This document shows, piece by piece, positions 1-35,711 of a stretch of DNA of 35,711 nt. Made by a program: the position numbers and the translations under genes. The DNA lies in NCBI GenBank assembly GCA_012800355.1, contig JAAZJL010000069.1, forward strand, positions 1-35,711, written 5' to 3'. Source of the DNA: Erysipelotrichia bacterium (GTDB lineage: Bacteria > Bacillota_I > Bacilli_A > Erysipelotrichales > Erysipelotrichaceae). Within the stretch, counting starts at the first letter, position 1; every line of letters begins with the position of its first letter. The notes beneath the pieces are model-generated. The model was not told where the DNA came from. It did no database searches and saw only the letters and a list, made by a program, of their open reading frames with translations.

Positions 1-2
1 GT

Positions 3-1031
3 GATTTTGTCTTCAATTTAGCTGGTGTAAATAGACCAAAAGATAATTCTGAGTTTATGGAAGGTAATTTTGGTTTTGCTTCAAAATTGCTGAATACCCT
101 TAAAAAATATCAAAACAATTGTCCAGTAATGTTATCTAGTTCAATTCAAGCAACGTTAATTGACAGATATGGTCAATCTGATTATGGCAAAAGTAAGTTA
201 GCTGGCGAAGAACTGTTTTTTAAATATAGTGAAGAAACAAAAGCTAAAGTTTTAGTGTATCGATTCCCTAATTTGTTTGGCAAATGGTCAAGACCAAACT
301 ACAATTCTGTTGTCGCAACATTTTGTAATAATATTGCTAATGATTTACCAATTCAAGTCAACGATCCTAACACTTGGCTAGAATTAGTTTATATTGATGA
401 TTTAGTTGAGGAAATGTTTAACTGTCTACAAGGAAAAGAACAGAGATGCACATATGATGGGTTACAAGCAATTTTAGATGAAAACGGTAAATACTGCTGC
501 GTTAAAACGACTCACAAGGTTTCGTTGGGGAAAATTGTTGAACTATTAGAAACTTTCAAGCAACAACCACAGAATTTGTTGATGGTTGAGATGTCCAATG
601 ATTCATTTGAAAAGAAACTATATTCAACTTATTTGTCATATTTACCAAAAGAGAAGGTTGTTTTTGATTTGAAAATGAATGTTGATGATAGAGGTTCGTT
701 TACTGAGTTGTTAAAAACAAAAACTAATGGTCAGTTTAGTGTTAATATTTCTAAACCAGGTATAACTAAAGGTCAACACTGGCATAACAGTAAATGGGAG
801 CTTTTCATTGTGGTAAGTGGCAAGGGATTAATCCAACAAAGAAAAATTGGTAGTGACGAAGTCTTGAATTTTGAAGTAAGTGGCGAAAAAATTCAAGCAG
901 TACATATGCTTCCAGGTTATACCCATAATATAATTAATTTAAGTGAAACCGAAAATCTTGTGACATTTATGTGGGCAAATGAGATTTTTGATGTCAATCA
1001 CCCAGATACATTTTTTGAAGCAGTTAAATAA
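3..1031 (+). CDS. capF: CapF-type reductase of UDP-L-FucNAc synthesis (5' end missing)
   Basis: Bifunctional enzyme of the UDP-N-acetyl-L-fucosamine pathway. CapF/WbjC/FnlB proteins reduce the 4-keto-hexose intermediate made by CapE, using an N-terminal short-chain dehydrogenase domain followed by a C-terminal cupin. The frame is open to the left edge (it reads DFVFNLAGVNRPKD from position 3), so the true start and the NAD(P)-binding glycine motif lie outside the window. An internal ATG at 57 is not the start. The catalytic pair is in YGKSK (about 186-200). The cupin covers roughly the last 120 residues, with metal-ligand candidates in GQHWH and the following glutamate. CapG follows 14 bases downstream behind a GAGAGGAG ribosome site, supporting a shared operon. 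Confidence 0.9.
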   Translation, partial: DFVFNLAGVNRPKDNSEFMEGNFGFASKLLNTLKKYQNNCPVMLSSSIQATLIDRYGQSDYGKSKLAGEELFFKYSEETKAKVLVYRFPNLFGKWSRPNYNSVVATFCNNIANDLPIQVNDPNTWLELVYIDDLVEEMFNCLQGKEQRCTYDGLQAILDENGKYCCVKTTHKVSLGKIVELLETFKQQPQNLLMVEMSNDSFEKKLYSTYLSYLPKEKVVFDLKMNVDDRGSFTELLKTKTNGQFSVNISKPGITKGQHWHNSKWELFIVVSGKGLIQQRKIGSDEVLNFEVSGEKIQAVHMLPGYTHNIINLSETENLVTFMWANEIFDVNHPDTFFEAVK

Positions 1032-1045
1032 GAGAGGAGAAATTT

Positions 1046-2230
1046 ATGAACATGAAATTGGATTATTCAGATATTTCTTTTAAGAAAGATGGCAAACTTA
1101 AGCTATTGATTATTGTTGGAACAAGACCTGAAATCATTCGTTTGGCACCAACGATAACTAAATGTCGTAAATATTTTGATACCATATTAGCTCACACAGG
1201 ACAAAATTACGATTATTATTTGAATGAGGTATTTTTTAAGGATTTGAAATTAGATTTACCAGAAGTTTATATGGATGCTGTGGGCGATGATTTAGGTGCT
1301 ACGATAGGCAATATCATTAATTGTTCATATAAATTAATGAAACAGGTAAAGCCAGATGCTCTTTTAATTTTGGGAGATACCAACAGTTGCTTATCAGCAA
1401 TTTCAGCTAAAAGACTGCACATTCCTATTTTCCATATGGAGGCAGGAAACAGAAGTAAAGATGAATGCTTGCCTGAGGAAACAAATAGAAGAATTGTGGA
1501 TATAATTTCTGATGTCAACTTGGCTTATAGTGAGCATGCTAGAAAGTATTTACATGAATGTGGTTTGCCAAAGGAAAGAGTATATGTTACTGGTTCTCCA
1601 ATGGCAGAAGTGTTACGTCAAAACTTAAAAGAAATAGAAAACTCAGATATTCATCAAAGATTAAAGTTAGAGAAAGGAAAATATTTTCTTTTGTCAGCTC
1701 ATAGAGAAGAAAACATTGATACTGAGGAAAACTTTTTATCATTATTCAAGGCAATTAATAAGATTGCTGAAAAATATGATATGCCAATTTTATATTCTTG
1801 TCATCCTCGTTCGAAGAAAAGACTATTGGAATCAAACTTTAAGCTTGATTCACGAATTATTCAACATGAGCCACTAGGTTTCCATGATTATAACTGTCTA
1901 CAAATGAATGCTTATGCTGTCATTTCTGATTCTGGGACCTTACCAGAAGAAAGTAGTTTTTTCATTAGCGTAAATCACCCGTTTCCTGCAATAAGTATCA
2001 GAACATCTACTGAAAGACCTGAGGCTTTGGACAAAGCTTGCTTTGTGCTAGCAGGAATTGACGAAAACACCTTGTTACAAGCAGTGGAAATAGCTGTACA
2101 AATGAACAAACAAAAAGATTATGGAACTGTTGTAGCTGATTATACAGATGAAAATGTTTCAACTAAAGTAATTAAAATCATTCAAAGCTATACAAACATA
2201 GTTGATAGATTTGTTTGGAGAAAAAAGTAA
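1046..2230 (+). CDS. capG: CapG-type UDP-N-acetylglucosamine 2-epimerase family protein
   Basis: Non-hydrolysing 2-epimerase family. Its position directly after capF points to the CapG/WbjD/FnlC reaction, 2-epimerisation of UDP-2-acetamido-2,6-dideoxy-L-talose to UDP-N-acetyl-L-fucosamine, rather than to the general UDP-GlcNAc/ManNAc epimerase MnaA. The family landmarks are present: GTRPEIIRLAP at residues 25-35, HMEAGNR near 130 and SAHREEN near 217. The length (394 aa) is a little above usual because of a short N-terminal extension. ATG codons at 1046 and 1052 are both compatible with the GAGAGGAG site. The protein should be cytoplasmic. Confidence 0.9.
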   Translation: MNMKLDYSDISFKKDGKLKLLIIVGTRPEIIRLAPTITKCRKYFDTILAHTGQNYDYYLNEVFFKDLKLDLPEVYMDAVGDDLGATIGNIINCSYKLMKQVKPDALLILGDTNSCLSAISAKRLHIPIFHMEAGNRSKDECLPEETNRRIVDIISDVNLAYSEHARKYLHECGLPKERVYVTGSPMAEVLRQNLKEIENSDIHQRLKLEKGKYFLLSAHREENIDTEENFLSLFKAINKIAEKYDMPILYSCHPRSKKRLLESNFKLDSRIIQHEPLGFHDYNCLQMNAYAVISDSGTLPEESSFFISVNHPFPAISIRTSTERPEALDKACFVLAGIDENTLLQAVEIAVQMNKQKDYGTVVADYTDENVSTKVIKIIQSYTNIVDRFVWRKK

Positions 2231-2258
2231 TAAGGTAATGGGCTGGAGGTTAGATTAA

Positions 2259-3410
2259 ATGTTTTATTTTATTGTCTTTTTGTTTATGCTGATTGCTTTA
2301 CTTGCTGAAGATGAAAAAAGACACTTAGTTTTTATTGTTGAAATGATTGTATTGACTGTTATTTTAGCTATCCGATTTGGTCAAGGACCAGATTATTATT
2401 CATATTCACAATTATTTGCTTTTGCAGGCAATGGCATTGCCACCAAGGGAATTGAGATCGGTTTCTATTTTTTAATGCGCCTTTTTCAACCAAACTTTCA
2501 ATTTTTTATTGCTGTCATTTCTGTGTTTGAAATGTGGATGTTATATAGGTTTATTAATACTTATAGTAAACATAAAACATTTTCAGTTTTATTGGCTATG
2601 CCAACATTGTATTTAACATATTATTTTTCAGCAATTAGACAGGGAATAATAATTTCAGTTTTTATCGGTTATTTGTTAAACTGTCTTTTAGAAGAAAAAT
2701 GGATACAGTATTATGTGGTTTCTTTGTTATGCTGTACAATTCATTTGTCAGCAGCGATTTTTTTGTTGTTACCAATAATCAAATTTTTTGATTTGAAGAC
2801 AATGTATATATTTATAGTTTTAAGCATAATTGCAAGTTTATTATTGTCAACAGATGTTGTTAAACAAATAGTTGCATCAATTCCAATTGTTGGACCAAGA
2901 TTTGCTGTCTTTTTTAAAGGTTCATTTAGCTTTTTAGCAATTATGCACAGATATGTTGTTTTCTCCATTATTATGTTTTTATACTTACAAAGTGATAAAT
3001 CAGAACGATGTCAAAACATCATGTTGAAAATTTATATCGTTGGAATTATAGTCTACACTGTTTTTTCATTTTCACCACTAATTGCTTCAAGGTCTTCATA
3101 TTTTTTTAAGGTCTTAGAACTTGTTTTAATCCCTAATTTGTTTATTGATTATAAACATAAGGATGTTATTGCACTATTTTTTGTTTGTTTAGCATTTGTT
3201 ATGTTATATAAAAATATCGCTAGTTATATATACCAAGGTGGTTACATTATACAAAGTGTTATTGACTATCCATATATAACAATTTTTAATACTAATGATC
3301 TTTATCCATATGTAAATCCATTTTATAAAAAATTTAATTTTTTACATAATTCTTGGTTGCACGAACTTGTTGACAGTATATTTGATTTTTTTCAATATGT
3401 GTTTCAATGA
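2259..3410 (+). CDS. EpsG/Wzy-like polysaccharide polymerase
   Basis: Hydrophobic integral membrane protein of 383 residues with about ten predicted membrane segments. The motif FGQGPDYYSY near residue 40, the later SAIRQGI near residue 125 and the location between sugar-nucleotide genes and a glycosyltransferase match EpsG-family proteins. These are thought to polymerise lipid-linked repeat units on the outer face of the membrane (Wzy role). A good TGGAGG ribosome site precedes the ATG. Wzy-type proteins are poorly conserved, so the assignment rests on topology, the RQG motif and context. An exact substrate cannot be read from the sequence. Confidence 0.78.
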   Translation: MFYFIVFLFMLIALLAEDEKRHLVFIVEMIVLTVILAIRFGQGPDYYSYSQLFAFAGNGIATKGIEIGFYFLMRLFQPNFQFFIAVISVFEMWMLYRFINTYSKHKTFSVLLAMPTLYLTYYFSAIRQGIIISVFIGYLLNCLLEEKWIQYYVVSLLCCTIHLSAAIFLLLPIIKFFDLKTMYIFIVLSIIASLLLSTDVVKQIVASIPIVGPRFAVFFKGSFSFLAIMHRYVVFSIIMFLYLQSDKSERCQNIMLKIYIVGIIVYTVFSFSPLIASRSSYFFKVLELVLIPNLFIDYKHKDVIALFFVCLAFVMLYKNIASYIYQGGYIIQSVIDYPYITIFNTNDLYPYVNPFYKKFNFLHNSWLHELVDSIFDFFQYVFQ

Positions 3411-3455
3411 TTTTTAATATTTAAGTTAATAATTTAGATGAAAGGGGAAGAAGTT

Positions 3456-4658
3456 ATGAAAGTTTATGAAATTAATGTTGTGTGCGGAAAGGGTAGCACA
3501 GGAAGAATAGTTACTGATATTTATCATTCCATTTTAGAAAATGGAGGTAAGTGTAGAATAGCTTATGGAAGATATAAGGCAGATACTTCTATTAATGCAA
3601 TAAAGTTTATAGATGATTTGGATGTCTACTTACATGCTATATTGACAAGACTTACTGGAAAGCATGGCTTGTTTTCTAGCAAAGCAACCAAAAGATTAAT
3701 TGAAGATATTAAACAATTTGATCCAGATATTATCCACTTACATAATATTCATGGTTATTATTTAAATTACAAATTGTTGTTTGAATTTCTAAAAGAATAT
3801 GATAGACCAGTAGTTTGGACTTTTCATGATTGTTGGCCATTTACTGGCCATTGTGCTTATTATGATATTACAGGTTGTGATAAATGGAAGACCAAGTGTA
3901 GCAAATGTGAAAACTTTAAAGCTTATCCTGCTTCATATGTTGATAGTTCAGAAAGTAATTATCAATTGAAAAAGAAACTTTTTACAGAAATTGATAATTT
4001 GACAATAGTAACTCCATCAAAATGGCTTGCAGATGAAGTAAAACTTTCATTTTTAAAAGATAAATCAACAAAAGTAATTGCTAATGGGATTGATTTGTCA
4101 AAGTTTAACCCTCTAGAAAGTGATTTTAGAAAAATTCATGGCATTGAAAACAAAAAAATGATTTTAGGAGTAGCTAGTCCTTTTGGAAAAAGAAAAGGGT
4201 TCAGTGATTTTATCAAATTAAAAGAATTGTTAGATGAAGAATATGTCATCTGTATGGTTGGCTTAACCAAAAAGCAGCTTGAAAAATTACCTGAAGGAAT
4301 AATAGGGATTGAAAGAACAGATTCAATTAAGCAATTAGCTGAAATTTATTCAACTGCAGATATCTTTTTGAATTTAACTTATGAAGATAATTTCCCAACA
4401 ACAAATATCGAATCCTTAGCATGTGGCACACCAGTATTAACTTATGCTACAGGAGGTTCGCCTTCCATTATTGATAAGACTTGTGGTAGAGTAATTGAGA
4501 AAGGGAATTTATTTGAAACTGTCGAAGAAATTAAAAGAATGATTAAAACACCACTAGAAAGACAAAATTGTATTATAAGAAGCAAGATGTTTGATAGAAA
4601 ACTTATGGGAAAGAATTATGTGTTATTATTTGAACAGTTACTTAAAGAAAAAGATTAA
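3456..4658 (+). CDS. GT4-family glycosyltransferase
   Basis: GT-B fold glycosyltransferase, probably adding one sugar to the lipid-linked capsule repeat unit at the inner membrane face. The N-terminal domain has GKGSTGRI and a conserved WTFHDCWPFTGHCAYY block followed by cysteines (CDKWKTKCSKCENF), typical of one GT4 subgroup in capsule loci. The linker VIANGIDLSKFNP lies near residue 209 and the C-terminal nucleotide-sugar site includes PTTNIESLACGTPVLTYATGG. An ATG at 3438 is in frame, but the AAAGGGGAAG ribosome site at 3441-3450 lies inside that extension and points to the ATG at 3456. Donor and acceptor sugars are unknown. Confidence 0.88.
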   Translation: MKVYEINVVCGKGSTGRIVTDIYHSILENGGKCRIAYGRYKADTSINAIKFIDDLDVYLHAILTRLTGKHGLFSSKATKRLIEDIKQFDPDIIHLHNIHGYYLNYKLLFEFLKEYDRPVVWTFHDCWPFTGHCAYYDITGCDKWKTKCSKCENFKAYPASYVDSSESNYQLKKKLFTEIDNLTIVTPSKWLADEVKLSFLKDKSTKVIANGIDLSKFNPLESDFRKIHGIENKKMILGVASPFGKRKGFSDFIKLKELLDEEYVICMVGLTKKQLEKLPEGIIGIERTDSIKQLAEIYSTADIFLNLTYEDNFPTTNIESLACGTPVLTYATGGSPSIIDKTCGRVIEKGNLFETVEEIKRMIKTPLERQNCIIRSKMFDRKLMGKNYVLLFEQLLKEKD

Positions 4659-4707
4659 ACTCAAAAACTAAAAATAAGATAAAGAGTACCGTGTTGAGAA
4701 TTGAGGT

Positions 4708-4732
4708 ATTTGCCAAAATATTTTTGGCAAAT
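4708..4732. repeat. Perfect 11-bp inverted repeat upstream of the flippase gene
   Basis: ATTTGCCAAAA and TTTTGGCAAAT flank a 3-base loop (TAT), between the GT4 gene and the flippase gene. There is no T-run after it, so it is not a canonical terminator. It may be a leader hairpin that protects or attenuates the mRNA, or a protein-binding site. Confidence 0.6.
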
Positions 4733-4774
4733 TAATGACATTGATTCTTGATGTTAGAAAAGTGAGGGATAAGA

Positions 4775-6259
4775 ATGGATAAAAAATCAGTAAAGTATAA
4801 CTATCTAATGAATATAATATTAACAATTTCATTAATGATTATCCCTTGGATATCTTTTACTTATTATTCAAGAATTCTTCAAGCGGAAGGTATAGGTAAA
4901 GTAGAATTTGTTAACACAATAGTTAGTTATTTTAATATGATTGCTCAAATAGGGATACCAACATATGGTATTCGTGCATGTGCAAAAGTCAGAGATAACA
5001 AAAAAGCGTTATCAAAGGTTGTTCATGAACTATTAATGATTAATCTAGTTATGCTTTTCTTTACTTATATAATAATGACAATAGCAGTTTTTTCTGTTGA
5101 GAGATTTTATATTGATAAATCTTTCTATTTTATTTATTCATTTATAATGCTATTCAATGCCATTGGGGTTGAATGGTTATATAAAGCGTTAGAGAAATAC
5201 CAGTACATAACAATACGAACAATAGTTGCTAGAACTATTGCATTAATTGCTATAATTGCTTTGGTTCATAAAAAAGAAGATCTTTGGATTTATTCATCAA
5301 TAGTTGTTTTTGTTTCGTATGGAAACTTAATAATAAATTTTTTAAGAATGGGTAAATATGTTTCGTTAAAAAAACAAAATGACTATGATTTTAAAAGACA
5401 CATTAAGCCATTGTTAGTTTTCTTTGGTATTACTGTTACCACAACGATTTACTCTAATTTAAATATTACTGCTCTAGGCTTTATTAAAGGAGATGTAGCA
5501 GTAGGCTATTTTAATGTTGCGATAAAGATTAGAGCAATTTTAGTAAGCATAGTAACTTCTTTAGGTGTAGTTTTGCTTCCAAGGGTCTCGTATTATGTGG
5601 AAAATAAAATGATGGATAGTTTCGCAAATATTAGTAAAAAAGCTTTAAACTTTGTTGTGGTGGTCGGTATACCTTTGGTTGTTTATTTTATTGCCTTTAG
5701 TGAACATTCTATTCGTTTTGTTTCAGGTAATAGTTTTTTGGAAGCTGCAGTTCCTTTTGCTATTATAGTGCCAACAACTTTGTTGATGGGATTAAGCAAT
5801 ACCACTGGTGTTCAAATGCTTGTTCCTTTAGGCAAAGAAAATGCGGTATTAAAATCTCAAATTTATGCTTCAATAGTATGTGCGATTTTATGTCTTGTTT
5901 TAATTCCAAGTTTTGGACTTATTGGTGCATCATTTGTAGCTTTAATTACCGAATTAACAGTATTTGTTGTCCAGTGTTTCTGTTTGCCAAAGGAATATAG
6001 ATATATGTTAAAAGAAATTTTTAATATTAAAGCATTGGTCAGTTCTATTGCAGCTTTGTTAGTAGCATTAATGTTAAAAGATTTTTTCAGTTCAAGTTTC
6101 TGGGTTTTAGCTGTTACTTTTTCAGTTTATATTGTTGTATATGGCTTACTGCTAATATGCTTGAAAGAAAATATAACATTGGAAATACTGCGTAATATTA
6201 AAAAACTCATTAAAAAATTGATAAATAAATCGACAAGCAATGACCACTACAAACAATAA
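4775..6259 (+). CDS. Wzx-type polysaccharide flippase
   Basis: Polytopic membrane protein of 494 residues with about 12-14 hydrophobic segments. The N-terminus (YNYLMNIILTISLMIIPW, then YYSRILQAEGIGKVEF) is characteristic of oligosaccharide flippases of the MATE/MVF superfamily. Such proteins move the undecaprenyl-linked repeat unit across the membrane before Wzy polymerisation. A GAGGGAT ribosome site is spaced properly before the ATG at 4775. The last codons (N-D-H-Y-K-Q) overlap one arm of the AGTGGTCA-type inverted repeat that recurs around the next gene. The reading frame is intact. Confidence 0.9.
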   Translation: MDKKSVKYNYLMNIILTISLMIIPWISFTYYSRILQAEGIGKVEFVNTIVSYFNMIAQIGIPTYGIRACAKVRDNKKALSKVVHELLMINLVMLFFTYIIMTIAVFSVERFYIDKSFYFIYSFIMLFNAIGVEWLYKALEKYQYITIRTIVARTIALIAIIALVHKKEDLWIYSSIVVFVSYGNLIINFLRMGKYVSLKKQNDYDFKRHIKPLLVFFGITVTTTIYSNLNITALGFIKGDVAVGYFNVAIKIRAILVSIVTSLGVVLLPRVSYYVENKMMDSFANISKKALNFVVVVGIPLVVYFIAFSEHSIRFVSGNSFLEAAVPFAIIVPTTLLMGLSNTTGVQMLVPLGKENAVLKSQIYASIVCAILCLVLIPSFGLIGASFVALITELTVFVVQCFCLPKEYRYMLKEIFNIKALVSSIAALLVALMLKDFFSSSFWVLAVTFSVYIVVYGLLLICLKENITLEILRNIKKLIKKLINKSTSNDHYKQ

Positions 6260-6270
6260 AATAGTGGTCA
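6241..6270. repeat. AGTGGTCA-type inverted repeat, copy pair 1
   Basis: TGACCACTA (6241-6249) and TAGTGGTCA (6262-6270) form a perfect 9-bp inverted repeat with a 12-base spacer. The half-site centres are 21 bp apart, two DNA turns. The left arm lies inside the last codons of the flippase gene. The same core returns at 6336-6363, so it is more likely a binding site than a chance terminator; no T-run follows. Confidence 0.8.
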
Positions 6271-6305
6271 CATTATTAAAAACAGTGTAAAACAAGCCAA
6301 ATATA

Positions 6306-6334
6306 TTGACTATATGGTACATAAAATGTAAAAT
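6306..6334 (+). promoter_or_regulatory. Promoter of the integrase-domain/PglD fusion gene
   Basis: TTGACT (6306-6311) and TAAAAT (6329-6334) are separated by 17 bases, a good SigA-type match. Transcription should start near 6341, inside the following AAGTGGTCA repeat, which is where a repressor site would be expected. Confidence 0.7.
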
Positions 6335-6335
6335 T

Positions 6336-6363
6336 AAGTGGTCAGGCGATGGTTTGACCACTT
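6336..6363. promoter_or_regulatory. AGTGGTCA-type inverted repeat over the start site, possible operator
   Basis: AAGTGGTCA (6336-6344) and TGACCACTT (6355-6363) form a perfect 9-bp inverted repeat with a 10-base spacer. Half-site centres are 19 bp apart. The repeat begins right after the -10 box and ends just before the AGGGAG ribosome site. Because transcription should begin inside the left arm, most of the hairpin could not form in the mRNA from this promoter, which favours a DNA-level operator. Binding by the downstream fusion protein is an inference. Confidence 0.65.
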
Positions 6364-6376
6364 TTAGGGAGCACAT

Positions 6377-6991
6377 ATGAAAAAGGGAAATAATATCCGA
6401 TTAAGAAAAGATGGTAGATATGAAGCAAGATACGAAAAAGGTAGAACTTCAAATAATAAAATAGTCTACGGTTATTGTTATGGGCAAACCTATCAAGAAG
6501 CTGAAGAAAAAAGAAATCAAAAGATTTCGCAAATAAGACCATTAAAAGAATTAAACTTGCTGATACTAGGAGCTGGAAGTCATGGACAAGAAGTTTATGA
6601 AATAGCAAAATTGCATAGAATGTTTGGAAAGATAGATTTTTTGGATGATGATGAAAGCAAAAATCCTTTAGGGCCTTGCAAAGATTTCGAAAAATACTTG
6701 CCAGAATATAAAGTAGCAATAGCAGCAGTTGGCGATGAAAGTTTAAGGATTAAATGGATGTATCAGTTAGTTGAAGCTGGTTTTGTAATTCCAATATTAA
6801 TTCATCCAGCAGCAATTATTTCCGATAGCGTACAGATAAATTGCGGAACAGTTATTTGTGCCATGGCTACAATAGGAACAAATGCTAAAATTGGAAGAGG
6901 ATGCATTATTTCTTCAGGAGCAACCATAAAAAGAAATGTTATCTTGGAAGACTGGCAATATGTTGATTATGGAGAAGTGGTTAACCACTAA
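6377..6991 (+). CDS. Integrase arm-binding domain fused to a truncated PglD/NeuD-like domain
   Basis: Two-part protein of 204 residues. Residues 1 to about 52 resemble the N-terminal arm-site DNA-binding domain of tyrosine integrases of the Tn916/lambda type: RKDGRY at 10-15, an aromatic strand, IVYGYCYG and TYQEAEEKRNQK. No catalytic integrase domain follows. Instead, residues 60-204 resemble PglD/NeuD sugar acyltransferases, with a nucleotide-sugar-binding start (GAGSHG 65-70) and left-handed beta-helix repeats from IHP (142-144). A gap-free comparison with the neighbouring acyltransferase places Arg186 where the neighbour has its likely catalytic His137. The protein then ends 18 residues later, so the acetyl-CoA half is missing. 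It is probably a DNA-binding regulator sensing a UDP-sugar, not an enzyme. It has its own promoter and flanking inverted repeats, and an AGGGAG site precedes the ATG. Confidence 0.75.
   Translation: MKKGNNIRLRKDGRYEARYEKGRTSNNKIVYGYCYGQTYQEAEEKRNQKISQIRPLKELNLLILGAGSHGQEVYEIAKLHRMFGKIDFLDDDESKNPLGPCKDFEKYLPEYKVAIAAVGDESLRIKWMYQLVEAGFVIPILIHPAAIISDSVQINCGTVICAMATIGTNAKIGRGCIISSGATIKRNVILEDWQYVDYGEVVNH
6976..6989. repeat. 14-bp perfect palindrome AGTGGTTAACCACT
   Basis: Lies over the last codons of the fusion gene (V-V-N-H-stop). Its half-site AGTGGTTA differs from the AGTGGTCA core upstream by one base, so the gene is bracketed by related palindromic sites. It could be a further binding site or a coincidence of the C-terminal codons. 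Confidence 0.5.
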
Positions 6992-7009
6992 GAAAGAGAA
7001 GTAAAAAAT

Positions 7010-7654
7010 ATGAAAGATTTAGTAATTATTGGAGCTGGTGGTTTTGGAAGAGAAGTAGCAGAATATGTTAGAGCAATCAATGAAGAAACACCTACATGGA
7101 ATTTTTTAGGTTTTATTGATGATGGTAAAGCAGAGACTCCAGAAGGTCATAGAATTCTGGGCAATTTAGATTATCTATTAGGATTAAAAGAAAAACCATA
7201 TTTTGCTATTGCTATTGCAAATTCAGTAGTTAGAGAAAAAATGGCTAACAGATGTCTTGAAGCTCAATTACCAGCAGCAACAATCATTCACCCAACAACC
7301 TTAATTGGACCAAATTGTGAAATTGGTGAGGGTTGTATAATTTGTAGAAACTGTCACTTAACTACAAATGTTAAAATCGGAAAATTCAACATCATCAATG
7401 GTCGTTGTAGTATTGGGCATGATGCTGTAATGGGTGATTATTGCAGTATGATGACAAGTGCTTTAATTGGTGGTGAAACTAATATCGGAAACCATAACTA
7501 TTTTGGTTTGCGTTGTACAATGATTAACTTAATTGATACGTGTGATCATTGTACTTTTGGTGCTTGTGCTTGTATTGTAAAAGATACAACAGAACCTGGA
7601 ACTTATGTTGGAGTTCCAGCAAAGAAAATTAAACCTTGGATAGGAAATGAATAA
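7010..7654 (+). CDS. PglD/NeuD-family sugar O- or N-acyltransferase
   Basis: Complete 214-residue sugar acyltransferase. The N-terminal domain begins MKDLVIIGAGGFGREVAEYV, a Rossmann-like nucleotide-sugar-binding fold. The C-terminal left-handed beta-helix runs from IHPTTLIGPNCEIGEG through CSIGHDAVMGD to the family ending GTYVGVPAKKIKPW. His137 in GHD is the likely catalytic base by analogy with PglD. It probably transfers an acetyl group to a capsule sugar or its nucleotide precursor. It lies 18 bases after the truncated fusion paralogue, so the two are probably cotranscribed. The sugar substrate is unknown. Confidence 0.88.
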   Translation: MKDLVIIGAGGFGREVAEYVRAINEETPTWNFLGFIDDGKAETPEGHRILGNLDYLLGLKEKPYFAIAIANSVVREKMANRCLEAQLPAATIIHPTTLIGPNCEIGEGCIICRNCHLTTNVKIGKFNIINGRCSIGHDAVMGDYCSMMTSALIGGETNIGNHNYFGLRCTMINLIDTCDHCTFGACACIVKDTTEPGTYVGVPAKKIKPWIGNE

Positions 7655-7697
7655 TGAAAATTATTTATTTATAAACATAAAGAAAGGTAAAAAGAAA

Positions 7698-9236
7698 ATG
7701 AAAAAGATTTTATTATTATTGATATGTATTGCAATGACTTTTACACTTATTGGTTGTAATACAAATACAGGAAATGAAGAAGGTAAAACGACTTATGCAG
7801 AAGAAATCATTGTCGGTTACAACAATGACTTAGATACAGCTGACCCATATCAAAGTACCTCTTCACAAACTCATTGGTATACCAATGCAACATTTAGGAC
7901 GCTGACAAAATCTAATTATGATACAGGCGAACTAGATCCAGTGTTAGCTACTAACTGGGAAGAGTTAAGTGGCAATAACACTCACTGGCGTGTCTATTTA
8001 AAAGAAGGTGTTAAATTTCATGATGGTACAACTTTAGATGCTGATGATGTTGTCTTTACTTGGAACTATGCTAAGGATGCAGCAAATGTTGTTAAACCAA
8101 TCGCTTCTGCAGATGCTATGGTTAAAGAAGTAGTTAAAGTTGATGATTTAACAGTTGATTTCATACTGAATTATTCAATACCTGATTTTATGGTTTACTT
8201 GGAAATTAAGATATATTCAAAAGATGCTTTTGACACAATGGATAAAGCAGAAGCTGGAATTATTGGTTGTGGACCATACAAGGTTGGTGAACTAATTTCA
8301 GGTGTAAGTTATGGTTTAGAACGTTTTGATGATTATTATGAAGGAACTGAGCAGTTCCCATCAAAGAAAATAACTATTAAAGTTATTCCTGACTTAAACA
8401 TTCAAGTTGCAGCATTACAAAAAGGTGAAATTGACTATTCTTTCCGTTTACCAAGTACAAGTTATTATGTCTTGGAAGCAGACCCTAACCTAGATTTTTA
8501 TACTAGAGATGGAGTTCAATCATTTTACATCGGTTTCAATTTTAGAAAAGAAGTTTGGAATGATTTAAATATGCGTAAAGTAATTGCTCATGCTGTAAAT
8601 AAAGATGATGTTATTGCTATTCATTATGAAGGTGGAGCAACCGCAACTAGAAGTGATAACTTCTGTGTTCCTTCAGGAAAAGGATATGTTGAAGTTAAAG
8701 CTATTGGTTATGACCCAGAAGAAGCTAAAAGATTATTGAAAGAAGCTGGCAAAGAAGGAATGAAGGTTGTTATTATGGTTGGCAAGCATAATAAGGCTTT
8801 TGCTGAAACAGTTCAAAATGCATTAAATGCTGTTGGCTTTGATGCAGTAATAGATGAAGTTGATGCAACCAACTGGACAACTCTTAAAAAGACTGGTGAT
8901 TTTGATATCTTTGTTGGTGACTATGCATCATATACAGGTGCTTTATTATTCAATTTTGACAGATTTTTCACAGTAGGTGGACCTTCAAATATGTATGGAT
9001 TTGTATCACAAGAATGGGAAGATTTAATTGCTGGCGCTCGCCAACTAAGCACTTATGATGAAATGGTCGCTGAGTTTGCAGTGTTACAACAATGGGTTGC
9101 AGACAATATACCACTTATTCCAGTTGCTGTAAGCAAATCGTTTTCAGCGGCAGTTAAAGGTGTTAAAGGAGTTAAATTAGCTCCATCTGATAACTTACAA
9201 GAAATTTATTATTTATATAAAATAGTTAAAAAATAA
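7698..9236 (+). CDS. Dpp/Opp-type substrate-binding lipoprotein (SBP family 5)
   Basis: Extracellular solute-binding lipoprotein of 512 residues that should deliver substrate to the permease encoded next. The signal peptide MKKILLLLICIAMTFTLIGC has a lipobox ending at Cys20. The mature part has family-5 landmarks: ADPYQSTSSQTHWYTNATFR, WRVYLKEGVKFHDGTTLDADDVVFTW and GCGPYKV. An in-frame ATG at 7647 would add 17 residues before the signal peptide, but the AAAGGT site directly before 7698 supports the shorter start. Family 5 proteins bind peptides, nickel, glutathione or sugars, so the ligand cannot be named. No terminator separates it from the capsule genes and no clear promoter was seen in the short gap. 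Confidence 0.9.
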   Translation: MKKILLLLICIAMTFTLIGCNTNTGNEEGKTTYAEEIIVGYNNDLDTADPYQSTSSQTHWYTNATFRTLTKSNYDTGELDPVLATNWEELSGNNTHWRVYLKEGVKFHDGTTLDADDVVFTWNYAKDAANVVKPIASADAMVKEVVKVDDLTVDFILNYSIPDFMVYLEIKIYSKDAFDTMDKAEAGIIGCGPYKVGELISGVSYGLERFDDYYEGTEQFPSKKITIKVIPDLNIQVAALQKGEIDYSFRLPSTSYYVLEADPNLDFYTRDGVQSFYIGFNFRKEVWNDLNMRKVIAHAVNKDDVIAIHYEGGATATRSDNFCVPSGKGYVEVKAIGYDPEEAKRLLKEAGKEGMKVVIMVGKHNKAFAETVQNALNAVGFDAVIDEVDATNWTTLKKTGDFDIFVGDYASYTGALLFNFDRFFTVGGPSNMYGFVSQEWEDLIAGARQLSTYDEMVAEFAVLQQWVADNIPLIPVAVSKSFSAAVKGVKGVKLAPSDNLQEIYYLYKIVKK

Positions 9237-9299
9237 TAGTCATGAAATTATATTAAGGGAATGACTTTATAAAAAGATTGATTCAAAGGAGATTTACTT

Positions 9300-10235
9300 A
9301 TGTTGAAATATATTTTTAAGCGAATTTTAATACTCATTCCCTTAATATTTTTAGTATCGTTTATTGTTTTCGCCTTAATGGACAATGCTCCAGGTGATCC
9401 AGTAAGAACACTAGTAGGAGAAAACATGACAGAAGAACAAATTGAACAAAAAAGAGAGGAGTTAGGATTTAACGATCCTCTTTTGGTGCGTTATGGAAGA
9501 TATATGAAAGGCGTATTTAAAGGAGATTTTGGGAAAAGCTTATATGGTAATAAAGATGTTTTAACAGAATATTTGTTTAGACTCCCTTTTACGGTTAATC
9601 TTGCATTGATTTCGATATTTTTTACTCTGATTATATCCATACCGATAGGAATAATTGCTGCAGTAAAGCAAAACACCTGGATTGATGCTATTTTTTCAGC
9701 TGGAGCAATTATGGGGTTATCTATTCCTGGTTTTTGGTTGGGACTAATGTTAGTACTTTTATTCTCGGTAAAATTAGGATGGTTTCCAGTTTATGGTGCT
9801 GATGAAGGACTTAAAAGCTATATCCTTCCAGCAATAACTTTAGGTGTAGCTAATGCGTCTTTACTGACAAGAATGACTAGATCTTCACTATTGGATACCA
9901 TTAGACAGGATTACTTAAAAACTGTGAGAGCTAAAGGATTAAGTGAAAGAAAAACGATTTTAAATCATGCCTTTAGAAATGCTTTGATTCCAATTGCGAC
10001 TATTGCTGGAAGTCAGTTCTCTGGATTGTTGAGTGGTTCTATTATCGTCGAAAATGTTTTCTCTTGGCCTGGAATAGGAACGCTGACAGTTACAGCGATT
10101 AGAAACCATGACATTACACTGGCAACTGGATGTGCAGTGTTGACGACAATGTTTACTGCTGTCACACTTTTAATTGTAGATATTTTGTATGCATTTATTG
10201 ATCCAAGAATCAAAGCTCAATATACAGGTAAATAG
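9300..10235 (+). CDS. dppB: ABC importer permease, DppB/OppB family
   Basis: First transmembrane subunit of the importer, 311 residues with about six membrane helices. The N-terminus (YIFKRILILIPLIFLVS, then PGDPVRTL) is the standard DppB/OppB signature. The cytoplasmic EAA loop that docks to the ATPases is RAKGLSERKTILNHAFRNALIP near residue 210. A strong AAAGGAG ribosome site lies before the ATG. The gene is followed 8 bases later by the second permease. The symbol names the family position only; substrate specificity is not established. Confidence 0.92.
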   Translation: MLKYIFKRILILIPLIFLVSFIVFALMDNAPGDPVRTLVGENMTEEQIEQKREELGFNDPLLVRYGRYMKGVFKGDFGKSLYGNKDVLTEYLFRLPFTVNLALISIFFTLIISIPIGIIAAVKQNTWIDAIFSAGAIMGLSIPGFWLGLMLVLLFSVKLGWFPVYGADEGLKSYILPAITLGVANASLLTRMTRSSLLDTIRQDYLKTVRAKGLSERKTILNHAFRNALIPIATIAGSQFSGLLSGSIIVENVFSWPGIGTLTVTAIRNHDITLATGCAVLTTMFTAVTLLIVDILYAFIDPRIKAQYTGK

Positions 10236-10243
10236 GTGATTAT

Positions 10244-11110
10244 ATGAAGAAAAATCATAAAAAAGCGAAAAACAAATCATTAATTTGGCGACAGTTTAAA
10301 AAGAATAAAGGAGCAGTCATAGGATTGATTGTCTTTTGTATTATTGTTGTTATTGCTATTGTATCAGTAATAGTATTTGATTTTGATGCTGATATCACCG
10401 CTGTAAAAGCTGCAGATAGACTTCTTCCACCTAGTAAAGAACACTGGTTTGGCACTGATAACTTGGGTAGAGATGTTTTTGCTAGAGTGTGTTATGGAGC
10501 ACAGTATTCTTTATTAATTGGTGTAGTTTCGGTAATAATTTCAGTAGTTTTCGGTTCACTGGTTGGAGCATTTGCTGCTTTTGTTGGTGGTTGGATTGAA
10601 ACGATAATCATGAGATTGATTGAACTATTGCTGATGATACCTGGAATATTATTGGTCATAATGATTGTTTATACTTTTGGAGCATCTATTCCTAATCTTA
10701 TGTTGGCTTTGGGGTTATCTACCGTTCCTCACTTTGCCAGAAATGCTAGAGCATCGGTTTTAACTGTCAGAAACAATGAATACATTGAAGCATCAAGAGC
10801 ATTAGGAGCTTCTGAATTAAGCATTTTATTTAAGCATGTTTTACCTAATGCTATTTCGCCTATTTTAGTTCAAGCAACTTCAAGAATTTCTGGATGTATC
10901 ATTTCAGCTGCCGGATATAGCTTTTTGGGATTAGGAGTTCCATCACCGCTACCTGAATGGGGAGCAATGTTATCTGATGGCAGACCATTTATCTATAATT
11001 ATCCTTATTTGGAAATATTTCCAGGATTAGCAATAATGATTACAGTGTTGGCAATCAATCAGATTGGTGACGGTTTAAGAGATGCCTTAGATCCTAAACT
11101 GAAAAGGTAG
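10244..11110 (+). CDS. dppC: ABC importer permease, DppC/OppC family
   Basis: Second transmembrane subunit, 288 residues. It shows the family N-terminal domain (LIWRQFKKNKGAVIGLIVF), the periplasm-type loop HWFGTDNLGRDVFARVCYG, and the EAA loop EASRALGASELSILFKHVLPNAISP near residue 185. It forms the membrane channel with the DppB-type protein. Spacing to both neighbours is under 10 bases, as expected for subunits made together. Confidence 0.92.
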   Translation: MKKNHKKAKNKSLIWRQFKKNKGAVIGLIVFCIIVVIAIVSVIVFDFDADITAVKAADRLLPPSKEHWFGTDNLGRDVFARVCYGAQYSLLIGVVSVIISVVFGSLVGAFAAFVGGWIETIIMRLIELLLMIPGILLVIMIVYTFGASIPNLMLALGLSTVPHFARNARASVLTVRNNEYIEASRALGASELSILFKHVLPNAISPILVQATSRISGCIISAAGYSFLGLGVPSPLPEWGAMLSDGRPFIYNYPYLEIFPGLAIMITVLAINQIGDGLRDALDPKLKR

Positions 11111-11119
11111 GAAGTAAAG

Positions 11120-12166
11120 ATGAAAATATTTGAAAGAAAAAATATAATAGTTCAACAGCCTGAAATTTTTGAAGGCGAATATGTTTTGGATGTTGAAGAT
11201 TTAAAAATAAGATATGAAACTGACGATGCAGTAGTATATGCGGTTAATGGAATTGATTTAAAACTAAAAAGAAAACAAACATTGGGTTTAGTAGGAGAAA
11301 CTGGTGCTGGGAAAACTAGCACGGTTTTAGCTTTACTGAAGCTAATTCCAACTCCTCCTGGTGTAGTTGAGGCTAAAAAGATTTTAGTTAATGGCAAGGA
11401 TGTTATGACTTTATCTGATAAAGAACTTCAACACATTCGTGGCAATGAAATAGCTATGGTGTTTCAAGATCCAATGACTTCTTTAGATCCAGTTTATACT
11501 GTTGGTGAACAAATAGCTGAAAGTTATATGATTCATGATAAATTAAGTAAAAAAGAAGCTTTAGAAGAAGCCAAAAAAATGTTGGAAATTGTTGGTATTC
11601 CGGCAGAAAGAAGTACAGATTTTCCTTATCAATTTTCAGGAGGGATGAAACAGAGAGTTGTTATAGCTATTGCTTTGGCATGTCGTCCAAACATTCTGAT
11701 TGCTGATGAACCTACCACAGCATTAGATGTTACTATACAGTCACAAGTTTTAGATTTGATGAAAAAATTAAACGAACAATATCAAACATCAACAATCATG
11801 ATTACTCATGATTTAGGAATTGTTGCTGAAACATGTGATGAAGTTGCTGTTATGTATGCGGGTCAAATTGTTGAAAAGGGAACTCTTGAAGATGTTTTTG
11901 AAAATACGAAACATCCTTATACTGAAGGGTTATTTAATTCATTGCCAAATATGAATGATAGAAATTCAAAACTGAATCCAATTAAAGGATTGATTCCAGA
12001 TCCAACAATTGTTTTTGCAGGTTGTCCATTTGCTGAGCGATGCAGATATGCTAAGGAAAAATGTTTTAAGCAAAAGCCAACTGTCAAGCATTTAAGCGAA
12101 AGTCATCAAGTAAAGTGTCTAAGATATGATGAGGTAGACTTCAAGATTGAGAGGGCCTTAAAATGA
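11120..12166 (+). CDS. dppD: ABC importer ATPase, DppD/OppD family
   Basis: Nucleotide-binding subunit of 348 residues. Walker A is GETGAGKTS, the Q-loop is VFQDPMTSLDP, the ABC signature is an intact FSGGMKQR, Walker B is ILIADEPTTALD and the switch histidine is in MITHD. The C-terminal oligopeptide-transporter domain has the cysteine pattern CPFAERCRYAKEKC, which in some family members binds an iron-sulphur cluster. The stop overlaps the start of the next ATPase gene by four bases, so translation is probably coupled and the two ATPases pair as a heterodimer. Confidence 0.93.
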   Translation: MKIFERKNIIVQQPEIFEGEYVLDVEDLKIRYETDDAVVYAVNGIDLKLKRKQTLGLVGETGAGKTSTVLALLKLIPTPPGVVEAKKILVNGKDVMTLSDKELQHIRGNEIAMVFQDPMTSLDPVYTVGEQIAESYMIHDKLSKKEALEEAKKMLEIVGIPAERSTDFPYQFSGGMKQRVVIAIALACRPNILIADEPTTALDVTIQSQVLDLMKKLNEQYQTSTIMITHDLGIVAETCDEVAVMYAGQIVEKGTLEDVFENTKHPYTEGLFNSLPNMNDRNSKLNPIKGLIPDPTIVFAGCPFAERCRYAKEKCFKQKPTVKHLSESHQVKCLRYDEVDFKIERALK

Positions 12167-13131
12167 GTGAAGTATTATTGAAGGTAATTGACTTAAAAAA
12201 ATATTTTAAAACCCCTAAAGGAATGCTACGTGCTGTTGATGGAGTAAGTTTTACTATTGAAAAAGGTAAGACTTTAGGTATTGTTGGTGAATCTGGATGT
12301 GGAAAATCAACAACTGGAAGAAGCATTTTAAGACTTACTGAACCAACAAGTGGTCAAGTAATTTTTGATGGAAAAGATATTTTGAAATTGTCAAAAAAAG
12401 AAATGGTTGCTATGCGCAAGGAAATGCAAATCATTTTTCAAGACCCATTTTCATCTTTAGATCCAAAGATGACAGTTAGTCAATTAATTAAAGAGCCACT
12501 TGTTATTCACAAGATTTATACAAATAATGAAGACATTGAAAAAAGGATTCGTGAATTAATGGAGCTTGTTGGACTAACTCCAAGATTATATGATTCATAT
12601 CCTCATGAATTAGATGGTGGAAGAAGACAAAGAATTGGAATTGCTAGAGCTTTAGCGGTTAATCCAAAGTTTATTGTTTGTGATGAACCAGTATCAGCTT
12701 TAGATGTCTCAATTCAAGCGCAAATATTAAATTTGTTAAAAGAGTTACAAGAGAAACTTGATTTAACATATATATTTGTTACGCACGATTTATCAGTTGT
12801 TTACTATTTTGCTGATGATATTGCAGTAATGTATTTAGGTAAATTAGTTGAAAAAGCTCCAGCTGAAGAGTTGTTTGCTAATCCAAAACATCCTTATACC
12901 CAAGCCTTACTGTCTGCTATTCCTTCAGTGGATATTAGGAAGAAAAAAGAAAGAATTATTTTGAAAGGTGAAATAACTTCGCCAATCAATTTGCCAGATT
13001 ATTGTCGATTTGCCAATAGATGTAGTTATTGCCAACAGGATTGTAAAAATGGCGATCCAAAATTAGTGGAAATTAGTCCAAATCATTTTGTTGCTTGTTT
13101 TCACCCATTAGGAAAGGAAGGAATATTATGA
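12163..13131 (+). CDS. dppF: ABC importer ATPase, DppF/OppF family, altered signature motif
   Basis: Second ATPase subunit, 322 residues. Walker A is GESGCGKST, the Q-loop IFQDPFSSLDP, Walker B FIVCDEPVSALD and the H-loop VTHD. The ABC signature reads LDGGRRQR instead of LSGGQ(R/K)QR: the serine that contacts ATP gamma-phosphate is Asp and the Gln is Arg. One of the two composite ATP sites may therefore hydrolyse slowly; from memory the same variant occurs in other clostridial DppF-like proteins. The C-terminal cysteine motif CRFANRCSYCQQDC is present. It overlaps dppD by 4 bases and the CoA-transferase gene by 4 bases. Confidence 0.92.
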   Translation: MSEVLLKVIDLKKYFKTPKGMLRAVDGVSFTIEKGKTLGIVGESGCGKSTTGRSILRLTEPTSGQVIFDGKDILKLSKKEMVAMRKEMQIIFQDPFSSLDPKMTVSQLIKEPLVIHKIYTNNEDIEKRIRELMELVGLTPRLYDSYPHELDGGRRQRIGIARALAVNPKFIVCDEPVSALDVSIQAQILNLLKELQEKLDLTYIFVTHDLSVVYYFADDIAVMYLGKLVEKAPAEELFANPKHPYTQALLSAIPSVDIRKKKERIILKGEITSPINLPDYCRFANRCSYCQQDCKNGDPKLVEISPNHFVACFHPLGKEGIL

Positions 13132-14339
13132 AAAAACCATTAACTGGAATAAAAGTATTAGAACTTGCTGACTATGTTTCAGCGCCTGTTTGTTGTCGAC
13201 TGTTAGCTGATTTAGGTGCTGAAGTAATTAAGATTGAAAGAAACACAGGAAATGTCTGGAGAGTTACAGGTAAAAACTATATACCTACAAGATTTACAGA
13301 TGAAGAAAATCCTGTTTATGATATTTATAACACTGGTAAAAAACATATTACATTAGATTTGAAAACAGAAGAAGGAATGAAAATATGTAAAGAACTATTA
13401 GCTACTTCGGATGTTTTTGTCACAAACAATCGTTTAGCTGCTTTAAAAAGACTGGGTTTATCATATGAAGATATTAAAGATGAATTTCCTCGCTTGATTT
13501 ACGCTATTGGTTTGGGCTATGGAGAAAAAGGTCCATTTGCTGAAGATCCAGCTTATGATCAGACTGCGTTCTGGGCCAGAAATGGATTTTTATTAGATAT
13601 GGCTCCATTAAGTGAAAACTATATGCCTGTTTGTCCTCCAGCTAGTATGGGTGATACAGTTACAGGGTTAACTTTAATGGGAGAAATATGTGCAGCATTA
13701 TTTAATAGAACCAAAACAGGGAAAGGCGATTATGTTAGAAGTTCTTTATACCATAATGGCATTTTTGCGATGGGTACGATGCAAATTATTGCTCAAAAAC
13801 CATTTGGTCGAGTTTATCCAAGAACAAGAGCAGAACACAGTCTTCCTAATGGTTATTACAAATGTAAAGACGACCAATATATTTTCATCGCATCTGGTTA
13901 TGCACCACAATTAGTTCCTGGTGTCTTTAAAATGATTGGTTTAGGTCACCTTATCAATGATGAAAGATTTAATTCAATTGAGGCTAGAAATGAGAATAGG
14001 GATGAATTTTATCAGATTTTATGTGATTGTTTCATTACTAAAAATAGAGATGAATGGATAGAAATTGGAAAGCAATTTGATATACCAGTAAGTCCAATGA
14101 ACCATTTCAGTGATATATCAGAAGATGAACAAGCTTGGGCTAATGGATATGTTCAACATGTTGCTTATTCCAATGGTAATACTGACATCATTGCTTCAAG
14201 TCCAATTGAAATGGATTCTGTTGGACCATTAGAAACACTTCCTTCTGGTAGTATTGGACATGACAATGATGAAATCTTATCAAGATTGGGATATAGCAAG
14301 CAAGATATTAAATTGTTAAAAGAAAAAAAGGTTATTTAA
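13128..14339 (+). CDS. Class III CoA-transferase (CaiB/BaiF family)
   Basis: Family III CoA-transferase of 403 residues, which moves CoA between carboxylic acids through an aspartyl-CoA intermediate. The N-terminus (PLTGIKVLELADYVSAPVCC, LADLGAEVIKIE) is diagnostic. The nucleophile should be Asp144 in PAYDQTAFWARNG. The YDQTAFWARNG segment reminds me of the 2-hydroxyacid CoA-transferases (HadA/FldA type), but the dehydratase genes that normally accompany those are absent. An in-frame ATG at 13095 lies inside dppF; the ATG at 13128 with an AAGGAAGG site and a 4-base overlap with the dppF stop is preferred. Coupling to an importer suggests the imported compound, or a product of it, is activated as a CoA thioester. 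Confidence 0.88.
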   Translation: MKKPLTGIKVLELADYVSAPVCCRLLADLGAEVIKIERNTGNVWRVTGKNYIPTRFTDEENPVYDIYNTGKKHITLDLKTEEGMKICKELLATSDVFVTNNRLAALKRLGLSYEDIKDEFPRLIYAIGLGYGEKGPFAEDPAYDQTAFWARNGFLLDMAPLSENYMPVCPPASMGDTVTGLTLMGEICAALFNRTKTGKGDYVRSSLYHNGIFAMGTMQIIAQKPFGRVYPRTRAEHSLPNGYYKCKDDQYIFIASGYAPQLVPGVFKMIGLGHLINDERFNSIEARNENRDEFYQILCDCFITKNRDEWIEIGKQFDIPVSPMNHFSDISEDEQAWANGYVQHVAYSNGNTDIIASSPIEMDSVGPLETLPSGSIGHDNDEILSRLGYSKQDIKLLKEKKVI

Positions 14340-14382
14340 TTAAAAATGTACAGATAATTTACAACCTACGAAAAAAGGTTAA

Positions 14383-14410
14383 AAAAATCCAGTTTAACTG
14401 GATTTTTATT
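14383..14410 (+). terminator. Intrinsic terminator of the importer/CoA-transferase operon
   Basis: AAAAATCCAGTT pairs with AACTGGATTTTT around a single central base, with the 3' arm ending in T5ATT. It follows the CoA-transferase stop by about 45 bases and the symmetrical A/T tracts would let it work in both directions. Confidence 0.85.
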
Positions 14411-14513
14411 AAATCTGTATTAGGAAAATAATAGCAATACCTTAAAATATTTATAATAAGTAACTAACAGTTTCAGCATAAATGAAAACCATTATCAATA
14501 CTTGTTTTTGTTG

Positions 14514-14522
14514 TGATATAAT
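14514..14522 (+). promoter_or_regulatory. Extended -10 promoter before yvcK
   Basis: TGaTATAAT is a perfect extended -10. No good -35 is visible at 16-18 bases. The predicted start (about 14529) leaves a very short leader before the AGGAAG site and the ATG at 14543. Confidence 0.55.
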
Positions 14523-14542
14523 TTTGTTAGGAAGTGTAAAAA

Positions 14543-15484
14543 ATGAAAAAAGTTTTATGTATTGGTGGAGGAACAGGACAATCTGCATTACTCAAAGGAT
14601 TAAAACAAATTGATGGAATAGAGTTAGCAACTGTTGTTGCGACCGCGGATGATGGTGGTTCAACTGGGCAGTTAAGAAATGTTTTCAATCTACCAGCAAT
14701 GGGCGATGTGAGAAATGTTATGGTAGCTTTAGCTGATAGTGAAGACTTAATGACCAAAATAATGAATCATCGTTTTGATTCTAATTCAGGACAATTATCG
14801 GGACACAATTTAGGTAACATAATCATTTCAGCTTTAGCAATTGATGAAAAGGATTTTTATAGAGCAGTTGTTGGGCTATGCAAAATACTTAGAGTAAAGG
14901 GGAAGGTATATCCAAGTACTACTCAATCAGTTACTCTAAAAGCACATATGAATGATGGAAGTATAGTTTCTGGTGAAACTCAAATTAGAGAAAGCGATAA
15001 ACATGTAAAAGATGTTTTCTATGATGAAAAAGTTGATACTTATCCACAGTTGTTACAGGCGATTGATGAAGCAGACTATATCATTGTGGGTATTGGTTCT
15101 TTATATACATCAATATTACCGAACATCATAATTGAAGATATCAGAAAGGCTTTATGTAGTTGTAAAGGCAAAATAATATATTATTGTAATATTATGACTG
15201 AAAAAGGAGAAACGGATAATTATTCCGTAGAAAAACATGTTGAAGTCATTCATAAACATATTGGATCAGATATTATAGATGCGGTTATTATTAGTCGTGA
15301 TATTTTCCCTGAAGCAGTTATAAAAAGTTATTCTTTAGAAGAAGCAGAAATTGTTAAATTAGAAAGAAATGAACATCCTTATAAAGTTTATCTTCATAGT
15401 TTATTAAGTTTTGAAAACAACTTGGTAAGACATGATCCAATAAAGGTAAGAGATAGCTTTTTAGAAATAATGAGGGATATGTAA
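14543..15484 (+). CDS. yvcK: YvcK/CofD-family gluconeogenesis factor
   Basis: YvcK-type protein of 313 residues, related to the 2-phospholactate transferase CofD. In Bacillus it binds UDP-GlcNAc and links carbon metabolism with cell-wall synthesis and cell shape. The N-terminus LCIGGGTGQSALLKGLK and the following ATADDGGSTGQLR are the family hallmarks. In many Firmicutes the order is rapZ-yvcK-whiA; here the rapZ position is empty and yvcK starts the transcript. The next gene, whiA, begins immediately after the stop. YvcK is a known target of PrkC-type kinases, and a prkC lies in this window. Confidence 0.93.
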   Translation: MKKVLCIGGGTGQSALLKGLKQIDGIELATVVATADDGGSTGQLRNVFNLPAMGDVRNVMVALADSEDLMTKIMNHRFDSNSGQLSGHNLGNIIISALAIDEKDFYRAVVGLCKILRVKGKVYPSTTQSVTLKAHMNDGSIVSGETQIRESDKHVKDVFYDEKVDTYPQLLQAIDEADYIIVGIGSLYTSILPNIIIEDIRKALCSCKGKIIYYCNIMTEKGETDNYSVEKHVEVIHKHIGSDIIDAVIISRDIFPEAVIKSYSLEEAEIVKLERNEHPYKVYLHSLLSFENNLVRHDPIKVRDSFLEIMRDM

Positions 15485-16441
15485 ATGTCGTTTGCATCAA
15501 AAGTAAAAGATGAAATTACTAGATTACAACTAGATGAAGGATCTAAAAGAGGTCTTCTTTCTGGCTTGCTTCAATCTTTAGCAAGTATCGGAATTTCTAA
15601 TAGCGGTATATCTTTGACTTTAAAAATCTCAAATGGTCAAATTGCTAAAAGAGCTGCCTTAGATTTAAGAGATCTTTATAATGTCAGAAGTCAGTTTTCA
15701 GTAGTAAAACAACAAAAGTTACATAAAAGGAATGTTTATCGTATTACTATAACTGAAAAGGTTAAAGAAATCTTAAATGATTTAGACTTATGGACTGATA
15801 GAGGTTTACAAGATCATCCTCGTATGATGTTTTTAGCAACTGATGAAATGGTTAGAGGATATGTAGCAGGAACATTTTTAGCTACTGGTTCAATTAATAG
15901 ACCCACCAGCACAAACTATCATATGGAAGTTACTGCCAACAGTGAAGGTCATGCTGATTTTTTGATTAAGTTATTGGCTAAATTTAGAATCCCTGCTAAA
16001 AAAACTGAAAGAAGAAACAAGACAATTGTTTATATTAAATCAGGTGAAGATATTGCTAACTTTTTAATTCTAATTGGTGCTAATGATGCTTTAATGGAAT
16101 TTGAAAATGAAAGAATTAATCGAGATTATTTCAATAATTTCCAAAGATTAGAAAATATCAATATTGCTAATGAACAAAAGACTTTAGCAGTTGCTCAAAA
16201 ACAAATTGAAGCTACACAGTATATACTAGATAGAAAATTGGAAAATCAGTTAAGAAAAGAAGATTTAGAAGTTGCAATGTTAAGAATGGAATTTCAAGAT
16301 GCATCTTTAAATGAACTAGCAGAAGAGTATTATAAAAGAACAGGTGTCTTATTAAGTAAATCGGGTATAAGACATCGATTTAATAAAATCTTAGCTCTAA
16401 AAGAAAAATACGAGGAAAGAGAAAGAGAATTGGAGGAATAA
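15485..16441 (+). CDS. whiA: DNA-binding protein WhiA
   Basis: WhiA homologue of 318 residues, conserved in Gram-positive bacteria and linked to cell division and chromosome segregation. The N-terminal part begins SFASKVKDEITRL; a LAGLIDADG-homing-endonuclease-like region without nuclease function (GYVAGTFLATGSINRPTS, near residue 120) follows. The C-terminal helix-turn-helix includes LNELAEEYYKRTGVLLSKSGIRHRFNKI. It starts at the base after the yvcK stop, so translation is likely coupled. The AT-rich surroundings contain no intervening gene. Confidence 0.95.
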   Translation: MSFASKVKDEITRLQLDEGSKRGLLSGLLQSLASIGISNSGISLTLKISNGQIAKRAALDLRDLYNVRSQFSVVKQQKLHKRNVYRITITEKVKEILNDLDLWTDRGLQDHPRMMFLATDEMVRGYVAGTFLATGSINRPTSTNYHMEVTANSEGHADFLIKLLAKFRIPAKKTERRNKTIVYIKSGEDIANFLILIGANDALMEFENERINRDYFNNFQRLENINIANEQKTLAVAQKQIEATQYILDRKLENQLRKEDLEVAMLRMEFQDASLNELAEEYYKRTGVLLSKSGIRHRFNKILALKEKYEERERELEE

Positions 16442-16690
16442 ATGAATAAAGAAACATTATATTCAATTATATTTACTTTAGTTGTTGTTGCTACCACAAT
16501 TTTACTGTGGCCATTGATTAAGTGGTTTGTTTTAATTGTTTTAATTTTAGCAGCTATGCTTTTTGTAAAAGTGGTTATTGAATCAAGAAAAGTAAAAGAA
16601 GAAATACAAAAAGATCCACAAAGACATTATAATAATGTCAGTGGAGATGTTATCAATGCTGAATATACTGAAAAAGAAATAGAAGAATAA
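16442..16690 (+). CDS. Small membrane protein, function unknown
   Basis: 82 residues: two closely spaced hydrophobic segments (about 8-25 and 28-46) followed by a charged cytoplasmic-type tail ending NVSGDVINAEYTEKEIEE. I do not recognise a family. The ATG directly abuts the whiA stop codon, and GGAGGA within the last whiA codons serves as ribosome site. The conserved-looking C-terminal acidic tail after a short membrane anchor suggests a small envelope accessory protein, but no function is claimed. Confidence 0.75.
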   Translation: MNKETLYSIIFTLVVVATTILLWPLIKWFVLIVLILAAMLFVKVVIESRKVKEEIQKDPQRHYNNVSGDVINAEYTEKEIEE

Positions 16691-16704
16691 TTGATAGGTA
16701 AAGT

Positions 16705-17616
16705 ATGATAAGAAGAGGAAGAGAAGAAGATAAAAGAGCAATTTTTGATTTGTATACCAAAAGTGGAATTCCAGATTTAAAAAGTCAGGATGAATATTTT
16801 ATTAATGCTTTTATTCCTGAAAATGTGTTAGTTAATGATGTTAATGGTTTTGTAGTTGCATCAATGCAAACAAACTACCATCCTTTAATGTTGCATGAAA
16901 AAAGACTTTCAGCATCAGTCATCTTCGGTCAATTTTATGATAGCAGTAAGGGTATCAAATATTATGATGTTTTAAAAGAAGAGGTGTTTGATCAGCAAAA
17001 ATATAAAACGCTAGTGACAATTATTCCAACAAAGAATCCAGCTGAATATGAAAGATATGGTTTTGAAGCAGTCTATAATCAAAGACTTTATACAATTTCT
17101 CGTTCTGATTTAGAAAATAGTTCTTATGCAGGAGTAAATAAAAGCTTTAAAGTTAAAGATTTAGTTAATGCTTATGATGAATTTATCAAAAACTTTAATG
17201 GTTATATGGTAAGAGATTATAACTATTACATGAATCTAATAGATTTATTACAAATGAAAAGATATAACCTTGTGGCTTTTTACGATGATGATGGTAATTG
17301 TAAAGGTTATATGATATATTTTATTGAAAGCAGCAAAATAGTGATTGAAGAAATTATTTATTTAGATGGCTTAGCACTAACTAGACTGTTATGTTATGCA
17401 CTAAGAAGGAAAAAAAGTATTCAGGTCTTTGTTTCAGAACATGAAGACTTATCTAAAGCTTACCCTTCAGTTAGTTATAAGTTAGTTAACGGTTATGTGG
17501 CTAGAATTAACGATTTTGAATTATTCAACCAGCTTTACGAAAGTAATGTAACAACTACTATGGAAGGCTTTAATTTACTAGGTAAAGCCTTATATATAAA
17601 TGATTTGAACTATTAA
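16705..17616 (+). CDS. Eis-like GNAT acetyltransferase lacking the C-terminal domain
   Basis: 303-residue protein resembling the tandem-GNAT part of Eis/DUF4111-type acetyltransferases. It starts [17 protein letters not shown], has a segment [21 protein letters not shown] near residue 112 like the Eis IYxRYGF motif, and a second GNAT-like half ([19 protein letters not shown]). Family members are usually near 400 residues and end in a sterol-carrier-like domain; this one stops about where that domain should start. Substrate is unknown; amines on antibiotics or proteins are typical for the family. Cotranscription with rubrerythrin (14 bases to its start) is likely. Confidence 0.65.
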
Positions 17617-17630
17617 TTATGGAGGTTATT

Positions 17631-18164
17631 ATGAAATTAAAAGGAACAAAAACAGAAAAAAACTTATGGGAAGCATTTGCAGGTGAATCTCAAGCTAGAA
17701 ACAAGTATACTTATTATGCTTCAACCGCAAAAAAAGAAGGATACGAACAAATTGCTGCCATCTTTTTAGAAACTGCTGACAATGAAAAAGAACATGCTAA
17801 ATTATGGTATAAGCATTTAAATGGCATTGGTTCAACTTTAGAAAATTTAAAAGATGCTGCTGCAGGTGAAAACTATGAATGGACTACGATGTATAAAGAA
17901 ATGGCTGCTACTGCTAGAGAAGAGGGTTTTATTGAAATTGCCCAGCAAATGGAAGGAGTAGCAGAAATTGAAAAACATCATGAAGAAAGATATCGCAAAT
18001 TAGTTGATAATATCAATAAAGGTGAAGTATTTGAAAAAGTTGGAGAAAGCACTTGGATTTGTAGAAATTGTGGACACTTATATTTTGGAAAAGTTGCTCC
18101 AGAAGTATGTCCAGTATGTGATCATTCTCAAGCATACTTTATGCTCCATGTAGAAAATTATTAA
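17631..18164 (+). CDS. rbr: Rubrerythrin
   Basis: Peroxide-reducing non-haem iron protein of anaerobes, 177 residues. The N-terminal four-helix di-iron domain shows the ligand motifs in [30 protein letters not shown] and [12 protein letters not shown]-terminal rubredoxin-like domain has [10 protein letters not shown] and [10 protein letters not shown]. An in-frame ATG at 17619 would add four residues, but the TGGAGG site sits between it and the ATG at 17631, which is therefore the start. It closes the yvcK operon and supports an anaerobic or microaerobic host. Confidence 0.96.
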
Positions 18165-18191
18165 AAACTTAAGAGTATTTTAAATTACAAT

Positions 18192-18220
18192 AAATAGACC
18201 CTTAAAGGTCTATTTTATTT
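18192..18220 (+). terminator. Terminator after rubrerythrin
   Basis: AAATAGACC and GGTCTATTT form a 9-bp stem with a 6-base loop, followed by T-rich sequence (TATTTAAG). Confidence 0.8.
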
Positions 18221-18241
18221 AAGCATAACCTTTATTTAATG

Positions 18242-18247
18242 TATAAT
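18242..18247 (+). promoter_or_regulatory. -10 box before the UDP-xylose operon
   Basis: A consensus TATAAT lies 31 bases before the small-protein start. The -35 region is poor (TTTAAG at 18 bases). Confidence 0.5.
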
Positions 18248-18278
18248 GAAAATATAAGATTTAAAAAGAAAGGGAAAA

Positions 18279-18509
18279 ATGAAAGAACCAGTTGTTGACT
18301 CAAAAAAAGACGATGATGTTAAAAGAGCGTTATATTCAGTAATTAACGCGGTAATAGTTGCTATAATAGCAAGCATTGTATTTGCTATTAAGCCAAATCT
18401 TAATAGAGGATTGGTTGTCTACTTGATATATTTTTTAACCGAGTTATTTGGAGAGTTTTTATTTAGAAAGTCAAAGAATAAAAATAAAGAAGATAGTATA
18501 AAAAAGTAA
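18279..18509 (+). CDS. Small membrane protein at the head of the UDP-xylose operon
   Basis: 76 residues with a charged N-terminus (KKDDDVKR), two hydrophobic segments (about 20-37 and 45-62) and a lysine-rich tail. An AAAGGGAAA ribosome site precedes the ATG. No family is recognised. It sits behind its own -10 box and is followed by the UDP-glucuronate decarboxylase gene after 22 bases, so it is probably cotranscribed with sugar-nucleotide genes. It could be a membrane partner for polysaccharide assembly, but that is only context. Confidence 0.65.
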
Positions 18510-18531
18510 TCATTATCGGAAAGAAGAAAAA

Positions 18532-19461
18532 ATGAAAAGAATATTAGTTACAGGTGGGGCAGGTTTTATTGGTTCACATTTATGTAAGAAACTTTTACAA
18601 CAAGGACATAAAGTAATCTGTCTTGATAATATGTATACTGGAACTTACGAAAACATAAAAAGTTTTCATGAAAATAAAAATTTTGATTTTATAAATGCTG
18701 ATATCACTAGTCCAATAGAATTAGAAATTGATCAAATATATAATCTTGCTTGCCCTGCTAGTCCAGTTCATTATCAGCATGACCCTATTATGACAGCTAA
18801 AACTAGTTTTTTAGGTGCTTTAAATGTTTTAGAGTTAGCTAAAAAGAATAAAGCGAGAGTACTACAAGCAAGTACAAGTGAAATTTATGGAGATCCATTA
18901 ATTCATCCACAAACAGAAAAATATAGAGGGAATGTCAATACTATTGGGCCAAGGGCTTGTTATGATGAGGGAAAAAGAATTGCAGAAACGTTATTTTTCG
19001 ATTATCAAAGACAGTATGGAGTTGATATTCGTGTGGTTCGTATTTTTAATACTTATGGTCCAAATATGTTAAAAAATGATGGAAGGGTAATTTCAAACTT
19101 TATTGTCCAAGCATTGAATAATGAGGATATCACTATTTATGGAGATGGAACACAAACTAGGAGTTTTTGTTATGTTGATGATTTGGTAGATGGTTTGATA
19201 AAAATGATGGAAAACGATAATTTCAGTGGGCCAGTTAATTTAGGCAATCCACATGAAATGACAGTTTATGAATTAGCTCAAATAATTATAGAAAAAACTG
19301 GCTCAAATTCTAGGATTGTATATAATGATTTACCAGAGGATGATCCAATAAAAAGAAAGCCAGTAATAAAACTAGCAAAAGAAAAGTTAAATTGGCAACC
19401 AATTGTTTCAATATCTGAAGGTTTAGATAGAACCATTGAATATTTTAAAACAAAGATTTGA
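18532..19461 (+). CDS. UDP-glucuronate decarboxylase (UDP-xylose synthase)
   Basis: Extended short-chain dehydrogenase of 309 residues. GGAGFIGSH at 8-16 binds NAD, and the catalytic Tyr144/Lys148 lie in CYDEGKR. The segments [28 protein letters not shown] and [17 protein letters not shown] are the signature of UDP-xylose synthases rather than of generic dTDP-glucose dehydratases. It decarboxylates UDP-glucuronate to UDP-xylose; the UDP-glucose dehydrogenase that would supply its substrate follows 25 bases downstream. The product presumably feeds surface polysaccharide or glycan synthesis. Confidence 0.9.
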
Positions 19462-19486
19462 TTTCTAAGAAAGGAAGTAAATCAAA

Positions 19487-20704
19487 ATGAAAGCAAGTGA
19501 GATAAACACAATAGTTATTGTTGGAATAGGTTATGTTGGCTTAAGTTTAGCGACACTTTTGGCAACTGAAAAAGAAGTCATTGCAGTTGATATTAACAAA
19601 GAGAAAGTAGACAGTGTAAACTTGAGAATTTCACCAATTAAAGATGAGTATATAGAAAAGTATTTTAAAGAAAGAGAGTTAAATTTAACAGCTACTGTAG
19701 ATAGCAACAAAGCATATGACTTAGCAGATTTAGTTATTATTTCCACTCCAACCAATTATGATGAAGAGAAAAATTGTTTTGATACTTCTGTAGTTGAAAT
19801 GGTTGTTAAACAAATCATATCAATCAATCCTGAAGTTCCTATTGTGATAAAATCAACAGTACCAATTGGGTTTACTCAAAATATGGTTAATAAATATAAT
19901 AAAAACAATATCCTATTTAGCCCAGAGTTTTTAAGAGAGTCAAAAGCTTTGTATGATAATTTATATCCAAGCAGAATAATAGTCGGTTGTAAAAAAGAAA
20001 GTGAAACTATTGCCTATAATTTTGCAGTATTATTAAAAAAATGTGCAATTAAAAAAGATGTTGAGATTTTATGTATGGAGCCAACAGAAGCAGAAGCAGT
20101 GAAACTATTTGCCAACACTTATTTAGCTTTACGTGTTTCTTATTTCAATGAATTAGATACTTTTGCTGAGTCGAAAGGATTAGATACAAGTAAGATTATA
20201 AAAGGCATAAGTTTAGATCCAAGGATAGGAGATTTTTATAATAACCCATCTTTTGGCTATGGAGGCTATTGTTTGCCGAAAGATAGTAAGCAGTTATTAT
20301 CAAATTATAAAGATATTGATGAAAAAATAATAAGTGCTATTGTAGAAAGTAATGAAACAAGAAAAGATTTTATTGCCAAAAGAGTTTTAGATAAAGCTCA
20401 AGATGATGCAAATGGAGAAAAATGTATTATTGGAATATATAGATTAACTATGAAAACAAATTCAGACAATTTTAGACACAGTGCAATTCAAGGAGTAATA
20501 GAAAGACTTAAAAAACAAGGGGTAACCTTAGTTGTTTATGAACCTACACTAGAAAATGAAGATACAATATATGATTTAAAGGTTATTGATAATATTGTTG
20601 AATTTAAAAAGATGTGTAATATTATTATTGCTAATCGATATGAAAAACAATTGCTGGATGTAGAAAATAAAGTGTATACTAGAGATATTTTTGGAAGAGA
20701 TTAA
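19487..20704 (+). CDS. ugd: UDP-glucose 6-dehydrogenase
   Basis: Oxidises UDP-glucose to UDP-glucuronate in two NAD-dependent steps. The 405-residue protein has an N-terminal Rossmann motif (IVGIGYVGLS, 12-19), STPTNYD, SPEFLRESKALYDNLYPSR, and the catalytic Cys262 in GYGGYCLPKDSKQ. The C-terminal UDP-binding domain is complete. Paired with the preceding decarboxylase it makes a two-step UDP-glucose to UDP-xylose route. A terminator with a GAAA tetraloop follows the stop by 20 bases. Confidence 0.95.
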   Translation: MKASEINTIVIVGIGYVGLSLATLLATEKEVIAVDINKEKVDSVNLRISPIKDEYIEKYFKERELNLTATVDSNKAYDLADLVIISTPTNYDEEKNCFDTSVVEMVVKQIISINPEVPIVIKSTVPIGFTQNMVNKYNKNNILFSPEFLRESKALYDNLYPSRIIVGCKKESETIAYNFAVLLKKCAIKKDVEILCMEPTEAEAVKLFANTYLALRVSYFNELDTFAESKGLDTSKIIKGISLDPRIGDFYNNPSFGYGGYCLPKDSKQLLSNYKDIDEKIISAIVESNETRKDFIAKRVLDKAQDDANGEKCIIGIYRLTMKTNSDNFRHSAIQGVIERLKKQGVTLVVYEPTLENEDTIYDLKVIDNIVEFKKMCNIIIANRYEKQLLDVENKVYTRDIFGRD

Positions 20705-20724
20705 AGTTTAAACAATTAATTATC

Positions 20725-20748
20725 AAAAAGAACGAAAGTTCTTTTTTT
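20725..20748 (+). terminator. Terminator after ugd
   Basis: AAAAAGAAC / GTTCTTTTT stem of 9 bp closed by a GAAA tetraloop, with a run of seven T. Confidence 0.9.
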
Positions 20749-20768
20749 GTTGTATAACTTGAAAATTG

Positions 20769-20880
20769 TTTAGTGGTAAAATTGTTAAACATCTTTAAAA
20801 AAGGCCTGAATAAAACCATGTAAAATTCATGAAAATATGTGTTGGGTAGATGTTGTTAAAATTGACTTTTAGCCACTAAA
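20769..20880. repeat. Nested inverted repeats upstream of gap
   Basis: TTTAGTGG (20769-20776) pairs with CCACTAAA (20873-20880), and inside them AACATCT (20788-20794) pairs with AGATGTT (20848-20854). The outer right arm falls between the -35 and -10 of the gap promoter. These could be operators for looping, or remains of a structured leader; AT-richness makes chance possible. Confidence 0.4.
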
Positions 20881-20890
20881 ACCCTATAAT
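20862..20890 (+). promoter_or_regulatory. Strong gap promoter with a palindrome in its spacer
   Basis: TTGACT (20862-20867), 17-base spacer, TATAAT (20885-20890). The spacer contains TTTTAG-CCA-CTAAAA (20867-20881), a 6+6 palindrome that a repressor could use as operator. The site does not resemble the CggR operator. Confidence 0.85.
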
Positions 20891-20927
20891 TTATGTGTAA
20901 CAAAAAAAGACTATAGGAGGATTTAAA

Positions 20928-21995
20928 ATGTCAGTTAAAGTTGCTATTAATGGTTTCGGACGTATTGGTCGTTTAGCATTTAGACAAATGTTCGGGGCAA
21001 AAGGTTATGACATCGTAGCTATTAATGACTTAACAAGCCCAGCTATGTTAGCTCATTTATTAAAGTATGATACTGCTCAAGGCGGTTATTGCGGTGTTTT
21101 TGGGGAAAATTTACATACAGTAACTTCTAAGGAACCTGTATATGAAGAAGATGGAAAAACAATTAAAGTTCCAGGTTCAATCACAGTTGATGGCGAAGAA
21201 ATTATTATTTATTCAATGCCAAATGCAAAAGATTTACCATGGAGAGAATTAGATGTCGATGTAGTTTTAGAATGTACAGGATTCTATACATCAAAAGCTA
21301 AGTCACAAGCTCATATTGATGCTGGTGCTAAAAAAGTTGTAATCTCTGCTCCTGCAGGAAATGATTTACCAACAATCGTTTACAATGTTAACCACAAAAT
21401 CTTAAAAGCTGAAGATACAATCATATCAGCAGCAAGTTGTACTACAAACTGCTTAGCTCCGATGGCTAAAGCATTAAACGATTATGCACCAATTGAATCA
21501 GGTATTATGACAACTGTTCATGCTTACACTGGTGACCAAATGACTTTAGATGGACCACACAGAAAAGGTGATTTACAAAGAGCGAGAGCTGCTGCTGCTA
21601 ATATTGTTCCAAATACTACAGGAGCTGCTAAAGCTATCGCATTGGTTATTCCAGAATTAACTGGAAAATTAATTGGTGCTGCTCAACGTGTTCCTACAAT
21701 TACTGGATCAATCACAATTTTACATGCAGTAGTTAAAGGAAAAGATATCACTGTTGATTCTATTAATGCTGTTATGAAGGCAGCTGCAGATGAGTCTTAT
21801 GGATATACAGAAGAAAGATTAGTTTCTTCAGATACTATCGGTATGACTTATGGTGCATTATTTGATGCTAACCAAACAATGGTTGCTAAAATTGATGATG
21901 AAACATATCATGTGCAAATTGCTGCATGGTATGACAACGAAATGAGTTACACTAGCCAAATGGTTAGAACAATTAAATACTTAGCTGAAATCTAA
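20928..21995 (+). CDS. gap: Glyceraldehyde-3-phosphate dehydrogenase
   Basis: Glycolytic NAD-dependent GAPDH. The N-terminus [16 protein letters not shown] and Asp34 in AINDL indicate NAD preference; the catalytic Cys171 lies in SAASCTTNC. The 355 residues exceed the usual 330-340 because of an insertion of roughly 20 residues around 62-83 (after GVFGEN, containing [16 protein letters not shown]). A very strong TAGGAGG ribosome site and near-consensus promoter fit high expression. The gene is monocistronic, with terminators on both sides; cggR and pgk are not adjacent. Confidence 0.97.
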
Positions 21996-22016
21996 CATTC
22001 TATATTTAGCAATAAA

Positions 22017-22048
22017 AAAACTCCAGTTAATTCTGGAGTTTTCTTTTG
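22017..22048 (+). terminator. Terminator after gap
   Basis: AAAACTCCAG / CTGGAGTTTT, a 10-bp stem with 6-base loop, followed by TTCTTTT. Confidence 0.9.
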
Positions 22049-22068
22049 GTTTAAAAAATATTATTGTA

Positions 22069-22077
22069 TGGTACAAT
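22069..22077 (+). promoter_or_regulatory. Extended -10 before the rlmN operon
   Basis: TGgTACAAT, an extended -10 element, with a weak TTTAAA at 16 bases upstream. It lies 18 bases before the rlmN ATG. Confidence 0.5.
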
Positions 22078-22094
22078 ATTTAAGAGGATAGTTT

Positions 22095-23141
22095 ATGAAA
22101 TCAATTTATGACCTTAATTATAACCAATTAGTAGAAATGTGTTTAGAAAATGGCTTTAAAAAATATAATGCTAATCAAATTTTTGCATGGTTATATCGTA
22201 AAAGAGTCACTACCTTTGATGAAATGACTGATATTAGTAAAAACTTAAGACAGTTTTTAAAAGAAAACTATTCCATTGGAACTTTAGAAATCTTACAGCT
22301 ACAAATAAGTGAAGATTCAACAAGAAAATATTTATTCAGACTAACTGATGGCAGTAGTATTGAAGTAGTTTTAATGCATTATGATTATGGTAATACTATT
22401 TGTGTTACAAGTCAGGTTGGTTGCAATATGGGATGTACCTTCTGTGCTAGTGGACTTTTGAAGAAACAAAGAGATTTAACTAGTGGAGAAATGGTTTTGC
22501 AAGTATTATCAGTTCAAAAAGAAATTGATAAATTAGAAAAGAGAATTTCACATATTGTGGTAATGGGAACAGGTGAACCGTTTGATAATTATGATAATGT
22601 TATGAATTTTTTAAGTATTGTTAATCATGATTTGGGTTTAGGTATTGGAGCTAGACATATCACAATTTCTACTTGTGGTTTAGTTGAGGGGATTAAAAGA
22701 TTCGCTGATGAAAAAACACAATACAACTTGGCTATTTCTCTACATGCTCCAAATGATGAAATAAGAAATCAAATTATGCCCGTTAATAAGGCCTATCCAA
22801 TTTCTGAGTTAATGGAGGCGCTAAAATATTACTCTATTAAAAACAATCGAAGATTATCATTCGAATATATACTATTAAAGGGAGTAAACGATACTGAAAA
22901 ATGTGTCAGTCAATTAGCTGAACTAACAAAACAGTTTGATGTTTATGTCAATTTAATTCCTTATAATCACGTTGATGAAAATGGTTATATTTCAACTGAC
23001 TATAAAAGTGCAATGGCCTTTTATGATATGTTGATGAGAAAAAATGTAAGATGTACACTTCGCCAAAAGATGGGCGATGATATAGATGCTGCCTGTGGGC
23101 AGTTAAGAAGTAAATACGAAAGGAAAAAGATTCATGAGTAG
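22095..23141 (+). CDS. rlmN: 23S rRNA/tRNA adenine-C2 methyltransferase RlmN
   Basis: Radical-SAM enzyme that methylates C2 of A2503 in 23S rRNA (and A37 of some tRNAs). The 4Fe-4S ligands are Cys110, Cys114 and Cys117 in CNMGCTFC. The methyl-carrying cysteine near the C-terminus lies in DIDAACGQL, and VMGTGEPFDNYDNV is a further family motif. The 348-residue length is normal. It begins the rlmN-stp-prkC-rsgA-rpe series conserved in Firmicutes. Its stop overlaps the stp start by 8 bases. Confidence 0.96.
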   Translation: MKSIYDLNYNQLVEMCLENGFKKYNANQIFAWLYRKRVTTFDEMTDISKNLRQFLKENYSIGTLEILQLQISEDSTRKYLFRLTDGSSIEVVLMHYDYGNTICVTSQVGCNMGCTFCASGLLKKQRDLTSGEMVLQVLSVQKEIDKLEKRISHIVVMGTGEPFDNYDNVMNFLSIVNHDLGLGIGARHITISTCGLVEGIKRFADEKTQYNLAISLHAPNDEIRNQIMPVNKAYPISELMEALKYYSIKNNRRLSFEYILLKGVNDTEKCVSQLAELTKQFDVYVNLIPYNHVDENGYISTDYKSAMAFYDMLMRKNVRCTLRQKMGDDIDAACGQLRSKYERKKIHE

Positions 23142-23850
23142 TTATGGTTTAACCGATACTGGAAAACTTAGAAAATTAAATCAAGATAGTTTTGTTATCG
23201 TTGATAACGAAAAGCTTTTTCTTGGAGTTGTTTGCGATGGCATTGGTGGAAATAATGCTGGAGAAGTTGCTGCTGATTTAGCTTCTAAGGTAATGGCTTC
23301 ATATTTTAATGGTGGCTATAAAGCAGAAAATCAAATTGAAAAAATGCATAACGCGATTGATGTATCAAATTCAGCTGTTTACAAAAAAGGAGTTGAAGAT
23401 GAAAAATGCAGAGGAATGGGTACAACTTTAGTTGCAGCATATGTGGATAGTGAATGTACTTTAATTGCTAATATTGGAGACTCAAGAGGCTATATCCTAA
23501 CTAAAGATAATAAATTAATCCAAATTACTGAAGACCATACTTTAATGAACGATTTAATTAAATTACATGGTTTAACAGAAAATGCAGCAAAACATATGGT
23601 TGGAAAAAATGTCATTTCTAAAGCAGTAGGGGTTTTTGAAAAAGTAGAAGCTGATGTTTTTGAGGTGAAACAAGACTACAAGGCTATTTTATTATGTTCT
23701 GATGGTTTACATGGTTTTGTAGATGATGAAAAAATTGAAGAAGTATTATTGTCTAGAAGTACCATTGAAAATAAAGTAAAAAAACTAATTAAAAAGGCTA
23801 ATGAAGCAGGCGGGTTAGATAACATCACTGTTTTAATTTATCAGAGGTAA
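23134..23850 (+). CDS. stp: PP2C-type Ser/Thr protein phosphatase (Stp/PrpC)
   Basis: Metal-dependent phosphatase that reverses phosphorylation by the adjacent PASTA kinase. The 238 residues carry the PP2C motifs in order: TDTGKLRKLNQDSF, VVCDGIGGNNAGEVA, GMGTTLVAAY, NIGDSRGY, TEDHTLMND, LLCSDGLHGF and GGLDNITVLI. It is a soluble cytoplasmic protein. Overlap with rlmN and the 5-base gap to prkC show tight co-translation of this phosphatase-kinase pair. Confidence 0.96.
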   Translation: MSSYGLTDTGKLRKLNQDSFVIVDNEKLFLGVVCDGIGGNNAGEVAADLASKVMASYFNGGYKAENQIEKMHNAIDVSNSAVYKKGVEDEKCRGMGTTLVAAYVDSECTLIANIGDSRGYILTKDNKLIQITEDHTLMNDLIKLHGLTENAAKHMVGKNVISKAVGVFEKVEADVFEVKQDYKAILLCSDGLHGFVDDEKIEEVLLSRSTIENKVKKLIKKANEAGGLDNITVLIYQR

Positions 23851-23855
23851 TTGTT

Positions 23856-25520
23856 ATGGCTGAAATGATTGGAAATAGATATATTTTAGTTAAAAAAATA
23901 GGTGAAGGTGGAATGGCAGACGTTTATTTAGCCATTGACTCTATTTTAAAACGTGAAGTAGCGGTTAAAATTTTAAGAGGTGATTTAGCAAGTGATCCAG
24001 TTAATTTAACAAGATTTAAAAGAGAAGCTCTAGCTATCACATCTACTTCTCACCCAAATATTGTTGAAGTTTTTGATGTTGGACAACAAGATGGCAAGCA
24101 TTATATTGTTATGGAATATGTTCATAGTAAAACTTTAAAACAATTAATTCGCTCTAGAGGAAATATCCCAATTGATGAAGCAGTAAATATCATGAAACAA
24201 TTAGTTTCAGCTGTAGAGCATGCTCATAAGATGGGGATTATTCATCGTGATGTTAAATCACAAAATGTCTTGGTCAAAGATGATGGAACGGTAAAATTAT
24301 CAGATTTTGGTATAGCTTCAATAATTGGAGTTTCGGAAATTACAAAAACTGATACTGTTGTTGGTTCAGTTCACTATATGGCTCCAGAACTGGCTCAAGG
24401 AAAACCAGTGAAAGTTCAATCTGATATATATTCATTAGGTATTGTGTTTTATGAACTATTGACAGGTGACGTGCCATATCATAGTGAAACAGCGGTAGAA
24501 GTGGCTCTTAAGCATATGCATAACGATGTGCCACCAGTTAAAAATTTCAATGCTCAGATTCCACAATCAGTTGAAAATATCGTTACTAAAGCAACAGCGA
24601 GAAACATTGATTTAAGATATAAAACTGCCATGGAAATGTACAATGATTTGGTAACTTGTTTAGATTTGGCTAGAAGTTATGAACCAAAACTAGATTTAAA
24701 AGAAATTGAACAAAAGAAAATATTAGAAGAGAATAAAAAGCAAAATAAACCACAAATGATAAAAAGAAAAAGGAAGAAAAACCTTGATTATATGAATGCT
24801 TTTGCTATTGGTGGAGCAATACTTTTGGCTTTTCTAATCCTGTTTTTATTGATTAAACTATCTACTGGACTATCAAATAATAAAGAAATGGTTAAAGTTC
24901 CTAATGTTTTGAATTATAAGGTTGAAGATGCAATTATCTTAATTGAATCACAAGGACTGAAGGTGGAAAGAATAGATTATGAATCTACTTTTGACTATGA
25001 TAAAGGAATCGTGTTTTCAATTTCTCCATTAGTTGGAACTGAGGTTATTAAAAATAGTAAGGTTGTGTTATCTGTTTCCTTAGGTAAGAAATTTGAAATT
25101 GAAAATTATGTGGGTAAAGATATCAATACGGTTAAACCGATGTTAGAATTAGAAGGATTTGAAGTAATTGTTTTGCTGGTGGAAAGCAAAGACCATAAAA
25201 AGGATGAAATAATTACCCAAAGTTTGTATGTAGGAATGATATTAGATCCAACCGATAAGAAGATTATTAACTTTGATGTAGCAACGGACATTTCGTTTAT
25301 GATTCCACTTAGTATTGAAGGAATGAACGTTGATGAAGCAAAAGCATTGTTGGAAGAAATGGGAGCAAAAGTTATGCTAGATCAGCTCAACATTGAAGAT
25401 AACTTGGATGAAAATGGAGATTATATTGTCCCTCGAGGTACTGTAGTAGGCTGTAGTCCTAGTTGGGGAACATATTATGTTCAAACAGAAGGAGTAGTTA
25501 TAACTTTAAGTTATTATTAA
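23856..25520 (+). CDS. prkC: PASTA-domain Ser/Thr protein kinase (PrkC/StkP)
   Basis: Membrane kinase that senses cell-wall fragments or lipid II and controls cell-wall metabolism and division. The cytoplasmic kinase domain occupies about residues 1-275: GEGGMADVYLA, VAVKIL, HRDVKSQN, SDFGIAS and GSVHYMAPE. A basic juxtamembrane stretch (KRKRKK) precedes one membrane helix near 313-335. The external part has about three PASTA repeats, the first starting KVPNVLNYKVEDA and the last SIEGMNVDEAKALLEEMGA. At 554 residues it is slightly shorter than the B. subtilis protein. Presence implies a peptidoglycan wall. Confidence 0.96.
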   Translation: MAEMIGNRYILVKKIGEGGMADVYLAIDSILKREVAVKILRGDLASDPVNLTRFKREALAITSTSHPNIVEVFDVGQQDGKHYIVMEYVHSKTLKQLIRSRGNIPIDEAVNIMKQLVSAVEHAHKMGIIHRDVKSQNVLVKDDGTVKLSDFGIASIIGVSEITKTDTVVGSVHYMAPELAQGKPVKVQSDIYSLGIVFYELLTGDVPYHSETAVEVALKHMHNDVPPVKNFNAQIPQSVENIVTKATARNIDLRYKTAMEMYNDLVTCLDLARSYEPKLDLKEIEQKKILEENKKQNKPQMIKRKRKKNLDYMNAFAIGGAILLAFLILFLLIKLSTGLSNNKEMVKVPNVLNYKVEDAIILIESQGLKVERIDYESTFDYDKGIVFSISPLVGTEVIKNSKVVLSVSLGKKFEIENYVGKDINTVKPMLELEGFEVIVLLVESKDHKKDEIITQSLYVGMILDPTDKKIINFDVATDISFMIPLSIEGMNVDEAKALLEEMGAKVMLDQLNIEDNLDENGDYIVPRGTVVGCSPSWGTYYVQTEGVVITLSYY

Positions 25521-25521
25521 T

Positions 25522-26382
25522 ATGAAAGGGAAAATTATAAAAATTGTATCGAATCAATACACAGTTTATAGTGAAGGAAAAGCATATGATTCACTAGCGA
25601 TGGGTAAAGTGCGTTTGCAAGATAAGCCTGTTGTTGGGGATGAAGTACAGTTTGAACTTATTGATGAGCAATATTGTATCCAGAAAATATTGGAAAGAAA
25701 AAATCAAATGACTAGACCAGCAATCAGTAATGTTGATCAAGCGATGATTGTAATGAGTGCTGTAGAACCAGATTTCTCAAATGTTTTAGTGGATAGGTTG
25801 ATATTTTTAATCAGTTATAATGATATTGAACCAGTTATTATTATCACAAAGATGGATTTAATTGATGAATCTAGTGATATTTATAAGTATATAGAAGATT
25901 ATCGTAAATCAGGATACAAAGTAATTTGTACTGGCTTTGGAGATGAATTAACCAAATTAAAAGAAGTTTTAAAAGATAAAGTAACTGTTTTGGCTGGTCA
26001 ATCAGGTGTAGGGAAAAGCAGTTTGTTAAATAGATTGGATAAAAGTTTTTCCTTACAGACCCAAGAAATTTCTAAAGCTTTAGGTCGTGGAAAACATACA
26101 ACCAGACACACACAGCTTTATCAGGTTGCTGATGGCTGGTTAGCAGATACTCCAGGATTTTCATCACTTGACTTTTCGTGGATTGATTCAAAAGTTCTAA
26201 TTGGAAAGATAAAAGATTTTAAAGTAGAAGAAGACTGTAGATTTAATGATTGCCAACATATAAACGAACCAGATTGTGCTATTAAAAAAGGTGTTGAAGA
26301 AGGTAGAGTTTCATCTTTAAGATATAAAAATTATTTAGATGTCGTACCTTTGTGTAACCAAAGAAAGGAGTGGGAATTATGA
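25522..26382 (+). CDS. rsgA: Ribosome small-subunit biogenesis GTPase RsgA
   Basis: Circularly permuted GTPase acting in late 30S assembly. It has an N-terminal OB-fold, then the permuted G motifs: G4 as ITKMDL, G1 as GQSGVGKSSLLN, and G3 as DTPGF. The C-terminal zinc motif is CRFNDCQHINEPDC. Length 286 is normal. The start is one base after the prkC stop and no good Shine-Dalgarno sequence lies before it, so it probably depends on ribosomes finishing prkC. Its TGA stop overlaps the rpe ATG. Confidence 0.95.
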   Translation: MKGKIIKIVSNQYTVYSEGKAYDSLAMGKVRLQDKPVVGDEVQFELIDEQYCIQKILERKNQMTRPAISNVDQAMIVMSAVEPDFSNVLVDRLIFLISYNDIEPVIIITKMDLIDESSDIYKYIEDYRKSGYKVICTGFGDELTKLKEVLKDKVTVLAGQSGVGKSSLLNRLDKSFSLQTQEISKALGRGKHTTRHTQLYQVADGWLADTPGFSSLDFSWIDSKVLIGKIKDFKVEEDCRFNDCQHINEPDCAIKKGVEEGRVSSLRYKNYLDVVPLCNQRKEWEL

Positions 26383-27053
26383 TTATTGTATCACCATCAT
26401 TATTATCAGCTAATTTTTTAAATCTTGAAAAGGATATTGAAATGTTTAATAAATCAAATGCTCAATGGTTGCATTATGATGTTATGGATGGAAACTTTGT
26501 TCCAAATATAACTTTTGGACCACAAATTTTAAAGCAAGTATGTACGATTACCGATAAGTTTATTGATGTGCATATTATGGTAGTTAATCCATTAGAAACG
26601 ATTGATTATTTTGAAAATTGTCGAATAGATATGTTAACGTTTCATTATGAAGCAGTTAACGATTTACAGCAGTGTAATGCTGTTATAGATAAGATTCACG
26701 AAAAAGGAATACAGGCAGGAATCTCAATAAAACCTAATACTCCAGTAGAGATTTTAGAACCTATTCTACACAAAATTGATATGGTTCTAATAATGTCAGT
26801 AGAACCAGGTTTTGGTGGACAAAAGTTTATGCCAAACATGCTTGGTAAATGCGATTGGTTGCATGATTATCGTAGAAAAAACAATTTGAATTATTTAATT
26901 CAAATTGATGGTGGCATAAATTATGAAACTGGAAAAATGGCAGTTGAACATCATTGTGATTGCTTAGTTGCTGGTTCTTACTGTTTCAACAATCCTATAA
27001 GTTTTGATCATGGAGTGAATAGTCTTTTAAGTTTAAAGAAGGAGAACCAATGA
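26379..27053 (+). CDS. rpe: Ribulose-phosphate 3-epimerase
   Basis: Pentose-phosphate-pathway TIM-barrel enzyme of 224 residues. It begins MIIVSPSLLSANFLNL and has HYDVMDGNFVPNITFG, DVHIMV, MSVEPGFGGQKF and QIDGGIN. A GTG at 26370 would add three residues, but it overlaps the AAAGGAG ribosome site at 26364-26370, which correctly serves the ATG at 26379. The ATGA overlap with rsgA and another ATGA overlap with the next gene indicate coupled translation. In Bacillus-type genomes thiN usually follows rpe; here it does not. Confidence 0.95.
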   Translation: MIIVSPSLLSANFLNLEKDIEMFNKSNAQWLHYDVMDGNFVPNITFGPQILKQVCTITDKFIDVHIMVVNPLETIDYFENCRIDMLTFHYEAVNDLQQCNAVIDKIHEKGIQAGISIKPNTPVEILEPILHKIDMVLIMSVEPGFGGQKFMPNMLGKCDWLHDYRRKNNLNYLIQIDGGINYETGKMAVEHHCDCLVAGSYCFNNPISFDHGVNSLLSLKKENQ

Positions 27054-27718
27054 GAAAAATAAATATTATTATTTCAATACTTTTAATGTTGATTTCTTTA
27101 ACTGGCTGTAAACCTAATCAAGTAAAGACAGATAATGTTAGATTTAAAGAAGAATATGAAAGTTTAAATGGGCAGTTAAATGAAAATGGTAAAACAATAA
27201 CAAGTATTGAAATTAATGAAAATAACTCAATTAAATATATTGAACAGCAGGATGTTATTGAAGCATTAATAAATGGAACTCATGTTGTATATTTTGGTTG
27301 GCCAGAGTGTTCTTGGTGTCGAAGAGCTTTGCCTGTTTTAATTGATGCAGTTAATGAATATCCAGGAATGAGGATATATTATTTCACTATTAGACAAGCA
27401 AGACAGGACTATGAAAATGGTGTTGATAGCGAACTTGCTAGTTTATATAAAGAAGTTTCTAAAGTGTTACTTTTAAGTGATGTTGATTTTGCTGGGATTA
27501 GCGAAGTAGATGAAAATGGAGTTTTAAAAATTGTTGCTTCAATGTTGATATTTGTTAAAGATGGAGAAATCATTGCGACACACAGAAGAACAGTGCCAAC
27601 ACACCTTGATAGTTATGAAGAATTGACTGATGAGCAGAAAAATGAATTGAAAGCAATATACGATAATTATCTAAAACAAATGTTAATTGAAGATCCTGAA
27701 GGATGTTCAGGTTGTTAA
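27050..27718 (+). CDS. Thioredoxin-like lipoprotein
   Basis: 222-residue exported protein with a lipoprotein signal whose lipobox LTGC ends at Cys20. The domain from about residue 65 has VVYFGWPECSWCRRALPVL, a thioredoxin-type CxxC (CSWC) in a context resembling bacteriocin-transport accessory (Bta/PedC-like) proteins. A second CxxC ends the protein (EDPEGCSGC), which is unusual. It overlaps rpe by the ATGA junction. It may act in disulphide chemistry at the outer face of the membrane, but targets are unknown. Confidence 0.78.
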   Translation: MRKINIIISILLMLISLTGCKPNQVKTDNVRFKEEYESLNGQLNENGKTITSIEINENNSIKYIEQQDVIEALINGTHVVYFGWPECSWCRRALPVLIDAVNEYPGMRIYYFTIRQARQDYENGVDSELASLYKEVSKVLLLSDVDFAGISEVDENGVLKIVASMLIFVKDGEIIATHRRTVPTHLDSYEELTDEQKNELKAIYDNYLKQMLIEDPEGCSGC

Positions 27719-27746
27719 ATATAATTTAGATTAATGAAAAACAAAA

Positions 27747-27775
27747 GAGACTACAGATTTTTCTGTAGTTTTTTT
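27747..27775 (+). terminator. Terminator of the rlmN-rpe operon
   Basis: ACTACAG / CTGTAGT stem (extended by weaker pairs) with an ATTTTT loop and a T7 run. Confidence 0.85.
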
Positions 27776-27793
27776 AGAGTAGGGAAACGGTTA

Positions 27794-27821
27794 TTGACAT
27801 ATGCCACAAACAATGTATAAT
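27794..27821 (+). promoter_or_regulatory. Promoter of the DUF134/MinD iron-sulphur operon
   Basis: Consensus TTGACA (27794-27799), 16-base spacer and consensus TATAAT (27816-27821). Both flanks are covered by near-identical palindromes, so the promoter is probably strong but tightly controlled. Confidence 0.88.
27795..27806. promoter_or_regulatory. Operator-like site 1 (TGACATATGCCA)
   Basis: Eleven of twelve bases match the perfect palindrome at 27831-27842. It overlaps the -35 box by five bases. Confidence 0.7.
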
Positions 27822-27830
27822 AATAGTAGA

Positions 27831-27842
27831 TGGCATATGCCA
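27831..27842. promoter_or_regulatory. Operator-like site 2, perfect palindrome TGGCATATGCCA
   Basis: A perfect 12-bp palindrome just after the predicted transcription start (about 27828). Its centre is 36 bp from that of site 1. A factor bound at both sites would block the promoter. The DUF134 protein of the operon is the first candidate, by context only. Confidence 0.75.
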
Positions 27843-27863
27843 TTAATGAAGGAGGTGAAAACG

Positions 27864-28145
27864 ATGTTTAGAAGAGAAAGAAGACCAAGAGGATTAGGGT
27901 TAATGAGAAGAAGATCTGGATTTTGTTTGCGTGCTGGAGCACTAGGGTGTGCTGCAAGTTTTGGGGCAGGATTAGGTTTAGGACTATCTTGCAGACGTGG
28001 TTTAGGAATAAATATTACTAGAAATCCAGATATCAATCAAGAAAATCCTAAAACTGAAAAAGAGCTGTTGGAACAGCAAAGAGCTTTACTGCAACAGCAA
28101 CTTGATGTTGTTGATGAACAACTAGATACCTATAATGAAAATTAG
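27864..28145 (+). CDS. DUF5320-like glycine/arginine-rich protein with C-terminal coiled coil
   Basis: 93 residues. The N-terminal half is rich in Arg and Gly (RRERRPRGLGLMRRRSGFC, then LGLGLSC), and the C-terminal half is a predicted coiled coil (KELLEQQRALLQQQLDVVDEQL). This build and the place before DUF134, NifX-like and MinD-like genes match DUF5320-type proteins, although the usual GDGTGPxGxGPxTGRG start is not present. An in-frame ATG at 27801 lies upstream of the probable transcription start; the GAAGGAGGTG site selects 27864. The coiled coil could mediate oligomers or partner binding; no biochemical role is known to me. Confidence 0.7.
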   Translation: MFRRERRPRGLGLMRRRSGFCLRAGALGCAASFGAGLGLGLSCRRGLGINITRNPDINQENPKTEKELLEQQRALLQQQLDVVDEQLDTYNEN

Positions 28146-28149
28146 AAGT

Positions 28150-28173
28150 AACCAGAAACATTCTGGTTTTTCT
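28150..28173 (+). terminator. Internal hairpin of the iron-sulphur operon, possible attenuator
   Basis: AACCAGAA / TTCTGGTT with a 3-base loop, followed by TTTTCT. It lies between the first gene and DUF134, so it could reduce transcription into the downstream genes or set a processing point. Confidence 0.55.
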
Positions 28174-28199
28174 AGTTGTATTATGGAGGTGATATTATT

Positions 28200-28556
28200 A
28201 TGGCAAGACCAGTAAAATTTAGACGAGTCTGCAATTTGCCTAAAAACAATAGATTTGGACCACTTGGCAAAGTGTTGAATGAAAAAAATAATATCGTTAT
28301 GACAGTTGATGAATATGAAACCATTAGATTAATTGATTTGGAAAATTATAATCAAGAAGAGTGTGCAAACCAAATGAATATTGCTCGAAGTACGGTTCAA
28401 GGTATTTATATTGAAGCTAGAAAGAAGCTTGCTGAAGCATTAGTTAATGGAGCCACATTAGTTATTGAAGGTGGTAGATATCATCTTTGCGATGGACAGG
28501 AAAATGGATGTGGTCGAGGCTGTCATAGAGGAAGACATGGCAGACGTTTTGAATAG
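28200..28556 (+). CDS. DUF134-family DNA-binding protein
   Basis: 118-residue member of the DUF134 family. It starts MARPVKFRRVCNLPKNNRFGPLG, the family signature, followed by a sigma-70-region-4-like helix-turn-helix (TVDEYETIRLIDLENYNQEECANQMNIARSTVQGI). The C-terminus is rich in Cys/His/Gly (CDGQENGCGRGCHRGRHG) and could bind metal or an Fe-S cluster. An ATG at 28176 is in frame, but the TATGGAGGTG site lies between it and 28200. The likely role is redox- or metal-sensitive control of its own operon, whose promoter bears paired palindromes; this is inferred. Confidence 0.85.
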   Translation: MARPVKFRRVCNLPKNNRFGPLGKVLNEKNNIVMTVDEYETIRLIDLENYNQEECANQMNIARSTVQGIYIEARKKLAEALVNGATLVIEGGRYHLCDGQENGCGRGCHRGRHGRRFE

Positions 28557-28590
28557 AATGTAAAAAAACAAATATTGAAAGGAGAATGAA

Positions 28591-28959
28591 ATGAGAATAG
28601 CAATTCCAGTAGAAAATAAAAGTTTAGATTCAAATGTATGTTTATCATTTGGACGAGCGCCATATTTTCTAATTTATAATGTAGAAACAAAAGAAAGTGA
28701 TTTTGTTGTAAATACAGCAGCAACAGCTGCAGGTGGAGCAGGTATTAAAGCAGCGCAAACAATAGTTGATAATAAAGCAAATGCTTTATTAGTTATTCAA
28801 CTAGGTGAAAATGCTGCTAGTGTTTTAAAAGCAGCTGATATTAAGATTTATCAGGCAATAAACACTACTGCTAAAGAAAATATTGAGGCGTTTGCTAGTA
28901 ATAAACTTTCTTTGTTGGAAAGAACACACGCAGGATTTCATGGCCGAAGGAACAGATAA
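28591..28959 (+). CDS. NifX/orange-protein-like domain protein, copy 1
   Basis: 122 residues of the dinitrogenase iron-molybdenum cofactor-binding fold (NifX/NafY/ORP family). It starts MRIAIPVENKSLDSNVCLSFGRAPYFLIYNVE and ends with a basic, histidine-bearing tail (HAGFHGRRNR). Such domains bind metal-sulphur clusters; the Desulfovibrio orange protein carries a Mo-Cu cluster. The AAAGGAG site precedes the ATG. No nitrogenase genes are nearby, so nitrogen fixation is not implied. The MinD-like gene starts two bases after its stop. Confidence 0.88.
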   Translation: MRIAIPVENKSLDSNVCLSFGRAPYFLIYNVETKESDFVVNTAATAAGGAGIKAAQTIVDNKANALLVIQLGENAASVLKAADIKIYQAINTTAKENIEAFASNKLSLLERTHAGFHGRRNR

Positions 28960-28960
28960 T

Positions 28961-29821
28961 ATGAAAATAGCTGTGCTAAGTGGTAAAGGGGGAACAGGTA
29001 AAACACTGGTGTCCGTAAATTTAGCTGCAGTATCAAAGAAAGCAACCTATATAGATTGTGATGTAGAAGAAGCCAATGGACATTTATTTTTTAAACCAAA
29101 GTGGGTTGAAAAAGAAAGAATTACTGTAAAAATCCCTGAAGTAGATAGTAAACTTTGTGATGGCTGTCGTAATTGTGTTGATTTTTGTAAATTTAATGCT
29201 TTAGCTTATATAAATGATGAACTGAAAATCTTTGATGAAATATGTCATTCTTGTGGTGGTTGTATTTTAGTATGTCCTCAAAAGGCTTTAGTGGAGAAAG
29301 ACAAAGTAATTGGAACAATTCAAAAAGGTATTTCAGATAATGTGACTATTTATACAGGAGTATTAAATACTGGTGAACCATCAGGGGTACCAATTATTAA
29401 TAAGTTGTTATCTGAAAAGAATCTGAAAGAGAACAAACTGACTGTTATTGATTGTCCACCTGGAAGTTCTTGTGTTGTTATGGAAAGTATTAAGGATGCA
29501 GACTACTGTATATTAGTAGCTGAACCCACTTTATTTGGGGTTCATAATCTTGATATGGTTTATCAATTAATTAAATTATTTGATAAACCATTTGGAGTAG
29601 TTCTTAATAAATGTCTAGAAGAAGATAATCCAGCAGAAAGATATTGTCTTGAAAATAATATTAAAGTATTAAGCAAAATTCACTTTGATAATAAATTAGG
29701 AATGTTAAATTCAAATGGTGAAATAGTTGCTAATAAAGATGAAAATTATAGAATGCTATTTTCCTTATTGCTTGACAGTGTGATAAAGGAGGTGCAAAAT
29801 GAAACAATTATTAATCCTTAG
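28961..29821 (+). CDS. MinD/Mrp-family ATPase with two 4Fe-4S motifs, copy 1
   Basis: 286-residue P-loop ATPase. The deviant Walker A motif SGKGGTGKT is at residues 7-15. A ferredoxin insert carries two CxxCxxCxxxC motifs: Cys66/69/72/76 and Cys95/98/101/105. The first ends in CK rather than the usual CP. DCPPGSSCVV is the switch-like segment. An earlier in-frame ATG at 28883 lies deep in the NifX-like gene; the ATG at 28961 directly precedes the ATPase motif. It is paired with the paralogue that overlaps its 3' end, like the twin ATPases of the Desulfovibrio ORP cluster. It probably handles or inserts metal clusters. Confidence 0.9.
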   Translation: MKIAVLSGKGGTGKTLVSVNLAAVSKKATYIDCDVEEANGHLFFKPKWVEKERITVKIPEVDSKLCDGCRNCVDFCKFNALAYINDELKIFDEICHSCGGCILVCPQKALVEKDKVIGTIQKGISDNVTIYTGVLNTGEPSGVPIINKLLSEKNLKENKLTVIDCPPGSSCVVMESIKDADYCILVAEPTLFGVHNLDMVYQLIKLFDKPFGVVLNKCLEEDNPAERYCLENNIKVLSKIHFDNKLGMLNSNGEIVANKDENYRMLFSLLLDSVIKEVQNETIINP

Positions 29822-30662
29822 TGGTAAAGGTGGCACTGGTAAAACGACAATCGCAAGTGCCTTTATCAGATTATCTCAAGCCAAGGTTTATGCTGATTGT
29901 GATGTTGATGCACCTAATCTTCATCTTATCAGTGGTTGGGATATTGAACCTGTAAGAAGTGATTATTATGGACTGCAGAAAGCAGAAATTGATATAAGTC
30001 AATGTATTCAGTGTGGTCAGTGTCATGAAAATTGTCGCTTTGATGCCATTACACTAGATGAAGTATATAAAATTAATCCTTATGCCTGTGAAGGGTGCAG
30101 TGTTTGTGAATTTGTTTGTCCAACAAAAGCAATAAAAATGGTGCCAGAAGTAGCTGGAGAGTTAATGTTGTATAGTGATAAAGAAAAAGCGTTTTCTACA
30201 GCTCAACTTAAAATGGGTAGTGGAAATTCAGGATTATTGGTAACTGAAGTAAAAAAACAGATGAAGTCAGAAGCAAACGCTGATGTTAAAGTAGCAATTA
30301 TTGATGGTTCTCCTGGAATAGGTTGCCCAGTTATTGCTTCTCTTTCTGGAGTTGATATGGTTTTAATAGTGGCAGAACCTACAGTATCAGGAATTAGTGA
30401 CATGCAACGTATTATTAAAACAGCTGCAGGTTTTAATACCAAAATTGCAGTTTGTATTAATAAGTATGATATCAATATTGACAACTCTAACAAGATTGAA
30501 GAAATTTGTGAAAATCAAAAGTTAGATTTTGTTGGTAAAATACCTTTTGACTCTGAAGTAGTAAAGATTATAAATAGTGGCCAAACAATTGTGGATGTAG
30601 ATTGTATTTCTGGAAGAGAAGTAAAAAAAGTATATGAAAAAACAATGGATTTACTTTTCTAA
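29799..30662 (+). CDS. MinD/Mrp-family ATPase with two 4Fe-4S motifs, copy 2
   Basis: 287-residue paralogue of the preceding protein. The deviant Walker A is at residues 8-16; the ferredoxin motifs are Cys69/72/75/79 and Cys97/100/103/107; IDGSPGIGCPV is the later nucleotide-site segment. It overlaps copy 1 by 23 bases in another frame, with its strong AAAGGAGGTG ribosome site inside copy 1, so the two should be made in matched amounts and may form a heterodimer. Both copies have the same atypical first motif without proline. Confidence 0.9.
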   Translation: MKQLLILSGKGGTGKTTIASAFIRLSQAKVYADCDVDAPNLHLISGWDIEPVRSDYYGLQKAEIDISQCIQCGQCHENCRFDAITLDEVYKINPYACEGCSVCEFVCPTKAIKMVPEVAGELMLYSDKEKAFSTAQLKMGSGNSGLLVTEVKKQMKSEANADVKVAIIDGSPGIGCPVIASLSGVDMVLIVAEPTVSGISDMQRIIKTAAGFNTKIAVCINKYDINIDNSNKIEEICENQKLDFVGKIPFDSEVVKIINSGQTIVDVDCISGREVKKVYEKTMDLLF

Positions 30663-30717
30663 AAAATGGTAAATTGATTTAATGATAAATAATTATATAA
30701 AAAGGAAGTGAAAAGAA

Positions 30718-31059
30718 ATGTTAAAGATAGCAGTAGCAACCGTAAAAGATATGATAGCAGATCATTTTGGTCATTGTGAAGAGTTTATGATTTTCAATGT
30801 TGAAAATAAAGAAATTGTAAAAAGTGAAGTTGTTGCCAATCCTGGACATAAACCTGGATTTTTGCCAAACTTTCTAGCAGATCAAGAAGTAAATGTAATT
30901 ATAAGTGGAGGTATGGGAGCAAAAGCGGTAAATATTTTTAATGAAAGAAATATTGAGGTTATCATAGGTGTTTTAGGTGAAGGTAAAGAAGCTGTAGAAA
31001 AATATTTACAGGGTAATTTGAAATCAACTGGTTCTATTTGCCATCAACATGAATGTTAA
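30718..31059 (+). CDS. NifX/orange-protein-like domain protein, copy 2
   Basis: 113 residues of the same fold as the earlier NifX-like protein but clearly diverged. It starts MLKIAVATVKDMIADHFGHCEEFMIF, has a conserved PGHKPGFLPNFLAD block and a GGMGAKAVNIF segment, and ends CHQHEC, a likely metal-binding tail. The HFGHCEEF sequence supplies further His/Cys ligands. It closes the operon before a strong terminator. It may be the cluster carrier loaded by the MinD-type ATPases. Confidence 0.88.
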   Translation: MLKIAVATVKDMIADHFGHCEEFMIFNVENKEIVKSEVVANPGHKPGFLPNFLADQEVNVIISGGMGAKAVNIFNERNIEVIIGVLGEGKEAVEKYLQGNLKSTGSICHQHEC

Positions 31060-31075
31060 AAAATAATATAGTTAT

Positions 31076-31112
31076 AAAAAAGCGCTTGTCCTATTAAGGG
31101 ACAAGTGCTTTT
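31076..31112. terminator. Terminator of the iron-sulphur operon, usable in both directions
   Basis: AAAAGCGCTTGTCC pairs with GGACAAGTGCTTTT (one G-T pair). It has T-rich tails on each strand and lies between convergent genes. Confidence 0.85.
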
Positions 31113-31124
31113 AAATTGTGTTAT

Positions 31125-31151
31125 AAAATAAAAAAGTTAGTAAACTAACTT
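31125..31151 (-). terminator. Terminator of rpmB (minus strand)
   Basis: AAGTTAGT and ACTAACTT form an 8-bp stem around AA. Read on the minus strand the stem is followed by TTTTATTTTAT, directly after the rpmB stop. Confidence 0.75.
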
Positions 31152-31152
31152 C

Positions 31153-31344
31153 TTATTTATCTTGTTGAGCCTTCAATGTTTTTAAAGCTCTCGCTGACAT
31201 CTTGACGGTCTGCGGTTTACCATCAATAACAACTTTAACTTTTTGTAAGTTAACGTTCCATTTTCTGCGTGTAGCTCTCATTGAATTTGAACGCTTGTTA
31301 CCTGATAAAGGTCCTTTGCCTGTGACGGCACATACTCTTGACAT
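31153..31344 (-). CDS. rpmB: 50S ribosomal protein L28
   Basis: Ribosomal protein bL28, 63 residues. It starts [20 protein letters not shown], followed by [16 protein letters not shown], both typical. An upstream in-frame ATG at 31362 would add MKGGHG, but the GAAAGGAGGT site falls inside that stretch and serves the ATG at 31344. The gene is convergent with the iron-sulphur operon and divergent from the ATP-grasp gene. In Bacillus relatives rpmB is also a single minus-strand gene near rsgA-rpe, so position and orientation are conserved. Confidence 0.96.
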
Positions 31345-31376
31345 TCCGTGACCTCCTTTCAATCATACGCTTGATT

Positions 31377-31405
31377 ATAATAACATTAACCATAATAAAT
31401 TGCAA
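31377..31405 (-). promoter_or_regulatory. Promoter of rpmB
   Basis: On the minus strand TTGCAA (31400-31405), 17-base spacer and TATTAT (31377-31382). Confidence 0.6.
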
Positions 31406-31407
31406 GA

Positions 31408-31439
31408 ATTAAATTTAATATTACGATATTAAATTTAAT
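31408..31439. repeat. 14-bp perfect inverted repeat between rpmB and the ATP-grasp gene
   Basis: ATTAAATTTAATAT and ATATTAAATTTAAT flank TACG. Each arm holds the self-palindrome ATTAAATTTAAT, so the site is both a direct and an inverted repeat, with centres 20 bp apart. It abuts the rpmB -35 and could be a two-dimer operator. Confidence 0.65.
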
Positions 31440-31538
31440 ATAATCACAGAAAAATATTCCAATAAAAACACACAATAATTAAACTATGTATTTTTGTTTT
31501 AGAAAATGTTATATTTATTAAAACATCTAAAAGAAATA

Positions 31539-31547
31539 TGCTAAAAT
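31539..31547 (+). promoter_or_regulatory. Extended -10 before the ATP-grasp gene
   Basis: TGcTAAAAT, followed by an AGAGGTGG ribosome site and the ATG at 31563. Confidence 0.5.
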
Positions 31548-31562
31548 AAAAGAGGTGGTATT

Positions 31563-32552
31563 ATGAAGAAATTATTATTTTTAATTAAAAGAGTTTTTAA
31601 AATGGATTATAAACAAATGTTTGAAACCATTGACGCTATTAATAAAAAAACAGGAATTTCAAAGTTGGCAATTTTCAAAGATATGACAAATTGCGCTATT
31701 AAGTATGGCTCAGGATATAGTGATTATAATCTTTTTGAGATGTATGACTTAACAGATGAGCAAAGAGATACATATATAACAAGAGGAAGAAATAATGGGT
31801 TGGTTTTAAAATATAATGATAAGAATTATAGACATTTTATTGATAACAAGGTTGAATTCAACGAAAGATATGGCGAATTTTTAAAACGTGAATGGATTAA
31901 AGTTGATGGAAGCAAAAAAGAAGATGTGATTAATTTTCTTAAGAAGCATAGTAGTTTTATGGCTAAACCAATAATCGGAACATGTGGAGTAGGAATAGAG
32001 AAAATTAAAGTACAAGATTTTGAAAATTATGAAAAACTTTACCAATATCTTATCAATAAAAATTTTTTACTTGAAGAACTTATCAAACAACATGATGAAA
32101 TAAATAAAGTTTATTCAGGAGCAGTGAATACTGCAAGAGTAGTAACGATATTAAAAGAAGACAAATTACATTTTATTTGTGTTTGTTTTAGAATAGGAAA
32201 TTCTGGTTTTGTTGATAATTTTCACAATGGTGGAATGTTAGCGCCAGTCGATATTGAAACAGGAACTGTTATGAATCATGCAGTTGATAGATATAAAAAC
32301 TTGTATGTTAATCACCCACAAACTGGTTATCAAATAAAAGGCTTTAAATTCCCAGATTGGAAAGAAGCTTTAGAAATGTGTGAAAAAGCTAGTCATATAA
32401 CTCCAGAGGTTAGATATGTTGGTTGGGATGTGGCTTTCTCTAATAAAGGACCACTTTTGATTGAAGCTAATGATATTCCTGCGTATGATTTATTTCAATT
32501 ACCAGCGCACAGACCTGATAGAAAAGGAGTATGGCATTTATTCAATATCTAA
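31563..32552 (+). CDS. Sugar-transfer-associated ATP-grasp protein
   Basis: 329-residue protein of the ATP-grasp family often found in capsule and cell-wall sugar clusters (ATPgrasp_ST type). The N-terminus contains KTGISKLAIFKDMTNCAIKYG and GSGYSDYNLFEMYDL, which are typical. The ATP-grasp core includes FMAKPIIGTCGVGIEKI and the late metal-binding segment LLIEANDIPAYDLFQ. The family is predicted to ligate amino acids or similar groups onto sugars. Here it stands alone between rpmB and ftsA, away from the capsule locus, with its own promoter. The substrate is unknown. Confidence 0.85.
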   Translation: MKKLLFLIKRVFKMDYKQMFETIDAINKKTGISKLAIFKDMTNCAIKYGSGYSDYNLFEMYDLTDEQRDTYITRGRNNGLVLKYNDKNYRHFIDNKVEFNERYGEFLKREWIKVDGSKKEDVINFLKKHSSFMAKPIIGTCGVGIEKIKVQDFENYEKLYQYLINKNFLLEELIKQHDEINKVYSGAVNTARVVTILKEDKLHFICVCFRIGNSGFVDNFHNGGMLAPVDIETGTVMNHAVDRYKNLYVNHPQTGYQIKGFKFPDWKEALEMCEKASHITPEVRYVGWDVAFSNKGPLLIEANDIPAYDLFQLPAHRPDRKGVWHLFNI

Positions 32553-32561
32553 AATAGCACT

Positions 32562-32580
32562 ACATTTATCCAATAAATGT
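32562..32580. repeat. 8-bp inverted repeat upstream of ftsA
   Basis: ACATTTAT-CCA-ATAAATGT lies where the -35 box of the ftsA promoter should be. It may act as an operator or a weak terminator of the ATP-grasp gene (no T-run follows). Confidence 0.5.
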
Positions 32581-32588
32581 GATAAAAT

Positions 32589-32594
32589 TATAAT
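32589..32594 (+). promoter_or_regulatory. -10 box of the ftsA-ftsZ operon
   Basis: Consensus TATAAT seven bases before the AGGAG ribosome site. No good -35, in line with possible activator control. Confidence 0.5.
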
Positions 32595-32614
32595 CAAGAT
32601 AGGAGTACTTTTTC

Positions 32615-33877
32615 TTGGGTAATAAAACTAATATTTTAGCAGCTTTACAAATAGTTAATAGAGAAGTCCGTTTAATCGTGGGTGAGTTTTCTAGTGATTT
32701 TTTGTATGTGATTGCCAAAGAAGAAATAGAGTGCAGAGGTGTTGATGGTTATAAAATCGTTGACAAAAATTTAGTGATTAAAGCTATTAGGGAGGCTGTT
32801 GCTAATGTTTCAGCAAAGTTAAAAGTGCCACTAAAATCTGTATTATTATCAATTCCTGGTTATCGTTTTAAGAAAGAGAAAAGAAAGTTTGACAGGCTTC
32901 TGACTCAAGGGGTAGTTAATAAAGAAGCTATCAAGGAGATATTTGACGAAGCATATCGAATGCATGTCGGATCAGATTATGAAATACTAAATTTATCTTG
33001 TGCCAGTTATAAGATAAATTCAATTGTTTACCCTAAAGCTCCAATTAATGAAAAAAGCGAATTGTTATCTTGTGATATTGATTTCATTTGTGGAGATAAA
33101 TTACTAATGTACGAATATCTGTCAATCGTAGAAAAGGCAGGTTTGCAAGTTTTAGAAGTTTATCAGGATGGTTATAGCAGTTGTGGTGAAGCAGCGCTTT
33201 TCGAACAAAGTTATAACAATTATGTGGTTAATATATATTTAGAAGCAGACCATACTGTATTCTTGTTAATCTATAATGGTCGACTAATAACTGGATTTTC
33301 AGAAAATTCAGGTTACAATAAGTTGATTAAAACTATAGTAGATAGGTATGGACTCAATTATAAAAATGCCTTAAAGATTTTATTTAGATATGCAGTTGTT
33401 GGTCAAAGCGAAGGAGAAGATAGAATTATCATTCGCTGGGTTGATAAAAATAAAGTTGTTCATAGTTTGACATATAAGGATGTACAAGAGACAGTATTTG
33501 TTGAAAGCCAAAATATGATTGAAAACTTTTATATGTATTGCAGTGAAATTATTGAAAAAGATAATGTTACTGTTGTTGTTTCAGGTCAAGGGGCACAGCT
33601 TCAAGGTCTTGATAAAGCATTAAGTGTGAAATTGCAAAAACCAGTAAGGTGTTATTGCCCAGATATACTAGGTGCAAGAGACCCAAAATGGGTAGCAGCA
33701 TTGGGAATGTTCTATCAATACAAAGATGTATGTAGTATTACTACTCCAATGGTAGATTGTGTTGATGTAAGTGCATATAGACAAAACCTGATACCAAATG
33801 TTGAAAAACATGATGGTAATCTGGCAGATAAATTTAAAAGTATTACAGACAAGTTATTTGTAGATAAAGTTGAATGA
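32615..33877 (+). CDS. ftsA: Divergent FtsA-like cell division protein, TTG start
   Basis: 420-residue actin-fold protein directly upstream of ftsZ, the position of ftsA. FtsA tethers FtsZ to the membrane and binds ATP. Family features are SVLLSIPGYRFKKEK in the 1C region, DGYSSCGEAAL and VVVSGQGAQLQGLDKAL. The phosphate-1 motif, normally LDIGT, reads LQIVN near residue 11, and the second phosphate region, normally DIGGGTTD, reads NIYLEADHT, so ATP binding looks lost. The C-terminal LADKFKSITDKLFVDKVE could still be an amphipathic membrane helix. The start is TTG at 32615 with AGGAG nine bases upstream; no ATG occurs near. Confidence 0.8.
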   Translation: MGNKTNILAALQIVNREVRLIVGEFSSDFLYVIAKEEIECRGVDGYKIVDKNLVIKAIREAVANVSAKLKVPLKSVLLSIPGYRFKKEKRKFDRLLTQGVVNKEAIKEIFDEAYRMHVGSDYEILNLSCASYKINSIVYPKAPINEKSELLSCDIDFICGDKLLMYEYLSIVEKAGLQVLEVYQDGYSSCGEAALFEQSYNNYVVNIYLEADHTVFLLIYNGRLITGFSENSGYNKLIKTIVDRYGLNYKNALKILFRYAVVGQSEGEDRIIIRWVDKNKVVHSLTYKDVQETVFVESQNMIENFYMYCSEIIEKDNVTVVVSGQGAQLQGLDKALSVKLQKPVRCYCPDILGARDPKWVAALGMFYQYKDVCSITTPMVDCVDVSAYRQNLIPNVEKHDGNLADKFKSITDKLFVDKVE

Positions 33878-33887
33878 GGTGTGAAAT

Positions 33888-34949
33888 ATGAATAGTTTTA
33901 ATCCAGTGACAAGAATTAAAGTATTTGGCGTTGGCGGAGGTGGTTGCAACGCTGTTAACCGTATGGTTGAAGCAAACTTGGTGGGTGTTGATTTTTATGT
34001 TGTCAATACTGACAGACAAGTTCTTGCTTCTTCTCCAGTAGAGAAAAAACTTTTGATAGGTTCTAATACTACTGGAGGTTTAGGAGCCGGCGGCAGACCA
34101 GAAGTAGGTAAAGCTGCAGCTTTAGAATCAATTGATGAAATTAAAGAAGCAGTAAAAGATGCTGATTTGATTTTTATTACTGCTGGTTTAGGTGGTGGAA
34201 CTGGCACAGGTGCTGGACCAGTTTTGGCAGAATGTGCTCAAGAAACGGGTGCTTTAACAATTGGAATAGTCACAAAACCATTTAAGTTTGAAGGTAAAAA
34301 GAGAACAATGCAAGCTATTAATGGTTTAGATGAATTGAGAAAGCATGTTGACTCATTAATCATTATTCCAAATGAAAAAGTGGGAACGAATTTAGGATCA
34401 TTCCCTATAAATCAAGCCTTCTTAGAAGCTGATAATGTTTTAAGACAAGCAGTACAGACAATTACAGATTTAATTTCTTATAATGCACTAATCAACTTGG
34501 ATTTTGCGGATGTTAAATCGGTGTTAGAAGGTCAAGGAACAGCTTTAATTGGTGTTGGTGAAGTTGATGCTAGTGAAGTAGATAATAAAGAAGATATGGC
34601 AAGACTTGCAGCTGAAAGAGCAGTTAGTTGTCCACTATTAGAGGCTAATATTCAGGGTGCCAAAAATGCCATTATTAACGTAAGTGGTGCTGCAACATTA
34701 ACTATTGATAACGCCAAAGTAGCTGTTGGATATGTTAATGAAGTTGCTGGAAATGAAATTGATACTGTCTTTGGTGTTGCTTATAATGAAGCACTGGGTG
34801 ATAGAATTATTGTTACAGTTATTGCTACAGGATTTGATCAAGTTGATAGTCAAATTTATGAAAGAGCAAGTTTTGAACCAGTTCAAGATTCTATTGAACA
34901 AAAAGATGATTTCGATATACCTAGTTTTGTCACCAATAGGCGTCGTTAA
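33888..34949 (+). CDS. ftsZ: Cell division protein FtsZ
   Basis: Tubulin-like GTPase that forms the division ring. The 353 residues contain VGGGGCNAVNRM near the N-terminus, the tubulin signature GGGTGTGAGP, and the T7-loop segment NLDFADVKSVL. The variable linker is very short, and the end DIPSFVTNRRR is the conserved C-terminal peptide that binds FtsA and other partners. This matters here because the adjacent FtsA is divergent. A GAGGTG site precedes the ATG, 10 bases after the ftsA stop. Confidence 0.97.
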   Translation: MNSFNPVTRIKVFGVGGGGCNAVNRMVEANLVGVDFYVVNTDRQVLASSPVEKKLLIGSNTTGGLGAGGRPEVGKAAALESIDEIKEAVKDADLIFITAGLGGGTGTGAGPVLAECAQETGALTIGIVTKPFKFEGKKRTMQAINGLDELRKHVDSLIIIPNEKVGTNLGSFPINQAFLEADNVLRQAVQTITDLISYNALINLDFADVKSVLEGQGTALIGVGEVDASEVDNKEDMARLAAERAVSCPLLEANIQGAKNAIINVSGAATLTIDNAKVAVGYVNEVAGNEIDTVFGVAYNEALGDRIIVTVIATGFDQVDSQIYERASFEPVQDSIEQKDDFDIPSFVTNRRR

Positions 34950-35019
34950 TTACTTGTTTAACTATATATTTACTAATAAATAGCCCCTAGGGACTTTTTA
35001 AAAGAATGGAGGTATTATA

Positions 35020-35711
35020 ATGAAAAAATATAAAAAGAATTTTGATTATTCTTATGCATTAGGAACAGAGTTAACACTGGAGCTGCTCTTACAGTATCCC
35101 CAAAAAGTAATCAATGTTTATATCCATTCAAAACAAAATGAAAATGAAGTTTTTAAGCGCATTAAAAATTTATGCATAAAACATGGGATTGAAATGATTT
35201 ATTCCGATAAGATATTTAATATTGTTTCTAGCAAAGAAAACTGTTATATTATAGGAGCTTTTAATAAATATGAAAGCAAAGTAAATCCCAAAAGCAATCA
35301 TGTCGTTTTGGTTAATCCTTCAAATACGGGTAATTTAGGAACAATTATTAGAACCTCTATTGGTTTTGGCATCAGTGATATTGCTATTATTTCACCAGCT
35401 GTGGATATTTTTGATCCTAAAACTATTAGAGCAAGTATGGGAGCTGTATTTAGATTAAATTTCCAATATTTTGAAAGTTTTGAAGAATATTTAAAAGCAG
35501 TTGAGAAAAGAGATGTTTTTACTTTTATGTTAGATGGAGCTAAACACTTAGATAAAATTGAAGTAACCAATAAGTATTCACTCGTGTTTGGTAATGAGGC
35601 AACAGGTTTACCATCTAATTATCAAAACTATGGTCAAAGTGTCTTAATTAAGCATTTAAATACAATTGATTCATTAAATTTGTGTAATGCAGTTAGTATT
35701 GCTTTATATCA
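35020..35711 (+). CDS. SpoU/TrmH-family RNA methyltransferase (3' end missing)
   Basis: S-adenosylmethionine-dependent 2'-O-ribose methyltransferase with the knotted SPOUT fold, cut by the right edge after 230 codons. An N-terminal substrate-binding domain is followed by the three SpoU motifs: NPSNTGNLGTIIRT, LVFGNEATGLP and IDSLNLCNAVSIALY. The last motif is already present, so only a few residues are missing. The ATG at 35020 has a TGGAGG site. It lies 70 bases after ftsZ with a GC-rich hairpin between, so it may or may not share the ftsZ transcript. The exact rRNA or tRNA target is not deducible. Confidence 0.9.
   Translation, partial: MKKYKKNFDYSYALGTELTLELLLQYPQKVINVYIHSKQNENEVFKRIKNLCIKHGIEMIYSDKIFNIVSSKENCYIIGAFNKYESKVNPKSNHVVLVNPSNTGNLGTIIRTSIGFGISDIAIISPAVDIFDPKTIRASMGAVFRLNFQYFESFEEYLKAVEKRDVFTFMLDGAKHLDKIEVTNKYSLVFGNEATGLPSNYQNYGQSVLIKHLNTIDSLNLCNAVSIALY

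Follow-up and report, generated by a model that had tools for sequence, protein, structure and literature searches.

Four copies of an 8-bp word upstream of an integrase arm–PglD fusion gene in an Erysipelotrichia surface-polysaccharide locus: a candidate self-recognised operator

The question raised by this locus is what reads an 8-bp word, AGTGGTCA, that is found in four exact copies between a polysaccharide flippase gene and the short gene that follows it, which encodes a fusion of an integrase arm domain with a PglD-like domain. The window (the whole stretch of DNA that was analysed, 35,711 nucleotides) is one entire contig of a 1.48-Mb genome that is 80.7% complete, and it starts within a capsule locus. 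This surface-polysaccharide locus spans positions 57-7654 and consists of sugar epimerases, an EpsG-type polymerase, a glycosyltransferase, the flippase, the fusion gene and a PglD-type acetyltransferase, the last of which is probably on the same transcript as the fusion (Table 1). The answer that we favour, with a confidence somewhat better than even, is that the four half-sites form an operator that would be bound by the fusion's own arm domain, mainly repressing the fusion gene itself and the acetyltransferase gene.

The four copies, at 6241 (-), 6263 (+), 6337 (+) and 6355 (-), make up the two inverted pairs that an earlier note on this DNA had placed at 6241-6270 and 6336-6363, and all four 8-mers are exact. 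Their arms lengthen to 9 bp with 100% complementarity, pair 1 reading TGACCACTA-N12-TAGTGGTCA and pair 2 AAGTGGTCA-N10-TGACCACTT, and the distances of 21 and 19 bp given in that note match the centre-to-centre spacing of these 9-mers (22 and 18 bp for the 8-mers). No other copy had been noticed in the window by eye, which has to be corrected: a fifth one lies at 12349 (+), within the ORF at 12163-13131, which brings the count in the window to five, against 0.59 expected, a number that none of 100 shuffles reached. The word is not enriched genome-wide, as judged from 30 copies in 1.48 Mb compared with 67 for the reversed control word, and the concern that it might simply be common was thereby removed. 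Both AGTGGTCA-N(3-25)-TGACCACT and TGACCACT-N(3-30)-AGTGGTCA have a single occurrence in the genome, at the fusion promoter. AGTGGTCA, uncommon in the genome, is strongly clustered at this locus. A genome-wide regulon defined by this word was considered and rejected, since the 8-mer is not enriched and no further exact pair exists in the genome; an extra TGACCACT-N-AGTGGTCA in a genome of the same genus (G073, L097) falls within the gene for a UvrD-type helicase and was taken as chance.

Between the two pairs lies TTGACT-N17-TAAAAT, which had been proposed as the promoter of the fusion gene and scores highest (10/12) among the sigma-70-like matches of the region, such matches being common by chance (6 in the region vs 5.0 expected). 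Half-site 2a is separated from the -10 box by 2 bp, and transcription that began about 7 nt 3' of this box would start in 6337-6344, so that pair 2 would cover the start as had been suggested. Autorepression is the simplest reading of this layout because occupation of 2a over the predicted start should hinder RNA polymerase. The -35 box may itself belong to the operator, since TTGACT is the reverse complement of AGTCAA and its reverse strand thus contains AGTCA, an arm-type core.

Table 1. Coordinates of the features discussed (positions in the window unless a contig is named)
Feature	Position	Strand	Basis or remark
Polysaccharide flippase (Wzx type), upstream neighbour of the fusion	4775..6259	+	PF01943 E 1.4e-23
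Half-site 1a (AGTGGTCA), left arm of pair 1, overlapping the 3' end of the flippase ORF	6241..6248	-	exact match
Half-site 1b, right arm of pair 1	6263..6270	+	exact match
-35 hexamer TTGACT	6306..6311	+	promoter scan
-10 hexamer TAAAAT	6329..6334	+	promoter scan
Half-site 2a, over the predicted transcription start	6337..6344	+	exact match
Half-site 2b, directly 5' of the ribosome-binding site	6355..6362	-	exact match
Fusion gene (204 aa), integrase arm domain joined to a PglD-like domain that lacks the catalytic His	6377..6991	+	
Arm DNA-binding domain, aa 1-56	6377..6544	+	58-60% identity to integrase N-termini
PglD_N domain, aa 60-130, Asp-Asp of UDP-sugar site kept	6554..6766	+	PF17836 E 1.4e-10
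Arg186 codon, at the position of PglD catalytic His125	6932..6934	+	alignment
Perfect palindrome AGTGGTTAACCACT across last codons and stop of the fusion	6976..6989	.	identical in AS22
PglD-type acetyltransferase, intact, catalytic His kept, next after the fusion	7010..7654	+	domain match + alignment
G157 frameshifted fusion homologue	L068:8780-9440	minus	in EPS locus

In a scan of genome contigs, a close homologue of the fusion was found solely in the Erysipelotrichia MAG AS22ysBPME_220 (contig L020, AS22 hereafter). The intact fusion is therefore present in two genomes of one genus, and conservation rests on a single close comparison. In that comparison, half-sites 1a, 1b and 2a are conserved at 24/24 bases (8/8 each for 1b and 2a) and all four half-sites at 30/32, the promoter hexamers at 12/12 (6/6 for TTGACT and 6/6 for TAAAAT) and the remaining spacer at 51/90, the difference between half-site bases and the rest of the spacer being significant (Fisher P 5e-5). 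The spacer of pair 1 is of the same length in AS22 and has diverged, as has the spacer between the promoter hexamers (17 in the window vs 18 in AS22), and 1b and 2a keep a distance of 74 bp in the two genomes despite indels. Coding does not explain the conservation of half-site 1a, since the flippase stop differs between the two: in AS22, the gene ends at the TGA of 1a, whereas in the window it continues to the TAA at 6257-6259. The expectation that the sites would be kept beside homologues held for 30 of the 32 bases in AS22 and for TTGACCACT in the second homologue described below, but failed for half-site 2b, which is broken in AS22 (TTGA-TACT). The earlier argument from half-sites about two helical turns apart is correspondingly weak, because pair 2 has lost its symmetry in AS22 along with its right half.

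The repeats might act as RNA, with pair 1 serving the flippase operon as an intrinsic terminator and pair 2 forming a leader hairpin, which we consider distinctly unlikely. Pair 1 does form a 9-bp hairpin in the window (z -4.9) and, in AS22 (L020:5000-5035), an extended stem with TTTTTTATTTT after it (z -6.7) that is plausibly an intrinsic terminator of the flippase gene, but the hairpin in the window is without a T-run and no intrinsic terminator was called there. As for pair 2, it straddles the start site, so that a transcript would include just part of its left arm; shuffled sequences fold as well as the leader from 6341 does, and AS22 lacks the right arm. An RNA role would moreover leave unexplained why the 8-mer is there four times and why it is present at integrase genes (see below). 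A double role for pair 1, as terminator and operator, is possible. The AS22 stem runs on into TTTTTTATTTTT, and a terminator of that form is absent from the window.

When 315 genomes of the order were searched for fusions, a single further one was found, in G157, which belongs to another family. This frameshifted pseudogene is part of another polysaccharide locus, with a UDP-GlcNAc 2-epimerase gene on one side and, directly after it, a sugar-transferase gene; its arm is 72% identical over 29 aa, its PglD part about 46%, and it has the same His-less 'DWxYxDY' end. TTGACCACT lies 31 bp before its probable start (23 bp in the window, as half-site 2b) and near-copies upstream read TGACTACT-CAA-TGTGGTCA, in an arrangement that differs from that of the window. 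No other fusion was detected among viral contigs or in samples of the class and phylum, and plasmids held only PglD enzymes and separate integrases. Decay of the G157 gene would fit an explanation in which the sites are functionless relics of the integrase cassette that supplied the arm domain, and capture of a 5' end would carry such sites along, since integrase genes have them at both ends. We nevertheless give this explanation hardly any credence: conservation of the site and promoter bases is clearly higher than that of the other spacer bases, the symmetric layout and a 74-bp spacing held over compensating indels are unlike drift, and the core inverted repeats that flank integrases are absent at the fusion. 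An invertible or mobile cassette around the fusion was rejected on the same ground, its best flanking 24-mer pair scoring 16/24, where 29/30 random pairs scored 15-19.

The N-terminal part of the fusion ties it to site-specific recombinases. Its arm domain is 58-60% identical (E down to 9e-15) to the N-termini of tyrosine integrases of 370-400 aa that come from the host's own bacterial family, with R10, D12, G13, R14, E16, R18, Y31 and K45 invariant, and it is predicted to fold as beta-beta-beta-alpha (E7-9, E15-23, E29-36, H39-53; mean pLDDT 86.9). In structural comparison, Foldseek gave no relevant match to the arm model at E<=0.001, and the N-domain of Tn916 Int (1bb8) appeared only in a second comparison, as a weak match (Z 4.2, 24% identity, 49 residues aligned at an rmsd of 1.9 A) next to plant AP2 domains (Z about 5), scores that alone are insufficient for homology to either. 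A PDB sequence search with the arm profile produced no relevant match, PF14657 was matched by 1/17 arm-family members, below the cut-off, and not by the fusion itself, and AP2 was matched by 6/17. The tyrosine recombinase catalytic R...H-x-x-R...Y is absent, only PglD_N and hexapeptide matches being found after aa 56.

This C-terminal part corresponds to PglD_N plus the first turns of the beta-helix. According to residue roles established for PglD (PMC8040287), the Asp-Asp pair that binds the UDP-sugar is retained in the alignment; the catalytic His, which is found in all aligned PglD homologues (taken from relatives), is Arg186 in both intact fusions, and both end about 18 residues later, leaving an incomplete beta-helix whose second half is gone. 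Between the window and AS22, the fusion has dN 0.025 and dS 0.575 (dN/dS 0.04 overall, 0.17 for the arm and 0.02 for the PglD part), and the neighbouring acetyltransferase has dN 0.019 and dS 0.459 (also 0.04), a degree of purifying selection which argues that the fusion is a maintained protein, not debris. Retention of a nucleotide-sugar domain without catalysis suggests a sensor, and the working-looking PglD encoded just behind suggests itself as the obvious target of feedback, sugar sensing as such being a conjecture.

If the arm domain is the reader of the motif, integrases with similar arms should have similar sites, and this is what was observed. We compiled 21 integrase genes with a related arm domain, of which 19 belong to the order and two are carried by Enterococcus plasmids, and counted motifs in the 70 bp preceding the start and around the stop. 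TGGTCA, the most enriched 6-mer in these segments, was found 27 times vs 1.33 expected (largest value in 500 shuffles, 5), at 12 of the 21 loci (7/13 clusters at 60% identity) and at a density of 9.2/kb, compared with 0.44/kb in gene interiors and far flanks. Direct GTCA repeats 12-13 bp apart number 26 near integrases and one in three times as many control segments, with 67 cores on the strand of the integrase gene vs 11 on the opposite strand. About half of the integrases use variants instead of TGGTCA, CCGTCA and TAGTCA being common ones, and examples include AAGTGGTCAGATTATGTGGTCAAAA immediately 3' of the stop of the L069 integrase and TTAGTGGTCAATAATATGGTCAA at the end of the L070 integrase. 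These repeats are probably the arm sites of the integrases. In the window's own genome, a search for 12-bp direct TGGTCA repeats returned only scattered one-mismatch matches, fewer than for the reversed control.

A site matrix built from the integrase sites alone was then scanned over the fusion loci. In the 18-kb stretch of G157, the two half-sites upstream of the fusion rank first and third, and in the 13.7 kb of AS22 the sites rank second and fourth. In the window, half-site 1b ranks third and the TTGACT (-35) site second, in-gene sites at 725 and 15631 are also high, and 1a, 2a and 2b are outside the 15 best. The motif is thus tied to the arm domain, since it marks integrase genes that share only this domain with the fusion, and self-recognition by the fused domain, which the earlier note had offered as an economical model, gains support both from this association and from the conservation of sites beside homologues. 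Control of the fusion gene by an unrelated transcription factor would suit inverted repeats about two turns apart, which are typical of dimeric regulators, but it is very improbable, given that the core motif independently marks integrase genes with the arm domain in common and that the genome has no other exact paired sites that could form a regulon. A further possible site is the palindrome AGTGGTTAACCACT (Table 1), which resembles the half-site with one mismatch per half and might be a downstream site, being weak evidence because it is partly coding; its position is the gene end, where integrase genes likewise have a site.

Sites at integrases and at the fusion differ in layout, the former being mostly direct repeats and the latter inverted pairs. 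Integrase genes have in addition inverted, often palindromic flanking repeats of 20-25 bp at about a dozen of the 21 loci, where the best 24-mer inverted pair has 19-24 matches. These compact cassettes (L070, L071, L072, L074, L076, L077, L078, L079, L081, L084, L086 and L087) consist of the integrase gene, GTCA direct repeats at both ends and flanking palindromic inverted repeats such as TTCGTAGAGTACATTACTCCACGAA, and they are candidate phase switches in which the recombinase lies inside the invertible segment. Capsule genes follow several cassettes, of the NusG type (L070, L073 and L081, with L076 beside one) or of the Wzz/kinase type (L086 and L087). In two genomes of one genus, the related cassettes L071 and L072 have the same surroundings, downstream of groEL, but are in opposite orientation relative to groEL and the shared next gene, as if inverted. 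Invertons of surface-polysaccharide loci (PMC11892184) are comparable in that the related integrase genes are between inverted repeats and several of them at capsule-type operons, whereas the fusion gene itself has no inverted core repeats around it.

This setting brings in one more explanation, in which the fusion is chiefly a competitor of a capsule-locus recombinase: sharing its arm-site specificity but not its catalysis, the fusion would prevent or modulate the flipping of a promoter cassette at another place, such as the head of the capsule locus, the sites at its own promoter being a secondary feedback. That the arm family is that of integrases in inverted-repeat cassettes, several of which are directly before NusG-like or Wzz/kinase capsule genes, and that the fusion is itself in a polysaccharide locus, both speak for it. 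We regard it as unlikely, since no integrase with this arm was found at E<=1 in the window's genome (80.7% complete, with the contig beginning inside the capsule locus) and a second exact site pair is absent from that genome.

The autorepression that we favour would work as follows, the DNA binding, repression, looping, oligomeric state and ligand of the fusion being what we infer from features that were computed directly (the sites, the conservation of sites and promoter, the fusion itself, purifying selection, loss of the His and the association of the motif with integrases). The arm domain would derive from a family of tyrosine recombinases with TGGTCA/GTCA direct repeats bracketing their own genes, the catalytic part having been replaced by a PglD-like nucleotide-sugar domain without catalytic His. 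The resulting protein, probably oligomeric (left-handed beta-helix acetyltransferases are trimers, PMC8040287, as this truncated form may be), would bind (i) 2a, together with 2b in the window species, over the transcription start and (ii) pair 1, about 94 bp upstream from centre to centre, a separation of about nine turns that is compatible with bridging by an oligomer. Binding would keep the fusion promoter and the intact PglD gene that follows under repression, possibly by looping, and a UDP-sugar in the PglD_N pocket may modulate it. A more ambitious version, a distinct class of metabolite-sensing capsule repressor that arose when a catalytically dead sugar-nucleotide enzyme captured the arm of a phase-variation recombinase, reads recombinase arm sites and possibly couples sugar supply to the operon and to a recombinational switch, is conceivable, and we hold it with considerable doubt.

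The fusion is made of known parts, namely an integrase arm domain, a PglD fold and autoregulation. Like the arm domains of Tn916 Int-type proteins, it has a predicted three-stranded sheet plus helix and short repeated DNA sites near its gene, 1bb8 being its closest solved integrase domain (a weak match to a common fold), but it has no core-binding or catalytic domain, and where those proteins have direct repeats at an att site, the fusion has inverted pairs around a promoter. An integrase that represses its own promoter has been demonstrated experimentally (IntI of PAI I in E. coli 536; PMC7286903), and in the fusion, which has no recombinase part, regulation would be the sole remaining function. 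With the PglD/NeuD N-acetyltransferases, it shares the PglD_N domain, the start of a left-handed beta-helix and the UDP-sugar Asp-Asp, and differs by Arg186 in place of the catalytic His, by a helix truncated after a few turns and by an extra DNA-binding N-terminus. The Rex family likewise joins a DNA-binding domain to a Rossmann nucleotide-binding domain, and a Rex chain was the first Foldseek match of the whole-fusion model, with only E 0.04 and a TM of about 0.38, which is merely suggestive given the middling quality of that model (pLDDT 71.7, pTM 0.49); the DNA-binding fold differs and another nucleotide ligand is expected, so that this is a likeness of layout and not membership.

In the literature searched, no description was found of this combination of domains or of the arm-site motif of the integrase family, and searches for Tn916 arm repeats and arm-PglD fusions returned nothing usable. 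If the reading that we favour is correct, the locus would illustrate a route from recombination machinery to ordinary gene regulation, in which the DNA-reading domain of an integrase, joined to a former sugar enzyme, keeps its old sites as an operator. The TGGTCA/GTCA repeats (12-13 bp) would also provide a motif whose recognition can be tested for an integrase family of Erysipelotrichia-type bacteria, several members of which seem to be switch cassettes preceding capsule operons.

Two smaller observations concern the locus as a whole. The EpsG-type gene (2259-3410) has no counterpart in AS22, where epimerase and glycosyltransferase follow each other directly (L020 2231-2245). The contigs of the two species also start at the same base: positions 1-127 of the window are identical to 1-127 of L020, beyond which identity falls to about 88%. 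This shared start is probably an assembly break at a common 127-mer, which would imply that both species come from one metagenome and have recently exchanged capsule DNA upstream.

Follow-up and report, generated by a model that had tools for sequence, protein, structure and literature searches.

The arm domain at the N-terminus of the Tn916 integrase (structure 1bb8) has a beta-beta-beta-alpha fold, and the full protein keeps its core-binding and catalytic domains. The acetyltransferases of the PglD/NeuD/PglB group (structures 4m98 and 3bss) are composed of a PglD_N domain and a beta-helix, with a catalytic His and an acetyl-CoA half, and the PglD family enzymes act on UDP-4-amino-sugars, as established for C. 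jejuni PglD. Reuse of a recombinase-type DNA-binding domain in regulators is also seen among plants: by fold comparison, the AP2/ERF domain has the fold of a mobile-element or recombinase domain, and in the ALOG transcription factors a recombinase DNA-binding domain has been recruited into regulators (PMC3537659). However, the AP2/ERF and ALOG proteins are eukaryotic, and carry no attached sugar-nucleotide sensor.

Then, could an integrase arm domain and a PglD-like sensor be combined in one bacterial protein? The window, that is, the whole stretch of 35,711 nucleotides analyzed here, belongs to an Erysipelotrichia genome of 1.48 Mb (G000) and contains, in a capsule gene cluster and on the plus strand at positions 6377..6991, an ATG-started gene for a protein of 204 amino acids with such a configuration. 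The original prediction had read this open reading frame as an integrase arm-site domain joined to a PglD-like sensor, and the frame is present as described, with RKDGRY at residues 10-15, IVYGYCYG at residues 29-36 and TYQEAEEKRNQK at residues 38-49. No Phage_integrase or SAM match was found in the protein with Pfam, which bears out the claim that no recombinase domain follows; with its catalytic domain absent, the protein is not an integrase. Among the papers searched, we found no report of this bacterial arm-PglD architecture. Based on sequence comparison and structure models, we consider it about 60% probable that the fusion is a domesticated one-component regulator, which would act as a sugar-nucleotide-responsive autoregulator of the operon formed by the fusion gene and the adjacent neuD gene.

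The predicted arm DNA-binding domain comprises residues 1-55 (6377..6541, plus strand), which share 45-62% identity with the N-terminal arm domains of full-length tyrosine integrases from the same order. In a direct comparison with integrase N-termini, the identity was 58-61% over 45-50 residues, with E-values down to 1.9e-15 (in one genome), and these integrases are proteins of 370-400 amino acids from the same family, with Phage_int_SAM_3 and Phage_integrase domains in all four tested against Pfam. Thus, the proposed likeness of residues 1-52 to an integrase arm-site domain holds, although it is the direct comparison that reveals it: residues 1-58 alone gave nothing significant in Pfam or NCBIfam, and the fusion arm domain had no Pfam match, including Arm-DNA-bind_4 and AP2, at the curated cut-offs. 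Among 20 members of the arm family searched against Pfam, eight touched AP2 (best E-value 0.003) and one touched Arm-DNA-bind_4 (E-value 0.014).

Structure prediction for the domain alone gave three beta strands (residues 7-9, 15-23 and 29-36) followed by an alpha helix (residues 39-57), with a pLDDT of 86.5. This model fits the Tn916 integrase arm 1bb8 at 1.8 A over 49 residues with 24% identity, although the Z of 4.2 is too low to be notable on its own. Comparison with plant AP2 domains, where the matched structures are DNA-bound, gave a Z of 5.0 (AtERF1 AP2, 1gcc). Since such Z values are common for small domains, the argument is carried by the sequence homology, with which the fold agrees. 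Foldseek alone returned no significant match for the arm model, and a sequence profile of the arm family searched against the PDB did not match the Tn916 integrase at E-values up to 5, so that the link to Tn916 comes from the fold comparison only. RKDGRY is a strand motif that the Tn916 arm domain also has; in the fusion, the core-binding and catalytic domains are replaced by a PglD-like domain.

The linker and a Rossmann-like PglD_N domain, which is predicted to bind a nucleotide sugar and keeps the GAGSHG and DDD motifs, occupy positions 6542..6766 on the plus strand. The profile search identified PglD_N (PF17836) at residues 60-130 with an E-value of 1.4e-10 (42 bits versus a cut-off of 23.4), and Hexapep, also above its cut-off, at residues 152-186, so the second half of the protein is PglD-like as had been claimed. 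The remaining PglD domain with a shortened left-handed beta-helix follows at 6767..6988 (plus strand). The NeuD/PglB/VioB family TIGR03570 is matched over residues 60-196 only, with 99 bits versus a cut-off of 160.8; this partial match below the cut-off indicates that the acetyl-CoA half is missing. Consistently, the model of the whole protein (pLDDT 89) overlays the acetyltransferase domain of Neisseria PglB (4m98) with a Z of 21.4 at 1.5 A over 147 residues, and the overlay ends at chain residue 351, where the acetyl-CoA half would begin.

The original prediction had also placed Arg186 in the position of the catalytic His. The gapless alignment does set KRN, which includes Arg186, against GHD of the next protein, or against GHD or NHN in the short-PglD family described below, but a register shifted by 18 residues, that is, one turn of the helix, fits that family about equally, so that a His replaced by Arg and a deleted His-bearing turn are indistinguishable. 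Under either register, judging from the sequence, no aligned catalytic His is present, and with the acetyl-CoA half absent as well the fusion protein is not an acetyltransferase. It would work most like a one-component regulator with a DNA-binding domain of the integrase arm/AP2 type, in that, by homology and model, a predicted DNA-binding domain and a predicted ligand domain lie in one chain, as in one-component transcription regulators.

Where does the PglD-like part come from? Its closest relatives, with up to 45% identity, are short PglD proteins of about 150-190 amino acids that already lack the acetyl-CoA half. Those of capsule loci (L061, L065, L070 and L069 of R. albus) share the truncated helix at 30-45% identity and often end near -YGxV- like the fusion; however, they have no arm domain, mostly retain the His motif, and have a longer helix. 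They adjoin LoaP genes and/or genes for initiating sugar transferases, or lie between fnlB-like and fnlC-like genes. The sequence comparison therefore suggests that the C-terminal half derives from this widespread family, and the earlier view of a truncated copy of the neighboring NeuD, to which the identity is 28-30% versus up to 45%, is disfavored and has been revised. Short PglD-like proteins without the acetyl-CoA half were noted at L060:8178-8990, L061, L065, L067, L068, L039, L069:8769-9519 and L070:5759-6483. In L060 and on both R. albus plasmids, they are preceded by a small protein with EPSFF, QASFF or QADFF at its C-terminus, and the short PglD of L012 and L017 is itself fused to a similar EPSFF tail. 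The small open reading frames ahead of the short PglD genes of Ruminococcus albus, of 83 and 78 amino acids, were considered as separate arm-domain genes and rejected because they are unlike the arm domain by eye; the 83-residue one had no significant Pfam match.

The full-length sugar acetyltransferase gene neuD/pglD is located immediately downstream of the fusion at 7010..7654 (plus strand); its product matches TIGR03570 with 178.9 bits, above the cut-off, and is 95.8% identical in G006, an Erysipelotrichia metagenome-assembled genome of the same genus (record L032). With a gap of 18 bp between them, the two genes are likely in the same operon. As for the surrounding locus (window:57-6259 versus L034), G000 and G006 share 90-93% identity in the fnlB-like and fnlC-like genes and 94-96% in the fusion, neuD and an ABC transporter lipoprotein. 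The glycosyltransferase and flippase genes in between are only 79-81% identical, and G006 lacks an EpsG-like gene, a pattern as in a serotype-variable capsule core.

The fusion was found in three of the 316 genomes of the order, namely G000, G006 and G099. The copy in G006 is intact, 94% identical and in the same context. In G099, a 100%-complete genome from another family of the order, the copy is broken by two frameshifts and a stop; its arm domain is 72% identical over the first 29 residues, and it lies directly before a sugar transferase gene. Even samples of the class and of the phylum (the latter may not include Clostridia) yielded no further fusions, and none was found in viral, phage or plasmid collections. 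Between G000 and G006, the fusion gene has a dS of 0.575 and a dN/dS of 0.044, equal to the 0.041 of the neighboring neuD gene; by part, dN/dS is 0.169 in the arm domain, where sites are few, and 0.024 in the rest. The fusion gene is therefore under strong purifying selection.

These data bear on whether the gene could be a functionless recombination accident or an artefact of assembly. Rarity and decay would fit such an origin, as only three genomes of several hundred carry the fusion and one copy is broken. However, it is intact in two separate genomes at 94% identity, with a dS of 0.57 and selection as strong as on neuD. The 94% identical copy elsewhere, together with the broken copy in another family, shows that the fusion is neither an assembly error nor an accident of recent date, and the intact G006 copy also excludes a frameshift hiding a normal C-terminus; what is left of this explanation we regard as extremely improbable. 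The survey of relatives suggested with the original prediction thus recovered the fusion, although it is rare and one of the three copies is broken.

Upstream of the gene, the window contains four copies of the octamer AGTGGTCA, all in the gap before the fusion and within 122 bp. Box 1 (6241..6248, minus strand), box 2 (6263..6270, plus strand) and box 3 (6337..6344, plus strand) are identical in G006, while box 4 (6355..6362, minus strand) has been lost there. The best promoter-like site, a sigma-70-like TTGACT-17-TAAAAT at 6306..6334 (plus strand), ends two bases before box 3, and both of its hexamers are kept in G006 with a diverged spacer. Genome-wide, AGTGGTCA occurs 30 times in the 1.48 Mb, and its sole cluster is the four copies before the fusion, with a chance probability of about 1e-7. 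Boxes 1-3 are identical at 24 of 24 positions between G000 and G006, versus 60 of 103 (58%) in the rest of the intergenic DNA. The boxes, clustered and conserved at a promoter-like site, are thus a candidate operator. AGTGGTCA also resembles the Tn916 arm repeat, a likeness on which our argument does not draw. The broken copy in G099 has GTGGTCAATA...TATTGACCAC upstream. At the end of the fusion gene, a perfect palindrome, AGTGGTTAACCACT (6976..6989, no strand assigned), covers the last codons and the stop and resembles two head-to-head boxes; it is identical in G006, but it is also coding.

Inverted boxes could also act as RNA. Boxes 1/2 would then end the flippase transcript and boxes 3/4 would form a leader attenuator, while the protein would be a sugar-binding scaffold or enzyme accessory with a vestigial N-terminal domain. 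The stems of the pairs 1/2 and 3/4 have predicted energies of -11.2 and -17.7 kcal/mol in G000, and the first pair reaches -19.0 kcal/mol in G006, where a T-run follows; given this possible hairpin and the T-run behind it, pair 1/2 may serve to terminate transcription of the upstream gene. The frequent position of arm-less short PglD genes just before the initiating sugar transferase gene would also suit an accessory role. However, the 3/4 stem is broken in G006 though box 3 is fully kept, a terminator scan of G000 found none, and the dN/dS of 0.17 shows purifying selection on the arm domain. Furthermore, unlike the inverted boxes of the fusion, the same core beside integrase genes, TGGTCA, stands mostly in direct repeats, and these do not fold into a hairpin. 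Consequently, an RNA role in place of an operator appears unlikely to us.

The integrase relatives offer a further view of the boxes. In 11 of 19 related loci, versus 1.29 expected (z 9.1), TGGTCA was found no more than 80 bp from the start or stop of the integrase gene, commonly as pairs 11-13 bp apart, and it is among the most enriched hexamers there, the other top words being ribosome-binding sites and core repeats. Among relatives on viral contigs, it lies upstream in L089, L090 and L093, and downstream in L084, L085 and L093. Such placement beside int genes is the position expected of arm-type sites. Since the integrase relatives carry TGGTCA and the fusion AGTGGTCA, the arm domain has probably retained its DNA site in the fusion and recognizes it there in the promoter of its own gene.

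The best-matching relatives of the arm domain are integrases that form units of a single gene, and inverted repeats of 15-29 bp, perfect or nearly so, flank about ten of the integrase loci. Repeat-bounded cassettes were noted in L038, L048, L049, L054-L057, L059, L077 and L078, and also in L084, L086, L089 and L093, many with TGGTCA-like boxes just inside. In L038 and L048, from two species of one genus, the cassette occupies the same groEL-linked locus in opposite orientations, by which these integrases look like self-inverting switches. The source of the arm thus looks like a cassette of this kind rather than a conjugative element of the Tn916 type. The integrases of L051 (L051:2400-6500), L052 (L052:2700-6000) and L056 immediately precede two NusG/LoaP-like genes with which a polysaccharide cluster begins, and that of L054 is divergent from such a pair; in Erysipelotrichales, a cassette next to a LoaP-like pair may thus act as a phase switch that turns capsule expression on or off. 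These capsule-associated integrases resemble the fusion in the arm domain (47-53% identity), in the TGGTCA boxes beside the gene and in their capsule loci; however, they are full recombinases, mostly bounded by inverted repeats, whereas the fusion lacks a recombinase domain and showed no core-like repeat in its surroundings. As these integrases and the short PglD proteins are both found in capsule loci, the fusion unites two things that already co-occur.

A common arm site would also allow the fusion to work in trans, as a competitor or accessory of the related phase-switch integrases at capsule-locus starts, occupying their arm sites and biasing or blocking inversion. However, no other arm-domain protein was found in G000, G006 or G099, and the lack of a target integrase makes a trans role less likely; the only box cluster of the genome, moreover, is at the fusion's own promoter. 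We therefore hold such a role to be quite improbable, more so than that of RNA elements.

For the autoregulator, the following course may be proposed. The arm domain of a capsule-associated integrase would have become an in-frame fusion with a short PglD-like protein devoid of catalytic activity, and would bind the AGTGGTCA boxes, the same kind of site as at the ends of its integrase relatives. The PglD part, by the known PglD/LbH fold, would trimerize, in which case several arm domains could hold boxes 1/2 and 3/4 together; with box 3 directly behind the -10 hexamer, binding should repress the fusion-neuD promoter. A UDP-amino-sugar, of the NeuD/PglD substrate class, would bind the PglD_N pocket and alter DNA binding, and the level of NeuD would thereby be matched to the sugar-nucleotide supply. 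Given the substrates on which PglD enzymes act, it is plausible that the adjacent acetyltransferase is controlled by a switch that senses its substrate. Weighing against this course are the loss of box 4 in G006, the possible terminator role of boxes 1/2, the inverted order of the boxes where the integrase relatives have mostly direct repeats, the low Z of the match to 1bb8 and the rarity of the fusion. As to the original idea of a capsule-locus regulator, the domain homologies, the purifying selection and the boxes back it, and it is from these that we infer that the protein binds DNA and a sugar nucleotide and controls the locus. More tentatively, and with somewhat less than even odds, the factor may have arisen from the arm of a self-inverting capsule-switch integrase, which kept its arm-site specificity, turned such sites at the promoter of its own gene into an operator and acquired a trimeric sensor of nucleotide sugars, so that metabolite control would replace random phase switching.

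If true, this would show clearly, in a bacterium, how the DNA-binding domain of a recombinase can become part of a metabolite-responsive regulator, and the case would be one caught early, with the source integrases and their sites still present in close relatives. For the plant AP2 family, whose origin from a mobile element has been proposed, it would provide a parallel that can be tested. Sugar-nucleotide sensing would be tied directly to the control of capsule genes, and the short PglD proteins may be sensors in many Firmicute capsule loci.
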